A stretch of DNA of 56,363 nt from the NCBI GenBank assembly GCA_020850535.1, contig JADZEM010000206.1:1-56363 (forward strand), in the 5' to 3' direction. Under the pieces are notes generated by a model, which worked only from the letters and a program-made list of their open reading frames with translations, did not search any database and was not told the DNA's origin. The position numbers and the translations under genes are program-made. Shown in pieces: positions 1 through 56,363 of this stretch (within the stretch, counting starts at the first letter, position 1; each line of letters opens with the position of its first letter). The stretch comes from Chloroflexota bacterium. Lineage in GTDB: Bacteria; Chloroflexota; UBA6077; JACCZL01.

Positions 1-320
1 CAGCGACGGCGTGACTGTAGGCGGGGACTTCAGTCCCCGACCGCCCGTTCCATGATGCTTCGGGGACACCAATGAACATGCCATCGCCCTGATGCTGCTA
101 CCAGTGCAATCGCATGTTGATGTCGTCGTGCCGCCGCGTCGGGGCTTGAAAGCCCCGTCTACGTTCCTGCAGTCGCTGCGCGACGCTCCAGTCGCACCAG
201 TGCCGGCCGTTCCCGACGGCCGTCGCGCAGCGACGGCGTGACGGTAGGCGGGGGTTTCAACCCCCGACCGCCCGTTCCATGATGCTTCGGGGACACCAAT
301 GAACATGCAATCGCCCTGGC
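1..320. repeat. Hairpin-rich interspersed repeat, about 1.4 tandem copies
   Basis: Bases 1-93 are repeated almost exactly at 228-320, a direct repeat with a 227-nt period. Each copy carries a short palindrome (CGGGGAC/GTCCCCG around 22-39; CGGGGG/CCCCCG in the second copy) and ends in a segment reading GGGGACACCAATGAACATGC. A further palindrome, GGGGCTT/AAGCCCC, lies at 141-156. An inverted copy of 148-320 occupies 56183-56363, and a short degenerate piece of the same 3' end occurs near 12655-12690. No gene is seen in 1-445. The open frame that begins at 299 starts inside the repeat and is not taken as coding. Confidence 0.85.
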
Positions 321-445
321 GTATCGCCGCTCAGATCAGCCCGGTCGAGCGGTCAGCGTCGGCGGTCTTCTCTCAGATTGACGACCCACCGGCCTCGGCG
401 TGCGATCATGGCGCAGGCAAGGCTTGCGCGGGGAGGAGGCCAACG

Positions 446-1060
446 ATGAGGCAGCACGGACGGGCCGCGCCGGCGAGTGCGGCAACGCTGGTTCGGCAGG
501 AGACGGAGGCCGCCCACGCCTTCGAGCGCCGCATCCTGGCGCGCGTGCGCGAGAAGCGGCTCGCACGCGACGCTTCGCGCCAGCAGCAGCGCGAAGACTC
601 ACTGACGCTCGGTCAGCGCATCGCCGACTGGGTGGCCGAGACCATGGGCAGCTGGGGCTTCATCATCGTCCAGAGCGGTTTTCTGATCGTCTGGATCGCG
701 CTGAACGTCGCTGGCTGGTTCAACGCCTGGGATCCGTACCCGTTCATCCTGCTCAACCTGATGCTGAGCTTCCAGGCAGCCTACTCCGCGCCGTTCATCA
801 TGATGAGCCAGAACCGGCAGGAGGCGCGCGACCGCGAGCGTGCCGAGCTGGACCTGCTGACGGACCTCAAGGCCGAGACGCTCATCGAAGAGCTGCACGG
901 CAACCTGGAAGACCTCCGCCTGCGACGCTGGGCCGAGCTGTTGGAGATCCAGCAGCGGCAGATCGAACTGCTCAGCGACCTTCTGGAGAAGGCGACCGGC
1001 GGGCGATCCCCGGCGACGACAGGCGACGCCACCGGGGAGCCGAAGTCTCCTGGGGCCTAG
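446..1060 (+). CDS. DUF1003 family membrane protein
   Basis: A 204-residue protein of the DUF1003 (COG4420) type, function unknown. After a charged N-terminal helix there are two membrane segments, about residues 70-93 and 99-121. They are joined by the family's W-DPYPFILLNLxLS block and followed by the typical AP-IMMSQNRQ-RDR stretch. The C-terminal third is Leu/Arg/Glu rich and probably a coiled coil. The ATG at 446 is preferred because GGGAGGAGG lies just upstream (431-439). The frame stays open to an ATG at 299, but that extension lies partly in the terminal repeat and has no family resemblance. Its stop overlaps the stop of the convergent MDR gene. Confidence 0.85.
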   Translation: MRQHGRAAPASAATLVRQETEAAHAFERRILARVREKRLARDASRQQQREDSLTLGQRIADWVAETMGSWGFIIVQSGFLIVWIALNVAGWFNAWDPYPFILLNLMLSFQAAYSAPFIMMSQNRQEARDRERAELDLLTDLKAETLIEELHGNLEDLRLRRWAELLEIQQRQIELLSDLLEKATGGRSPATTGDATGEPKSPGA

Positions 1061-2022
1061 ACCGTCAGCACCACCTTGCCGCGCGCCCGCCGGTCGGCCA
1101 TCTCGTTCAGCGCCGCCGTGCCCTGGTCGAAGCGGAACGCCGCGCCGACCACGGGGACGATCGCGCCGCTGGCGATCAGCTCGCGCACCCGCCCCATGAC
1201 GATGGCGCGGCCGTTCTGCACCTGCTTGACGTAGCCGCTCAGGTACGACCCGACCACGTCCACGTTCTTCAGGAGCAGGCGATTGGCGGGGATCTGCGGG
1301 ACGCTGCCGCCCGTAAACCCGATCACCACCCAGCGCCCGCCGTAGGCCAGCGCGCGGATCGTGTCGAGCATACGATCCCCGCCGACCGGGTCGAACACGA
1401 TGTCCACGCCTCGGCCGTTGGTCAGCTCCAGCGCGGCGTCCTTCCACTCGCCGTCCGACCGGACGACGTGATCTGCCCCGGCCTCGCGGGCGGCGGCGGC
1501 CTTCTCCTCGCTCGACACCACGCCGATGACCGTCGCGCCGTTCGCCTTGGCGATCTGGATGACGGCCGTGCCGGTGCCGCCCGCCGCGCCGTGTACCAGT
1601 ACGACCTCGCCAGCCTTGACCCGCCCGCGAATCTCCATAGCCACGATGGCCGTCTGGTAGTTGAAGAGCGCGCCCGCGCCCTGCTCGTAGGAGAGGGCGT
1701 CTGGCAGCTTCGTCAGCAAGGCTGCGTTGGCGTAGAGCCGCTCGGCAGCAGCGCCGGTCCCGCCGGTCATGCCGGCCACCCGGTCGCCGGCTGCGTACTC
1801 GGAGCCGGCCGGTGCGGAGACGACCTCGCCGGCGAACTCCTGCCCGATCACGTAGGGTGGCGTGGCCTTGTCCTGATACTGCCCGCGCGTCCGCAACAGG
1901 TCTGGGAAGCACAGCCCGACGGCCTTCACCGCGACCAGGATGCCGTCGCCCTCCGGCTCGGGCCGCTCGCCCAGCCGCACGCCCTCGGGGCCGGTCAGGT
2001 CGGTGACCTCGACAACCCGCAT
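1057..2022 (-). CDS. NADPH:quinone oxidoreductase-like MDR family enzyme
   Basis: A 321-residue zinc-independent medium-chain dehydrogenase/reductase. The N-terminal GroES-like domain contains the VGLCFPDLLRTRGQYQ segment typical of quinone oxidoreductase relatives and lacks the structural zinc Cys cluster. The Rossmann domain has VLVHGAAGGTGTAVIQIAK (about 135-153) for NADP(H). It probably reduces a quinone, enone or enoyl thioester; the substrate cannot be read from sequence. The ATG at 2022 has a strong AGGAGG upstream and begins at the conserved domain; the longer frame to 2109 adds unrelated residues. Its 3' end overlaps the DUF1003 gene by 4 nt (tail to tail), so the two are separate transcription units. 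Confidence 0.88.
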   Translation of the reverse strand: MRVVEVTDLTGPEGVRLGERPEPEGDGILVAVKAVGLCFPDLLRTRGQYQDKATPPYVIGQEFAGEVVSAPAGSEYAAGDRVAGMTGGTGAAAERLYANAALLTKLPDALSYEQGAGALFNYQTAIVAMEIRGRVKAGEVVLVHGAAGGTGTAVIQIAKANGATVIGVVSSEEKAAAAREAGADHVVRSDGEWKDAALELTNGRGVDIVFDPVGGDRMLDTIRALAYGGRWVVIGFTGGSVPQIPANRLLLKNVDVVGSYLSGYVKQVQNGRAIVMGRVRELIASGAIVPVVGAAFRFDQGTAALNEMADRRARGKVVLTV

Positions 2023-2161
2023 GGTCGTCCTCCTTCTGCACTGCGCTCGGGGGGCCGCCACTGACGATCCCGAGCCGTATGGTCCAGCGGGAGGATACCC
2101 CGTCCGCAACTCCTCACGGTGCGTAAGGGACCACGCCCGGCTGCCCTCCCGCCCGTCGCAG

Positions 2162-3406
2162 TCAGTGGGCCAGGCCGTAGTGCGCGTCCAGGTCGCGCTG
2201 GTAGGCGTCTACGGTCCCGTCGAGCACGTCGCCAAGTGTCACGGGCCGACCTGCCAGCGACGATTCGACGATGGCGAAGCTGGCGGCAAGGTCGCGCAGG
2301 CACTCGTCGCCGCTGGTCTCAGCAGGGCGGTTCTCGCGGATCGCAGCCAGCCAGTCGCCGATCAGCAGGCCGAACGGGTCCGACTGGCCCCGTGGAAAGA
2401 CGCGCGCGGCGTCGGCTGCGCCGTGCCGCTCCCAGTGAGCGTCGAGCGTCGTCGGCTCCTGGCCGTCCAGTGTCAGCCGGTCGCCGTTCAGCGATCCGCG
2501 TGAGCCGAACACGGCCGGACCGGCCGGAATCAACGGCTCGCCGTGTCCCGCGAAGGAGTGCGACAGCTGGCCGATGGCCCCGCTCGCAAAGGTCGTCAGG
2601 GCCATGAACGCGTCGTCGGCGTCGGCCTCGGCCGTGTCGAGGATCTCGCCGCCAGCGTCGCGGAGGTAGCGGACCGGCTCCAGAATGCGTGCCAGTGCGG
2701 AGACCGTCTCGACCTCGCCGCAGAGCGCGCGCACGCGGTGGAAGACGTGTGGTCCGATGTCGAGCGACACGCCGCCCGCTCCGATCAGCCGCCGGTGTCG
2801 CCAGGAGGCGTTTCCGACCCACCGGTCAGGCGACCAGAGCCGTGTGCCGATGGACGGCCAGGAGAGCAGCTGCGGCGTCCCGAGGTCGCCCCGCCCCACA
2901 ACCCAGGCCCCGAGCCGGGCCTGCCGGATGTAGCGGGCGTGCTCGGCCACGGCCAGTTGCCGGTTGGCGCGGTGGGCCGCCTGCACCATCATCCGTCCGG
3001 CCCGCATCGTGATCGCCAGGGGTTTCTCGACCAGCGCGTGCAGGCCGGCCTCCAGGCAGGCGACCACCTGTGAATGGTGCAGGCTGACCTCTGAGGTGAT
3101 ATCGACGGCGTCCACCAGGCCGGAGTCGAACATCGCCTGGACCTCCGAGAACAGGCGCGGCTGGATGTCGGTCTGGAAGTCGGACACGACGATGGGCTGC
3201 GTGTCCACGGCGTCCCCGTAGCGCCAGGGCGCGCGCGGTCGGTCCGGGTCAGCCGAGACCAGCAGCCGGGCGCGGTCCGGATCGCGCGAACAGATGGCGG
3301 TGATGCGGAAGTCGTCCACGCCGGCCGCGCGTAGCTCGGCGTACCCGAACAGGTGGGCCGGAACGATCCGACCTGCACCGATCAGCCCGATTCTCAGCGA
3401 CACCAT
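2162..3406 (-). CDS. Gfo/Idh/MocA family oxidoreductase
   Basis: A 414-residue NAD(P)-dependent sugar or cyclitol dehydrogenase-like protein. The N-terminal Rossmann fold opens with RIGLIGAGRIVPAHL. The EKPLAI motif that closes the nucleotide-binding domain is present, as is the GGVSLDIGPHVFHRV segment with the Asp-x-Gly-x-His catalytic region. Length is usual for the family. ATG 3406 is chosen because AGGGAG sits upstream and the Rossmann strand begins at residue 4; the frame continues upstream to 3970 only as antisense of the neighbouring RraA-like gene. It is divergent from that gene with about 170 nt between them. Substrate unknown. Confidence 0.9.
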   Translation of the reverse strand: MVSLRIGLIGAGRIVPAHLFGYAELRAAGVDDFRITAICSRDPDRARLLVSADPDRPRAPWRYGDAVDTQPIVVSDFQTDIQPRLFSEVQAMFDSGLVDAVDITSEVSLHHSQVVACLEAGLHALVEKPLAITMRAGRMMVQAAHRANRQLAVAEHARYIRQARLGAWVVGRGDLGTPQLLSWPSIGTRLWSPDRWVGNASWRHRRLIGAGGVSLDIGPHVFHRVRALCGEVETVSALARILEPVRYLRDAGGEILDTAEADADDAFMALTTFASGAIGQLSHSFAGHGEPLIPAGPAVFGSRGSLNGDRLTLDGQEPTTLDAHWERHGAADAARVFPRGQSDPFGLLIGDWLAAIRENRPAETSGDECLRDLAASFAIVESSLAGRPVTLGDVLDGTVDAYQRDLDAHYGLAH

Positions 3407-3577
3407 CGTCTCCCTGGGCAAGCATGGCCGCCGCCCCGCGGCCGCCACCGAGATGGTACTCCGTGAGCGCCAGATCGCCTCGCCTGTTTGCGGCCCTGCC
3501 GACCACACTCCTACCATCGTCCACGAGAAGGGGTGTGGGTGTCTCGGAATCACCACTCCAGAACGGATGTATCGACC

Positions 3578-4237
3578 ATGAGCGCAGCCTCTGACGAGTT
3601 GATTGAGCGATATCGCACGCTCCCGCCGGCAACTATCGGTCACTTCACGGGCACCGAGATCCTGGACTCCGGGATCAAGCCGCTGTTCACGCCGCTCGCC
3701 GTCGTGGGGCGTGCGCGGACGGTCCGCATGCCGCGCGGCGACGCTTCGATGTCCCGCCCGGCGATTCAGTCGATCCAGCCGGGTGACGTGCTCATCATCG
3801 ACCAGGATGGCGACGATCAGGTGTCCTGCTGGGGGGAGATGACCTCGCTGGCGGCCAAGATGAAGGGCTGCGTCGGCGTGATCATCGAGGGCTCGGCCAC
3901 GGACTGGGCAGAGATCCGTGCCCAGCAGATGCCGACCTGGGCGCGGGCGGTGGTGGCGCGCATCGGCCACCGTCTGGATCGACCCGAGGGCGCGCTGCAG
4001 GTGCCAGTCAGCGTCGGCGGCGTGATCTGCAACCCTGGCGACCTGGTGGTGGCCGACGACAACGGCATCATCATCATGTCGGCTGAGCGGGCCGAGGAGC
4101 TGTATCAGATCTCCCGCGACTCGGAGGATCGCGCGCCGGGCGTCCGTCGCTGGCTGGAGGCCGGCGGCGATCTCGCGGAGCTGGCCGGCCTGAAAATCGA
4201 TCAGATCGAGAAGCTGCTCGAAGAGCGCGGCTGGTAG
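3578..4237 (+). CDS. RraA-like / HMG-aldolase fold protein
   Basis: A 219-residue member of the RraA family (COG0684), which includes RraA proper (RNase E inhibitor) and 4-hydroxy-4-methyl-2-oxoglutarate-type class II aldolases. The swivelling beta-alpha core is recognisable, with GEMTSLAAKMKGCVGVIIEG and the late NPGDLVVADDNGIIIM block. The normal DGxxRD active-site segment reads EGSATD at residues 104-109, so the substrate-binding Arg is replaced by Thr; aldolase activity is therefore doubtful. ATG 3578 is the first start at the family N-terminus. It is divergent from the Gfo/Idh/MocA gene and followed by a strong hairpin at 4282-4316. Confidence 0.85.
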   Translation: MSAASDELIERYRTLPPATIGHFTGTEILDSGIKPLFTPLAVVGRARTVRMPRGDASMSRPAIQSIQPGDVLIIDQDGDDQVSCWGEMTSLAAKMKGCVGVIIEGSATDWAEIRAQQMPTWARAVVARIGHRLDRPEGALQVPVSVGGVICNPGDLVVADDNGIIIMSAERAEELYQISRDSEDRAPGVRRWLEAGGDLAELAGLKIDQIEKLLEERGW

Positions 4238-4281
4238 GCAGCCAGCCCGCGCGGCGCGAGCAGACCGCCGCGCCGAACCAC

Positions 4282-4316
4282 GCGCCCCCGCGCCTGATCG
4301 TCAGGCGCGGGGGCGC
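4282..4316 (+). terminator. Strong hairpin after the RraA-like gene
   Basis: A 16-bp perfect GC stem (GCGCCCCCGCGCCTGA against TCAGGCGCGGGGGCGC) with a 3-nt loop, 45 nt after the stop, followed by TTCCGTGT rather than a clean T-run. It is the best terminator candidate in the left part of the window. Confidence 0.65.
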
Positions 4317-4455
4317 TTCCGTGTCCAGGCTGGCCGCCGACCCAGACACCATCTCCTGAAATTGCCCGGCACGTCTGCGGCGAAATCTTCGTTCTTTCGA
4401 TGTGGTCGGGCCGTGGAGGGCTCGCCAGCGTCGCGCGGAGCGAAGGAGTGGGTGG

Positions 4456-5349
4456 ATGGATCGACACGCGCTGTATCTCGGGCGTGAGTGGAACGTTGAC
4501 CACGATCGGCGGGCGAAGGTCAGCAACGCCGAGCTGCGCTACGCCGTCCTCGGCGAAGGCGAGCCGATCCTCTGCATCCATGGGACGAGTATTGCCGACA
4601 GTCTGATCACCCCGTTGAAGTTCTACCCGCCGCTCTTCGAAGAGTATCAGCTGATCTCCTACTACCGGGCCGGCTACAACGGCAGCACCCTGGAGAAGCC
4701 GACGCTCAGCATCGAAGAGGGTGCCGAGCACGCGAAGCAGCTGCTCGATCACCTGGGCATCGAGAAGGCCCACATCCTGGCGTTTTCGTTCGGCGGCGTC
4801 CTGGGCTTCCAGTTCATGCTCTCCTATCCCGAGCGCGCACACACCGCGACGCTGCTGGAGCCGTACCTGCCTCGCGAGGCCGAGGACGCCGTCAAGGCGA
4901 ACATCGACGCCTACATGAGCGCGATGGAGCTGTATCAACAGGGCGACAAGCTCGGGGCCGGCCTTCGTTACATGGAGGCTGTCTGCGGCCCGCGCTTCCT
5001 GAGCGCCGTCGAGATGACCGGGCCGCTGAACGTCTGGGATCGCGTGGCCGAGAGCATCGAGACGACCTTCGAGGTGGACTTCCCCGCGGTCTCCCAGTGG
5101 GGCTTCCGGATGTCGAAGGCCGACGAGCAGGTCAAGCAGAAGCCAACCATGCCGGTGCTGGCCGTGATGGGCCTCGACAGCGAAGCGGCCATGCCGGGCT
5201 TCCGCGAGACGCAGCGCTTCCTGATGAACTGGCTGCCACACGCCCATCGCGCCGGGATTCAGGGCGCCACCCACGGCATGCAGAGCATGAACCCGGTCGC
5301 CGTGGCCGAGGCCGTTCACGCCTTTGTGAAACAGCACCCGATGCGCTGA
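4456..5349 (+). CDS. Alpha/beta hydrolase
   Basis: A 297-residue alpha/beta-fold hydrolase. The oxyanion-loop HG occurs in ILCIHGTS and the nucleophile elbow is AFSFGG, a small-x-Ser-x-small variant of GxSxG. A candidate acid lies in VMGLDSEA and the catalytic His in GATHGMQ near the C-terminus. Substrate is unknown; ester, lactone or C-C hydrolase activity is possible. ATG 4456 is chosen because AAGGAG lies 7 nt upstream; the ORF to 4402 adds an Arg-rich run without a ribosome site. It opens a plus-strand run that continues with a GMC oxidoreductase 130 nt downstream, with a small hairpin between them. Confidence 0.85.
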   Translation: MDRHALYLGREWNVDHDRRAKVSNAELRYAVLGEGEPILCIHGTSIADSLITPLKFYPPLFEEYQLISYYRAGYNGSTLEKPTLSIEEGAEHAKQLLDHLGIEKAHILAFSFGGVLGFQFMLSYPERAHTATLLEPYLPREAEDAVKANIDAYMSAMELYQQGDKLGAGLRYMEAVCGPRFLSAVEMTGPLNVWDRVAESIETTFEVDFPAVSQWGFRMSKADEQVKQKPTMPVLAVMGLDSEAAMPGFRETQRFLMNWLPHAHRAGIQGATHGMQSMNPVAVAEAVHAFVKQHPMR

Positions 5350-5369
5350 CGAGCGGCATCGCATACCGC

Positions 5370-5389
5370 GTCGTGCAAGGACGCACGAC
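5370..5389 (+). other. Small hairpin between hydrolase and GMC genes
   Basis: GTCGTGC and GCACGAC form a 7-bp stem with a 6-nt loop 20 nt after the hydrolase stop. It has no T-run, so it may be an attenuator, an mRNA 3'-end stabiliser or chance. Confidence 0.3.
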
Positions 5390-5479
5390 CCCAGAAGCAT
5401 CCCGCTCAGCGACCGTTCGCGCGGGTTCGCTTCGAATGGCCAGATTGCACGCACCGCCATCAACGGAAGGAATGTGGGC

Positions 5480-7024
5480 ATGCCTGAGTATCGCGCCGAC
5501 TACGTGATTGTCGGTTCTGGAACGGCCGGTTCGATCCTGGCCGGACGCTTGAGCGAAGACCCGAGCGTCTCGGTGCTGCTGCTCGAATTTGGCGGCATGG
5601 ACAGCAACCCCGCCATCTACGAGAAGCCGCTGACCTCGATGTTCAGCCTCTGGGATCCGAAGGGTGCGGAGAACTGGGGCTACGCCACCGCGCCTCAGCC
5701 CGGCCTGGACGGTCGCGGCATCGACATCGCGCGCGGCAAGGTGCTGGGTGGATCGAGCGCCGTCAACGCGATGATCTACGTGCGGGGCAACCGGCGCGAC
5801 TTCGACAGCTGGGCGTCGCTGGGTGTTGAGGGCCTCAGCTACGACGAGGTGCTGCCCTTCTTCAAGAAGTCCGAGCAGTTCCACGGTGCGCCATCGGACT
5901 ATCACGGCACCGACGGCCCGCTCTCGATCATCGACTACCTGGCCCCGTCGTCGGTCGGGCACGCGTTCATCGAGGCTGCCGCCGAGCTGGGCGCGACGTT
6001 CAAGGGCAACGACTACAACGGCGCACACCAGGACGCCGGTGCGAGCTTCTACCAGTCAACGCGCACGCCAGACGGCGTCCGGGTGACAGCATCCTCGGCG
6101 TTTGTGACGCCGAACCTCGAACGGCCCAACTTGAAGCTGGTCACCGGCGCTCGCGCCACCCGGCTGCTGCTGGACGGCACGAAGGCGACGGGCGTCGAGA
6201 TCGCCACGGCGGACGGTGTCCAGTCGGTCAGTGCCAACCGCGAGGTCATCGTGGCGGCCGGCGCGTTCGAGTCGCCGAAGCTGTTGATGCTCTCGGGGAT
6301 CGGGCCGGCCGACCATCTGCGGAGCGTCGGCATCTCGGTCGTGCAGGATCTGCCGGGCGTTGGACAGAACCTCCAGGATCACCTGCTGCTCGGCGTGGCC
6401 TACGAGTGCACCGAGCCGCTGAACCCGCCGGAGATGCTGGCCGAGGCGGCGCTGTTCACCTACACCGGTGTCAACTCGCGAGACGCCTCGCCGGACCTGC
6501 AGTACTTCTTCGGGCCGGTCCAGTTTGTCGCGCCGGAGTACATGACGGACGGTCCGGGCTTCACCTTCGCGCCGATTGTCGCGCAGCCGCTCAGCCGGGG
6601 CAGCGTGACGCTCGCGTCAACGGACCCGACGGCCCTGGCGAAGGTCGATCCGCGGTACCTGACCCGTGAGGAGGACGTGGCCGTCTTCGAGTACGGCATC
6701 CGCTACGCCCGTGAGCTGGTCCAGACCAGCGCGTTCAGCAAGCTGCGCGGCCGGGAACTGGCGCCCGGGCCAGACGTGACCAGCAGCAACGGTCTCCGCG
6801 CGTACATCCGCAAGAGCGCCAGCACCGTCTGGCATCCGGCCTGTACCTGCCGCATGGGCAGCGGGCCGGACGCCGTGTTGGACTCCCAGTTCAAGGTCTA
6901 CGGCCTGGACGGGCTGCGCGTCGTGGATGCGTCGTCCCTGCCGAAGCTCGTGAATGGCAACCCGAACGCCGCGATCATGATGCTGGCCGAGAAGGCCGCC
7001 GACCTGATCCGCGCCACCGCGTAG
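5480..7024 (+). CDS. GMC family FAD-dependent oxidoreductase (first copy)
   Basis: A 514-residue glucose-methanol-choline oxidoreductase that oxidises an alcohol using FAD. The FAD-binding GSGTAG lies at residues 12-17, with the ribose-binding Glu at 36. Both family signatures are present: RGKVLGGSSAVNAMIYVRGN at 85-104 and GAFESPKLLMLSGIG at 261-275. The active-site His is in VWHPACTCRMG (His452), and the NGNPN segment (492-496) places an Asn in the second catalytic position, as in choline dehydrogenase-type members. ATG 5480 has GGAAGG at a normal distance; a GTG at 5474 is too close to it. The natural substrate is not evident. Confidence 0.92.
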   Translation: MPEYRADYVIVGSGTAGSILAGRLSEDPSVSVLLLEFGGMDSNPAIYEKPLTSMFSLWDPKGAENWGYATAPQPGLDGRGIDIARGKVLGGSSAVNAMIYVRGNRRDFDSWASLGVEGLSYDEVLPFFKKSEQFHGAPSDYHGTDGPLSIIDYLAPSSVGHAFIEAAAELGATFKGNDYNGAHQDAGASFYQSTRTPDGVRVTASSAFVTPNLERPNLKLVTGARATRLLLDGTKATGVEIATADGVQSVSANREVIVAAGAFESPKLLMLSGIGPADHLRSVGISVVQDLPGVGQNLQDHLLLGVAYECTEPLNPPEMLAEAALFTYTGVNSRDASPDLQYFFGPVQFVAPEYMTDGPGFTFAPIVAQPLSRGSVTLASTDPTALAKVDPRYLTREEDVAVFEYGIRYARELVQTSAFSKLRGRELAPGPDVTSSNGLRAYIRKSASTVWHPACTCRMGSGPDAVLDSQFKVYGLDGLRVVDASSLPKLVNGNPNAAIMMLAEKAADLIRATA

Positions 7025-7098
7025 TGCGCCTCTCGTCCGCCCGGCCTAGCCCGCACACGGCGGGCCGGGCGCCACGTCTCCCACTGGAAAGGTGACGC

Positions 7099-7428
7099 AT
7101 GTCCCAGGCACGTGCTCTCGACTTCATGTTGGCGCTCAACTGCAGCCCCAGCATGCTCGCCCGCTATGAAGGCCGGAACCTCTCGCAGGTGCTCTTTCAT
7201 GCCAAGAATGACGGCTACGTCTTCTCGGCTGATGACCTCGCGGATGTGGCCGGCAAGCTCGAAGCCAGCGTGATCTTGAGCAAAGATCAGGAGCAGTTCG
7301 ACGAGACCAGCCACCTGTGGCGTCGCATGTGGGGCCGCCGCCATCTCGGCTACCTCGTCGAACATGTGATCCGCCGCCATTCCGAGTCCGAGCTGCGCGA
7401 TCTGATCGGAAGGGGCGGGTGGGCCTGA
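7099..7428 (+). CDS. Small Nif11-like protein A
   Basis: A 109-residue protein. Residues 1-60 resemble the Nif11 domain known from nitrogen-fixation loci and from Nif11-type RiPP leader peptides: an N-terminal helix (ALDFMLAL), a central V-x(3)-A-x(2)-GYxFSxDDL block, then an acidic helix. The C-terminal part has FD-x(4)-LWRRMWG-x(5)-YLV and is shared with the next gene, so the two are paralogues. There is no GG-type leader cleavage site and no Cys/Ser/Thr-rich core, so a processed peptide is not indicated. The start has GGAAAGGTG upstream. The stop TGA overlaps the next ATG (TGATG), implying coupled translation. Function unknown. Confidence 0.75.
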   Translation: MSQARALDFMLALNCSPSMLARYEGRNLSQVLFHAKNDGYVFSADDLADVAGKLEASVILSKDQEQFDETSHLWRRMWGRRHLGYLVEHVIRRHSESELRDLIGRGGWA

Positions 7429-7739
7429 TGAGCAAGCGCAACGTCATCAGCTTCATGCGCGGACCGGCCTCCGAGAAGGATTTGCTCAACAGCCTCAAGA
7501 CCATGAACAAGGACGAGGTGATGTCGGTGGCCAGCGAGCTGGGCTACCCGTTCACCGACGCCGACTTTGATCCGCTGATCTGGGGCCTGGAAGTCAAGCT
7601 GGCGGCCCGGCGCGGCGAGCCGTTCGACCAGCGCTTCCCGCTCTGGCAGACGATGTGGGGCCAGTACTACTTCGAGTACCTCGTGCTCGACCTGCTCCCC
7701 GCCCTGACCAAGGACGAGATCGAAGCGGCCGTAGCGTAG
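7428..7739 (+). CDS. Small Nif11-like protein B
   Basis: A 103-residue paralogue of protein A. It aligns end to end with one gap: MS at the start, FM at 9-10, the EVMSVASELGYPFTDADF Nif11-like centre, an LE pair, then FD-x(4)-LWQTMWG-x(5)-YLV and an acidic last helix. The first base of its ATG is the last base of the preceding TGA, so the proteins are likely made in similar amounts and may act together as a heteromer. It is followed 28 nt later by a hydrolase gene with its own AGGAGG. A binding or chaperone role for an enzyme of this cluster is only a guess. Confidence 0.75.
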   Translation: MSKRNVISFMRGPASEKDLLNSLKTMNKDEVMSVASELGYPFTDADFDPLIWGLEVKLAARRGEPFDQRFPLWQTMWGQYYFEYLVLDLLPALTKDEIEAAVA

Positions 7740-7767
7740 GTCGACCCAGCCTTGAGGAGGAGCCACG

Positions 7768-8766
7768 ATGGAGCTGTTCGACCTCGGTGACTTTCCGCTG
7801 CTCTCGGGATACACGCTGCCGGGCGCCAAGCTCTCGTACACCACGCTCGGGACGCTCAGCCCGGCGAAAGACAACGCCGTTCTGTTCCCGCACTTTCTCG
7901 GCGGCGGCCCCGACGCGCTGGCCGCGTGGATCGGCGAAGGGCGGGCGCTCGACCCGAGCAAGTACTTCTTCATTCTGCCGGGCCAGTTCGGCAACGGCGT
8001 CTCGACCTCGCCCAGCAACGCGCCGCCGCCGTTCGACCGTGGGGCGTTCCCGGCCTGCCAGTTCGCGGACGACGTGATCGCGCAGCACAAGCTGGTCACC
8101 GAGCAGTTCGGGATCAGCGAACTGCAACTAGTGCTCGGCTGGTCAACCGGCGGCCTCCAGACCTACGAGTGGGCCGTCCGCTACGCGTCGATGGTCAGGC
8201 GGGTGGCCGCCATCGCCACCGCGCCGAAGCCGTCCCCGTGGACCCGCCTCTGGCTGTTCACGCTGATCGAGGAGCCCCACACGTCGGACCCGGCCTACGA
8301 CCGAGGGTTCTACGCCGACAAGAGCCTGATGCATGCCGGCTTGCGACGGCAGGCCCACGGGACGGCTTTGACGCTGCCGCCGCACGGCTTCTACCGCGAT
8401 GAGCTGTGGCGGAACCTCGGGTTCTCCTCGCTGGACGACTTCATCTCGCGGTTCTGGGAGGCGTTCTGGCTGCCCCAGGATCCGAACGACCTGATCGTGC
8501 AGGCGCGCAAGGCGCGGGCGGCTGACCCCTGCCACGGCGGCGACCTGACCGAGGCGCTGGCGAGGATCACGGCGAAGACGAAGGTCATCGCCTTCACCGG
8601 CGACCCGATGTTCCCGCCGGACGAGGGCAAGGCTGACGCCGCGAAGATCCGCGGGGCCAGTTTCGCCCAGATCGACAGCATCTACGGGCACCTTGCGACC
8701 TTTCAGCTCAGCGGCGACGACGTGAAGGCCGTCGAGGCGGAACTGGCTGCGCTGCTGGCGTCCTAG
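7768..8766 (+). CDS. MetX-like alpha/beta hydrolase / acyltransferase
   Basis: A 332-residue alpha/beta-fold protein of the homoserine O-acetyltransferase-like group (COG2021). The nucleophile elbow is GWSTGG with Ser126, the acid is in FTGDPMFPP (Asp279) and the His in YGHLATF (His308), giving a complete triad in the usual order. True MetX enzymes have GGSMGGM at the elbow, so methionine biosynthesis is not supported, and no MetY or other met gene is nearby. Probably an esterase or acyltransferase working with the GMC enzymes. ATG 7768 has GAGGAGGAG upstream and lies 28 nt after Nif11-like gene B. Confidence 0.85.
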   Translation: MELFDLGDFPLLSGYTLPGAKLSYTTLGTLSPAKDNAVLFPHFLGGGPDALAAWIGEGRALDPSKYFFILPGQFGNGVSTSPSNAPPPFDRGAFPACQFADDVIAQHKLVTEQFGISELQLVLGWSTGGLQTYEWAVRYASMVRRVAAIATAPKPSPWTRLWLFTLIEEPHTSDPAYDRGFYADKSLMHAGLRRQAHGTALTLPPHGFYRDELWRNLGFSSLDDFISRFWEAFWLPQDPNDLIVQARKARAADPCHGGDLTEALARITAKTKVIAFTGDPMFPPDEGKADAAKIRGASFAQIDSIYGHLATFQLSGDDVKAVEAELAALLAS

Positions 8767-8873
8767 CCGGTCCGTCCGCCGTCCGCGGCGGGCGACGCTA
8801 CCGGGCGTTCGACCAATCGGGATTTCTGATGGAGCCTGGCCTCGACCAGCCGGCTTGATGGAGGAGAGCAACC

Positions 8874-10469
8874 GTGGCAGACGCGAACAGCTTCGACTAT
8901 GTGATCGTCGGCTCGGGGCCGGGTGGCTCGACGCTGGCCTATCGCCTGGGTGAGGATCCGGACGTCAAGATCCTGGTGCTCGAAGCCGGCGGCAAGGCCA
9001 TTGAGAGCGCGATGTCGCCGGCGATCCAGTCGCCGTTTCGCTGGAACGAGCTGCTGCTGACCGAGCTGGACTGGGCCTACAACGGCGTGCCGCAGCCCGG
9101 ACTGGCCGGCCGGCAGGTCTACTCGGCGGCCGGGCGCGGCACCGGCGGCAGCTCGATGGTCTACCACATGATGCACGTCCGCGCCCGGCCGGCAGACCTC
9201 GATAGCTGGGCCTACCACGGCGCGACCGGTTGGAGCTATCAGGAGACGCTGCCGTACTACCAGAAGCTGGAGAACCAGCTCGACGATACCAACCCGACGG
9301 CCGGCAAGGGCGGTCCCATCACCGTCGTCAATGCGAAGGACACCGGCAACCCGGTCTCCCAGAGCTGGCTGGATGCCTGCGTCGAGCTGGGCTACCCGCT
9401 GATCGACGACTTCAACGCCTCGCTGTTCGGGGCCGGCTGGCACCACCTCGACATGAAGGACGGCCAGCGGGGCGGCGTCCTGACCTCGTATCTGCTGCCG
9501 GCCCTGGCGCGGGGCAACGTCACGGTGCGGACCGGCGCGCTCGCGACCGGCCTCGTCATCGAGAACGGGAAGTGCGTCGGCGTCCAGTACGTCGCGGACG
9601 GGCAGACGCAGATCGTGCGGGCTGAGCGCGAGGTGGTGGTGGCGTGCGGCGCGATTGAGTCGCCCAAGCTGCTGATGCTCTCGGGTATCGGCGACCCGGC
9701 TCACCTGAAGGAGGTCGGCATCGGGGTCAACGTCGAGTTGCCGGGCGTCGGCAAGAACTTCCACGATCACCCGCTGCTGATCGGCCCCATCGGGATGATG
9801 GACAGGCCCGGCCCGGACCCGCGGGGCAACATGACGGAGGTCGGGCTGTTCTGGCCGTCCGTCCAGGGCATGCCGGTGCCCGACCTTGAGATCTGCCTCG
9901 TGCACCGCGCGCCGTTCGGGCAGGCATTCTTCGAGAACGTCGTGAAGCGAGTGCAGACCGGTCAGCCCGTCAAGTCGGCCACGCAGCTGGTGGACCCACA
10001 CGTCGTGCTGACGCTGCCCGGGCTGGTGCAGCCGCTCTCGCGCGGGGCGATCACCCTCCGCGGCAGCGATCCGTCCGTCTACCCGAACGTCGATGCGAAC
10101 TACTTCGCCGAGTCCTGGGATGTGGACCGGATGGTCCAGATGGTGAAGATCGGCCGCGAGATCTACGCCAGCAACGCCTTCAAGGCGTGGGGCATGCAGG
10201 AGGTCGCGCCAGGACCGAGCGTGGCCTCGGACGCCGATCTGCGTGACTGGGTGACCAACAACGTCGGGTCGTACTACCACTTTGTCGGCTCGTGCAAGAT
10301 GGGCGTCGACAGCCTGGCGGTGGTGGACCCGTCGCTGAAGGTGCGCGGAGTGGACGGCGTGCGGGTCGTGGACGGCTCGGTGATGCCGTCGATCCCGGCC
10401 GCCAACACCCACACGACCATCGTGATGATCGCGGAGAAGGCCGCCGACCTGATCAAGTCCGGGAAGTAG
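8874..10469 (+). CDS. GMC family FAD-dependent oxidoreductase (second copy)
   Basis: A 531-residue GMC oxidoreductase, clearly different from the first copy. FAD-binding GSGPGG lies at about residues 13-18, signature GRGTGGSSMVYHMMHVRA around 85-105, and GAIESPKLLMLSGIG in the middle. The catalytic pair is His469 (YYHFVGSCKMG) and His513 (NTHTTIVMIAEKAAD). This is a His-His pair, whereas the first GMC protein has His-Asn, so the two may oxidise different alcohols. The start is GTG 8874 with GGAGGAGA upstream. A heptanucleotide repeat begins 4 nt after the stop. Confidence 0.92.
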   Translation: MADANSFDYVIVGSGPGGSTLAYRLGEDPDVKILVLEAGGKAIESAMSPAIQSPFRWNELLLTELDWAYNGVPQPGLAGRQVYSAAGRGTGGSSMVYHMMHVRARPADLDSWAYHGATGWSYQETLPYYQKLENQLDDTNPTAGKGGPITVVNAKDTGNPVSQSWLDACVELGYPLIDDFNASLFGAGWHHLDMKDGQRGGVLTSYLLPALARGNVTVRTGALATGLVIENGKCVGVQYVADGQTQIVRAEREVVVACGAIESPKLLMLSGIGDPAHLKEVGIGVNVELPGVGKNFHDHPLLIGPIGMMDRPGPDPRGNMTEVGLFWPSVQGMPVPDLEICLVHRAPFGQAFFENVVKRVQTGQPVKSATQLVDPHVVLTLPGLVQPLSRGAITLRGSDPSVYPNVDANYFAESWDVDRMVQMVKIGREIYASNAFKAWGMQEVAPGPSVASDADLRDWVTNNVGSYYHFVGSCKMGVDSLAVVDPSLKVRGVDGVRVVDGSVMPSIPAANTHTTIVMIAEKAADLIKSGK

Positions 10470-10473
10470 ACAC

Positions 10474-10500
10474 TTCGGGTTTCGGGTTTCGGGTTTCGGG
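10474..10500 (+). repeat. Heptanucleotide tandem repeat TTCGGGT x3.9
   Basis: Consecutive perfect copies of TTCGGGT starting 4 nt after the stop codon of the second GMC gene. It is one of five 7-nt-period arrays in the window. Confidence 0.95.
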
Positions 10501-10522
10501 GCGAGGGGTGTGGCCCTGCCCG

Positions 10523-10560
10523 CGGCCGGCTGCATCGGCTTGATTCGGCCGGCCGTTTCT
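10523..10560 (+). terminator. Possible terminator between GMC2 and the MFS gene
   Basis: CGGCCGG (10523-10529) pairs with CCGGCCG (10549-10555) and is followed by TTTCTGCTTTCC. The loop is long (19 nt) and the tail is only moderately T-rich. Termination here would separate the MFS gene from the upstream cluster. Confidence 0.4.
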
Positions 10561-10629
10561 GCTTTCCTCTCCCGTGTCACTCACTCGCCGCTGGCCGCCG
10601 GGTGAGAATTTGCACCGGGGCAGTCTCTC

Positions 10630-11913
10630 TTGGCCTTCTGGCCGCTTCGTCGCCCGACGCTCGGGCCGCTCGAACCGTGGCAGCGCAACCAGTACATCGT
10701 CGTCCTCACGGTGGCGCTCGCGCACATCGCGTTCGACCTGACCCAGCCGTTCATCCCGCTCTACGTCTTCGAGCTTGGCATCACCGACCTTGACGAGGCC
10801 TCGTTCTGGTCGGGCGTGATCGTCGGGATTGGGCCGCTGATGGGCTCGATCATGGGGCCGTTCTGGGGCTCCCTGGCCGACAAGTACGGGCGCAAGCCGA
10901 TGGTGCTGCGCGCCCTGGTGATGATCGGCGTGCTCCAGGTCGCCATCGCGTTCGTGACCGACATCTATACGCTGGTCGGCCTGCGGGTCGTCATGGGCAT
11001 CTTCGCCGGCTTCACCCCGATGGCGATGGCCCTGGCGATCGCCATCGGCCCACGCGACAAGATGGCCCATGCTATCGGGCTGGTGCAGGCGGCGACGTTC
11101 CTGCCGCTCGCCATTGGCCCGACCATCGGGGGCGTCCTCTCCGACACCTACGGCCTGCGGTTCAACTTCATGCTGACGGGCGTGCTGCTGCTGGCCCCGG
11201 CCGCGCTGCTCTACTTCATGGTGCAGGAGAACAGCTACGGCGAGCCGGTCAGGAAGGGGACGAGCGGCGCGGAGAAAGTGGATGACGGCGAGCGCGGCTC
11301 GTTCTTCTCGCTGCTGGCACTGCCCGGCTTCGGTGCGGCCCTCGCCATCCTCTTCCTGACGCGCTTCACGGATCGTGCGCTGACGCCAGTCATCCCGCTC
11401 TACCTGCTGAAGCTCGACACGCCGGCCAGTCAGCTCGCGACGATCACCGGCTTCGTCGTCGCGGCGGGCGCTATCGCGGCGGCCGGCTCCTCGGTGCTGT
11501 ACGGCAAGTGGGCACGGCCCGGGAATACCCGAAAGCTGCTGATGCTGGCGCTGGCCGGTGGCGCGCTGTTCTCGGGGTTGATCTCGTTCGTCGGCGGCTG
11601 GGGTGAGGTCGCGCTGCTGCGGATCGGGCTGGGGTTGCTGGCCGGCGGCAGCATGAGCCTCGCCTACACCCTCGGAGCGACGCTCGCGCCGGCCTCGCGG
11701 TCGGGCCTGACGCTCTCGACGCTGTCAAGCTGCGGCCAGCTTGGCGGCGCGCTCGCCCCCATCGCCGCCGGGGCGATTGGCGGCGTCAGTCTGGCGGCCG
11801 TTTTCGTCACCAACGCGGTGGCCTATCTGGTGGCGCTGGGCCTGTCGGCGCTGCCGTCTGTGGCGCGTGCCACCGCGAAGACGGCCGACGAGCGTGCTCC
11901 CGTTGCGTCCTGA
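10630..11913 (+). CDS. MFS transporter
   Basis: A 427-residue, 12-helix major facilitator protein. Motif A appears as GSLADKYGRKPM between helices 2 and 3, and there is a Glu/Lys/Arg-rich central loop at about 205-220. The start is TTG 10630, because no ATG or GTG occurs earlier in frame before the N-terminal cytoplasmic segment; the ribosome site (GGGGCAG) is weak. It may export or import the substrate or product of the GMC and hydrolase cluster, an inference from position alone. A truncated SMP-30-like reading frame follows 64 nt downstream. Confidence 0.88.
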   Translation: MAFWPLRRPTLGPLEPWQRNQYIVVLTVALAHIAFDLTQPFIPLYVFELGITDLDEASFWSGVIVGIGPLMGSIMGPFWGSLADKYGRKPMVLRALVMIGVLQVAIAFVTDIYTLVGLRVVMGIFAGFTPMAMALAIAIGPRDKMAHAIGLVQAATFLPLAIGPTIGGVLSDTYGLRFNFMLTGVLLLAPAALLYFMVQENSYGEPVRKGTSGAEKVDDGERGSFFSLLALPGFGAALAILFLTRFTDRALTPVIPLYLLKLDTPASQLATITGFVVAAGAIAAAGSSVLYGKWARPGNTRKLLMLALAGGALFSGLISFVGGWGEVALLRIGLGLLAGGSMSLAYTLGATLAPASRSGLTLSTLSSCGQLGGALAPIAAGAIGGVSLAAVFVTNAVAYLVALGLSALPSVARATAKTADERAPVAS

Positions 11914-11977
11914 CGCCCGTCACGGGAGACGCTGACCGCGCTCCCTCATCTGAGCGACGCTGCCCGGAGGTGTCCCC

Positions 11978-12103
11978 ATGCGCCAGCAGTCCGAGCCGCC
12001 GATCCCGCGTGACCAGTCCGACGTCTTCTTCTACGGCATCGTCGCCGATCCTCAGCTCAACCACCCGGAGGGGCTGGCCGTCGATGCTGACGGCACCATC
12101 TGA
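11978..12103 (+). pseudogene. N-terminal remnant of an SMP-30/NHL-type lactonase
   Basis: A 41-codon frame with its own CGGAGG ribosome site and ATG. It encodes a charged start followed by a segment containing HPEGLAVDADGTI, the characteristic first blade of SMP-30/gluconolactonase or NHL beta-propellers, where Trp normally follows. Here a TGA stops translation exactly at that point, and the downstream sequence does not continue the propeller in any frame I can see. It is best read as the surviving 5' end of a deleted gene. The family is common beside GMC oxidoreductases in sugar-acid catabolism, which fits the neighbourhood. Confidence 0.6.
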
Positions 12104-12337
12104 CGCTCTCCTGTCGCCAGGCGCAGGTCACGGTCTGGGCCGTGACCACCTCGGACAAGGCGCAGACCAGGGACAAGGCGCAGGCCAGTTGTGCGCGGCG
12201 CACAACCGATGGCTCCAGACCGTTGTGTTCCGTGCCAGTGAGCGGCGGCGACGCCCACCCGTAGAACTCGGGTGGGGCCGGCGACAGCGCGCAGACGTGG
12301 ATCGCGTCCAACGTGCGTCGGCGCTCGACCTGGAGGA
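12104..12337. other. Gene-free stretch with two inverted repeats
   Basis: No convincing gene. It contains a perfect 9-1-9 palindrome at 12188-12206 (GTTGTGCGC-G-GCGCACAAC) and a hairpin at about 12257-12280 (CCCACCCG paired with CGGGTGGG). Short open frames here have no recognisable family. Confidence 0.5.
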
Positions 12338-12553
12338 ATGCGCGATGTCCGCGACTCGATGGACTCTCCGTCGTCTGCCGCCGCCGAAGTCGGGCGCCTT
12401 GCCGCTGAGGTTCGCGGCTGGCTACCCGAAGAAGAAGCTGCCTGCCGTGCGCTCGGGAGTGCTGCCCGCCGCCCGGTAGCCACGAGCGACGTGAACAGGG
12501 CGATTGCGGGTTGGGCGGGTCGTGCAGCGTCGTCGGGGCTTGATGGCGTTTGA
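12338..12553 (+). CDS. Short ORF, possible gene remnant
   Basis: A 71-codon frame starting at ATG 12338 just after TGGAGGA. The middle contains EVRGWLPEEEAACRALGSAA, loosely like the first helix of class I SAM methyltransferases (GWLSxxEAxxLxxLA), but no SAM-binding motif follows before the stop. The tail is Ala/Gly rich and not family-like. It may be a broken 5' end, or chance. It lies in a repeat-rich, gene-poor island that also holds the SMP-30 remnant. Confidence 0.25.
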   Translation: MRDVRDSMDSPSSAAAEVGRLAAEVRGWLPEEEAACRALGSAARRPVATSDVNRAIAGWAGRAASSGLDGV

Positions 12554-12654
12554 CGACATAACCGCGGAGTCCGCGCGTCAGATCGGGGTGTGAGGGGCTA
12601 TGACCGCAGGAATTCGTCAAAGGTCATCAACCCGCCGACTGCGCGTCGTACGAC

Positions 12655-12690
12655 GGTCTGGGAACACCAACGAACAGGCAATCGCCCTGG
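12655..12690 (+). repeat. Degenerate piece of the terminal hairpin repeat
   Basis: Resembles the last 35 nt of the repeat at 228-320: the GAACACCAA-GAACA-GCAATCGCCCTGGCG pattern is recognisable with several mismatches. It runs directly into the palindromic element at 12691. Confidence 0.6.
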
Positions 12691-12767
12691 CGAAGCGAAG
12701 GACCCCACCCCCTGACGCGAATGGTGACGGTCAGCGGGTGAGGTCCTTCGCTGCGCTCAGGATGACA
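12691..12767. repeat. Palindromic interspersed element, copy 1 (truncated)
   Basis: Contains CGAAGCGAAGGACC...CACCC, a short TGACGCG/GACGGTCAGCGGG centre, then GGGTGAGGTCCTTCGCTGCG and a CTCAGGATGACA end. Compared with copies at 18851-18955 and 26517-26672, the left terminal TGTCATCCTGAG is missing. No ORF is carried. Confidence 0.8.
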
Positions 12768-12813
12768 ATGGGAATCGCATGTATGCCAGCGGGCGACGAT
12801 CTGTGAGTATGCT

Positions 12814-12882
12814 CCTGATCTCTGATCTCTGATCTCTGATCTCTGATCTCTGATCTCTGATCTCTGATCTCTGATCTCTGAT
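12814..12882 (+). repeat. Heptanucleotide tandem repeat CTGATCT x9.9
   Basis: Nine perfect copies of CTGATCT plus six bases of a tenth, in the gene-free island between the MFS gene and the ABC-2 operon. The period is 7 nt, as at the other four arrays. Confidence 0.97.
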
Positions 12883-12900
12883 CGAGCAGTTCGCGGGCGA

Positions 12901-13213
12901 GTGGCTCGGCAGGCGTGAATCGCAGGGTCGCTCGGTGCCCATCGTCATCCCGACCGCGGCGAGGAACCTGCCCGCACCGTCATCCCGACCGCGGCGAGAA
13001 ACGCCCTCCCGTCCGTCATCCCGACCGCGGCGAGGCACGAGCGGAGTGGCGGGATCGTCCCAGGGTGACGGACGACTGACGAGGAAGATCCCTCGACTGC
13101 GTTCGCACGCTCACGTCGCTCGGGATGACGGGGGAGGGAGCAGCCTCACTCCGCTCGGGATGACGGGGGAGGCGTCGAGTGACGCGACCCGGTTGTTCAC
13201 GACTGACAGGCCA
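12901..13213. repeat. Long interspersed repeat, copy 1, abutting a stop codon
   Basis: Begins GTGGCTCGGCAGGCGTGAAT and ends GTTCACGACTGACAGGCCAC. The interior has several CGTCATCCCGACCGCGGCGA segments and inverse CTCGGGATGACGG segments, which fold back on one another. A second copy at 52534-52925 has the same two ends and the same context: its right end meets the stop codon of a minus-strand gene. No transposase is encoded. Confidence 0.85.
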
Positions 13214-14014
13214 CTAGCTGCTGGCGCTGGTGTACCGCCGAAGCGAGTAGCGCCAGAAGCGACTCGACAGCCACAGCAGCGCCAGCGTCAGCGCCACCTG
13301 GTACGGCAGGGCCGTCGGCTCCAGCACCCCGAGCAGGGCCTTGGCCGGCAGCGTCGCGATGGCGGCGATGGGCAGCCCGTAGGTCAGCAGTGGCTTTGCC
13401 AGGCCACGGTAGATATCGCTCGGCATGCGGGCCATCGAGATGAACGGCGGCATCACCGCCGAGATGTTGTTGATCCGGCCCGTCCAGAGCACCAGCGTGA
13501 CCGCCATGAACCACAGTGCGTACAGCGCGAGCAAGGCCGACGCCAGCATCAGCAGGTAGGCCGCGATCTCCAGCGGCCCCGGCGTGATCCCGAGCCGTCC
13601 CACGCCGACGACAACGTAGCCGATGCCCACCAGGGCGGTCGGGAGGTCGCCGAAGTCGACGTAACGTATGGACACCAGGAACTGGCTGGAGATCGGCCGG
13701 ATCAGCACGAAGTCCAGCTCTCCCTTGTTGACCATGTCCGAGAGCCGCTGCATGTTCTTCTCGAACAGCGCCGAGCTGAGGCCTTCCACGATCAGGAACG
13801 AGCCTGTCAGCACGAACATGCGGTTGAGGTCCCAGCCGGCCACCTCGCGCACATTCGAGAAGACCAGTCCGGCCAACAGCATCGAGAAGACGGCCCAGAG
13901 AACCGTCGAGCCGGCGCTGAACGCGAAGCTGCTGCGGAACTCCAGCTCTCGGGCGAGGCAGTTGCGAAGGCAGGCCCAGTAGACGCGCCAGTAGCGGTGG
14001 GCGGCTGTCCCCAC
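13214..14014 (-). CDS. ABC-2 type permease (COG3694-like)
   Basis: A 266-residue integral membrane protein with about six predicted helices. It belongs to the permease group (DUF990 / COG3694) that partners COG4587 permeases and COG4586 ATPases in bacterial exporters. A conserved cytoplasmic stretch MVNKGELDFVLIRPISSQFLVS is visible at about 93-114. The start is GTG 14014, 3 nt downstream of the previous gene's stop, so it is the last gene of the operon. The transported molecule is unknown; lipid, polysaccharide or drug export is possible. A long repeat abuts its stop codon. Confidence 0.85.
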   Translation of the reverse strand: MGTAAHRYWRVYWACLRNCLARELEFRSSFAFSAGSTVLWAVFSMLLAGLVFSNVREVAGWDLNRMFVLTGSFLIVEGLSSALFEKNMQRLSDMVNKGELDFVLIRPISSQFLVSIRYVDFGDLPTALVGIGYVVVGVGRLGITPGPLEIAAYLLMLASALLALYALWFMAVTLVLWTGRINNISAVMPPFISMARMPSDIYRGLAKPLLTYGLPIAAIATLPAKALLGVLEPTALPYQVALTLALLWLSSRFWRYSLRRYTSASS

Positions 14015-14017
14015 GGG

Positions 14018-14815
14018 CTACCCGCCGACCGACTCGTACTGGCGCAGGCCGGCCCGCCAGAGCACCGTCGCCAGTCCCCACAGCACGACGATCCATCCGA
14101 GTTGCAGCAGGATGCCGGTCAGCGGATCGGCGCCCTCGCTCTTGCCGAGCATGATCGCCAGCGGCGTGGCGTAGATCGCCTGGATCGGCAGCAGCCGCGC
14201 CACGGTCTGCGCCCACTCGGGGAGGAGCGCGATGGGGATCAGGATGCCGCCCAGGACGCTTGCCACGACCTCGTACAGCGTGGTGATCCCGACGATATCG
14301 TTCGTCCAGAAGCCGATGAAGCCGACGCACAGCTTCAGGAAGAAGCACACGACAAACGCCAGCACCACGCTGACCAGGAGCGCCGGCAGGCGATCCCAGG
14401 CGATGGCGACTTCCCCGAGCCACGGCCCAAGCAGCACCACCGATCCGAGCAGCAGCGGGATCGACAGCGCCATGCGGATCGAGCGCCACGCCAGCGCGTC
14501 CACCAGCAGGTAGGCCCAGTAGTTCATCGGGCGCATCAGGTGGGTCGAGAGCAGCCCCTGGCGGATCTCGTGGTCGAGCGCCCACTCGACGTGGACGCTG
14601 ACGGTGCCGCGCAAGGCCATGACGCCCAGAGTGTAGGCCAGCATCTCGCCCAGGGTGAAGCCGGCCACCGTGGACTGGCTCTCGTAGGCCGCCAGCCACA
14701 TGAAGGCCATCATGACCGGCGGCAGAATCTCGTACAGGAAGTAGATCGACGATTCAACGCGATACTGGATCGCGTCGGCCACGGCCATGCGGGCCAGGAC
14801 GAGGTACAGCCGCAT
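14018..14815 (-). CDS. ABC-2 type permease (COG4587-like)
   Basis: A 265-residue membrane protein with about six hydrophobic helices and the HEIRQGLLSTHLMRPMNYWAY cytoplasmic segment that parallels the GELDFVLIRPI segment of its partner. It starts with ATG 14815, only 2 nt after the stop of the ATPase gene, and ends 3 nt before the next permease, so all three are co-transcribed. The two permeases probably form the heterodimeric membrane half of an exporter. Confidence 0.85.
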   Translation of the reverse strand: MRLYLVLARMAVADAIQYRVESSIYFLYEILPPVMMAFMWLAAYESQSTVAGFTLGEMLAYTLGVMALRGTVSVHVEWALDHEIRQGLLSTHLMRPMNYWAYLLVDALAWRSIRMALSIPLLLGSVVLLGPWLGEVAIAWDRLPALLVSVVLAFVVCFFLKLCVGFIGFWTNDIVGITTLYEVVASVLGGILIPIALLPEWAQTVARLLPIQAIYATPLAIMLGKSEGADPLTGILLQLGWIVVLWGLATVLWRAGLRQYESVGG

Positions 14816-14817
14816 CG

Positions 14818-15915
14818 TCAGCTCACAGCGGTGGGGAGCGGCCCGGCTGCAATCGACGCTGCCGAATTCGGCTCACGCAGCTCGCCGCTGAAGAGGCTGC
14901 GGATCACGTCCTCGACTTCCGGCTCCTGGATCGCGAGGTCACGGACCTGGAGGCTCGCCAGCAGCCGTGCCGCCGTCGCCGTTACCGCCTCGCGCGGCAC
15001 CCGCACCGACACCTTGTTCGGCTCCCAGTGGACGATCTCGCCGCCGGCCGTGAGCGACACCAGCGTCTCGCGGGTGACGGCGGCCTCAAGGTCCAGCGTC
15101 AACAGCCGCACGTCGCCGAATCGACGGGTCAGCTCGCGCAGTGCGCCGTCGTAGATCACCCGCCCCTGGTCGATCACCACCACCCGCTCACAGAGCGCTT
15201 TCACATCGTCCATGTAGTGACTGGTCAGCAGGATGGTGGCACGGTTCTTCCGCTGATACTCGCCGATGAACTGGCGGATCTTCTGCTGCATCACCACGTC
15301 CAGCCCAATGGTCGGCTCATCCAGGAACAGCACGTCGGGACGGTGCAGCAGGGCCGCTGCCAGCTCGCATTTCATCCGCTCGCCCAGCGAGAGCTTGCGT
15401 ACCTGGACATCCAGCAGCGGGCGCAAGTCCAGCAGGTCGGACAGCTCATCCAGGGTGCGGCGGTACTCGGCGTCGGGCACGCCGTAGATCTCCTTGTTGA
15501 GCAGGAACGACTCAGATGCTGGCAGATCCCACCACAGCTGATTCTTCTGGCCGAGGATCAGCGCGAACCGGCGCTGAAACTGATGCTCGCGCTTGAACGG
15601 CTCGTGGCCGAGCACACGGACCGTCCCGCCGGTCGGCTCCAGCAGGCCGGCCATCATCTTGAGCGTGGTGGTCTTGCCGGCCCCGTTCGGCCCGAGAAAC
15701 CCGACCAGCTCGCCACGCTGAATGGTCAGGCTGACGCCGTCCACCGCCCGCACGTCGCTGTACGTCCGCGAGAAGACCGCCCTGACCGAGGCGAGCAGGC
15801 CCGGCGGCTTGCGCTGGACGCGGTACACCTTCGTCAGATCGTGGGCCACGATGCTCGCGTCGCCCCTGGCGTCCGGGTGGTTGGCGGGCGTGGGCTGGTC
15901 GGCGTGAGCGGACAT
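14818..15915 (-). CDS. ABC transporter ATP-binding protein (COG4586-like)
   Basis: A 365-residue nucleotide-binding subunit that leads the operon. Walker A GPNGAGKT lies at 75-82, the ABC signature is LSLGERMKCELA, and Walker B with its glutamate is DVLFLDEPTIGLD. The switch His follows in LLTSHYMDD. A C-terminal accessory domain of about 95 residues precedes a Pro/Ala-rich end. ATG 15915 is chosen for the GAGGTG upstream and because the N-terminus fits the family; the open frame running to 16515 crosses a repeat. It powers the two permeases that follow. Confidence 0.92.
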   Translation of the reverse strand: MSAHADQPTPANHPDARGDASIVAHDLTKVYRVQRKPPGLLASVRAVFSRTYSDVRAVDGVSLTIQRGELVGFLGPNGAGKTTTLKMMAGLLEPTGGTVRVLGHEPFKREHQFQRRFALILGQKNQLWWDLPASESFLLNKEIYGVPDAEYRRTLDELSDLLDLRPLLDVQVRKLSLGERMKCELAAALLHRPDVLFLDEPTIGLDVVMQQKIRQFIGEYQRKNRATILLTSHYMDDVKALCERVVVIDQGRVIYDGALRELTRRFGDVRLLTLDLEAAVTRETLVSLTAGGEIVHWEPNKVSVRVPREAVTATAARLLASLQVRDLAIQEPEVEDVIRSLFSGELREPNSAASIAAGPLPTAVS

Positions 15916-16008
15916 CGGCGGCACCTCGGTCTGACGAGTGTACCGGCCGCGGCCGCGCCGCGACGAAATGCCGCCGGCACTGCCACCACTGCGCCACGCT
16001 GGACTTGA

Positions 16009-16157
16009 GGGGATTGTCATCCCGACTGAAGCGAGGCACGGGCGGAGCGGAGGGATCTTCCTCGGACGCAAGGGAGGTCTATTGGGGAAGATCCCTCGAC
16101 GTCGCTCCGGATGCTTGCCCTGAGCTTGCCGAATGGGTCGCTTCACTCGGGATGACG
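16009..16157. repeat. Shorter relative of the GGATGACGG-type interspersed repeat
   Basis: Left part carries GTCATCCCGACTGAAGCGAGG and GGAGGGATCTTCC; right part GAAGATCCCTCGACGTCGCT, CTTGCCGAATGGGTCGCTTC and ACTCGGGATGACGG. The same modules occur at 12901-13213 and 52534-52925. It lies between the ABC operon and the zinc-ribbon gene. No gene is seen in 15916-16157. Confidence 0.75.
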
Positions 16158-16348
16158 GATAGCCCGTATCAGCATTGTCCTGGTCGAGTGCCAGGACGAG
16201 GCCGGTAGGCCGTGCCGGCGCAGGCGCTCGGCCGCCAGCATGATGGCGAGCCGGCTGTTCACGTCCGCCACCGTGCCGTCCAGCACCCGTTCCACGGCAT
16301 CCGCCAATCGTCGGGCGTCCCGTACTTGTCTGCTCAGATCTGGGCCGT
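16158..16348 (-). pseudogene. Possible gene fragment cut by a repeat
   Basis: On the minus strand a frame reads DARRLADAVERVLDGTVADV followed by NSRLAIMLAAERLRRHGLPA, an amphipathic-helix-like and coding-looking composition. It has no start codon at its 5' side and its stop lies inside the adjoining repeat. No family was recognised. It may be the surviving part of a gene interrupted by the repeat, or a fortuitous open frame. Confidence 0.25.
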
Positions 16349-16642
16349 TCAGACCTGGGCCATCGGGCGCACCTTGTCGAAACAGGTGCTGCAGTAGACC
16401 GGCCGGTCCAGCCTCGGGAGGAATGGCACGAGTGCGATCGAGCCGCACTCGGCGCACGGCACCTGGTGCAGCTCTCGCGGCGCTTCGCCCTGGCGCTCGC
16501 GGCGACGATTGGCACGACACTGGTGGCAGCGCTGCGGCTGGTTCAGTAGTCCGCGCTCGGCAAAGAACGCCTGCTCCCCCGAAGAAAACACGAACGAATT
16601 GGCACAGTCTCGGCAGGTCAGCGTCTTGTCAGCGAAGCTCAC
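16349..16642 (-). CDS. Zinc-ribbon domain protein with four CxxC pairs
   Basis: A 97-residue protein. The N-terminal half matches the short zinc-ribbon (zf-trcl-like) pattern: FADKTLTCRDCANSFVFSSG, an EQAFFAERGL helix, then CHQCRANRR. The C-terminal half adds a second ribbon from CAECGS and CSTCFDKVR. Such proteins are common in Chloroflexota and probably bind nucleic acid or act as protein adaptors; function is not established. GTG 16642 is chosen because the family begins with SF-DKTLTC and GGGAGGG lies 8 nt upstream. A consensus-like promoter is found at 16768-16796. Confidence 0.85.
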   Translation of the reverse strand: MSFADKTLTCRDCANSFVFSSGEQAFFAERGLLNQPQRCHQCRANRRRERQGEAPRELHQVPCAECGSIALVPFLPRLDRPVYCSTCFDKVRPMAQV

Positions 16643-16767
16643 GTCTGACGCCCTCCCATATGGATCTGCCGCCTTCGCCGGTCGCGTCATGGACCGTGCG
16701 TGCGGTCGCCACAGACCGCCCGCGCACCGACTTCCCCAACTCGTCGTGCGTGGGCGTCACGGCGCGC

Positions 16768-16796
16768 AGTATAGCGAGGGCAGTGAAAACTGTAAA
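16768..16796 (-). promoter_or_regulatory. Sigma-70-type promoter for the zinc-ribbon gene
   Basis: On the minus strand TTTACA (16796-16791) and TATACT (16773-16768) are separated by exactly 17 nt. This is close to consensus in a very GC-rich background. Transcription would start near 16760, leaving a 5' leader of about 115 nt. Confidence 0.6.
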
Positions 16797-16865
16797 GCCC
16801 TCTGGCGAAATCTTTGCATATTCACCGTCCTTGACGCCCGGCGGCCGCACTCCGTACCGTTCCGG

Positions 16866-18776
16866 GTGGGCTGGCCGTCCGGTCTCGGCCGCCAGGGGCA
16901 GCCGACGCGCGGCCCAGATTGCCCCTATCGAGCTGGTGCCATCGCCGTTCAGCCTGCCCTCTCCACCGCGCACGATGCTGGCGTCGCCGATGCCGGCTCG
17001 GTCGTCGAGCGCACGCCGCGGTGGCGCTCGGCCTGCGCGCCGGCGCTCCCGTCGATCCTGATCGCGCTGGTCTGGATCGGGTACGCCTCGGCCAACTCGA
17101 TTCTTGAGATCCAGACGTTCAACAGCACCTCGCGCGACATCGGCGTGTACCTGCAGATGCTCTGGGGCGCGGGCCACGGCCGCCCGTTCCTGACCACGCT
17201 GCTCGAATCGAACCGGGTACATCTCGCCGAGCATCTCGCGCTGCTGCTGCCGGTGCTCGGGCCGCTCTACGCGCTGAAGCCCGATCCGCGCTGGCTGTTC
17301 GTGGCCCAGACGACGGTGCTCGCGCTGGCGGCCACGCCGATCTACCTGCTGGCCCGTCGCAGGCTCGGCGGAGTCTGCCTGCCAACCCTCTTCGTGGCCG
17401 GCTACTTCCTGATGCCGACCGTCACCGAGGTCGCCTTCGACGCCTTCTACCCGATTGCCTGGACCGCCCTGCCGCTCAGCTTCGCGGCCTACTTCTTCCT
17501 GACGGATCGGATACGGCCCGGAGTTGCCCTGGCCCTCCTGGCCATCCCGATGGAGGAGGAGGCCGGGCTTGCCGTGCTCGGGCTGGGCATCTTCCTGGCG
17601 CTGCGGCGTGGTCAGCGTCGGATCGGGCTGGCGCTCGCGGCGTTCTCGCTGCTCTGGCTGGGACTGGTGGCGATGGTCGCGATGCCCCGCTTCCACGAGC
17701 CATCCACCCTGCCATCGTCGGGCGAGAATCGGTCGGTGGATCACTTCGCGCAACTGCGGCAGCACCCGGCCGAGACTTTGCTCGACCTTGCCCTGGTCCG
17801 CACGCCCCGCGCCATTCGCTGGCTGATCGCGCCGACGGGCGGGCTGCCACTGCTGGCGCCGCACGTCCTGATCATCGACGCTCCGCAGGCGGCAACGCTC
17901 TTGCTGGCCGACAAGGGCGAACGATTCCGCCGACACTGGTCGTCGCCATTGCTGCCGACGATCTGGCTCTCGGCGGTCGTCGGCTTCTCGTTGTTGCGAG
18001 GACGCTGGCTCAGAGCGGCCGGCGTGGCGGCGCTGATCGCCGGGACGCTCTCCTGCTATCTGCTCGACAGCAACCTGCCGCTCGGCGGCGACTACGATCC
18101 CAATGACCTCGCCTGGTCTGACCGGGCCGAGCAGCACGCCTACCTTGTCGAGCGGCTGCCGGCCGGCGTCTCGACCGTCTCCAGCCGCCGCGCCCTGGGC
18201 AGCGTCGCCGACCGCGCCGAGGTGTACGTCTTCCCGCCCAGCTACGCCGGCAAGCTCTGGCCGCCCGAGCGCCGCCCTGGAGCGTACCTGCTGGACCTCT
18301 CCAACGATGGCACCTGGGAGGCGCTTGTCGGGCGGCAGAGTCCGCTCCGCGCCAGCCGTCCCTACGCGATCTGGCTGGCCGGCCCGGAGGCGATGTTGCT
18401 GCTGGACCGTCCGCCAGAGCCGTCGCAGGTACTCGACCGGGACGTGGGTGGCGTGCGGCTGCACGGCTACGACCGCCGCGTCGCTGGCGACACGCTGGAG
18501 CTGACGCTCCACTGGCAGGGCACGGCGAAGGTCGGTCGGCTGACGCGGACGGCGCAGGTGATCTTGAACGGCCCGGGCGGCCCGCAGACGCTGACGGAGC
18601 GAGGCTCGGTCCTCGACGATCTCTGGCCCACCGACCTCTGGCAGCCCGGTCAGATCGTGCTTGAGCGGCTGCGGTTCCCCAGCGGTGACGCGGAGAGCGC
18701 CCGGCTTGTCGTCGGCTGGGACGACGGCCAGGGTCGCTCGGCCCCGTCCGAGATCCCGCTCGGGCGGCTCAGGTAG
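16866..18776 (+). CDS. DUF2079 multi-pass membrane protein
   Basis: About 636 residues if started at GTG 16866. After a polar N-terminal stretch, the first helix (ILIALVWIGYASANSI) and the following SRDIGVYLQMLW-A-GRPFLTT-LESN segment are typical of DUF2079, a GT-C-like membrane family. Several more helices follow to about residue 400, then a soluble C-terminal domain with YVFPPSYAG, which may be extracytoplasmic. Activity is unproven; polyprenyl-sugar-dependent glycosylation is the usual guess for this fold. The start is uncertain: the frame is open back to 16509 across the antisense zinc-ribbon gene and no good ribosome site is seen. Confidence 0.75.
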   Translation: MGWPSGLGRQGQPTRGPDCPYRAGAIAVQPALSTAHDAGVADAGSVVERTPRWRSACAPALPSILIALVWIGYASANSILEIQTFNSTSRDIGVYLQMLWGAGHGRPFLTTLLESNRVHLAEHLALLLPVLGPLYALKPDPRWLFVAQTTVLALAATPIYLLARRRLGGVCLPTLFVAGYFLMPTVTEVAFDAFYPIAWTALPLSFAAYFFLTDRIRPGVALALLAIPMEEEAGLAVLGLGIFLALRRGQRRIGLALAAFSLLWLGLVAMVAMPRFHEPSTLPSSGENRSVDHFAQLRQHPAETLLDLALVRTPRAIRWLIAPTGGLPLLAPHVLIIDAPQAATLLLADKGERFRRHWSSPLLPTIWLSAVVGFSLLRGRWLRAAGVAALIAGTLSCYLLDSNLPLGGDYDPNDLAWSDRAEQHAYLVERLPAGVSTVSSRRALGSVADRAEVYVFPPSYAGKLWPPERRPGAYLLDLSNDGTWEALVGRQSPLRASRPYAIWLAGPEAMLLLDRPPEPSQVLDRDVGGVRLHGYDRRVAGDTLELTLHWQGTAKVGRLTRTAQVILNGPGGPQTLTERGSVLDDLWPTDLWQPGQIVLERLRFPSGDAESARLVVGWDDGQGRSAPSEIPLGRLR

Positions 18777-18850
18777 CGCTGCCCAGGGGACGTTTTCGCT
18801 GGCTCGACGTTCACGAGCGGCGCTCTCGCCGTGCCGCTCTTATCCTTCAC

Positions 18851-18955
18851 TGTCATCCTGAGTGAAGTCAGCCTGCGAGCGAAACGAAGGACCTCACCCA
18901 CTGACGCGGGCTTGACGGACAGCGGGTGAGGTCCTTCGCTTCGCTCAGGGTGACA
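18851..18955. repeat. Palindromic interspersed element, copy 2
   Basis: Bounded by TGTCATCCTGAGTGAAGT on the left and GCTTCGCTCAGGGTGACA on the right. GAAGGACCTCACCC and GGGTGAGGTCCTTC form the inner arms around CTGACGCGGGCTTGACGGAC. It lies between the convergent DUF2079 and M20 genes (18777-19115), where no gene is seen, and could form a long hairpin in RNA from either side. Confidence 0.9.
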
Positions 18956-19115
18956 TTGCATGTTGCACGTTTTGCACGAGGTTGCGGCAGCTGGCTGGCC
19001 GAGACTGTCCGTCCCTTGCCCGTGCAGAGGCGCATGATGTCGGCAAGGCTGATAGTCACGCCGGGCAGCGCAGTGGTGTGAGGGCCTCTTCAGCCCCGGG
19101 TGGTGAGGGGCTCTG

Positions 19116-20294
19116 TTACCGTGACAGGTACCGCTCGGCCACGCGCACCAGCATCTCGACGCCGACGGGCAGCGCGTCCTCGTCGATGTCGAAGCCGGGG
19201 TTGTGGTTGGTCACCGTGATCCCCTTCGCCTCGTTGAGTACCCCGACCGTGAAGTAGCAGCCCGATCCGGCCCGCTCGATGAAGTAGCCGACGTCCTCCG
19301 AGGCCATGATCGGCGGGTTGTCGCGCGTCTTCTCGGGGCCGACCACCTCCAGGGCCACGGACCGGACGAACTCGGTCATGTCAGCGACGTTTCGCATGAC
19401 CGGGTAGCCCCAGCGGTACTCCACCGTCGCGTCGCCGCCCATGGCCCGGGCGACCCCGACGATGGTCCGCTCGATCTTCTGCGCGAGTGCCTCGCGGATG
19501 CCCTGATCGAACGTGCGGACGCTGCCGGCCATGGTGGCCGTGGCCGGAATCACGTTCGGCACGGTGCCCGCCTGAATGGTGCCGATGGTGATGACGGCTG
19601 ACTGGAGCGGATCGACCTCCCGCGAGACGATGGTGTGCAGTGTCGTGACGCAGGTCGCGGCGATCAGGACCGGATCGACGGCCTGATGAGGTCGCGAGGC
19701 GTGGCCGCCGAGGCCGACGATCTCGGCGCGGAATGAGTCGGCGGCGGCCATGGCCGCGCCCGCCCGCATCCCGACCGTGCCGACCGGCGCGGAGGTCAGG
19801 TGCAGCCCAAACGCCGCGTCGACCTTCGGATCGTCCATCGCGCCATCCGCGATCATCCCCTGTGCCCCGCCCGGCGGCGACTCCTCGGCCGGCTGGAACG
19901 CCAGCACCACGTTGCCGGGCAGCGCCTCCCGCCGTTCCTGAAGGATCGCCGCCGCAGCCAGCAGGATGGCGGTGTGACCGTCGTGGCCGCACGCGTGCAT
20001 GACGCCCGGACGGTTCGAGATGTACGGCTTCTCGCCGGTCTCGTGGATCGGCAGCGCGTCCATGTCTGCCCGCAGCAGCACGGCCTTTCCTGGCTTGCCG
20101 CCTCGGATCACGCCGACCACCCCGGTCTTGCCGACGCCAGTGCGCATCGCGATGCCCAGGTGGCGCAGCCGGGCAGCGACGTAGGCCGCCGTCTCATGCT
20201 CCTGAAACGCCAGCTCCGGGTGGGCGTGAAAATGGCGTCGGTCGGCGATCAACTGGTCGCGGACGGCGGCGATGGCCGCGCTCAGATCGTTCAT
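19116..20294 (-). CDS. M20 family metallopeptidase / amidohydrolase
   Basis: A 392-residue M20D-type hydrolase (hippurate hydrolase, IAA-amino acid hydrolase, N-acyl-L-amino acid amidohydrolase group). Metal ligands and catalytic residues are in place: LRADMDALP, ACGHDGHTA, FQPAEE with the Glu pair, GLHLTS, and a late TNHNPGFDIDEDAL His. The middle dimerisation domain is of normal length. It cleaves an acyl or aryl group from an amino acid in the cytoplasm; the exact substrate is unknown. It is divergent from the LacI gene, with a 4-copy heptamer repeat 16 nt upstream of its start. Confidence 0.9.
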   Translation of the reverse strand: MNDLSAAIAAVRDQLIADRRHFHAHPELAFQEHETAAYVAARLRHLGIAMRTGVGKTGVVGVIRGGKPGKAVLLRADMDALPIHETGEKPYISNRPGVMHACGHDGHTAILLAAAAILQERREALPGNVVLAFQPAEESPPGGAQGMIADGAMDDPKVDAAFGLHLTSAPVGTVGMRAGAAMAAADSFRAEIVGLGGHASRPHQAVDPVLIAATCVTTLHTIVSREVDPLQSAVITIGTIQAGTVPNVIPATATMAGSVRTFDQGIREALAQKIERTIVGVARAMGGDATVEYRWGYPVMRNVADMTEFVRSVALEVVGPEKTRDNPPIMASEDVGYFIERAGSGCYFTVGVLNEAKGITVTNHNPGFDIDEDALPVGVEMLVRVAERYLSR

Positions 20295-20310
20295 CAGGCT
20301 ACCCCACGGC

Positions 20311-20338
20311 AGTGGTCAGTGGTCAGTGGTGAGTGGTC
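20311..20338 (+). repeat. Heptanucleotide tandem repeat AGTGGTC x4
   Basis: Four copies of AGTGGTC with one mismatch (AGTGGTG in the third). It sits between the divergent M20 and LacI genes, in the presumed leader or promoter zone of the M20 gene. Confidence 0.9.
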
Positions 20339-20486
20339 GACGGTTGGTTCGGGCATCGTCTCGTTCAGCCTCGGTGTGGACACCGTACGAGCCGGCCAGG
20401 GATGTCGGCAAGCCACGCGAGGGAGGACGTGACCGGCCAGGTGAGCCGTGAGTCGCAGTGACGCTCTGACAGCCCCGGTGCCTCGG

Positions 20487-20515
20487 TTGACGCCGCTGGC
20501 CCGCTGAACTAGACT
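20487..20515 (+). promoter_or_regulatory. Promoter of the LacI-family gene
   Basis: TTGACG (20487-20492) and TAGACT (20510-20515) are separated by 17 nt, a good sigma-70-type promoter. The expected start point, near 20522, is only about 5 nt before the operator palindrome at 20527-20536. Confidence 0.65.
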
Positions 20516-20526
20516 GCAAGTCACCG

Positions 20527-20536
20527 CAAACGTTTG
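20527..20536. promoter_or_regulatory. LacI-family operator CAAACGTTTG
   Basis: A perfect 10-bp palindrome with central CpG and flanking GC/AG, matching the core of known LacI/GalR operators such as the PurR box (GCAAACGTTT). It lies just after the predicted transcription start and touches the ribosome site GAGGA. A regulator bound here would repress its own gene and the GH31 gene behind it. Confidence 0.65.
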
Positions 20537-20549
20537 AGGAAAACGGCGC

Positions 20550-21656
20550 ATGGCGACAGGTTTGAAGGACATCGCCAAGGAGCTGGGCGTCTCGCTCGCC
20601 ACCGTCTCGCGCGCCCTGGCCGACAGCCCGGACATCAGCCTGGAGACCAAAGAGCGCGTGTGGTCTGCCGCCGAGACCCTCAACTACGTCCCCAATCTGA
20701 TGGCGCGCTCGCTGCGCTCGCGCCGGACGAAGGTCGTCGGGGTCGTCGTGCAGGAGGTCGCGACCGAGTTCGGCTCGCAGGCGATGCGCGGCATCCACGA
20801 CGAGCTGAGTCGGTGTGGCTACCAGATGCTGCTGAGCAGCGTCAGCAGCCCGGAGCAGGAGCGTGTCGGCCTGGGGATGCTGCTGGAGCGGTCGGTTGAC
20901 GGGTTGATCGTCGTGGACGTGAGCAACCACCCGATGGACCGGCTCCCTGAGGAGGTCGAGGCGGCCCGTCTGCCCGCCGTCTTTGTCAATCGCCGCTTGC
21001 CGCCGGAGGCCGGCGCCTGCTTCGTGGGGCCGGACGACATCTTCGGCGGCTACATCGCCACCGAGCACCTGATCGGGCACGGGCACCGGCGGATCGCCTA
21101 CATCGCCGGGCCGTCCGCCTGGCAGGCGAGCGGCGACCGCCTTGAAGGGTACCGTCGGGCGCTGACCGACTACGGCCTGAGCTACGACGATGCGTTGATC
21201 CGACGGGGAGACTGGTCCGTCCAGTCCGGTTTCGAGGCGACTGCCAGCCTGCTCGACGGCCCGGAGCCGCCGACGGCGATCTTCGTGGCGAACGACATTA
21301 TGGCGGCGGGCGCTATCGACGCCGCTGTTGCGCGTGGCCCGCGGCTGCCCGAAGACCTGGCGCTCGTCGGCTTCGATGCCCGCGAGATGTCGCGCTACCT
21401 GCGGCCGGCGCTCACTACCGTCACGCGGCCGACCTACGACCTGGGCCGCACGGCTGCGAGCCTGCTGGTTGAGCGTCTCATGAAGCTCAGGTCCGGGCCG
21501 GCCAGCGTGGCCGTGCGCGGGCATCTCGTCTATCGCGCGTCCTGTGGCCGCCACGGCATCGACGCTGAACCGCCGAGTCTCGACGATCCGCACCGTGGAT
21601 TTCCCGTCGATGCGGCGCCCAGGCCGTCGTCGTGCGGTGAGGACGCCGACGCCTGA
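20550..21656 (+). CDS. LacI family transcriptional regulator
   Basis: A 368-residue repressor. The N-terminal helix-turn-helix is LKDIAKELGVSLATVSRALAD (residues 5-25), followed by the hinge helix (YVPNLMARSLRSRRTK) and a periplasmic-binding-protein-like effector domain starting at VVGVVVQE. It ends with a short Pro/Asp-rich tail beyond the usual 335-340 residues. It probably senses an oligosaccharide or sugar released by the GH31 enzyme encoded 42 nt downstream on the same strand. A promoter and a perfect operator lie upstream, indicating autoregulation. Confidence 0.92.
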   Translation: MATGLKDIAKELGVSLATVSRALADSPDISLETKERVWSAAETLNYVPNLMARSLRSRRTKVVGVVVQEVATEFGSQAMRGIHDELSRCGYQMLLSSVSSPEQERVGLGMLLERSVDGLIVVDVSNHPMDRLPEEVEAARLPAVFVNRRLPPEAGACFVGPDDIFGGYIATEHLIGHGHRRIAYIAGPSAWQASGDRLEGYRRALTDYGLSYDDALIRRGDWSVQSGFEATASLLDGPEPPTAIFVANDIMAAGAIDAAVARGPRLPEDLALVGFDAREMSRYLRPALTTVTRPTYDLGRTAASLLVERLMKLRSGPASVAVRGHLVYRASCGRHGIDAEPPSLDDPHRGFPVDAAPRPSSCGEDADA

Positions 21657-21698
21657 CAACGCGTCACCCGATCCGGTCAGCTCAAAGGAGAGGTCTGC

Positions 21699-24107
21699 AT
21701 GGCAGAGACGTGCCCGGTGATCCGGGTGGAGACACTGGGCAGCGAGATCGAGGTCCGTGCGGTCACGCCCGGAGCGGTGCGCGTCCGCCTCTTCGGGCCG
21801 CCGGTCGTCGAGGAGGCGTCCTACGTCCAGCGTGAGGACTGGCCGGCCGTGCCCGCCGTCGATGCGGTCGCGCCGACAGCGAACGTGGACCGTATCAGCA
21901 CCGGCCGGCTGATTGTGGACGTGGACCGCTCCGATCGGCAGGCCGTCCAGATCGCCGTCTCTGACGCGGGCGGCCGGCTGCTGTTCAGCACCCACCCGCT
22001 CGGCGGCATCGCGCGGCAGAAAATCGTGGACGAGGGGACGGATGCTCGGCGCAGCCGGGTGAGCCTCCACTTTCAGCGCAGCCGGCTCGGCTACGACGAC
22101 GACGTCCACTTCTACGGTCTCGGGCAGGGCGGCGGCTTCCAGCTTGACCGGCTGGGTACCTCGCGCATCTTCTGGAACACCCAGATCGGCCACGGTCCCG
22201 GATCGGACTTCGGCATCCCGCTCGTCGTGGCCGTCGCACCGGGCGGCTCCTACGGTCTCTTCTTCGACACGGCGGCGATGGCGCGTCTCGACACCGCCAC
22301 CAGCCGGGGCGGCCTCTCGTTCCGCTACGAGGCGGACGTGGCGTCACTGGACCTCTTCATTCTCGGCGGCCCGACGCCGGCCGACGTGCTGAGCGCGTAC
22401 GCCGAGCTGACCGGCTTCCCCGCCATGCCTGCGAAGTGGTCGCTCGGGTTCCTGCAGTCGAGCCGCTTCTTCCAGAAGACCGAGGACATCCTCGACGTTG
22501 CCCGGACGATGCGCGAGAAGCAACTGCCGTGCGATGCCCTGATCCTGCTCTCGACGTACGGCCACTCGAAGGCCTGGAACAAGGGGGTCGGCCACCTGGA
22601 GTTCCACGAGGAGCTGTGGTCCGACCCCGCCGCGACGATGCGGACTCTCCAGGAGGAGCACCACCTCAACGTCATCACCCACGAGTATCCGGTCCTGCAC
22701 CCCGACGCACCACAGTTCGCCGAGGCCGAGCGGCGCGGCTTCCTGCTCGACGTGGCCTATCCCCGTCCGGCAGCGCTGCCCGGCGAAGACGGCGAAGACG
22801 GCGACGCGGCGCGCCGCTCACAGCGCTACCAGGAGGATCAGCGCTACATCGACTTCACCAACCCGGAGGCCCGCGCCTGGTGGTGGGAACAGCATCGCCA
22901 CCTGATCGACCTGGGCGTGGCCGGCTGGTGGCTGGACGGCGGCGAAGGCCCGACCGGCCCCGCGCCGATGCATCGCGGCGATGCCGTCCTGCTGCACAAC
23001 ACGTTCGACCTGTACCGCTTCAAGGCGTTCCACGACGGCGAGGAGCGCGACCGTCCAGACCGGCGACCGTGGATGCTCTGTCGGAGCGGCGCGGCCGGCA
23101 TGCAGCGGCTCGGCGCGGCCTCCTGGTCCGGCGACATCAACACGACGTTCACGACCTTTGAAGGGCAGGTGCTGCTGGGGCTCGGGCTGGCGATGTCCGG
23201 GGTGCCGTACTGGGGCACGGATATCGGCGGCTTTTACCCGAACGCCCTGGACGGCGAGCTGTACGTCCGCTGGTTCCAGTTCGGGGCGTTCTGCCCGCTG
23301 TTCAGGGCGCACGGCTGGGAGCTTGAGCGCCACTTCCCCTGGGCGCACGGCCCCGAGGTCGAGGCGATCTGCCGCCGCTACATGCAGTGGCGGATGCGCC
23401 TGCTGCCGTACCTCTACGCGCTGGCCTGGGAGGCGCACACGACCGGCGTGCCGTTGATGCGTCCGCTGGTGCTCCACTACCCGGAGGATCCTCGGGTCTG
23501 GGAGCTGGGCTACCAGTACCTGCTCGGCGCCGACCTGCTGGTCGCACCGCTCACGCGGGCTGGGGCAGACTGGTGGCCAGTCTACCTGCCGGCCGGCCTG
23601 TGGTTCGACTTCTGGACCGGCGAACGGTACGACGGAGGTCAATCCATCGCCGCCCGGACGCCGCTCGACACCGTGCCCGTCTTCGCGCGGGGCGGCAGCA
23701 TCATTCCGCTCGGGCCGGTCATGCAGCGCACCGACGAGCGCCCTCTGGACGATCTCACGCTGGTGGCCTACCCAGGCGGCTCCGGCGCGCTGACCCTCTA
23801 CGAGGACGATGGCACGTCCCAGGCGTACCGCTCGGGCGAACGCGCCGTCACCGAGGTCAGCAGCAGCTTCGACGGAGGCCTGGCTCGGGTACAGGTCGGG
23901 GCAACGAGCGGGCGGTATGCCGGCCAGCCGTCCACGCGCGACCTGACGGTCCGGGTCTGGTGTTCGGGTCCGCCGTCCCGCGTGGCGCTCAGCCGCAACG
24001 GCCAGTCGATCAGGGCGGCCTGGGAGTTCCTGGGTCCGCACTGGACGGTAGTGCGGATTTCTGCGCTGCCGGTCACGGACCGTGTCACCATAGAGATCCA
24101 GCAGTAG
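21699..24107 (+). CDS. Glycoside hydrolase family 31 enzyme
   Basis: An 802-residue GH31 protein (alpha-glucosidase / alpha-xylosidase group). An N-terminal beta-sandwich with FYGLGQGGGFQLDRLG is followed by a TIM barrel carrying the nucleophile in GWWLDGGEG (Asp413) and the acid/base in SWSGDINTTF (Asp479). C-terminal beta domains follow, including LPAGLWFDFWTGE. No signal peptide is present, so it should act in the cytoplasm on imported oligosaccharides. The ribosome site is AAAGGAGAGG. It is co-directional with the LacI gene and followed by a solute-binding lipoprotein, together forming a likely sugar-utilisation unit. Confidence 0.92.
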   Translation: MAETCPVIRVETLGSEIEVRAVTPGAVRVRLFGPPVVEEASYVQREDWPAVPAVDAVAPTANVDRISTGRLIVDVDRSDRQAVQIAVSDAGGRLLFSTHPLGGIARQKIVDEGTDARRSRVSLHFQRSRLGYDDDVHFYGLGQGGGFQLDRLGTSRIFWNTQIGHGPGSDFGIPLVVAVAPGGSYGLFFDTAAMARLDTATSRGGLSFRYEADVASLDLFILGGPTPADVLSAYAELTGFPAMPAKWSLGFLQSSRFFQKTEDILDVARTMREKQLPCDALILLSTYGHSKAWNKGVGHLEFHEELWSDPAATMRTLQEEHHLNVITHEYPVLHPDAPQFAEAERRGFLLDVAYPRPAALPGEDGEDGDAARRSQRYQEDQRYIDFTNPEARAWWWEQHRHLIDLGVAGWWLDGGEGPTGPAPMHRGDAVLLHNTFDLYRFKAFHDGEERDRPDRRPWMLCRSGAAGMQRLGAASWSGDINTTFTTFEGQVLLGLGLAMSGVPYWGTDIGGFYPNALDGELYVRWFQFGAFCPLFRAHGWELERHFPWAHGPEVEAICRRYMQWRMRLLPYLYALAWEAHTTGVPLMRPLVLHYPEDPRVWELGYQYLLGADLLVAPLTRAGADWWPVYLPAGLWFDFWTGERYDGGQSIAARTPLDTVPVFARGGSIIPLGPVMQRTDERPLDDLTLVAYPGGSGALTLYEDDGTSQAYRSGERAVTEVSSSFDGGLARVQVGATSGRYAGQPSTRDLTVRVWCSGPPSRVALSRNGQSIRAAWEFLGPHWTVVRISALPVTDRVTIEIQQ

Positions 24108-24216
24108 GAGGGAATCGCGCTCTCGACGCGGGGCGGCAGTGTGGCCGCCGTCAGGACCGGCATTGGACACCGAGCGTTCGCCTCTCCAACGGTGGAGAGA
24201 GGAAAGGCACGACGCC

Positions 24217-26478
24217 ATGAGTGGCCGTGAGTCCCCCGAGACCGTCTCGACGACACGACGCCGTGTTACTCGCCGTCTCTTTCTGCGCGCGGGTGTGGTG
24301 ACGCTCGCCGCCGTGCCGCTGGCAGCGGCCTGCGCGCCGCAGGCCCCAACTCCTGCGCCGACTGCTGCCCCGGCCAAGCCGGCCGAGGCTGCCAAGCCCA
24401 CCGAAGCGGCCAAGCCGGCTGAGGCTGCCAAGCCGGCAGCCGCGGCTCCGACCACCGCGCCGGCCGCCGCGAAGCCGGCTGAGGCCGCCAAGCCGGCGGA
24501 AGCGGCCAAGCCCGCCGCTGCAGCTCCCGCCCCGAGTGGCGCCGCTCAGAAGCCGGGCGCACAGTTGATCGGCAAGCTCGAGGGGGCGACGGTCGTCCTC
24601 GATGCCGGGCAGACGCCCAAGGCGTTCAAGGAGGCGCCGATGCTCGCGGAGCTGGTCAAGGCCGGCAAGCTGCCGCCCGTCGAGCAGCGCCTCCCGACCG
24701 AGCCGCTGGTGGTCAAGCCGCTGCGGGAGACTGGCAAGTACGGCGGCACCTGGCGGCGCGGCTTCACCGGCCCGTTCGACACCTCCAACGGCCATCGTGC
24801 GGCGCAGAACGACAAGATCCTCTTCTTCGACTACACCGGCACCAAGCTGGTCCCGAACATCGCGAAGGGCTGGGAGGTCAGCCAGGACGGCAAGGTCACC
24901 ACGGTCTTCCTGCGGAAGGGCCACAAGTGGTCAGACGGGACGCCGTTCACCGCCGACGACTTCGTCTTCTGGTTCGAGGATGTGTACCAGAACAAGGATC
25001 TGAACCCGACGCCGATGGGCGCGATGTCGATCAACGGCAAACCGATCAAGATCGAGAAGGGCGACGAGACGACCGTCAGGTTTGTCGCGCCGGAGCCGTA
25101 CTTCGCGCTGCCGACGGTGCTGGCGGCGGTGCTCGGTATCGGCCACCATGCGCGGTTCGGGCGTGAAAATCAGGGCGGCTTTGCGCCAGCGCACTATCTG
25201 AAGCAGTTCCACCCGAAGTACGCCGGTCAGGACGCCGTCAACAAGCTCGCCACGGACATGAAGTTTGACGGCTGGGTGCTCCTGTTCAAGAACCGCAACG
25301 ACGCCTGCCGCAACGAGGAGCTGCCGGTCCTGACGCCCTGGAAGACGGCTACGCCGATCACCACGCCGACCTGGACGCTCGAACGGAACCCGTACAGCAT
25401 CTGGGTGGACACCGAGGGGAACCAGCTTCCGTACATCGACAAGGTCCAGATGACGCTGGCCGAGAACCTGGAGGTCGCCAACCTGCGCGCCGTGGCCGGC
25501 GAGTACGACGAGCAGGCCCGCCACATCGACATCGGCAAGCTGCCGGTGCTGCTGGAGAACCAGCAGAAGGGCAACTACACCGTCCGGCTGGACCCGTCGG
25601 CCCAGGGCGCGGACGTGGCCCTCTGCTGCAACCAGAGCTACGAGAAGGATCCCGAGGTCGCGAAGTGGCTGACGAACCGCGATTTCCGGATCGCGCTCTC
25701 GCAGGCCATCGACCGCGCGCAGATCGACGAGGCGTTCGTGCTGGGCCTGGGTCAGATCGGGTCGGCGGCCCCTGGCGATGAGACGCTGTTCTCGCCCGGA
25801 CCGGAGTTCCGCACGCTGCACTCGACGCTGGACGTCAACAAGTCGAACGAACTGCTGGACAAGCTCGGCCTGACGAAGAAGGACGCCGAGGGGTACCGCC
25901 TGCGGACGGACAACGGTCAGCGGCTGCGGATCGAGATGACAGCGTACGTCGGGTTCCTGCCGTTCACCCGCATCGCCGAGATGATCGCGCAGCACTGGAA
26001 GAAGGTCGGCATTCAGGGCGACGTGGTGGAGCAGGAGCGCGGCTTGACCGACACCCGCCTGAAGAACAACGAGACACAGATCTACTTCGACACCCAGTGG
26101 GGTGCCGACAACATCTTCGGCCACAACCCGTTCTTCTTCCCGTACACCACCAACAGCCCGATTGGGCCGCTCTACGGCGTGTGGTTCCAGAGCGCCGGCG
26201 CGCAGGGCAAGGAGCCGCCGGCCCGGATGAAGGAGCTGATGGACATCTACCGGAAGGCGGCCGGCCAGCCCGACACCGAGCGCATCCGGATGGGCAAGGA
26301 GGCGATGAAGATCTCGCTGGACGAGCTGTGGCTGATCGGCATCGTGTCGAACTCGCCGGCCTCGCAGGGCGTCCGCGTGGTCAAGAACACCCTGGGGAAC
26401 GTCCCCGAGCGGATGTGGAACAGCGCCGTCTCGGACAACCCGATGATCGCGCACCCCGAGACGTACTACTTCAAGTAG
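24217..26478 (+). CDS. ABC transporter solute-binding lipoprotein, family 5 (peptide/oligosaccharide type)
   Basis: A 753-residue extracytoplasmic binding protein of the SBP_bac_5 family. The N-terminus has a twin-arginine-like RRLFLRAG, a hydrophobic segment and the lipobox LAAAC, so it is probably a Tat-exported lipoprotein. A low-complexity linker of about 70 residues follows, built from AEAAKP units and related Ala/Pro repeats. The binding domain includes WEVSQDGKVTTVFLRKGHKWSDGTPFTADD. The start ATG 24217 has GAGAGGAAAGG upstream. No permease or ATPase gene is adjacent, so its transporter is elsewhere or shared. Neighbouring LacI and GH31 genes suggest a glycan ligand, although the family also binds peptides. 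Confidence 0.9.
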   Translation: MSGRESPETVSTTRRRVTRRLFLRAGVVTLAAVPLAAACAPQAPTPAPTAAPAKPAEAAKPTEAAKPAEAAKPAAAAPTTAPAAAKPAEAAKPAEAAKPAAAAPAPSGAAQKPGAQLIGKLEGATVVLDAGQTPKAFKEAPMLAELVKAGKLPPVEQRLPTEPLVVKPLRETGKYGGTWRRGFTGPFDTSNGHRAAQNDKILFFDYTGTKLVPNIAKGWEVSQDGKVTTVFLRKGHKWSDGTPFTADDFVFWFEDVYQNKDLNPTPMGAMSINGKPIKIEKGDETTVRFVAPEPYFALPTVLAAVLGIGHHARFGRENQGGFAPAHYLKQFHPKYAGQDAVNKLATDMKFDGWVLLFKNRNDACRNEELPVLTPWKTATPITTPTWTLERNPYSIWVDTEGNQLPYIDKVQMTLAENLEVANLRAVAGEYDEQARHIDIGKLPVLLENQQKGNYTVRLDPSAQGADVALCCNQSYEKDPEVAKWLTNRDFRIALSQAIDRAQIDEAFVLGLGQIGSAAPGDETLFSPGPEFRTLHSTLDVNKSNELLDKLGLTKKDAEGYRLRTDNGQRLRIEMTAYVGFLPFTRIAEMIAQHWKKVGIQGDVVEQERGLTDTRLKNNETQIYFDTQWGADNIFGHNPFFFPYTTNSPIGPLYGVWFQSAGAQGKEPPARMKELMDIYRKAAGQPDTERIRMGKEAMKISLDELWLIGIVSNSPASQGVRVVKNTLGNVPERMWNSAVSDNPMIAHPETYYFK

Positions 26479-26516
26479 ACAGTTGCGGAGCTGATTGCAC
26501 GAGCGCGATGTACCCT

Positions 26517-26672
26517 TGTCATCCTGAGCGAAGCGAAGGACCTCACCCGCTGACGCGGGCTTGACGGACAGCGGGAGCCGACGAACACGGGGATCGGTGT
26601 ATGACGCGGGCTTGACGGACAGCGGGTGAGGTCCTTCGTTGCGTTCGCAAGCTCACTTCACTCAGGATGACA
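26517..26672. repeat. Palindromic interspersed element, copy 3 with internal duplication
   Basis: Ends are TGTCATCCTGAGCGAAGCG and CACTTCACTCAGGATGACA, terminal inverted repeats of 12 or more bp. The inner arms GAAGGACCTCACCCGCTG and CAGCGGGTGAGGTCCTTC are intact. The central TGACGCGGGCTTGACGGACA module occurs twice (26551-26575 and 26602-26626). It lies between the solute-binding protein gene and argG, and no gene is seen in 26479-26809. Confidence 0.9.
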
Positions 26673-26749
26673 TGCTCTCCAGAAGACGTGCCCTCAGGGC
26701 GACATGCTCTTCAGAGGACATGCTCTTCAGGCTGACGTGCTCTTCCCGG
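26669..26749 (+). repeat. Degenerate 16-bp tandem repeat upstream of argG
   Basis: Five units, GACATGCTCTCCAGAA, GACGTGCCCTCAGGGC, GACATGCTCTTCAGAG, GACATGCTCTTCAGGCT and GACGTGCTCTTCCCGG, run head to tail (one of 17 nt). The first unit shares its GACA with the right end of the palindromic element. The array ends 60 nt before argG. Confidence 0.8.
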
Positions 26750-26809
26750 CTCCTCACTTGCGCTGCTTGCTCCCGTGCGGCATCCTTCCCGCTCGGGAGC
26801 GGTCAGCGC

Positions 26810-28078
26810 ATGGACAGGGTCATCCTCGCGTACTCGGGCGGACTCGATACCTCGGTTGCGATCCAGTGGCTGCGCGAGACACTCGACGTCGATGTGGTCT
26901 GCGTCACGGTGGACATCGGGAACGAGCGCGACGTCGAAGCGATTCAGGAGAAGGCCCTCCGCATCGGCGCGACGAAGGCGTTCGTCCACGACGCCAGGAC
27001 CGATTTCGTCAACTACTTCGTCTGGCCGAGCCTCCAGGCTGGCGCGATCTACGAAGGACAGTACCCGCTCGCCACGGCGCTCGCCCGCCCGCTGATCGCC
27101 AAGATCATGGTGGACTACGCGCTCCAGGAGGGCGCAACCGCCATCGCGCACGGGTGCAGCGGCAAGGGCAACGACCAGATCCGTTTCGAGGTGTCCATCG
27201 CCGCGCTGGCGCCACAGCTTCGAACGCTCGCCCCCGTCCGGGAGTGGGGCTGGACGCGCGAGGACGTGATCCTCTACGCCCAGAGGCACCGGATCCCCGT
27301 GTCGGTGACCATCGGCAGCCCGTACAGCGTCGATCAGAACCTCTGGGGGCGGGGCATCGAGGCCGGCATTCTTGAGGATCCGTGGGCCGAGCCGCCCGAG
27401 GATGTGTACGCCTGGACGATGAACGAGCGGCACACGCCGGCCGAGCCAAGCTACGTCGAGATCGCGTTCCGGAACGGCATCCCGGTCGCGCTTGACGGCG
27501 ACGAGTTGGACGGGCCGGCCCTGGTCGAACGGCTCAACGACCTGGCCGGTTCGCACGGCGTCGGACGCATCGACCACGTCGAGAATCGCTACGTCGGGAT
27601 CAAGTCGCGCGAGATCTACGAGTGCCCGGCCGCGACCGTCCTCCACGACGCGCACGCCGCCCTCGAAACGATGACGCTCACGCGGGACCAGATGCGGTTC
27701 AAGCAGCACGTCTCCAACGAGCTTGCCCATCTGATCTACAACGGGTTCTGGTTTTCCGCGCACACCCAGGATCTGATGTCCTACGTCGCCTCGACCCAGC
27801 GCTTCGCGAACGGCGCGGTCCGGGTCAAGCTGTTCAAGGGGAAGTGCGCGGTCGTCGGTCGGAAGGCCGAGCACTCGCTGTACAACGAAGCGCTGGCCAC
27901 CTACGGCGAGGGCGACCAGTTCGACCGCGAGGCGTCGGCCGGGTTCATCAAGATCGCCGGGATGGCGGTCACCAACCAGGCCCGCTCGCAGCTGCTGCTG
28001 GGCGCGGGCGCGACTGACAAACTGATGCGCCTGGCAGCCGGCCAGCGCGCCGACGATGAGGGAGGCTCAGACGCCTGA
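26810..28078 (+). CDS. argG: Argininosuccinate synthase
   Basis: A 422-residue enzyme that condenses citrulline and aspartate with ATP in arginine synthesis. The ATP-pyrophosphatase P-loop YSGGLDTSV lies at residues 8-16. The HGCSGKGNDQIRFE segment, the conserved VGRIDHVENRYVGIKSRE stretch and the EAPAAT-like ECPAAT block are all present. ATG 26810 gives the family N-terminus; the frame is open upstream to 26639, but that part is tandem repeat. Its stop TGA overlaps the argH start by one base, indicating coupled translation. No other arg gene is in the window. Confidence 0.96.
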   Translation: MDRVILAYSGGLDTSVAIQWLRETLDVDVVCVTVDIGNERDVEAIQEKALRIGATKAFVHDARTDFVNYFVWPSLQAGAIYEGQYPLATALARPLIAKIMVDYALQEGATAIAHGCSGKGNDQIRFEVSIAALAPQLRTLAPVREWGWTREDVILYAQRHRIPVSVTIGSPYSVDQNLWGRGIEAGILEDPWAEPPEDVYAWTMNERHTPAEPSYVEIAFRNGIPVALDGDELDGPALVERLNDLAGSHGVGRIDHVENRYVGIKSREIYECPAATVLHDAHAALETMTLTRDQMRFKQHVSNELAHLIYNGFWFSAHTQDLMSYVASTQRFANGAVRVKLFKGKCAVVGRKAEHSLYNEALATYGEGDQFDREASAGFIKIAGMAVTNQARSQLLLGAGATDKLMRLAAGQRADDEGGSDA

Positions 28079-29541
28079 TGGCTGACTCACAGCAAGGAGC
28101 GGGCGGCGCCACGCTCTACTCGCACCGCTTCACGAAGGCCCAGGCGGCTGGCCTCAAGGCGATCAACGACTCGCTTCCCGTTGACCGACGCATGTACGAA
28201 GAGGACATCATCGGGAGCATCGCCCACGCCCGGATGCTGGGCCGGCAGGGCATCATCCCGGCCGAAGACGCCCGCGCCATCGTCGACGGGCTGGTCAGGC
28301 TGCACGCCGAGCTGGGCGCGGCGGGCGGCGTCCCGGCCGATGCCGACGACGAGGACATCCACACGTTCGTCGAGCGGCGGCTGGGCGAGATGATCGGCGC
28401 GGCGGCCGGGCGGCTGCACACCGCCCGCTCCCGCAACGACCAGGTTGCCAACGACCTCCGGATGTGGAGCCGCGCCGCCATCTGCGACGGCACCACGGCT
28501 GCGCTCGCGCTCCAGGCCGCCTTCATCGACCGGGCCGAGCGCGACCGTGGCCTGATCCTGCCTGGTTACACCCACGTCCAGCGCGGCCAGCCGGTCCTGA
28601 TCGCCCATCACTGGCTCGCCTATGCCGAGATGCTCAAGCGGGATGTCAGCCGGCTGGAAGACTGCCTCGCGCGGATGGACGAGCTGACGCTCGGGGCCGG
28701 CGCGCTGGCCGGCTCGCCGTACCCGCTGGATCGCCAGTACGCCGCCGGCCTGCTCGGGTTCAGCCGGGTGGCCGGCAACAGCATGGACGCCGTCGCGGAC
28801 CGCGATTTTGTGGTCGAGCACCTGTCGATCATGGCCTTGATGGCGGTGCACCTGTCGCGGCTCGGCGAGGAGCTGGTGCTCTGGAGCAGCGCCGAGTTCG
28901 GCTTCATCGAGATGGATGACGCCTACTCGACGGGCAGCAGCATCATGCCCCAGAAGAAGAACGCCGACGCCGCCGAGCTGATCCGTGGCAAGTCAGGCAG
29001 GGCGGTCGGCACGCTGGTGCAGCTGCTGGTGACCCTCAAGGGCCTGCCGATGACCTACAACAAGGACATGCAGGAGGACAAGGAAGGGTACTTCCGGGCC
29101 GTTGACGACGTGCAGACTTGCCTGCAACTGGCCGCCGAGATGGTCGCCACGCTGCGGGTTCGGCCTGAGGGCCTGCGCGCCGCCGTCTCCGATCCGCTGC
29201 TGCTGGCCACCGATCTGGCCGACTACCTGACGCGCTCAGGCCTGCCGTTCCGCGAAGCGCACGGGGTGGTCGGGGCCATCGTGCGCGATTTCGGCGCGTC
29301 GTTCACGCGGCAGCCGGCCAGCGAGCTGGCGAAGTACCACGCGCTGCTGTCGGACGGCCTGCCGCCGCTCACGCCGCGCACCTCTGTTCAGTCTCGCGAC
29401 ATTCTGGGAGGGACTGCGCCGCGCCAGGTCTCCAGCGCGATCCGCCGCGCCCGCAAAGAGCACATGCTGGCCGCCGCGCGCCTGAAGAAACTCCGCGCCG
29501 CGCTGCCGTCTGTGGAGGGGCTGGCGGCGTTGCCCTGGTAG
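28078..29541 (+). CDS. argH: Argininosuccinate lyase
   Basis: A 487-residue member of the fumarase/aspartase superfamily that splits argininosuccinate into arginine and fumarate. The signature GSSIMPQKKN is at residues 286-295 with the catalytic Ser in the flexible loop. The HTARSRNDQVANDLRMW block and the GYTHVQRGQPV segment with the catalytic His are present. It is about 25 residues longer than typical, including a short N-terminal extension. It starts at ATG 28078 inside the TGATG overlap with argG and forms a two-gene arginine operon. Confidence 0.96.
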   Translation: MADSQQGAGGATLYSHRFTKAQAAGLKAINDSLPVDRRMYEEDIIGSIAHARMLGRQGIIPAEDARAIVDGLVRLHAELGAAGGVPADADDEDIHTFVERRLGEMIGAAAGRLHTARSRNDQVANDLRMWSRAAICDGTTAALALQAAFIDRAERDRGLILPGYTHVQRGQPVLIAHHWLAYAEMLKRDVSRLEDCLARMDELTLGAGALAGSPYPLDRQYAAGLLGFSRVAGNSMDAVADRDFVVEHLSIMALMAVHLSRLGEELVLWSSAEFGFIEMDDAYSTGSSIMPQKKNADAAELIRGKSGRAVGTLVQLLVTLKGLPMTYNKDMQEDKEGYFRAVDDVQTCLQLAAEMVATLRVRPEGLRAAVSDPLLLATDLADYLTRSGLPFREAHGVVGAIVRDFGASFTRQPASELAKYHALLSDGLPPLTPRTSVQSRDILGGTAPRQVSSAIRRARKEHMLAAARLKKLRAALPSVEGLAALPW

Positions 29542-29552
29542 CGGAGCGGGGC

Positions 29553-30341
29553 CTACGGAGCCAGGGCGAGGCGGGGTGCGAGGCCGCCCCAGATCGCCGT
29601 CGCGATGGCGTCGTGGCCGTCGGCGTTCGGATGGATGTCCGTGCAGGAGACCCGCAGCGAACTCTGCGAGAACCAGCCGGTCGGCTCGCGGCCCTCGTGC
29701 CCCTTGAAGAGCGGCGCGAGATCGACCACCATCGTGCGTGGCGCAAACTCGGCCGCGACATCCGAGATGGTGCTGTTCAGGAAGCGCAGGGCGGCGTCGG
29801 TGGTGCCGGGCGCGCAGGCCGAGCCGCGCGGGAACGGATTGAAGTAGGTCGTGACGATGATCGTCGCGCCCGTCTCGCTGAAGAGTCGGTGAAGGATCGC
29901 GCGGAGGTTGCTCTCGTACTGGGGCACCGCGCGCAAGAGCGTCATGCCGTCGCAACGCGTCTGCGGGTTCTTGTCGACCGTGGCTGAGGCACACTCGAAC
30001 GCGGGAACCAGGAAGTCGTTTGCGCCGACGGTCACGCTGACCAGCTCGGGCTGAATCGCTCGGACATCGTCCATCTGGCTCGACAGCACGCCGTCGCTGC
30101 GCTCGCCGGCCCGCGCTCGGTTCAGCAGGCGGACCGGCCGGCCGCTGGCGTCGGCCAGGCGCTGCCCGAGCCGGTACGGATACCCGATCCCGTCAGACAG
30201 GTCTGCGCCAGAGGGTACGGAGTCGCCCAAGGCAAGGTACAGCAGCTCAGGTGGGGCCGCAAGCGTCGGCGCAGCAAGCGGCCACCCGACGACCGTCAGG
30301 GCCAGGATCGCGGGCAGGAGCAGGCGAGTAAGGCGATGCAT
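29553..30341 (-). CDS. Secreted SGNH/GDSL hydrolase
   Basis: A 262-residue serine esterase or lipase-like protein. A signal peptide (about residues 1-28, ending near PTLAAP) directs export. Block I is LALGDSVPSG with the nucleophile Ser, block II contributes Gly in RARAGERS, block III is VGANDF, and block V is DIHPNADGH with the Asp and His. All SGNH residues are present, so it should be active, possibly removing acyl groups from cell-surface polysaccharide, a guess from the neighbouring glycan genes. The Cys residues may form disulfides. It lies 149 nt downstream of the MraY-like gene. Confidence 0.88.
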   Translation of the reverse strand: MHRLTRLLLPAILALTVVGWPLAAPTLAAPPELLYLALGDSVPSGADLSDGIGYPYRLGQRLADASGRPVRLLNRARAGERSDGVLSSQMDDVRAIQPELVSVTVGANDFLVPAFECASATVDKNPQTRCDGMTLLRAVPQYESNLRAILHRLFSETGATIIVTTYFNPFPRGSACAPGTTDAALRFLNSTISDVAAEFAPRTMVVDLAPLFKGHEGREPTGWFSQSSLRVSCTDIHPNADGHDAIATAIWGGLAPRLALAP

Positions 30342-30490
30342 CGTTCAGCAGTAACGGATCGGCCGGCCCATGGGTGTACGTCTTGCGATCGTTCGCGGTC
30401 CGACGCCTGGTCGACACGACGCCGTCGGCGAGCGTTACGTTCCCTCCGGGCAGTGTACGCCCACCGTGGTGCCAATGGCTGTTGGCTTGC

Positions 30491-31576
30491 TTACAGCTTG
30501 TGGATCGTCTTCTGCCGCTGCTTGACGCTCAGGTACGTGACGGTTGCTAGCACCACGCCCATCACCGCCACCATGCCGATGCTCAGCCAGAGCTTGGTCA
30601 TCGGGGGGGTCAGGTACGGCCCTTCCAGCGGCGCGTGCAACGTCAGGCTGAGCAATCCGAAGATGCCGCAGATGGCGTAGAGCAGGATCACGCTCTGTAG
30701 CTGGCTCAGGCCGAGGGCGTGCAGTCGTTGGGGAAGCAGCTCGCTGTCGCCGCCCTTGAACGGCGACCGTCCGGCCAGCGCCCGCCGCCCGATCACCCAG
30801 GCCGTGTTGAGGATCGGCACGCCCAACACCACGAACGCCGTGCCGACCTTCGCCCCGCCGATCACGCTCATCGTCGCCAGCCAGTAGCCGAGCAACACCG
30901 AGCCGGACGTGCCCATGAAGATCCGGGCCGGGTGGAAATTGTGCGGCAGAAAGCCGAGAGTCGCGCCGGCCAGCGCCAGCGGCAGCACGGCGATGGTGTA
31001 CTGCCCGAACATCAGGCTGCGGAAGAAGAGCACGCCAGCGCCCATCAGCGCGATCCCACCCGCCAGCCCGTCCATTACGTCGATCAAGTTGATGGCGTTG
31101 ATCATCCCGACGATCCAGAGCAGGGTCAGCAGGATGCCGAGCCAGGCCGGCAGCTCGACGGCCGAGCCGAGCGGCGAGGCGATGCTCTCGATGCGAAGTC
31201 CGAACAGGACCGGTATCGCGGCGATGGCGAACTGCCCGCCGAACTGCGCCGCCGCTCCGAGCCGCTTGGCGTCGTCGATCATCGCCAGCGGGATGACGAG
31301 CAGGCTGCCCAGCACCACGCCCAGCAGTTTCCAGTCGTCGCCGGGCGCGGCCTGGATCTCAGCGGGGCGCGCGAACACGGCAAACCCCACGGCAAGCCAG
31401 ACGGCGACCAGCATCCCGTAGCCGCCGCTGCGCGGAACCGCTCGGACCTGCACCTCGCCAGCGCGCGGAACGTCGATGGCGCCAAGCTTCTCAGCGTGGC
31501 GAACGGCGAGGCCGACTACCACGTAGCTCGTCAGAACAGCCAGCGCCGCAACCGCGACAATCCAGAGGGTGACCAT
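30491..31576 (-). CDS. MraY/WecA-family glycosyl-1-phosphate transferase with altered motifs
   Basis: A 361-residue polytopic protein of the polyprenyl-phosphate N-acetylhexosamine-1-phosphate transferase family, which starts glycan assembly on undecaprenyl phosphate. The first Asp pair (MIDDAKRLG, 101-102) and NAINLIDVMDGLAGG (160-174) are normal. The usual FMGDxGS reads FMGTSGS (220-226), so the conserved Asp is Thr. The cytoplasmic His motif (HLHHRL in WecA-like proteins) is replaced by ELLPQRLHALG (279-289). It may be inactive or use a different donor. It is encoded in a surface-polysaccharide block, downstream of the Rpn-like gene. Confidence 0.85.
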   Translation of the reverse strand: MVTLWIVAVAALAVLTSYVVVGLAVRHAEKLGAIDVPRAGEVQVRAVPRSGGYGMLVAVWLAVGFAVFARPAEIQAAPGDDWKLLGVVLGSLLVIPLAMIDDAKRLGAAAQFGGQFAIAAIPVLFGLRIESIASPLGSAVELPAWLGILLTLLWIVGMINAINLIDVMDGLAGGIALMGAGVLFFRSLMFGQYTIAVLPLALAGATLGFLPHNFHPARIFMGTSGSVLLGYWLATMSVIGGAKVGTAFVVLGVPILNTAWVIGRRALAGRSPFKGGDSELLPQRLHALGLSQLQSVILLYAICGIFGLLSLTLHAPLEGPYLTPPMTKLWLSIGMVAVMGVVLATVTYLSVKQRQKTIHKL

Positions 31577-31655
31577 GCCGCCGAACTGTACCGGTCAGCG
31601 ACGGGTCGTCGCACGCCGCGGCCTGTCCTGGTCTGCCATGCCGCTCGCCAGCAGG

Positions 31656-32558
31656 CTACTGGGACGATCTCGCCAGCAGCTCTGGCCACGATGATGCGTC
31701 GAGCACACCCTCTGCCAGCTGTTCGAGGGCCGCGACATCCTCAATCCGTTCCAGAGCCTCGCTGGTCTCCGGATCCGGCGGGCCGAACTTGTGGGTGCCG
31801 AGGCCGAGCAGAATTCGCCGCGCCCCGCGCACCTCACCGCGCTCGATGCCCTGCTCGATCCCGCGCTCGATGCCCTCGTTCACGATCATCTGGTACGTCA
31901 CGGACTCCCGCATGCGCTGCACCCTTTCGCTCAGTCCGCGTATCTGCTCTTCAGTGTACCGTACACCCATCATGAGCAGGGTTGCGGCCCAGAGCTCGTC
32001 CGTCAGCGACGGTGACGGCGACTCTCTCGAGAAGCGCTCGTCGAGGCGGTCGAGCACGTCAGCGAGCCGGTCGGGATGAAATGCCGCCAGTGGCGCGAGC
32101 GGCGCGACATTCAAGCTCCCGGCAAGCAACTCGTCAACGGGACGCTCCCAGAGCCTGACGACGCCGTACCGAAACAGAATCGTCGGATCGCCCGAGGGGC
32201 CGCGCTGCTCGAACGTGCCCGTCAGCTCGGGAGCGTTGGCTTCGGGCCGTAGCAGCACGACCGTCGTCGCGACTGGAACGTCGTGTCGGTGCAGCAGGAG
32301 GGCGTGGTACTGGAGCAGCCGGACGGGCAGGAATCGGTCGCGACTGGCCTGCACCTCCAGGTGGGCCAGCCAGGGCGTCGGCCCGTCCACGCGGAGCACC
32401 TTGTCCACAACGGCCAGGACGGTCGAGACGTCCGACTCAATCGTGCTGACGGGGCCGTCCACCGGCAGCCCGACCCAGGTCAGCCAGCCGGCCGGATCGC
32501 TGTCGATCAGCGTCCGTGACGCAACGTCGAATCGCCGGGGGCCGCCTCGCTCCTGCAC
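31656..32558 (-). CDS. Rpn-like PD-(D/E)xK nuclease family protein
   Basis: A 300-residue protein resembling the Rpn (recombination-promoting nuclease / former transposase_31 and DUF4351) group. The PD-(D/E)xK core is suggested by TPWLAHLEVQAS, where LEVQ gives the E-x-Q variant, followed by RFLPVRLLQYHALL. The C-terminal part has the characteristic ERGIEQGIERGEVRGARRIL charged repeat that many of these proteins carry. The start is given as GTG 32558; no ribosome site is evident, so it is uncertain. It sits between CapD-type and MraY-type genes, an unexpected place for a DNA enzyme. Confidence 0.75.
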   Translation of the reverse strand: MQERGGPRRFDVASRTLIDSDPAGWLTWVGLPVDGPVSTIESDVSTVLAVVDKVLRVDGPTPWLAHLEVQASRDRFLPVRLLQYHALLLHRHDVPVATTVVLLRPEANAPELTGTFEQRGPSGDPTILFRYGVVRLWERPVDELLAGSLNVAPLAPLAAFHPDRLADVLDRLDERFSRESPSPSLTDELWAATLLMMGVRYTEEQIRGLSERVQRMRESVTYQMIVNEGIERGIEQGIERGEVRGARRILLGLGTHKFGPPDPETSEALERIEDVAALEQLAEGVLDASSWPELLARSSQ

Positions 32559-32607
32559 GAACGCCAGTGTACAGCATGCGATTGACGCATGGCAGGTTCG
32601 ACCGGAT

Positions 32608-33702
32608 CTACTGGAGTTCGCGGGCGGCGCTCATCGCGGCGGCTTTGAGGCGGGGGCCGTCGCCGTCCTCCGCCAGCCGTCGGAGCCGCTCGACATGGTC
32701 GGTCACGCTGGCGAGGTTCTCCTCGCGGCGCAGGTTGACGACCTCCAGCAGGCCGCCGCATGGCCCAGACTCGAACGTCTCGTGCTCGCTCAGCAGTTCT
32801 TCGCGGAGACGCTCCCCCGGGCGCAGGCCCGTGACCCGGATCGGCAGCGGCTCACCGTCTGGCGCAACCAGTCGCTCGACGCGGCGCGCGATGTCGAGGA
32901 TCGGCACCTCGTCCGGCACGTCGAGCATCATCACCGACCCGGGCTTGCCGAGCACCGCTGCCTGCACGACCAGCCAGACGGCTTCCGGCATACTGATCCA
33001 GTAGCGCGTCATCGCTTGGTCGGTGATGGTCAGCGCTTGCCCTTCGGCCACCTGCGCCGCGAACGTCTCGATGGCCGACCCGTGCGTCCCGAGGATGTTG
33101 ACGTAGCGGATCGCGACGAACTGCCGCCCAGCAGTCGCGGCGGCCACGCCGACGAGCGTCTCCGACAGGCGCTTCGTCGCGCCGTAGAGGCTGGGTGGGT
33201 TCACGGCCTTATCGCTCGACGGATAGACCAGCCGCGTGACGCCGCGCCGGACCGCCAGCTTCAGGATCTGGTCCGTCGCCAGCACGTTGACGCCGAACGT
33301 CTCTTCCGGGAACTCTTCGCCGAACGGCACGTGCTTGTAGGCCGCCATGTGGAAGATCACGTCGGGACGGGCAGCGTCGAAGACGCGGGTCAGGCGGGCG
33401 CTGTCGCGGATGTCGGCCAGCGCTAGGCTCCAGGTCGGCGCATCAGTTCGGTCCCGGGTGAGATCGTCCAGCCGCCGGCGGAGCGCGAAGAGCGCATGGT
33501 CGTGGTGATCGAGCAGCGTCAGGTGGGCCGGCCCCAGATCGAGCAGCATCTCGGCCAGTCGCGCCCCGACCGATCCGCCCGCGCCGGTGACCAGCACGCG
33601 TGCGCCGGCCAGCTCGCGCTTCGCCACCGACCAGTCGAGTGGCAGCTCGTCGCGGCCGAGCAGGGTAGCGGGGTCTAGTCGGGTTGGATCGAGCAGCGGC
33701 AT
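32608..33702 (-). CDS. CapD/FlaA1-type nucleotide-sugar 4,6-dehydratase
   Basis: A 364-residue extended SDR of the polysaccharide biosynthesis protein family (UDP-GlcNAc 4,6-dehydratase group). The NAD-binding motif is VLVTGAGGSVGARLAEML, and HMAAYKHVP is the family's signature loop. SSDKAVNPPSLYGATKR supplies the catalytic residues; the catalytic base position is Lys in DKAVNP, as in FlaA1 relatives. There is no N-terminal membrane domain, so it is the short soluble form. It starts 3 nt after the stop of the TIM-barrel gene and belongs to the same operon. It probably makes a keto-deoxy sugar for surface glycan. Confidence 0.9.
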   Translation of the reverse strand: MPLLDPTRLDPATLLGRDELPLDWSVAKRELAGARVLVTGAGGSVGARLAEMLLDLGPAHLTLLDHHDHALFALRRRLDDLTRDRTDAPTWSLALADIRDSARLTRVFDAARPDVIFHMAAYKHVPFGEEFPEETFGVNVLATDQILKLAVRRGVTRLVYPSSDKAVNPPSLYGATKRLSETLVGVAAATAGRQFVAIRYVNILGTHGSAIETFAAQVAEGQALTITDQAMTRYWISMPEAVWLVVQAAVLGKPGSVMMLDVPDEVPILDIARRVERLVAPDGEPLPIRVTGLRPGERLREELLSEHETFESGPCGGLLEVVNLRREENLASVTDHVERLRRLAEDGDGPRLKAAAMSAARELQ

Positions 33703-33705
33703 CAG

Positions 33706-34629
33706 CTAACGTCCCAGGGCCACCAGCGCGCGACTCCGGGCCTCGCGCATCAGGTCAGCGCAGTTGTTGTCGGGTTCCAGCGTCTCGGTGACGATGTATC
33801 GGACGCGTTCGGCCAGCCGAGGCAGCAGCCGGTCCAGGTCGATGTCGCCCTCGCCGTAGGGAAGGCCCTCGCCCAGCAGCCCACCGGCGTTGGCGAGGTG
33901 GCAGGCGATGGCCGTCTCGCCGAGAGCGTCCAGGTACGCGTCGAGGGAGTCCACGCCGGGCGCGTCTCGCACGAAAGCCCGCAGCGGACCAAGATCCTGT
34001 CCCGGCACCGGTTCGTCGATCCCCCGCCGCACGTTCAGGTAGAGCTGGGCGTGCGAGGTGTCCAGGATGACCTTGACGCCCGGGACAGCCAGCGCAAGCT
34101 CGGTCATGTCCTGCGGTGGCATCCCGATGGCCGAGTAGAAGTAGCCGCTCTCGCGCATCCGAAGGATCGGCGGCATGTTCTCCAGCGTCGGCACGATGCC
34201 GGCGCCAAGGGCCTGCTCCGCGAAGTAGCATGTCGGACCGAGCGCTCGCGCCAGCAGCAGCGACCGGTTTTCAAGTGTCAGGCTGGCAGGGCTGGCGTCA
34301 GGCGCGATGGCGTGCACGTTCGCGCCGCGCGCCCCGATTCGCTGCGCCAGCGAGATCAATCGCCGTGACAGCTCCCGGTCGGCGTCGCTGTCGCGGGTCA
34401 GATCGAAGAACTCGCCGTCCAGCGAGCGGATCGGCCCCTCGACCAGCAGCACGAACTCGGCGGGAAGACCGCACGCGTCCAGATTGCCAACCACGGCGTC
34501 CATTGCCGCGTCTGACGCGAGATCGACGGTGTCCAGGTAGAGTTCGAGCCCGTCCAGGCCAGGCGTCTGGAGACGGTCTGCCAACTGAGCGGCCGTGGGT
34601 CGGGCCTTGAGCAGAATCTGTGCGGTCAT
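33706..34629 (-). CDS. TIM-barrel sugar phosphate isomerase/epimerase family protein
   Basis: A 307-residue protein of the xylose isomerase-like TIM-barrel family (AP_endonuc_2 fold). Metal-site segments include PTLENMPPI, VKVILDTSHAQLYLN and CHLANAGG, giving the expected Glu, Asp/His and His ligands on successive strands. YIVTETLEPDN near the end supplies the last Glu. ATG 34629 overlaps the upstream epimerase stop in an ATGA arrangement. The reaction is unknown; isomerisation or epimerisation of a sugar intermediate fits the operon. Confidence 0.82.
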   Translation of the reverse strand: MTAQILLKARPTAAQLADRLQTPGLDGLELYLDTVDLASDAAMDAVVGNLDACGLPAEFVLLVEGPIRSLDGEFFDLTRDSDADRELSRRLISLAQRIGARGANVHAIAPDASPASLTLENRSLLLARALGPTCYFAEQALGAGIVPTLENMPPILRMRESGYFYSAIGMPPQDMTELALAVPGVKVILDTSHAQLYLNVRRGIDEPVPGQDLGPLRAFVRDAPGVDSLDAYLDALGETAIACHLANAGGLLGEGLPYGEGDIDLDRLLPRLAERVRYIVTETLEPDNNCADLMREARSRALVALGR

Positions 34630-35534
34630 CGGGATGCAGTGTCCTGGGCGGCGAGGCGGGCGATGCCCTCTTGAATCGTGACCGCAGGAGCGTACCGGAG
34701 TTCGGCGCGCGCGCGCGAGATATCCGCCACGCGGTCGCCCTCGTCGGAGCGCGCGGCCGGCGGCACGATCTCCGAGCGCGAGCCGACCGCCGCGCAGACC
34801 ATCTGTGCAAGCCCGTAGAGCGTCGTGCCGATGCCCGTGGCGAGGTTGTAGACCCGTGCCGGCCGGCTGGCGGTCGGCGGACGCTCGAGAGCCAGCCTGA
34901 TCCCGTGCGCCACGTCGCCTACCCAGGTCAGATCGCGCTGCTGATCGGCGTGGACGGCCAACGTCTCGCCGTGTCGGGCTCGATTCAGAAAGATGCTGAC
35001 GACGCCGCTGTTTCCCTGACCCACCTGCCCCGGGCCGTACACCGAGAACAGGCGGACAACGGTTGTCGGGGTCGCAAGCTGCTCGGCGTACATCCGGCAC
35101 CACTGCTCGGCCACCAGCTTGGTGTAGGCGTACGGGTCAGTCGGCGCGATGGCCGCGTCCTCGTGGATGACGGCGTCGGTCGGACGGTAGATGCGCTGGG
35201 TCGAGGCCAGGACGACGTGGGCGGCCGACTCCCGCGCGCCGTCGAGGATAGCGGCGGTCCCGCCAGCGTTCAGCGTGCTGTAGGCCAGCGGCTCCCGGAA
35301 CGAGGCCTGCACGTCGCCGCGCCCGGCCAGGTGGACGATGGCTTCGACGCGCAACGCAGCCGCGCGCGCGGCCGGGTCGAGGACGCTGGCCTGAACGTGC
35401 GCCAGCGTCGATCCGTCAGGAAGGTGGAGCGGCCCGCCGCGGTGGAGCGTGGTGACCGTATGGCCCGCACCAGCAAGCTCGGCGACGACATGGCGGCCGA
35501 TGAACCCGGACGCGCCGGTCACCAGAATCTGCAT
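34626..35534 (-). CDS. NAD-dependent epimerase/dehydratase
   Basis: A 302-residue extended SDR. It has the GASGFIG nucleotide-binding motif at 7-13, the conserved HLAGRGDV loop, and the active-site YAYTK (YxxxK) at about 135-139, with ASTQRIY providing the Ser/Thr before it. RLFSVYGPGQ is the typical nucleotide-sugar epimerase strand. It is the first gene of the minus-strand polysaccharide operon, overlapping the TIM-barrel gene by 4 nt. UDP- or dTDP-sugar epimerisation is likely; the exact sugar is not readable. Confidence 0.9.
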   Translation of the reverse strand: MQILVTGASGFIGRHVVAELAGAGHTVTTLHRGGPLHLPDGSTLAHVQASVLDPAARAAALRVEAIVHLAGRGDVQASFREPLAYSTLNAGGTAAILDGARESAAHVVLASTQRIYRPTDAVIHEDAAIAPTDPYAYTKLVAEQWCRMYAEQLATPTTVVRLFSVYGPGQVGQGNSGVVSIFLNRARHGETLAVHADQQRDLTWVGDVAHGIRLALERPPTASRPARVYNLATGIGTTLYGLAQMVCAAVGSRSEIVPPAARSDEGDRVADISRARAELRYAPAVTIQEGIARLAAQDTASR

Positions 35535-35551
35535 GCTGAGCGTGAACCCCG

Positions 35552-35579
35552 TTGAGGCTGTGCGCTCGCGGAGTATACT
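35552..35579 (+). promoter_or_regulatory. Promoter upstream of the 98-residue protein
   Basis: TTGAGG (35552-35557) and TATACT (35574-35579) are 16 nt apart, a good match to a sigma-70-type promoter in GC-rich surroundings. Transcription would start about 70 nt before the ATG at 35659. Confidence 0.55.
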
Positions 35580-35658
35580 CCCTCCGCTCCGAGCGGTCCG
35601 GACCCCGGCTTCACGTTGTCACCATGCTCGGGCACACACTCGGATCGGGAGGGGACCG

Positions 35659-35955
35659 ATGGGTTTCCTGAGCAAGCTCTTTGGCGGTGGTAAGGATTCC
35701 TCGGCCGACGGCGATCCGCAGGTCGCGCTTTCGCAGCTGCTCACGCTCTACGATGTGCCGGACGTCAAGGCTGACGGGGGCATCTCGCCGACCAGCCCGC
35801 AGGCGACCGAGGTCCGGAACATCGGCAAGAAGCTCCACAAGGCTGGCGGCAAGGCCCGGATGGAGGAAGTGCGAGACAGCGTGCGAGGGAAGATCCCGTG
35901 GGCCGCGCAGAACCTGGAGACGATCTGGGGCGGCACCAAGGAGTGGCAGGGCTAG
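35659..35955 (+). CDS. Small protein of unknown function (98 residues)
   Basis: Starts MGFLSKLFGGGKD, continues with an acidic, weakly structured stretch, and ends WGGTKEWQG. The middle has a short basic helix (NIGKKLHKAGGKARMEEVRDSV). No known domain was recognised. The N-terminal amphipathic LSKLFGG segment resembles those of small membrane-associated proteins, but this is weak. It is a real gene by its strong GGGAGGGG ribosome site, its dedicated promoter at 35552-35579 and the terminator-like hairpin that follows. It is monocistronic, divergent from the polysaccharide operon. Confidence 0.7.
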   Translation: MGFLSKLFGGGKDSSADGDPQVALSQLLTLYDVPDVKADGGISPTSPQATEVRNIGKKLHKAGGKARMEEVRDSVRGKIPWAAQNLETIWGGTKEWQG

Positions 35956-36035
35956 GCCCGAATCCTTCGGGCGCCGGCCGGCGGGTGACGCGGCAGCCCG
36001 CCCTTCTGCGATCTCGCTCCGTTGTCGTGCGTGCT

Positions 36036-36070
36036 GACGCCCTCCCGCCGACGTGAGGCTGGAGGGCGTC
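36036..36070 (+). terminator. Hairpin after the 98-residue protein gene
   Basis: GACGCCCTCC (36036-36045) and GGAGGGCGTC (36061-36070) form a perfect 10-bp stem with a 15-nt loop, 80 nt after the stop. No T-run follows, so factor-independent termination would be inefficient. Confidence 0.5.
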
Positions 36071-36123
36071 GCTGTGCTCAGGTGTGGAGGTGACTGCGCT
36101 CCGATGTCCGGGATGGCCCGCTC

Positions 36124-37383
36124 ATGACGATCAGGCTCTCGCCCCTCGGGCGCATCATCGTCAGCATCTACCTGCCGTCCGTCCTGATGGGCTTCGGCAT
36201 GGGCATGCTGCTGCCAACCTTGCCGATCGTGGCGCGGTCGTTTGGCGTGGCGCCAGAGGTGGCCGCTCAGGGCGTGACGGCGTACCTGATCGGTCGGGTG
36301 GCCTGCCTCTTCCCGGCCGGCTACATCGTCGATCGTTACGGGCGGCGCTTCGCGATGGTGCTCGGCCCATCGATTGTCGTGCTGGGGCTGGCCTGCACCG
36401 TCCTGACGCCGTGGTTCTCCCTGGTGCTGGTGGGGCAGGCCCTGGTCGGGTCGGGCGAGGGCATCTGGAGCCTGGGCCGCGAGATCGCCGCCGTCGAGTC
36501 GATCCGCGCCGAGCAGCGCGGCCGGGTGATCGCCGCCTTCTTCGGCGTCTCGGCCGGTGGCGCGACAGTCGGTCCGGTGCTGGGCGGCCGCCTGGCGGAC
36601 CTGTTCGGCTACGGCGTGGTGTTCATGGCAGCCGGGCTGTTCGCCGTCGCCGTTGGCGCGATTGGCTGGACGTACCGCCCGTCACCGCGGTCGGCCGGAC
36701 ATTCGGCGCGCCCCCGGGTGGCTGAATCGAGCGAGCCGCCTCGGGGCGGCCGACGCTCGCCGTTCTCGACGATCGCGCCCGGCTATCTGCGGACCTTTCA
36801 GGTGGTGATGTTCGCCACCTTCTGCGCGATGCTCCGCAGCACCAGCGTTCAGAGCTTGCTGCCGGTCCATGTGGTCTCCGACCTCGGGTACACCGCGTCG
36901 GACGTCGGCTACCTGTTCGGGCTGACCGGCCTGGTGCAGATGCTGATGATCGTGCCGGCCGGCTTCATCTCGGACAAGATCGGGCGGAAGGCGGCGGTCG
37001 TGCCGGCCGCCGCCCTGGCTGGCGCATCGTTCGTCGGGTACGCTGTCTCGACCGAGCCGCTCGGGCTGGCCGTTGCCTCGGTCCTGATGGGCCTGTCGGC
37101 CGGGCTGGCTATCGGCACGATGACCTCGTTCACCTACGACATCGTGTCGCCTGACGCCCGAGGGTCGATCCAGGCGTTCCGCCGCTCGGTGGGCGAGGTC
37201 GGTTCGCTGTCAGGGCCGATCCTCGGCGGCCTGATCGCCGGCCTGAGCAGCGCCAGCATGGCGTTCGCCATCTTTGCGCCGCTCCACCTCGTGTCATCGC
37301 TGCTGGTGGCGTTCGTAGCCCGCGAGACGCTGAACCGCAGGCCATCCCCGGAACCTCGGGCCGTCCGAACGTCGGGAGCGTAG
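36124..37383 (+). CDS. MFS transporter
   Basis: A 419-residue, 12-helix major facilitator. Motif A appears in the first half as GYIVDRYGRRFAM and again in the second half as GFISDKIGRKAAV, as expected for the internal repeat. A central loop of about 30 residues separates the two six-helix bundles. It resembles multidrug or small-solute antiporters; the ligand is unknown. It starts at ATG 36124, and the ribosome site is weak. A TPP-enzyme pair begins 187 nt downstream on the same strand and may be linked to it. Confidence 0.88.
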   Translation: MTIRLSPLGRIIVSIYLPSVLMGFGMGMLLPTLPIVARSFGVAPEVAAQGVTAYLIGRVACLFPAGYIVDRYGRRFAMVLGPSIVVLGLACTVLTPWFSLVLVGQALVGSGEGIWSLGREIAAVESIRAEQRGRVIAAFFGVSAGGATVGPVLGGRLADLFGYGVVFMAAGLFAVAVGAIGWTYRPSPRSAGHSARPRVAESSEPPRGGRRSPFSTIAPGYLRTFQVVMFATFCAMLRSTSVQSLLPVHVVSDLGYTASDVGYLFGLTGLVQMLMIVPAGFISDKIGRKAAVVPAAALAGASFVGYAVSTEPLGLAVASVLMGLSAGLAIGTMTSFTYDIVSPDARGSIQAFRRSVGEVGSLSGPILGGLIAGLSSASMAFAIFAPLHLVSSLLVAFVARETLNRRPSPEPRAVRTSGA

Positions 37384-37569
37384 CACTGGTCGGGAGTGTA
37401 GCGGCGGTTGGCGGCATGCCGGCCGTTCGGGTACCGTTCCCCCAGATTCCCCGGGCGGACTGATGGCCGATCCTGAGCGCGTCAGTGTGGCGCGCGGCGT
37501 CCATCATCGGGAAGGACCGCCCGGAGCCCGACTGCATCGATTTCAGATGCCTACCGCTACCGTGGAGAA

Positions 37570-38082
37570 GTGCCTGTGGCCGTCGAACGCGCGCCTCTGA
37601 ACGCGCAGGTGATGATCGACACGCTCAAGCAGTGTGGCGCAACGCACCTCGTCTGGCTGCCAGACACCGAGTCTGGCTACCTGTATCAGTCGCTCAGCGA
37701 CGATCCCGAGCTAAAGCTGGTGCCGGTCACGCGCGAGGGCGAGGCCCACGCCATCGCCCTCGGGCTGCTGGTTGGCGGCAAGAAGCCGGTCGTGTGCATC
37801 CAGAACACCGGCTTCTACGAGTCGGGTGACTCGATTCGCGGCCTCTGGATCGACCTGAAGCTGCCGATCCTCACGCTGGTCGGGTATCGCGGGTATGAGG
37901 GCGGCGGGCCGTCTGCTGACTCGGCGGCCACCTTCCTGGAGCCGGTCCTCAAAGCCTGGGAGATCCCGTATCAGGTGATCGAGACCGACGACGACGTTGC
38001 GCGGGTGGTGCCGGAGATGTACGCGCGGGCGCAGTCGCAGGGTCCGACTGCCGTGCTGATCGGTGGGGAGTACGGGGCATGA
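37570..38082 (+). CDS. TPP-binding decarboxylase, alpha (PYR-domain) subunit, ComD-like
   Basis: A 170-residue protein equal to the N-terminal pyrimidine-binding domain of thiamine diphosphate decarboxylases, as in the alpha subunit of sulfopyruvate or phosphonopyruvate decarboxylase. The cofactor-activating Glu lies in TREGEAHAIALG (residue 55 or 57). VCIQNTGFYESGDSIRGL is the typical PYR-domain core. The start is GTG 37570 (a second GTG at 37576 is possible). Its last four bases overlap the start of the beta subunit gene (ATGA), so the two should form an alpha-beta complex. Coenzyme M genes are absent, so the substrate is open. Confidence 0.82.
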   Translation: MPVAVERAPLNAQVMIDTLKQCGATHLVWLPDTESGYLYQSLSDDPELKLVPVTREGEAHAIALGLLVGGKKPVVCIQNTGFYESGDSIRGLWIDLKLPILTLVGYRGYEGGGPSADSAATFLEPVLKAWEIPYQVIETDDDVARVVPEMYARAQSQGPTAVLIGGEYGA

Positions 38083-38642
38083 TCGTCGGAACGAAGGCAC
38101 TGGAGATGATCGCCGAGCACCGCACCGACGAGGTGATGGTCACGACCATGTCGTCGGCGCGGGTCTGGCCCACCATGTCGAGCCGTCCGGACCTGGATCT
38201 GCCGATCAAGGGCTGCATGGGCAAGGCCTCGTCCGTCGCGCTGGGGCTGGCCCTGGCCCGTCCCGACAAGCGAATCGTGGTGCTCGATGGCGACGGCTCG
38301 CTGCTGATGAACTTCGGCTCGCTGGTCACCATCACCAGCCTCGCGCCGAAGAACCTGGTGCACGTGGTCCTGGAAGGCACGACCTACGACACCAGCGGCG
38401 GCCAGCCGACGCCCGGCCGTGGCGTGATGGACTGGGCGACGGTCGCCAAGGGGGCAGGCTACAAGCACGTGGTCCGCATCGACACCGAGGACGAGCTGGC
38501 CGACCAGTGGCCGAAGCTGCTCAAAGCCGAGGGGCCGGTCTTCGCCGTGGTCTCCGTCAACTCGATGTGGGCGTTCGGCCCGATGCCCGGACTGACCGGC
38601 GGAAAGTGGCAGGATGTCGCCGCCACCCTGGCGACAATCTAG
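38079..38642 (+). CDS. TPP-binding decarboxylase, beta (PP-domain) subunit, ComE-like
   Basis: A 187-residue diphosphate-binding domain partner. It has KGCMGKASSVALGLALARP, then VVLDGDGSLLMNFGSL with the Mg-binding Asp of the GDG motif. In the second half of the TPP motif the family normally has LDNxxYGSTGGQ; here it reads LEGTTYDTSGGQ, so the metal-ligand Asn is Gly. Activity or metal binding may therefore differ from ComE. A strong hairpin follows the stop. Coupled to the alpha gene by a 4-nt overlap. Confidence 0.82.
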   Translation: MIVGTKALEMIAEHRTDEVMVTTMSSARVWPTMSSRPDLDLPIKGCMGKASSVALGLALARPDKRIVVLDGDGSLLMNFGSLVTITSLAPKNLVHVVLEGTTYDTSGGQPTPGRGVMDWATVAKGAGYKHVVRIDTEDELADQWPKLLKAEGPVFAVVSVNSMWAFGPMPGLTGGKWQDVAATLATI

Positions 38643-38660
38643 CCAGACAGAAGCGCGTGG

Positions 38661-38690
38661 ATGCACCGGGCCGGCGGGCGCCCGGTGCAT
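38661..38690 (+). terminator. Terminator-like hairpin after the TPP gene pair
   Basis: ATGCACCGGGC (38661-38671) pairs with GCCCGGTGCAT (38680-38690), an 11-bp perfect stem with an 8-nt loop, 18 nt after the stop; flanking GCGCG bases can extend it. No T-run. Confidence 0.55.
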
Positions 38691-38764
38691 GAGCGCGGCC
38701 AGAAGTTGCCCGGTCAGGAGCGAATGCGCGGCGCAAGAAATGGTCCGGACTGCCCGGGAGCGCC

Positions 38765-38906
38765 TATACTGGGCACAGCGCCACATGGCGGCGGGCAGGG
38801 GAACACTCGGACATGACCCACTGGTGGGTAAGCCCGTAGTCGGTTCAGCGTCACGCGCGTACCGCCCAGCCCGAGGTCTGCGTCCCTGACGCAGCGCCCA
38901 GACCTC
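38765..38906 (+). promoter_or_regulatory. Possible promoter and leader hairpin of the beta-lactamase-like gene
   Basis: A TATACT box at 38765-38770 has no convincing -35 element. Downstream, GAGGTCTG (38873-38880) pairs with CAGACCTC (38899-38906), enclosing a nested GCGTC/GACGC stem. The structure ends just before the GGGAG that precedes the presumed translation start, so it could affect initiation or terminate leader transcripts. Bases 38707-38889 hold no gene. Confidence 0.35.
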
Positions 38907-39030
38907 AGCGCGGGAGCGAGCGATACCAGCGGTTGCCCCTCGACGACGCCTGCCGGAGCAGGCTGTCCGTCTCGTCCCCCCGCCGAGGTCGAACCGGCGC
39001 TTTGTCGGTCCGGCCGTACTGGCCGTCGTC

Positions 39031-40392
39031 GTGCTGCTGGTGGCCGTGTTGCTGCTGTGGCCGGCCGCTACGCCGCCCACCCCGGCTGACGCCACCGAGC
39101 CGTTGACCGTTGCCGAGAGCACCGCCGCGGCCCTGGACGCCAGTGCACCGGTCGCGGCGGTGCCCGTGCAGGCTACCCAGGCGCCGCAGGCCCCGGCCGA
39201 CCCCACACCCGATCCGAAGGCAGTCAACCTCCGCAAGCTGCATGAGGCGGTTTTCGCGCCGTTTCGCGGCGTCTCGGGTCGCTTCGGCATCTACGTGAAG
39301 GATCTTGGGACGGGGCAGACCATTGCCCTCAACGAGCATTTTCCGTTTCAGTCGGCCAGCCTCTACAAGCTGCCGGTGATGTACGAGGTCTTCAAGCTGC
39401 GTGACCTCGACCTCTTCCGCTTGAATGAGGAGATGACCATCGGCCCCGACGACGCCGAGATGGATCTCGGGTCGCTGCCCTGGCCTATCGGTACCCGTAT
39501 CACCATCGGCACCGCTCTGGATCGCATGGTGACGCTCAGCGACAACTCGGGCGCGTACATGCTGGCCAAGAAGGTCGGCAGTCCGCGCATCAACGAGGAC
39601 ATGTCTGGTCTGGGGCTGACCCACACCCACGTGCGCGGCGACGACCTCAAGACCTCCGCCTACGACATGGCCCGGCTGCTGGAGCTGATCGCTCGTGGGC
39701 AGGCCCTCAGCCCCGAGACCAGCGCCGAGATGGTGCACCTGATGGCCCGCCAGCAGGTCCGCAACCGCATCCCTGTGAGAATGCCGGCCGAGGCCGTCGT
39801 CGCGAACAAGACCGGCAACTGGGAGAGCGCGGCGCACGACGTCGCTATCGTCTACGGGCCGCGCGCGACCTTCGTCATCGCCCTGCTCTCGGACGGCATC
39901 GCGGACTTCGACGAGCTGTACGACGCCATGTCCAGCGCGTCTCGGAATGTCTATGACCTCGTCAACGATCCGACGTTCGAGACCCAGCCAGACCCGGCCC
40001 TGCCGAAGAACACGGTCGGCAACTACATCACGCCGGTCAGGCTGCCGAACGGCGGCTCGGCCAGTGGGTCGGCGGCTGCGCCGTCCAGCTCGACCACGTC
40101 CACGACGGCAGCCCCGCGCCCGCCGACCTCAAACGTCGCACCGGCCGCGCCCGCGCCGACCAGTCCGCCGGCGGACCGGCCGCGCGCTCCCGCTCCGACC
40201 TCCGCGCCGGCGATCGCCCTGACCCCGACGCCCGGCAGCGGACCGGCGATTGCGCCCAAGCCGGCCTCGAAACCGGCAGAGAAGCCGGCTGAAAAGCCGT
40301 CCGAGAAGCCGCAAGCGCCCGCCAGCACGCCGGCCATCAAGCCCATCGGCCCGTCGATCTTCGTGATCGCGACGCCGACGAAGACGCCGTAG
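39031..40392 (+). CDS. Class A beta-lactamase-like serine hydrolase with proline-rich tail
   Basis: 453 residues if started at GTG 39031. The class A motifs are in order: SxxK in SASLYKLP, SDN in VTLSDNSG, and KTG in ANKTGNW. A hydrophobic helix and Pro/Ala linker precede the domain, and an Ala/Pro/Lys/Ser-rich tail of about 110 residues follows it. It is probably surface exposed, acting on peptidoglycan or beta-lactams. The frame is open from 38890 and encodes an Arg-rich stretch plus the first part of the membrane helix (RRFVGPAVLAVVVLLVAV), so the true start is likely upstream. No ATG, GTG or TTG exists there. Confidence 0.82.
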   Translation: MLLVAVLLLWPAATPPTPADATEPLTVAESTAAALDASAPVAAVPVQATQAPQAPADPTPDPKAVNLRKLHEAVFAPFRGVSGRFGIYVKDLGTGQTIALNEHFPFQSASLYKLPVMYEVFKLRDLDLFRLNEEMTIGPDDAEMDLGSLPWPIGTRITIGTALDRMVTLSDNSGAYMLAKKVGSPRINEDMSGLGLTHTHVRGDDLKTSAYDMARLLELIARGQALSPETSAEMVHLMARQQVRNRIPVRMPAEAVVANKTGNWESAAHDVAIVYGPRATFVIALLSDGIADFDELYDAMSSASRNVYDLVNDPTFETQPDPALPKNTVGNYITPVRLPNGGSASGSAAAPSSSTTSTTAAPRPPTSNVAPAAPAPTSPPADRPRAPAPTSAPAIALTPTPGSGPAIAPKPASKPAEKPAEKPSEKPQAPASTPAIKPIGPSIFVIATPTKTP

Positions 40393-40418
40393 CTGGGCCG
40401 AGGGCGATGCCGGGCGGC

Positions 40419-40871
40419 CTACGCCGAGCAGCGCGCCGCCAGCCGCTCCGCGAACTCGCCCGACATCCGCTGGACGACGAGACTGGCGCCGCCTTCGATC
40501 AGCGACGCCAGCCGCCCGGACACCTCCACCTGCCCGCTGACCGTGACCCGCGAGCCCTGCTCGGCCGGCCCGGGGACCACGCCGAATCGGGCCGTCGAGC
40601 GCATCCGCGTGCCGCCGATGCCGTCCTTGCCCTGCGCCGTGATGGTCCCCTGGCGGGCAGCGTCGTCCAGCGTGAGCGTCGCCTGGACGCGGAACGTCAC
40701 GCGGGTCGGGCCGAACTTGACGACGACGCTCGTGTCCAGCGACCCGTCCTCATTCTCCTTGACGATGCTGGCGCCGGGCACACAGCCGACGACGGCCTGC
40801 GGATCCGAGAGCACCCGCCAGACGCGATCTGGCGGGGCGGCAACGTCGAACTGCTCGCGGATCTCGATCAT
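40419..40871 (-). CDS. CoxG-like SRPBCC family protein
   Basis: A 150-residue START/SRPBCC-fold protein of the CoxG group (COG3427). The opening IREQFDVAAPPDRVWRVLSD and the VVGCVPGASIV turn are diagnostic. A beta-rich core and the long C-terminal helix (RMSGEFAERLAARC) follow. In carboxydotrophs CoxG anchors CO dehydrogenase to the membrane, but no CoxMSL genes are in this window, so a general lipid or small-ligand binding role is as likely. It is 27 nt downstream of the acetolactate-synthase-like gene, same strand, probably the same transcript. Confidence 0.85.
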   Translation of the reverse strand: MIEIREQFDVAAPPDRVWRVLSDPQAVVGCVPGASIVKENEDGSLDTSVVVKFGPTRVTFRVQATLTLDDAARQGTITAQGKDGIGGTRMRSTARFGVVPGPAEQGSRVTVSGQVEVSGRLASLIEGGASLVVQRMSGEFAERLAARCSA

Positions 40872-40898
40872 GCCGATGCCCTTGCCGTGCCGCCTGGC

Positions 40899-42557
40899 TC
40901 AGACATCCTGGCCAAACCAGAGCCGGCTGTACGGCACGCTGATGACGCTCCGCGAGACACGGATGTCCAGCACCATCGGGCCGTCGCCTGCCACGAACTC
41001 GTCGATGCCGGCCTGGACCTCCTCGAGGGTGCGGGCCTGCATCCCTCGACACCCGAACGCCCGAGCCACCGCTCCCAGATCCGGCGTCGTGATGACGGAG
41101 GCGCGCGTGTCCATCTTCTTCGAGACGAATTTCTGGTACTCGGCCCCAAGCGCCTCGTCGTTGAAGACGGCCACCAGCAGCTTGACGCCTAGTCGGGCCG
41201 CCGTGTCCAGCTCGGAGGCGTGCATCAACACACTGGCGTCGCCGTCCACCACGGCGAGCGGCTGACCGTTCAGCGCCACCGCCGCCCCGATGCCTGTCGG
41301 CAACGCCTGCCCGATGCATCCGAACGTGTTGATCGTCCAGGTCGGGCGGCGGGGCTTGCGCATGAAGATCGCCGTGATGCCCGAGCAGTGCCCGGTCCCG
41401 TGGATCACGCCGACCTCGTCTGGCAGCCGCTCGTCCAGCATCGCGGCGACGCGGCGTGGATCGACCGTGCCCGGTTCCAGCTCGAACTCGCGGGGGTCGG
41501 GATCGTATTCGCTGAGGATCGCACGGGTCTCGGCAGTGCGATAGCCGGTCTGGGCGTGGCCCTGCGCCGCCAACTGCTGCTCGATTAGCTCGACCGTCAG
41601 GCGGGCGTCGCCCTGCAAGTAGTGGTCGGCCCGCTTGCCGTTGCCCATCACGATGGCCGGCTTTAGATCGATCTGCACGTAGCGGGCGTTCGGGAAGATG
41701 TAGCCGTGCTCGGTGGTGTAGTGGTTCAGGCTCGCGCCGACCCCGATCACGCAGTCGGCATCGGCAAACAGCTCGATGGTGGTCTTGGTGGCGTAGAGGC
41801 CGGACACGCCGACGTGGTACTCGTTCTCGCCCAGCCAGCCCTTCATCGGGAGGGTCGTGGCGACCAGCGCCCCGATACGGTCGGCCAGCCGAAGCACGGC
41901 CTCGCCGGCATCCGCCTTCGCCGCCCCCTGGCCGACCACGATGACTGGCTTCTCGCTCTCGGCAATCGTCGCCAGGGCGCTGCGGAGTCGGGATGGATCG
42001 GGCTGGACCCGCTGCAGGCCCGGCAGCAGCGTCGTGGACGGCTCGTACTCGTCGCCCTCGCCGTCGTAGGCCAGTTGCTGCACGTCCATCGGCGCGTTCA
42101 GCACGATGGGCCGCGACTCCACCCGCGCGCGGAAGAACGCCTCGCGGACGGCGTCGTCCACGCCGCCGGCTGTCCAGATCGGGACGAAACCGGCGCCGGT
42201 GGCGTCGACGAACTTCTGCTGATCCATCTTCTGGACCGCGTCATGGTCGCTGAGGGCCGTCTCGCCGGCGAAGACGACCATCGGCACGTTGGCCTTGACC
42301 GCCACCATCAGCGAGGTGGCGAGCTGGCTGAGGCCCGGTCCCTGGGTGACGGTGCAGATGCCAGGCTGGCCGGTGGCGCGCGCCCAGCCCTCGGCCATCG
42401 TGAGGGCCGTACCCTCGTGGCGCGTCTCGTGGATGGACACGCCGGGGTGCTGGTCGAGCGTGTGCCACCAGTACATGTTGCCGTTGCCCATCAGCCCGAA
42501 GACGGTGGTCACGCCCTCCTTGACAAAGGTGTTCGCCAGGGCTTCGTAGACCTTCAT
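40899..42557 (-). CDS. Acetolactate synthase-like TPP-dependent enzyme
   Basis: A 552-residue three-domain TPP enzyme (COG0028). The N-terminal PYR domain has the catalytic Glu in ETRHEGTALTMAEGWAR. The middle domain contains KPVIVVGQGAAKADAG. The C-terminal PP domain has VVDGDASVLMHASEL with the Mg-binding Asp and a normal Asn in FNDEALGAEYQKF. It lacks a neighbouring small subunit, so it is more likely a 2-oxo acid decarboxylase, carboligase or benzaldehyde-lyase-type enzyme than biosynthetic IlvB. ATG 42557 matches the family start. It precedes the CoxG-like gene. Confidence 0.9.
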   Translation of the reverse strand: MKVYEALANTFVKEGVTTVFGLMGNGNMYWWHTLDQHPGVSIHETRHEGTALTMAEGWARATGQPGICTVTQGPGLSQLATSLMVAVKANVPMVVFAGETALSDHDAVQKMDQQKFVDATGAGFVPIWTAGGVDDAVREAFFRARVESRPIVLNAPMDVQQLAYDGEGDEYEPSTTLLPGLQRVQPDPSRLRSALATIAESEKPVIVVGQGAAKADAGEAVLRLADRIGALVATTLPMKGWLGENEYHVGVSGLYATKTTIELFADADCVIGVGASLNHYTTEHGYIFPNARYVQIDLKPAIVMGNGKRADHYLQGDARLTVELIEQQLAAQGHAQTGYRTAETRAILSEYDPDPREFELEPGTVDPRRVAAMLDERLPDEVGVIHGTGHCSGITAIFMRKPRRPTWTINTFGCIGQALPTGIGAAVALNGQPLAVVDGDASVLMHASELDTAARLGVKLLVAVFNDEALGAEYQKFVSKKMDTRASVITTPDLGAVARAFGCRGMQARTLEEVQAGIDEFVAGDGPMVLDIRVSRSVISVPYSRLWFGQDV

Positions 42558-42678
42558 GCCGCCAGACTCCTTTGTCCTCTCGACTGCTGACGGCAACATA
42601 GCACGCCCCCGCTTTCCAGCACAGAAGGCAGGGGCGCGAGCCAGTTGCTTTTCGGGCGTCGGACGGCAGGGCCTCGGG

Positions 42679-43584
42679 CTACACGTGGATGTCGACCGGC
42701 GTCCCCAGCGGCGCCCAGTTCCAGAACCAGAGCGAGTCGTCGTAGCTCATGCCCAGGCACCCGTGGCTGCCGGCATAGCCCCAGTTCGACGACCAGTAGT
42801 TCAGGTGGATGGCGTGGCCCGAGCCGGTGAAGTACTGGGTGAACAGCACGTTGGGCACATCGTAGCCCGGGCCGCGCATCCGCTCGTTCGCCACCCGCGA
42901 GATCGTGCGGAACGTGCCGATGGGCGTCTCCCAGCCGGCCGTGCCGTGGATCGCCAGCGCCGAGTAGACCGCCTTGCCGTCCTCGTAGGCGGTCACGATG
43001 GTCGGCCCAGGCAGCAGCACGTCGATCCACTTGCCGGACGTTGGCGGCGCGATCCTGGCCGGCAGCCGGACCTGATCCTCCATCGCGAAGGTGCCGTCCT
43101 GGAGCCGATACCAGCGCTGGCCGTCCTCGCCCTCGACGAGATCCTGCACCAGCAGCACGTCGTTGTGATCGAGGTCGACCGCCCACAGCTGGTCGTCGGC
43201 GGTGGGCTCGCGGTAGATGCTGGCCGTGCCAGACGCGCGGGCCGGCAGGTTGATGCTGCTCAGGACGCGCGGGCCAGCCAGGTAGGCCGCCGAGGGCGCG
43301 GTGCTCGGCCCGACCAGGCCGGCATCGACATAGGCGAACCCCTGGGTCTTCGGGTTGAAGACGTAGACGCGGCTGTTCTCGACGGGCCCTTCCAGGCGCA
43401 GGTAGGTGAACGGCCGGACCTTGCCGAAGCTGATGGCCGTCGGGCCCGTGTTCGACCAGAGATCGGCTGGCTGCCAGGTCTGAACCCACTGCTCCTGCGC
43501 CTGGACGCTGCCAGCCACCAGCGGCGAGAGCGCCAATCCCAGGCCCAGGCCGATGCCGCGCTTCAACAGGTCACGCCGATGCAT
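42679..43584 (-). CDS. Tat-exported L,D-transpeptidase (YkuD family)
   Basis: A 301-residue cell-wall enzyme that cross-links peptidoglycan or attaches proteins to it. The N-terminus has RRDLLKRG followed by a hydrophobic stretch and AQA-type cleavage, a probable Tat signal. A domain of about 150 residues of unassigned beta type precedes the catalytic domain. In that domain HLNYWSSNWGYAGSHGCLGM carries the His and Cys (Cys276) of the YkuD motif. ATG 43584 has GGAGGGATCCGAGGT upstream. It is divergent from the Liv-type importer, with 231 nt between, in which no clear promoter was found. Confidence 0.9.
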   Translation of the reverse strand: MHRRDLLKRGIGLGLGLALSPLVAGSVQAQEQWVQTWQPADLWSNTGPTAISFGKVRPFTYLRLEGPVENSRVYVFNPKTQGFAYVDAGLVGPSTAPSAAYLAGPRVLSSINLPARASGTASIYREPTADDQLWAVDLDHNDVLLVQDLVEGEDGQRWYRLQDGTFAMEDQVRLPARIAPPTSGKWIDVLLPGPTIVTAYEDGKAVYSALAIHGTAGWETPIGTFRTISRVANERMRGPGYDVPNVLFTQYFTGSGHAIHLNYWSSNWGYAGSHGCLGMSYDDSLWFWNWAPLGTPVDIHV

Positions 43585-43815
43585 ACCTCGGATCCCTCCG
43601 CGCCGTGTCCGCGCAGGGTGGCGGCAAACCCGCACATCCCCGCCATTCTCGCTTCGTTCCAGTATTGCCGACTGTGCCCGTCTCGTCCAGGTCCGAGCAG
43701 TCAAGGCAGATACGATCCAGACGGTCGTTTGGATGGCACAGTGTGCGCCGATTTCCGCATCCTTAGGAGTGGCGCCCATCCGCATCATCCTGCAGAGAAG
43801 GGGTCCAGGGAAGAG

Positions 43816-45162
43816 ATGTTGAAGCGACGACAGTTCCTGCGCGTCGCGGCACTGGGTCTGCTGGCCACGGCATGTGGTCCGTCCACCCCGGCCGCGCCGA
43901 CCGCCGCTCCGGCCAAGCCGACCGAGGCCGCCAAGCCAGCGGCCCCCGCCAGCCCGGCCGCGGCGCCCGCGGCCAGCCCGGCTACAGCGGCCAGCCCGGC
44001 CGCCGCCGCCAGCCCCGCTGCTGCCGCTTCACCGGCCGCCGCGGCCTCTCCCGCTGCCAGCCCGGCCGCGTCAACGGCACCGGCCGCCAAGCCGGCCGCC
44101 AACCTGACCGGCGAGATCCCGATCGGCGCTGTCTGGTCCTTGACGGGCGGCGCGGCGGTGTACGGCCCGCAGCAGAAGAACGGCTCCGAGCTGGCGATGA
44201 ACGAGATCAACGCCAGCGGCCTGCTTGGCGCGGCTAAGATCAAGCTGATCTTCGAGGACGATCGCTCGGTCAAGGAAGGCGCGATCCCGGCGTTCGAGAA
44301 GCTCATCAACCAGGACAAGGTGCCGGCCATCCTCGGGCCGACGCTCTCAAGCTCGGCGCTCGCGTCGGACCCGATTGCCCAGGACAAGAAGGTCGTCGTG
44401 ATGGCGACCTCCAACACGGCGAACGGCATCCTGGAGATCGGCGACTACATCTTCCGAGACAGCCTGCCCGAGTCGGTCGTGGTGCCGAACACCGTCAAGG
44501 TCACGTCGGAAGCGCTCAAGTACAAGAAGGTTGCCGTGATGTACGGCGAGGACGACGCCTTCACCAAGAGCGGCTACGACGTCTTCAAGCAGGCCCTCGC
44601 CGATCTCAAGATCGAGACGGCGACCACCGAGACCTTCAAGAAGGGCGACACCGACTTCTCGGCCCAGCTCACCAAGATCAAGACGCTGAACCCCGAGGCG
44701 ATCGTCCTCTCGGCCCTGGCCGAGGAGGCCGCTGGCATCATGGTGCAGGGGCGGCAGCTCGGCATCCCGGCCAGCGTTCGGTTCATCGGCGGCAACGGTC
44801 TCAACTCGGCGCAGCTTGCCAAGCTGGCTGGCCCGGCCGCCGAGGGCGCGATCTCGGGGGCGGCCTGGTTCATCGGGGCGGAGACGCCGGGCAACCAGGC
44901 GTTCGTCAAGGCCTACACGGACAAGTACGGCAGCCCGCCCGATCAGTTCGCGGCGCAGGCCTACGCCGGCGTCTACCTGTTGGCCTCGGCCATCCGCGAC
45001 GCCGGCAAGACGGACAGCCAGTCGATCCGCGACGCCCTGGCGAAGCTCAAGGACGTGGACACCATTCTCGGCAAGTTCTCGGTGGCCGCCAACCGCGAGG
45101 CCGTCCACACGCCCATCGTCCAGGAGGTCAAGGACGGCAAGTTCGCCGTCTTCAAGGCGTAG
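43816..45162 (+). CDS. Branched-chain amino acid type solute-binding lipoprotein (LivK-like)
   Basis: A 448-residue periplasmic-binding fold type I protein. The RRQFLRVA motif plus lipobox LLATAC indicates a Tat-exported lipoprotein. A low-complexity linker (about residues 24-95, Ala/Ser/Pro/Lys repeats) joins it to the ligand domain, which begins IPIGAVWSLTGGAAVYGPQQ. FEDDRSVKEGAIPAFEKLI and GPTLSSSALASDPIAQ are standard family features. It is the first gene of a complete five-gene importer for amino acids, amides or carboxylates. An 11-copy heptamer array begins 1 nt after its stop. Confidence 0.92.
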   Translation: MLKRRQFLRVAALGLLATACGPSTPAAPTAAPAKPTEAAKPAAPASPAAAPAASPATAASPAAAASPAAAASPAAAASPAASPAASTAPAAKPAANLTGEIPIGAVWSLTGGAAVYGPQQKNGSELAMNEINASGLLGAAKIKLIFEDDRSVKEGAIPAFEKLINQDKVPAILGPTLSSSALASDPIAQDKKVVVMATSNTANGILEIGDYIFRDSLPESVVVPNTVKVTSEALKYKKVAVMYGEDDAFTKSGYDVFKQALADLKIETATTETFKKGDTDFSAQLTKIKTLNPEAIVLSALAEEAAGIMVQGRQLGIPASVRFIGGNGLNSAQLAKLAGPAAEGAISGAAWFIGAETPGNQAFVKAYTDKYGSPPDQFAAQAYAGVYLLASAIRDAGKTDSQSIRDALAKLKDVDTILGKFSVAANREAVHTPIVQEVKDGKFAVFKA

Positions 45163-45163
45163 C

Positions 45164-45245
45164 CTGGGTTCTGGGTTCTGGGTTCTGGGTTCTGGGTTCT
45201 GGGTTCTGGGTTCTGGGTTCTGGGTTCTGGGTTCTGGGTTCTGGG
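45164..45245 (+). repeat. Heptanucleotide tandem repeat CTGGGTT x11.7
   Basis: Eleven perfect copies of CTGGGTT plus five bases of the next, starting one base after the LivK-like stop codon and lying inside the Liv operon. It is the longest heptamer array here. About 120 nt follow before livH with no gene recognised. Confidence 0.97.
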
Positions 45246-45365
45246 GCGCGACTCACCCCGAGCGCGTGACGGGCGGGCCGGTGGCTCGCCCGTCTATCAT
45301 GTGCGGACGCTTCGTCCCCCTCCTGCCGGCTTGCGCCGAGCACTCGCTCTGGAGCCGTTGGGCCA

Positions 45366-46421
45366 GTGGAGCAGCTACCTCAGCAGATCGTCAACGGCCT
45401 CTGGCAGGGAGGCGCGCTGGCCCTCTTCGCGATGGGGTACACGCTCGTCTTCGGCTCCCTGGACATCGTAAACCTGGCCCACGGCGCGACGTACATGTGG
45501 GGCGCATACGTCGGCCTGATGATGGTCACGAAGCTCGGGCTGCCGTTCTGGGCGGCGCTGCCCGCCGCGATGCTGGCCGGCGGCCTGATGGCCGTGCTGC
45601 TGGACCTGCTGGCGTTCAAGCCGCTGCGCGCTCTGACCTACGGCGGCCTGGTCCTCTGGGGCGGCTTCCTGGTGCTGTTGCTCGGCGTGGCGAGCCCGTG
45701 GGATGTGCAGGCCAGAACGCTGGTCGGCGGCCTCGGCGCCGCGATCGTGCTGGTCGGGGTGGTGATGGACTACCGCGCCATCACTCCGATCCGCACTCAG
45801 CAGGCGCCGCCGCTGGCCCCGATGATCTCGTCCATCGGCGCGTCGATCATCCTGATCAGCCTCGCGCAGGGGATCTTCGGCAACCAGGTGTCGCGCTTCC
45901 CGCCGGCCGCCTTGCCGATCATGCCGTACCAACTCCCCGGCAACGTCGTCATCGCGCCGATCCAACTGCTGGTGCTCGGGCTGTCGCTGGCGCTGATCGT
46001 CGGCCTGCACCTGCTGCTGACCCGCACGGCCGTCGGGCGGGCGATCCGCGCCATCGCCTGGAGCACCCGCACCTCACGGCTGCTGGGCATCAACGTCGAT
46101 ATCGTGGTGGGGCAGACGTTCTTCCTGTCGGGGGCGCTGGCCGGCGCGGCCGGCGCGCTGCTCGGTCTTGCGTTCAATCGCCTCGATCCGCTGATGGGCA
46201 ACGAAGTCGAGCTGGCCGGCCTGACGGTCATCATCGTCGGCGGGATGGGGTCCGTGGGCGGCGCGGCCGTCGCGGCCTTCCTGGTCGGCATGCTGCGAGT
46301 GATGAGCGTGGCCTACCTCGACAGCTCTTTCCGCGACGCCTTCGTCTTCGCGCTGCTGATCGCCGTCTTGCTGGTGCGGCCGTCTGGCCTGTTCGGGCGC
46401 GGGCGCGCGGTGCGAGCCTGA
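45366..46421 (+). CDS. livH: Branched-chain amino acid ABC permease LivH type
   Basis: A 351-residue membrane protein of the LivH family. It opens LPQQIVNGLWQGGALALFAMGYTLVFG and has the NLAHGATYMWGAY conserved loop. About eight helices and the cytoplasmic EAA-like loop TAVGRAIRAIAWSTRTSRLLGINVD follow, as in known permeases. It is somewhat longer than the usual 290-300 residues because of an extra helical stretch at about 90-150. It starts at GTG 45366. It pairs with LivM to form the pore. Confidence 0.92.
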   Translation: MEQLPQQIVNGLWQGGALALFAMGYTLVFGSLDIVNLAHGATYMWGAYVGLMMVTKLGLPFWAALPAAMLAGGLMAVLLDLLAFKPLRALTYGGLVLWGGFLVLLLGVASPWDVQARTLVGGLGAAIVLVGVVMDYRAITPIRTQQAPPLAPMISSIGASIILISLAQGIFGNQVSRFPPAALPIMPYQLPGNVVIAPIQLLVLGLSLALIVGLHLLLTRTAVGRAIRAIAWSTRTSRLLGINVDIVVGQTFFLSGALAGAAGALLGLAFNRLDPLMGNEVELAGLTVIIVGGMGSVGGAAVAAFLVGMLRVMSVAYLDSSFRDAFVFALLIAVLLVRPSGLFGRGRAVRA

Positions 46422-46428
46422 TCCGTCG

Positions 46429-47343
46429 ATGTTCGAGTGGATCGCCAACAACCAGTCGATTGTCAACTTCGTGTTGATCAACATCGCACTGGGCCTGAGC
46501 ATCTACCTGACGCTCGCAACGGGGCTGCTCTCGCTGGCCAACGCCGGCTTCATGGCCATCGGGGCGTACACCGCCGCCGTGCTCGCCAGTCAGGCCGGCG
46601 TCTCGCTGTTCGTCTCGTTCTTCGTGGCCCTGGTGCTGGCGGCGGCGGTGGCGTTTCCGTTCGGGCTGGCCGTGCTGCGGCTCCGCGACGTGTACCTCGC
46701 TATCGCCACGTTGGGTTTCGTGCAGATCGTCAACGTGCTGGCCCTCAACGGCGACAAGATCCTGCGGGCAATCAGCGGCAACCCCGAGCTGACGGTCTTC
46801 CGGGGAGCCGAGGGGATCACCCTGCCGTACGTCTCGCCGCGGATCGTCTTCGGGCTGCCTGAGACGACCTGGCCCCTCCTGCTCTACGTGCTGGCGCTGA
46901 TCGTCATCCTGGCGGTCCTGAGACGGTCTCACGAGGGTCGGGTGCTTGCCGCCGTCCGCCTGGACGAGTCGGCCGCCGCCACACTCGGCATCAACGTGGT
47001 CCGCTACAAGCTGCTGGCCTTCGTGCTCGGCGCGATGATGGCGGCCGGCGTTGGCGTCCTCAGCACGCCGATCATTCGCGTGATCGACCCGCGAAACTAC
47101 GTCTTTTCGCGGGCCGTGGACATCCTGGCCTACGCGATCCTCGGCGGCGTCGCCCACTGGAGCGGGCCGCTGGTCGGCGCGACGGTCCTGACGCTGCTGC
47201 CCGAGACGCTCCGCTTCTTGCAGGAGCAGCGGGAGATCGTCAACGGCCTGATCATCATGCTGTCGATTATCTTCCTGCCCCGTGGGCTGGCCGATCCGCG
47301 CTTCTGGGGCGGCCTCTTCAAGCGCCGAAAGCCGGCGACGTGA
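46429..47343 (+). CDS. livM: Branched-chain amino acid ABC permease LivM type
   Basis: A 304-residue permease of the LivM family, with the LATGLLSLANAGFMAIGAYTAA opening. LRLRDVYLAIATLGF and the late DESAAATLGINVVRYKLLAF coupling loop are typical. It begins 7 nt after livH, and its stop overlaps the livG start (GTGA). Forms the second membrane subunit of the importer. Confidence 0.92.
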   Translation: MFEWIANNQSIVNFVLINIALGLSIYLTLATGLLSLANAGFMAIGAYTAAVLASQAGVSLFVSFFVALVLAAAVAFPFGLAVLRLRDVYLAIATLGFVQIVNVLALNGDKILRAISGNPELTVFRGAEGITLPYVSPRIVFGLPETTWPLLLYVLALIVILAVLRRSHEGRVLAAVRLDESAAATLGINVVRYKLLAFVLGAMMAAGVGVLSTPIIRVIDPRNYVFSRAVDILAYAILGGVAHWSGPLVGATVLTLLPETLRFLQEQREIVNGLIIMLSIIFLPRGLADPRFWGGLFKRRKPAT

Positions 47344-48206
47344 GCGCGCCGGGAGTCTCCGATCCGGTTGCGCGTCGACCGACGAGCACACCGCGCCTCG
47401 CCGTACGTGGATTGACACGCCGTTACGGTGGTCTGGCCGCGCTGGAGGACGTCTCGTTCGACGTGGCGGCCGGCACCGTCTGCGGGCTGATCGGTCCGAA
47501 CGGCGCCGGCAAGACGACCCTCCTCAACGTCGTCAGCGGGCTGACGCCGCCGACCAGCGGTGGCGTCGAGCTTGACGGACTGCAGCTCAGCGGGCAGCCG
47601 GCCCATGTCGTCGCGGCGATGGGCGTCGCTCGGACATTCCAGAATATCCGCCTCTTCACGGATCTCTCGGTTCTGGAAAACGTGATGGTCGGGTGGCATC
47701 TGCGCCGGCACGCCACCCTGATCGAATCGTTGCTCGGGCTGCCGCGCGCCCGCCGTGAGGAGCGCGAAGCCCGCGAAGCGGCCCAGGCCTTGATCGAGCG
47801 GTTGGGCATGGCTCACCTTGCCGCGTCCGAGGCTGGCGCGCTCTCCTACGGCGATCAACGCCGGGTCGAGATCGCGCGCGGCCTGGCGCTCGGGCCGAAG
47901 CTGCTGCTGCTCGACGAGCCGGCGGCTGGCCTGAACGCGACGGAGACGGCCAGCCTCGCCGAGTTCCTGGCGGGGCTGCGGGCCGATGGACTGACGCTGC
48001 TGGTCATCGAGCACGACATGGAGCTGATCATGCGGCTCTCGGATCTGGTGGTTGTGCTGAGCTTCGGCCGCAAGATCGCCGAAGGGCCGCCAGCCCAGAT
48101 CCAGCAAGACCCCCGCGTCGTCGAAGCGTACCTGGGCGACGACGACGGCGGCGACCTCCCCCTCCCCATGCCCGATCAGCAGCCCGGACGCGAGGCAAGC
48201 CCGTGA
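47340..48206 (+). CDS. livG: Branched-chain amino acid ABC ATP-binding protein LivG type
   Basis: A 288-residue ATPase. Walker A is GPNGAGKT (52-59 approx.), the Q-loop region is VARTFQNIRLF, and the signature is LSYGDQRRVEIARGLAL. Walker B LLLLDEPAAGLN and the switch region VIEHDMELIMRLSD follow. The C-terminal VVEAYLGDDDGG is the LivG-typical end. It starts at GTG 47340 inside the livM stop. Confidence 0.94.
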   Translation: MSAPGVSDPVARRPTSTPRLAVRGLTRRYGGLAALEDVSFDVAAGTVCGLIGPNGAGKTTLLNVVSGLTPPTSGGVELDGLQLSGQPAHVVAAMGVARTFQNIRLFTDLSVLENVMVGWHLRRHATLIESLLGLPRARREEREAREAAQALIERLGMAHLAASEAGALSYGDQRRVEIARGLALGPKLLLLDEPAAGLNATETASLAEFLAGLRADGLTLLVIEHDMELIMRLSDLVVVLSFGRKIAEGPPAQIQQDPRVVEAYLGDDDGGDLPLPMPDQQPGREASP

Positions 48207-48922
48207 GCGACCCGCTGCTCGCCGTCGAGGGGCTGGAAACGTGGTACGGCGGTATCGCTGCGTTGCGCGGCGTCACCTTCGAGGTGCCGAGCGGCACGGT
48301 CGTGGCGCTGGTCGGGGCGAACGGGGCGGGGAAGTCCACCACCCTCAACACCGTCAGCGGTCTGCTCGTGCCGCGCGCCGGCTCGGTGCGCTTCGACGGC
48401 AAGGAGATCGGCGGCTGGCGGGCGGACCGCATCGCCAGCCTGGGCCTCGTCCAGGTGCCGGAGGGTCGGCAGGTGCTGGCGCCGCTGACCGTCGAGGAGA
48501 ACCTGCTGCTTGGCGCGTACACCCGTCGCGACCGCGAGGTTCGCGCCGACCTCGACGCGACGTTCGTGCGCTTCCCGCGCCTCGCCGAGCGCCGCTATCA
48601 GTTAGCTGGCTCATTGTCCGGCGGCGAGCAGCAGATGCTGGCCATTGGTCGGGCGCTGCTGGCCCGCCCGCGCCTGCTGATGCTGGACGAGCCGTCCCTC
48701 GGCCTTGCGCCGCTGATCGTGGCCGACGTGTTCCGCCTGATCGCCGACCTGAAGGCCCAGGGTTCCACGATCCTGCTGGTGGAGCAGAACGCCCGCCGGG
48801 CGCTGGCCGTCGCGGACACGGCTCACGTGCTGGAGGGCGGCCGGATCACGCGATCTGGCCCGGCTGCCGCCCTGCGCGATGACCCGGCCATCGTGGCCGC
48901 CTACCTCGGTCACCGCGCCTGA
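48203..48922 (+). CDS. livF: Branched-chain amino acid ABC ATP-binding protein LivF type
   Basis: A 239-residue ATPase, the last gene of the importer operon. Walker A is GANGAGKST, the LivF-typical VPEGRQVLAPLTVEENL follows, then signature LSGGEQQMLAIGRALL and Walker B LLMLDEPSLGLAP. It starts at GTG 48203 overlapping livG by 4 nt. It is followed by a hairpin shared with the convergent cyclase gene. Confidence 0.94.
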   Translation: MSDPLLAVEGLETWYGGIAALRGVTFEVPSGTVVALVGANGAGKSTTLNTVSGLLVPRAGSVRFDGKEIGGWRADRIASLGLVQVPEGRQVLAPLTVEENLLLGAYTRRDREVRADLDATFVRFPRLAERRYQLAGSLSGGEQQMLAIGRALLARPRLLMLDEPSLGLAPLIVADVFRLIADLKAQGSTILLVEQNARRALAVADTAHVLEGGRITRSGPAAALRDDPAIVAAYLGHRA

Positions 48923-48964
48923 GCCGGCCATTTCGCTGGTCAGAACGCCGACTGGGGGGCCGGG

Positions 48965-49009
48965 ACGCCCTCGCCCCCCCCTGCGCCGGCGAACCGGGAG
49001 CGAGGGCGT
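48965..49009. terminator. Hairpin between convergent livF and cyclase genes
   Basis: ACGCCCTCGC (48965-48974) pairs with GCGAGGGCGT (49000-49009) across a 25-nt loop that is itself GC-rich. It sits between two convergent stops and could serve both directions; there is no clear T-run on either side. Confidence 0.45.
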
Positions 49010-49044
49010 AGCGGTAAGGCAGGGCCAGTTCAGTCGGTGGCGCG

Positions 49045-49992
49045 CTAGAACACGGCGATGGGGTTCACTGGCGACCCGGTCACCGTCGGCAGCCGCAGCG
49101 GGTTGATGCCGATCAGGAACTCCCAGCGGTTGCGGGCCACGCAGGCCTCCGAGAGATCGTCCAGCCAGGCGTTGTCGAGGATCCACAGCCCGAGCGCCAC
49201 GATCCCCACCTGGTGGACCGGGTTCGAGAAGCGCGGGTACGGCGATGGCGCGACGTCGTTGCCGGTATCAGTGCCCATCACGGCGACGCCCCGCTCTTTG
49301 AACAGCGGCAGCAGTTCGGGCTTCGGGCCGGCGCTGCCGGCTACGTTCACGTCGACGGCGCCGTACTTGTCCCGTGCGCCGAGCTGGCCCGTCCGCATCA
49401 GCAGCACGTCGCCCTCTTCGATCTTGAACCCGCACTGCTGCTCGGCCCGCTCGATGTCGTCCAGGCCGACGCCGTCGCCGCGCTCGATGAACTCGACGCC
49501 GCGCAGCCTGGCCGCGTCGACCAGGACGCCTCGCGTCAGGATGCCCTTGTTCGCGACGTTGACGTCGTGGCTGAGCGCGCCGTCGCGGCTGTCGATCAGC
49601 GCCGACGACGCGCCGTTGTACATGTGCCCGTCCCACATGAAGTGGCAGAGGCTGTCGACGTGCGTGATCGTGTGCCCGTGGAAGACCAGCCCGAAGTAGT
49701 CCACCACGGCCTGTCGGTCGGGGCCTTCGCCGGGACGATACTTGTCGCCGCCGCCGATCATGAAGTGCTGTGGCTGACGCGTGATGTCGGCGGCCGGCGT
49801 CCAGGTGATGTCGCGGGCGCAACTGACGGTGACGCCTTCCTGCACGAGCCCCAGCGCCTGCTTCGTCTTCTCGGGTGAGAGCAGGTTGAGGGTGCCCTTC
49901 TGATCGTCCTTGCCCCAGCGGCCCCAGTTCGAGAGCGATTGCATCCACTCCAGCAACTGATCCTGAGTTGGCTGTCGGCTGTTGTCTGGCAT
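49045..49992 (-). CDS. Cyclase/kynurenine formamidase-like hydrolase
   Basis: A 315-residue member of the cyclase family (PF04199), metal-dependent hydrolases that include kynurenine formamidase and isatin hydrolase. The metal motif is HGHTITHVDSLCH, matching HxxTHxDxxxH with Ile in place of the usual Gly before the second His. HFMWDGHMYNG follows. ATG 49992 is chosen because GGGAGGAA lies 7 nt upstream; the frame is open to 50034. The amide or lactone substrate is unknown. Divergent from the thioesterase gene. Confidence 0.88.
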   Translation of the reverse strand: MPDNSRQPTQDQLLEWMQSLSNWGRWGKDDQKGTLNLLSPEKTKQALGLVQEGVTVSCARDITWTPAADITRQPQHFMIGGGDKYRPGEGPDRQAVVDYFGLVFHGHTITHVDSLCHFMWDGHMYNGASSALIDSRDGALSHDVNVANKGILTRGVLVDAARLRGVEFIERGDGVGLDDIERAEQQCGFKIEEGDVLLMRTGQLGARDKYGAVDVNVAGSAGPKPELLPLFKERGVAVMGTDTGNDVAPSPYPRFSNPVHQVGIVALGLWILDNAWLDDLSEACVARNRWEFLIGINPLRLPTVTGSPVNPIAVF

Positions 49993-50072
49993 CGTCGTTC
50001 CTCCCAGGCCGCATGGTAGCCGGGGTGGCCGCATCGTCGTCGGCCGGCCCGACCGGCTACACTGGCGACGCT

Positions 50073-51038
50073 ATGAGCGATCGACCATCGACGACGGACG
50101 CCTCAACGCTCGCCCCTGCCCCCGCCACCGACGACCCGATCCTGGCGCGTGCTTTGCTGGCGGTGGGCCGTACGCGAGCGCTCGGATTGCACTTCTACGG
50201 CCACTTCATCGGGATCGGGGCCGGCGGCGCGGAGGGCGGTCGGTCGCACCTGACCGTCGAGGGCGAGCCTGAGACCACCGGTGTGGCCGGCGTCTCGCCC
50301 GTGGCTCTCGCGACCGTGGCCGACCTTGCCATCGGCGGCGCGATCCGCTCCCATCTGGAGCGCGGCTCGCGCCTCGCAACGGCGACTCTGACGGTGCAGC
50401 ATCCGCCGACGGCGACCAGCGGGCCAGTGGTGGCGCACGGCGAGGCCGAGGAGCACCCGGCCGAGCAGCGGGCTGGCCGCTGTCTGCTGGTCGGTCCTGG
50501 CGGACGGCCGGTCGGCCACGCCCAGGGCTGGTTCGCCGCGTTGCCGCCGCCGACCGGCTGGATCCAGCGCCCGATGCCCTGGGAGCACGACGAGATGCCG
50601 CCGGTTGATGTGCCGACCCTCGCTCAACTGTCAGACGACGAGGCGCGGGCGGTGGCGGCGGCCCAGGCGGCGGCGGACCGGGCGCGCGTGCGCGGCACCT
50701 CCATCTCGGAGGAGCTGCTCCATTTTCGCTGGCAGCCGGCCCTCGACGATCACGCTGTCGGCGAGCTGACCAACGGCCCCGAGCTGGCGAATCGAGTCGG
50801 CCACATTCAGGGCGGCGCGATGTACGGGGCAGCGGCCATCGTGGCGGCGCAGGCCCTCGACCTGCCGCTGTCTTCGCTGGTGGAGGGCCAGTACCAGTTC
50901 ATGCGGCCAGCCGACGGCGCGACAGTCCAGGGCGAGGGGACGGTGCTGCGGCGTGGCCGGCTGGCGGGCTTCGCCGAGGCCCGGCTGTTCGTGGGAGGCA
51001 AGCTGGTCGGCATCGGGCTGTTCTCGTTCAGAGGCTGA
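50073..51038 (+). CDS. Double-hotdog acyl-CoA thioesterase-like protein
   Basis: A 321-residue protein with two predicted hotdog folds of the PaaI/YigI type: residues about 20-155 and 205-320, separated by an acidic/Ala linker. The second half contains ANRVGHIQGGAMYGAAAIVAA, the classical thioesterase helix, while the first half has the more diverged GVSPVALATVADLAIGGAI. A fused dimer with one intact active site is likely. It starts at ATG 50073; no ribosome site stands out. It ends 6 nt before the convergent MFS gene. Confidence 0.78.
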   Translation: MSDRPSTTDASTLAPAPATDDPILARALLAVGRTRALGLHFYGHFIGIGAGGAEGGRSHLTVEGEPETTGVAGVSPVALATVADLAIGGAIRSHLERGSRLATATLTVQHPPTATSGPVVAHGEAEEHPAEQRAGRCLLVGPGGRPVGHAQGWFAALPPPTGWIQRPMPWEHDEMPPVDVPTLAQLSDDEARAVAAAQAAADRARVRGTSISEELLHFRWQPALDDHAVGELTNGPELANRVGHIQGGAMYGAAAIVAAQALDLPLSSLVEGQYQFMRPADGATVQGEGTVLRRGRLAGFAEARLFVGGKLVGIGLFSFRG

Positions 51039-51044
51039 CCGCCG

Positions 51045-52304
51045 CTACGACGCCGTAGCGGCAACCTCTGGATCTGGCGACCGCGACGGGATCATCATGA
51101 GCACCAGGATGCCGGCCAGGAAGTAGCCGAGCCCCTGGATGTTGAGCAGCGCCACCACGCCGAGCCAGCCCGCCAGCAGACCGGCCAGCCCGGTCCCAAC
51201 GAGGCTGGACAGGGAGGCGGCGGCCATCAGCCCGCCCATCACCCGGCCGCGATACTCGTCCCCGGTCGCAAGTTGGCCGAGTGTGGACAGGCCGACCTGG
51301 AGCGCCGCAATCGGCAGCCCCACGATCCCCATGAACAGCAGCGCCGGCCACAGACCGGGGATCACGACCGAGTAGTTGAACGTCAGCCAGTCCATGATCG
51401 CCAGCCCGATGGCCCCGCCGCCAATCATCCGGGCCGGTCTCCAAGCCGGGCTGCACCACGCCAGCGCCAGGCTGCCAAGGAGCCCACCGACTGCCTGCGC
51501 CGCCACCACCCAGCTGACGCCAAGCTCATCGCTCGCCAACACCTCGATGACGAACGGCACCATCAGCGCACCCATGATGCCCTCGCCAAGCGCGGTGATG
51601 AAGGTGAACGCCAGCAGCACCGACAGCGTGCGTGAGCCCAACATGACCCGGACGCCGGACAGCCACTCGTGCCAGACCGCGCCGATGGCCGACGTCGCCC
51701 GCGTTGGCTGTTCGGACGTCTGAGGGCGAGTGTCGCCCGTCGTCACACTGACGAGCAGTGCTGCCGCGAGAAACGAGGCCGCATCCACGACGGCGACCCC
51801 GGCAAGCCCGGTCAGCCCGATCAGGAAGCCGCCAATCGGTGGACCGATCAGCCGGGCGATGTTGTTGTTGAGCGCGTTCAGCGAGTTCGCGGCGAGCAGT
51901 TCGTCGTTCGGCACGAGGCGCGGCAGCAAGGCGTTCTCTGCCGGCGTCACGAACTGCGAAACGCCCGCCTGGGCCGCTGCCACCAGATAGACGAGCCAGA
52001 GCGAGTCCGCGCCCTGGGCAGTCAGCAGGGGTAGGAGCGAGGCCGCCAGGATCAGGTTGGCGATGACGAGCGTCTTTCGGCGGTCCCAGCGGTCCACGTA
52101 CACGCCGGCGACCGGCCCCACGAGCAGGCGCGGGACGATCCGGGCGGCCAGCATCAGGCTGGTGGAGACCGGTGACCCGGTGACCTCGAAGGCGTAGACG
52201 GGCAGCGCGATCAGCAGCGCCCAGTCGCCGGCCAGGGAGATCAGCCCGCCCAGCCAGACCAGCGCGAAGTCCCGATTGCGGCCCAGCAGGCCGAGCGACC
52301 GCAT
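51045..52304 (-). CDS. MFS exporter (EntS-like MFS_3 group)
   Basis: A 419-residue 12-helix transporter. It begins RNRDFALVWLGGLISLAGDW, a hallmark of the EntS/enterobactin-exporter-like group, and has motif A as VYVDRWDRRKTLVIANL. The mid-protein loop with the polar Thr/Arg/Gln/Pro run (GDTRPQTSEQPTRAT) divides the halves. ATG 52304 with AGGGGG upstream is preferred to the open frame reaching 52412. It may export a metabolite or drug. Confidence 0.88.
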   Translation of the reverse strand: MRSLGLLGRNRDFALVWLGGLISLAGDWALLIALPVYAFEVTGSPVSTSLMLAARIVPRLLVGPVAGVYVDRWDRRKTLVIANLILAASLLPLLTAQGADSLWLVYLVAAAQAGVSQFVTPAENALLPRLVPNDELLAANSLNALNNNIARLIGPPIGGFLIGLTGLAGVAVVDAASFLAAALLVSVTTGDTRPQTSEQPTRATSAIGAVWHEWLSGVRVMLGSRTLSVLLAFTFITALGEGIMGALMVPFVIEVLASDELGVSWVVAAQAVGGLLGSLALAWCSPAWRPARMIGGGAIGLAIMDWLTFNYSVVIPGLWPALLFMGIVGLPIAALQVGLSTLGQLATGDEYRGRVMGGLMAAASLSSLVGTGLAGLLAGWLGVVALLNIQGLGYFLAGILVLMMIPSRSPDPEVAATAS

Positions 52305-52533
52305 CTTGCCCCCTGGAGCCCAGATTGTGCGGTCGCCCGGAACAGGTGCTGGCTCCGCCCGTCGCTGACCCGGCCGCTTCCGGCTGAGGCGGCCACCGGG
52401 CGCGGCGGGCAACTGGTCTGCGAAGCGCGCAGCCCACGCTTGCCATTGTACTCGGACTGGCGAGGCTTGCGGTCAGGCGAGGAACCGCTTCAAGGTGTGA
52501 CGGTTCCTCACCAGGAAGCTGCTTGGGCCGCTA

Positions 52534-52925
52534 GTGGCTCGGCAGGCGTGAATCGCAGGGCTGCTCGGTGCCCATCGTCAACCTGACAGCAGCGAGAAAC
52601 GCCCTCCCGTCCGTCATCCCGACCCCATTCGGCAAGCTCAGGGCAAGCTACGCGAGGAACGAGCACACCCGTCCGTCATCCCGACCGCGGCGAGGCACGA
52701 GCGGAGTGGAGGGATCTTCTCCTTCAGTGGCGTGAGGAGGATCCCTCGACTGCGTTCGCACGCTCACTCCGCTCGGGCTGACGGTGAAGGGAGCAGCCTC
52801 ACGTCGCTCGGGATGACGGGGGAGGTCTCAGGCTTGCCCTGAGCGTGCCGAATGGGTCGCTTCGCTCGGGATGACGGGGGAAGCATCGAGTGACCCGACC
52901 CGGTCGTTCACGACTGACAGGCCAC
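52534..52925. repeat. Long interspersed repeat, copy 2, abutting a stop codon
   Basis: Starts GTGGCTCGGCAGGCGTGAAT and ends GTTCACGACTGACAGGCCAC, as does 12901-13213, but is about 80 nt longer because of extra CTTGCCCTGAG/TTCGGCAAGCTC modules. Its right end meets the stop codon of the secreted-protein gene. No gene is seen in 52305-52925. Confidence 0.85.
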
Positions 52926-53399
52926 CTAGCGCGCGATCCGGAAGATCGGTCCGAACGGGTGGTACCCCTCGTGCCCGAGGTAGATGTTGTTCGGGCGAAT
53001 CGGGTGGCCGTCCACGCGCAGATCGAAGGTCAGCCCGGCGCCGCCGCGCACCTTCCACTGGATGGAATCGAGGTGATTCACCGTCTGGAAGCGGACGATC
53101 AGCTTCTGGCCGCCGTCGAGCAGCTCGTAGCTGTCGCCGTCCTCCAGGCGAATCTGGTCGATGTCCTCGAACTCGCCGTTGGTGTGGATCACGGCGACAA
53201 AGCGCCGCTCCGGACCTGGACCGGTCGTGGCGAGGTGGAAGTCGTTCTCGCCATCGGTCCAGATGTAGTACGCTGAGTCCCCGCCGATCTCCAGCTGCTC
53301 CGGACGCCCGTCGAGACGATGCGGCCAGGCAAAGGTCTGGCTGGCCGTCAGCCCGACGAGCAAGAGGGCGGCCCCGACCGCCCTGGTCCACGTACGCAT
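52926..53399 (-). CDS. Small secreted protein of unknown function
   Basis: A 157-residue protein with a clear signal peptide (about residues 1-24, VGLTASQTFA then WP). The mature part is beta-rich with repeated Asp/Glu-Gly turns (WTDGENDF, HTNGEFEDI, EDGDSYELLDGG) and no Cys. It resembles no family I can name; an extracellular beta-sandwich or binding role is possible. The start has GGAGGAC upstream. It is on the minus strand, with a heptamer array upstream at 53524-53591. Confidence 0.72.
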   Translation of the reverse strand: MRTWTRAVGAALLLVGLTASQTFAWPHRLDGRPEQLEIGGDSAYYIWTDGENDFHLATTGPGPERRFVAVIHTNGEFEDIDQIRLEDGDSYELLDGGQKLIVRFQTVNHLDSIQWKVRGGAGLTFDLRVDGHPIRPNNIYLGHEGYHPFGPIFRIAR

Positions 53400-53523
53400 G
53401 ATGGTGTCCTCCGCTGAGCTTGACGTGCAGCGCTGTCGTCAGCTTCAGGATGGCGGAGGGGTGCTAACGTGGGGTTCGACGGATCGTAACGAACTGTCAA
53501 CGAAGGGTAAGAGATCGTCGACG

Positions 53524-53591
53524 CTGGGTCGTGGGTCGTGGGTCGTGGGTCGTGGGTCGTGGGTCGTGGGTCGTGGGTCCTGGGTCCTGGG
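53524..53591 (-). repeat. Heptanucleotide tandem repeat (G/C)TGGGTC x9.7
   Basis: Seven perfect GTGGGTC copies flanked by CTGGGTC variants; it ends 13 nt from the stop codon of the helicase gene, which lies on the minus strand at 53605. The rest of 53400-53604 shows no gene. Confidence 0.95.
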
Positions 53592-53604
53592 GTGCGGGGC
53601 GTGC

Positions 53605-56040
53605 TCAGCGGCCGGGCCGTTTCGGCCGCAGCTTCCCGCGCGGCTTCGTCGACCGGCTCGGGCCGCCCCGCCGACGCTGTGGCGGCCGACGGTCGGGATA
53701 GCTGGGGCCGGGCGCTGGCTCAGGTGGCAGCACCCAGTCGGCATCGCCCTCGGTCTCCTCGGGCGGGCCTTCCAGCGCCCACTTGTACGACTCCTCGACC
53801 ACCCCGCGCCGCAACAGTCCGTCGGCCTCTTCCATGCGCTCCAGCAGGTCGTCGACGTTGAGGCGATCCGCGCGGCGCGGCGGAACCTCGGCGTGTTCGA
53901 GCGCCGCCCGCAGCTGTCCCAGGATGTCGAGCGTCTTCTGGAGCAGCCCGACAAGGTCGCCCTCGACGATCCGGCTCCGCTCCGCGATCTCGCCCAGCTC
54001 GTCCCCCTCGGCCCAGGCCAGGGCCACGCCCTTCAGCTCGTCGTTGATCGGCCGGGAGACCTCGACGCGGGCTTTGCGCTCCTCGTCCAGGACGCGGGTC
54101 TGGAGGCCGAGCACCTCTTCATGTAGCCGCCGCAGACGGTTGGTGAGCGGCAGCGCTCGCAGTGGGGCTTCGCGGTCGAACGAGAACCAGGCGCAGACCT
54201 CGGCGATCTCGGCCGGTTCGAGACCGTCGAGCATCCGCCGCGTCATCAGCTCGGCCAGCGTCAGGGCGTTGGTGTCGAAGATCGAGCGCAGCAGCGAGGC
54301 CTTGTAGGTCGGACGCTCGGCTGCGAGATACCCGAACCGCTCCAGCACCTGCCCGAGTCCCGAGACCATCGCGCGGGCCTCGCTGCGCGCCGCCTTGTGG
54401 GCCTGATCGAGCGCCCGCTCGGTCTGGGCCAGCTCCTTCGCCAGGTCCCAGGTCAGCGGGTCGCTGGCGGCCTGCGTCGCCATCCGCTCAAAGTGGTCGC
54501 GCTGGGCGTCACGCTCCGACGTCAGGTCGCCCAGGCGGGCGTCCTGCTGGAAGCGTCGGAAGCTGCGGGCGTACAGATCGGCCAGCCGCTCCTGGTCGCC
54601 GGGCTGCTGCCAGAGGTTCATGGCGGTGCTGTAGCTCGGGCTGAACGCGCTGGTGAGCGGCAGTAGCTCGCCGGTCACGATCTCCAGCGTCCGCTCGAAG
54701 CTGACCCACGGCGAGTAGAGGATCACCGAAACGCCGCGCTCGTCGATGCCGCGTCGGCCAGCCCGGCCGGTCATCTGACGGTACTCGTTCGGGGTGATGA
54801 GGCGGTGCTGCTTGCCGTCCCACTTCGACATCTCGCCCACGACGACCGTTCGGGCCGGCATGTTGATGCCGAGTGCCAGGGTGTCGGTGGCAAAGACCGC
54901 CCGCAGCCGGCCCGACTGGAACAGCTCCTCCACCAGCATCTTGACGACGGGCAGCAGTCCCGCGTGGTGCACAGCGAAGCCGCGCGGCAGCAGCCTGAAC
55001 AGCAGTCCGATCTGGCGCAGCGCGCGGTCGGCCGGCGAGAGATCGGCCAGCCGCTGCTTGGCCTCCTTGACCAGCTCCATGCCGTGCGGCACGTTCCCGA
55101 GCACCACGCAGGCGGCAGCGGCCTCCTCGCAGGCCCGCCGACTGAACTGGAAGTAGATGGCTGGCGTCAGCCGCTCCTTCTCCAGCGCCCGCAGCACCTC
55201 CCACGGCTCGGGCTGGCGGCGCTGCTGCGGCTGCTGGCCGCCGGCCCGCCCGCCCCGCCCCGGCTCATCCTCATCGTCGTGCGGGCTGCCCCACTGGCCC
55301 GGCCGGGTGATCCTTTTTGCCAGCTCACCGCCGACCCCCCGGAAACTGGCGCGCCGCCGCCCCTCGGCGTCCACGATGACTGCCGCCTTGCCGTCCAGGA
55401 AGTACCGGTGCTCCAGCGGCACGGTGCGGTGGTCGTAGAGGACCGTCGTCAGGTCGCCGTGGGCCACTCTGATCCAGTCGGCGACCTCCTCCAGGTTCGG
55501 AACGGTGGCCGAGAGGCAGACCAGCTGAATCGCCGGGGGGCTGAGCAAGATCGACTCTTCCCAGGCCGTGCCGCGCTCGGGATCGCCCATGTAGTGGACC
55601 TCGTCGAACACGACGACGGCGGCCTCATCGGGCAGGCGGCGGCCCTGAACCAGCATGTTTCGCAGCACTTCGGTGGTCATCACCAGCAGGCTGCCGTTCG
55701 GGTTGACGACGATATCGCCCGTGAGCAGGCCCGGCTCGTGCCCGGGCGGCAGGATGCCTCGCTCCGTCGCTCGCTCCATCAAGGCTCGAAAGTCGCGCAG
55801 CTTCTGGTTGGACAGCGCCTTGATCGGCGTGGTGTAGAGGGCGCGCGCACCGCGACGCAGGGCGTCAAGCGCCGCGAACTCGGCGATCGCCGTCTTCCCG
55901 GTGCCGGTCGGGGCGGCCACCAGCACCGACCGTCCGCTCAGGTACGCCTCGATGGCCTCGGCCTGAAAGGGATCCAGCCGAAAGCCGATCAGCGATTCGA
56001 ACGTAGCCAGATCGAGAGGTGGGAGGATCGCGGGTGACAT
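53605..56040 (-). CDS. Ski2/Mtr4-like DEAD/DEAH-box RNA helicase
   Basis: An 811-residue Ski2-like superfamily 2 helicase. Motif I is APTGTGKT (43-50), motif II DEVH (146-149), motif III LSATVPN, and motif VI QMTGRAGRRG. An Asp/Glu/Gly/Gln-rich insert (about 270-295) separates the RecA domains. The C-terminal region has the DSHCT-type helical part (LTLAELMTRRMLDGLEPAEIAE), ending in a basic Arg/Pro/Gly tail that may bind RNA. It resembles actinobacterial HelY and archaeal/eukaryotic Ski2. ATG 56040 has CAGGAG upstream. Confidence 0.92.
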   Translation of the reverse strand: MSPAILPPLDLATFESLIGFRLDPFQAEAIEAYLSGRSVLVAAPTGTGKTAIAEFAALDALRRGARALYTTPIKALSNQKLRDFRALMERATERGILPPGHEPGLLTGDIVVNPNGSLLVMTTEVLRNMLVQGRRLPDEAAVVVFDEVHYMGDPERGTAWEESILLSPPAIQLVCLSATVPNLEEVADWIRVAHGDLTTVLYDHRTVPLEHRYFLDGKAAVIVDAEGRRRASFRGVGGELAKRITRPGQWGSPHDDEDEPGRGGRAGGQQPQQRRQPEPWEVLRALEKERLTPAIYFQFSRRACEEAAAACVVLGNVPHGMELVKEAKQRLADLSPADRALRQIGLLFRLLPRGFAVHHAGLLPVVKMLVEELFQSGRLRAVFATDTLALGINMPARTVVVGEMSKWDGKQHRLITPNEYRQMTGRAGRRGIDERGVSVILYSPWVSFERTLEIVTGELLPLTSAFSPSYSTAMNLWQQPGDQERLADLYARSFRRFQQDARLGDLTSERDAQRDHFERMATQAASDPLTWDLAKELAQTERALDQAHKAARSEARAMVSGLGQVLERFGYLAAERPTYKASLLRSIFDTNALTLAELMTRRMLDGLEPAEIAEVCAWFSFDREAPLRALPLTNRLRRLHEEVLGLQTRVLDEERKARVEVSRPINDELKGVALAWAEGDELGEIAERSRIVEGDLVGLLQKTLDILGQLRAALEHAEVPPRRADRLNVDDLLERMEEADGLLRRGVVEESYKWALEGPPEETEGDADWVLPPEPAPGPSYPDRRPPQRRRGGPSRSTKPRGKLRPKRPGR

Positions 56041-56182
56041 CAGGCTCCTGGCGGACGGGAATGGGAGTACGGTAGAGGCTGTCTGCTGCTTCAACGAGCG
56101 TCTCGGCTAGATGGTAGTACCTGGAAGCCTCGGCGCGCGGCATCTCGGCCGGTTGGACTCTTGCCCGTGATGTTCGATGCGC

Positions 56183-56363
56183 AGTGAGATGCCAGGGCGA
56201 TTGCATGTTCATTGGTGTCCCCGAAGCATCATGGAACGGGCGGTCGGGGACTGAAGTCCCCGCCTACAGTCACACCGTCGCTGCGCGACGGCCGTGGGGA
56301 ACGGCAGGCACTGGTGCGACTGGCGCGTCGCGCAGCGACTGCAGGATGGTAGGCGGGGCTTTC
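56183..56363 (-). repeat. Inverted copy of the left-end hairpin repeat
   Basis: Read on the minus strand, this segment matches 148-320 over about 175 nt with only scattered substitutions, including the GTTCCATGATGCTTCGGGGAC core. The window stops inside it. Bases 56041-56182 show no gene. Confidence 0.9.

Follow-up and report, generated by a model that had tools for sequence, protein, structure and literature searches.

Two small neighboring genes, named here A and B, were found in the window (the whole stretch of 56,363 nucleotides of Chloroflexota DNA that was analyzed). These genes were always detected as a pair beside the genes of two FAD-dependent, alcohol-oxidizing enzymes of the GMC family, GMC1 and GMC2, across five phyla, and this suggests that their products are working partners of the two GMC enzymes and not peptide precursors. 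The best explanation, to which we assign a probability of roughly 55%, is that A and B together form a small, folded, cytoplasmic heteromer, a dedicated accessory of the two-enzyme oxidation step of GMC1 and GMC2. No description of the A/B pair was found in the literature searched, and nothing relevant was obtained on Nif11 together with GMC or on the genes of the cluster. The two genes and the block that they share are as follows:

7099–7428, forward strand: gene A, an open reading frame of 109 amino acids, with a Nif11-like N-terminal part (7099–7239) followed by a C-terminal WxxMWG domain.
7428–7739, forward strand: gene B, 103 amino acids, with a Nif11 domain (7428–7568) followed by a C-terminal WxxMWG domain.
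7297–7359, forward strand: FDETSHLWRRMWGRRHLGYLV, the block of gene A with the pattern FD-x(4)-LWxxMWG-x(5)-YLV.
7623–7685, forward strand: FDQRFPLWQTMWGQYYFEYLV, the block of gene B with the pattern FD-x(4)-LWxxMWG-x(5)-YLV.

A preliminary description of this DNA had presented A and B as adjacent genes joined by a TGATG overlap, with products aligning over their full length with one gap, and the open reading frames and the alignment bore this out. The sequence TGATG contains the stop codon of A and the start codon of B, which overlap by 1 base in the window. The two proteins could be aligned over their entire length, a single internal gap being needed (26% identity, E 2e-11 by pairwise BLASTP), and each of them retrieved only the other when the whole 7.65 Mb of its own genome was searched (E 1.2e-5). 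The conserved block pointed out in the same description is complete in both proteins of the window, but the wider family is less strict: WxxMWG and the Tyr after it persist in both lineages, whereas FD and YLV are typical of only some members. The residues M1, A35, E55, W73, M76, W77, and G78 were invariant in 22/22 members. Comparisons between related loci gave dN/dS values of 0.05–0.27 for A and B, indicating purifying selection. Chance open reading frames were ruled out by these values, well below 1, and by the homologues in five phyla.

Homologous pairs were found in 14 loci, including the window, from Chloroflexota, Actinomycetota, Pseudomonadota, Myxococcota, and Cyanobacteriota. Two of these pairs, detected by a protein search of plasmids, are located on plasmids of Nostoc sp. 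ATCC 53789 and Gemmobacter aquarius. Scanning genome contigs with a profile built from three B proteins yielded eight further loci, in an Actinobacteria MAG, Streptomyces diastatochromogenes, Actinoplanes sp. KI2, a Rhodospirillales MAG, Calothrix, Corallococcus sicarius, Mastigocoleus, and a Rhodobacteraceae MAG, and whole-genome searches contributed another three, all close to the form on the Nostoc plasmid, from the order of Calothrix. The preliminary description had considered that the absence of Nif11 similarity, a lack of conservation of the pair or its block, or unrelated neighbors around its homologues would speak against it; none of these outcomes occurred, and the pair and its WxxMWG block were conserved in the 13 other loci.

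The distribution of the pair was rare and patchy. It was present in 1/296 Streptomyces genomes, 4/293 of the order of Calothrix, 1/296 of a Rhodobacteraceae family sample, 2/201 of the Actinoplanes family, and 1/145 of the order of Corallococcus, these rates being based on subsamples and on an initial filter by which only part of the candidates were scored. In every carrier genome the family was represented by exactly two full-length proteins, with their genes side by side. The scattered occurrence and the plasmid locations point to the spread of A and B by horizontal transfer. A vertical trait of the lineage of the window was rejected, since its genome was the sole carrier among 350 Chloroflexota and among 29 members of its class, and a phage or viral origin was also rejected, as no relative appeared in IMG/VR or in phage records.

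The phylogenetic analysis of 28 proteins separated all of the A sequences from all of the B sequences with a support of 100/99, and the branching was alike within the two halves (A–B distance correlation of 0.89). This split, with both copies present in 14/14 loci, indicates a single duplication before the family spread. A precedes B, adjacent to it, in 14/14 loci; the genes overlap by 1–8 bases in eight of them and are separated by 10–287 bases in the others. Two ancient paralogous lineages that are always kept together agree with the heteromeric pair proposed previously, and a physical pairing of the two proteins seems probable. Counting against a dedicated accessory of the GMCs, both have diverged faster than these enzymes, with a mean identity of 0.39 for A and 0.47 for B, compared with 0.61 and 0.65 for the GMCs.

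The genes surrounding A and B in the window that bear on their function are the following:

4456–5349, forward strand: second alpha/beta hydrolase, with a Nostoc orthologue at 72% identity; present in 10/14 loci.
5474–7024, forward strand: GMC1, a GMC-family FAD oxidoreductase (PF00732 and PF05199) with an active-site pair of the His454/Asn498 type; present in 14/14 loci.
7768–8766, forward strand: MetX-like alpha/beta hydrolase (PRK07581, NF005757, 339 bits against a cut-off of 332); present in 11/14 loci.
8874–10469, forward strand: GMC2, a GMC-family FAD oxidoreductase (PF00732 and PF05199) with an active-site pair of the His469/His513 type; present in 14/14 loci.
9912–9992, forward strand: extra segment of GMC2 (residues 347–373) recognized in the alignment, a candidate docking surface.

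Once the neighborhoods of all the pairs were compared, A, B, GMC1, and GMC2 were found together in 14/14 loci (GMC1 being cut by the contig end in locus L014), and the two GMCs were the only genes that accompanied A and B in every locus, while the other neighbors varied. The order of the genes was not maintained: it is hydrolase-GMC1-A-B-MetX-GMC2 in the window, EthD-A-B-GMC1-GMC2-MetX in Nostoc, and GMC1-GMC2-hydrolase-MetX-A-B-EthD in Corallococcus, and Streptomyces has A-B-GMC1-GMC2 alone. A constant content despite such reshuffling is strong evidence of a functional linkage. The link to GMC oxidoreductases suggested in the preliminary description was therefore supported, with two GMCs beside every pair. 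Its extension to the flanking hydrolases held in part, the MetX-like hydrolase being a frequent companion but not an obligate one.

Natural controls were provided by clusters that carry EthD, ThDP, DJ-1, ThiJ-like, or AGE genes without the GMC pair. Streptomyces plasmids (L046–L048) and Nostoc edaphicum (L049) have many of these accompanying genes without GMC1 and GMC2, and A and B are missing from them too. In the order of Calothrix (Nostocales), eight genomes contain a single GMC with 54–58% identity to GMC2, and none of them has A or B; in six of the eight this GMC sits within that core set, accompanied instead by SnoaL-like, VOC, or tautomerase genes. Conversely, when GMC2 homologues were searched among 72,556 plasmids, at least 60% identity was reached only in the two A/B records, the next best being 40%, and among 286 genomes of the order of Calothrix an identity of at least 78% was found in exactly the four A/B genomes. 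As the same set of genes without GMC1 or a close GMC2 was also without A/B, the two small genes follow the GMC pair and not the rest of the pathway.

These controls also bear on the idea that A and B act on some other shared partner, such as the EthD protein or the alpha/beta hydrolases, and merely travel with the GMC genes. EthD was present in 12/14 loci, it also appears on contig C122 of the genome to which the window belongs, and its distances correlated with those of A (0.78) and B (0.82). However, EthD occurs without A/B in the Streptomyces plasmids and in Nostoc edaphicum, three loci (L012, L015, and L017) keep A and B in the absence of the hydrolases, and only GMC1 and GMC2 were present in all loci, so we regard this proposal as rather unlikely. 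A point against the accessory reading is that the distances of A or B correlated less well with those of the GMCs (0.61–0.79) than the distances of EthD did (0.93–0.95), and these correlations of A and B may reflect just joint transfer.

The frequent presence of the two alpha/beta hydrolases, in 11/14 and 10/14 loci, and the small helical fold of A and B would also fit a pair of carrier proteins, to which an intermediate of the pathway would be covalently attached for oxidation by GMC1 and GMC2 before the hydrolases set it free. Nevertheless, no Ser, Cys, or Lys that could serve as an attachment site was invariant in both A and B among the 22 members, which speaks against a covalent carrier, and neither a ligase nor a phosphopantetheinyl transferase was found among the conserved genes. 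The MetX-like hydrolase is, moreover, missing from the same three loci, L012, L015, and L017. A carrier function is therefore unlikely, and the cofactor delivery put forward as a possibility in the preliminary description likewise gains no positive support from the conserved residues.

The relationship of A and B to Nif11 proteins, whose function has been described as not known (PMC2887384), was checked by profile searches. B matched PF07862 with 27.0 bits over residues 1–47 (cut-off 23.8), and it was the sole Nif11 match of its genome. The A protein of the window gave no Pfam match on its own, although it is homologous to B, while the Nostoc A and B proteins scored 37.2 and 42.6 bits against the same model. 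A match to Nif11 at E ≤ 0.01 was obtained for 17/22 members of the family, and a joint A+B profile matched the solved Nif11 protein 9zn4 over columns 1–51 (E 1.4e-4). The kinship with Nif11 proposed beforehand was thus upheld. The resemblance to the PF07862 family comprises the N-terminal 47 residues, where B and most of its relatives fit the Pfam model; by contrast with that family, A and B carry a further conserved domain, around 50 residues long and containing WxxMWG, and they form an obligate two-member set with GMC oxidoreductases instead of nif genes or RiPP machinery.

RiPP precursors with Nif11-related leaders are known (PMC2887384), and the PF07862 domain and the RiPP precursor label given automatically to the Nostoc copies would agree with A and B being a Nif11 leader plus a core, in which case the GMC oxidoreductases would be new modifying enzymes. 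The evidence is against it. With the RiPP leader model TIGR03798 (cut-off 32.3), B reached 14.6 bits, A gave no match, and the Nostoc copies remained below the cut-off with 28.2 and 29.0 bits. No conserved GG cleavage site was found in the A or the B lineage. A variable core was also lacking, the most conserved block being the C-terminal half, which is kept across phyla and is predicted to be folded. LanM, YcaO, radical SAM, and peptidase-ABC genes were absent from the conserved genes of the cluster, and no RiPP modifying enzyme or exporter was detected among the annotated genes of the loci L009 (Nostoc) and L010, among the Pfam matches around the Streptomyces and Corallococcus loci (L012 and L016), or beside the pair in the window. 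In addition, there are exactly two members per genome, without paralogous expansion. A and B share the Nif11 N-terminal part with the Nif11-derived leaders (TIGR03798, N11P, prochlorosin-type), but differ from them in all of these features: score, cleavage site, core, modifying enzyme, transporter, and expansion. On the basis of the TIGR03798 score, the cleavage site, the core, and the genomic context, a role as RiPP precursors, which we consider very improbable, was rejected, as the preliminary description had also concluded. The public naming of the Nostoc homologues (L009, 9676–10336) as RiPP precursors, despite TIGR03798 scores under the cut-off, is likely a misnaming.

Structural models of both proteins were built with AF2 on nine-row alignments. 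The model of B was helical (mean pLDDT 87.9, pTM 0.79) and folded through the C-terminus, and that of A was also helical (mean pLDDT 77.9, pTM 0.72), approximately residues 61–80 being the least certain. The C-terminal half was predicted to be ordered in both, and such a predicted ordered half is unlike a RiPP core. No PDB fold match was obtained with Foldseek for either protein. Small helical proteins without a catalytic motif could also be regulators of the cluster, binding protein or DNA, but A and B showed no DNA-binding Pfam domain and no match to a regulator fold, and in the window their genes lie inside a run of enzymes, between GMC1 and MetX; a regulatory function is likewise judged very improbable. 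It is conceivable, if highly improbable, that the invariant W-x-x-M-W-G and the following Tyr do more than pack the fold and host a protein-derived redox group or provide a surface for electron relay that serves the GMC pair; if this were true, A and B would be a new type of redox partner built on the Nif11 fold.

In the accessory heteromer that we favor, the translationally coupled helical proteins A and B would pair up, a heterodimer being the simplest form, and the pair would bind GMC1, GMC2, or both. The Nif11 part would then be a structural binding domain and not a cleavable RiPP leader. Binding could stabilize the GMCs, gate the active site, or hold both enzymes together so that the product of either oxidation is passed to the other, and the adjacent alpha/beta hydrolases and the EthD protein may act on the same metabolite. 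The co-occurrence, the pairing of the two genes, and the constraint on them are established here; we infer the A–B contact, the contact with the GMCs, and the effect of the latter. The earlier reading was supported in part, namely in its Nif11 kinship, its exclusion of RiPP precursors, its heteromeric pair, and its GMC link.

The catalytic residues are retained in both GMCs, although the dyads differ (His-Asn in GMC1, His-His in GMC2). The segment of residues 347–373 in GMC2 exceeds by about 20 residues its counterpart in GMC1 and in the nearest GMCs from genomes without A/B, and it follows a pattern close to PFGxxFFxxVxxRxQTxQP in 8/9 of the aligned members; the Streptomyces protein (L012) has a divergent version. 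This region varies in length across the family, and since the solved relative 8b7s has a comparable length there, the idea that the segment is unique among GMCs was dropped and it is considered a candidate docking site only.

Two known systems were compared with this one. GMC1 and GMC2 scored 308.9 and 303.6 bits on the model of the mycofactocin GMC dehydrogenase MftG (TIGR03970; PMC11778925), below its cut-off of 387.45, and in that system a GMC enzyme is also tied to a small gene product. The cluster, however, has neither a mycofactocin precursor nor a radical SAM gene, and A and B are about 100 residues long and predicted to be folded. A possible analogue is the FAD glucose dehydrogenase, a GMC oxidoreductase with a dedicated small partner that acts as a Tat hitchhiker (PMC6719666). 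This enzyme shows that a small protein can be dedicated to a GMC enzyme as its partner, but here there are two small partners and two GMCs, with no cytochrome gene nearby, and the 22 A/B members gave no Pfam match to known GMC small subunits. As no recognizable signal peptide was seen by inspection at the starts of A, B, GMC1, or GMC2, a Tat hitchhiker role is unlikely for A and B.

If the proposed function is correct, A and B would be accessory proteins of a new type, serving soluble GMC oxidoreductases; among the members of this enzyme family are alcohol oxidases used in biotechnology. Attention to Nif11 has been mostly on its use in RiPP leaders, and the pair offers a small and concrete system for testing a non-RiPP role. 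Its constant two-enzyme company across phyla also warns against naming RiPPs from a Nif11 domain alone.

Regarding the wider surroundings, an RraA-like aldolase (3575–4237) and an MFS transporter (10630–11913) flank the cluster on the same strand in the window and are not conserved in the other loci. An AGE-type epimerase, a DJ-1 protein, a ThiJ-like protein, a ThDP enzyme, and an amylase-family enzyme were found near many of the loci, and these frequent neighbors suggest a carbohydrate-linked small-molecule pathway. The genome of the window has this set, together with EthD, on contig C122 (L064, 3238–12291), apart from the window. Proteins with an FGE-type (sulfatase-modifying-factor) domain adjoin the set in this genome (L064, 10641–11516), and a weakly scored one lies beside GMC1 in Corallococcus (L016, 2839–4386). 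The set is paired with interchangeable cassettes (L046, L047, L048, L049, and L066–L071), consisting of two GMCs with A/B, of one GMC with SnoaL, VOC, and tautomerase genes, or of EthD with ankyrin and muconolactone isomerase genes. It has the appearance of an undescribed pathway that is fed by carbohydrate and whose tailoring parts can be exchanged, and on the Streptomyces plasmids it adjoins maltokinase, GlgX, GlgE, and GlgB genes.
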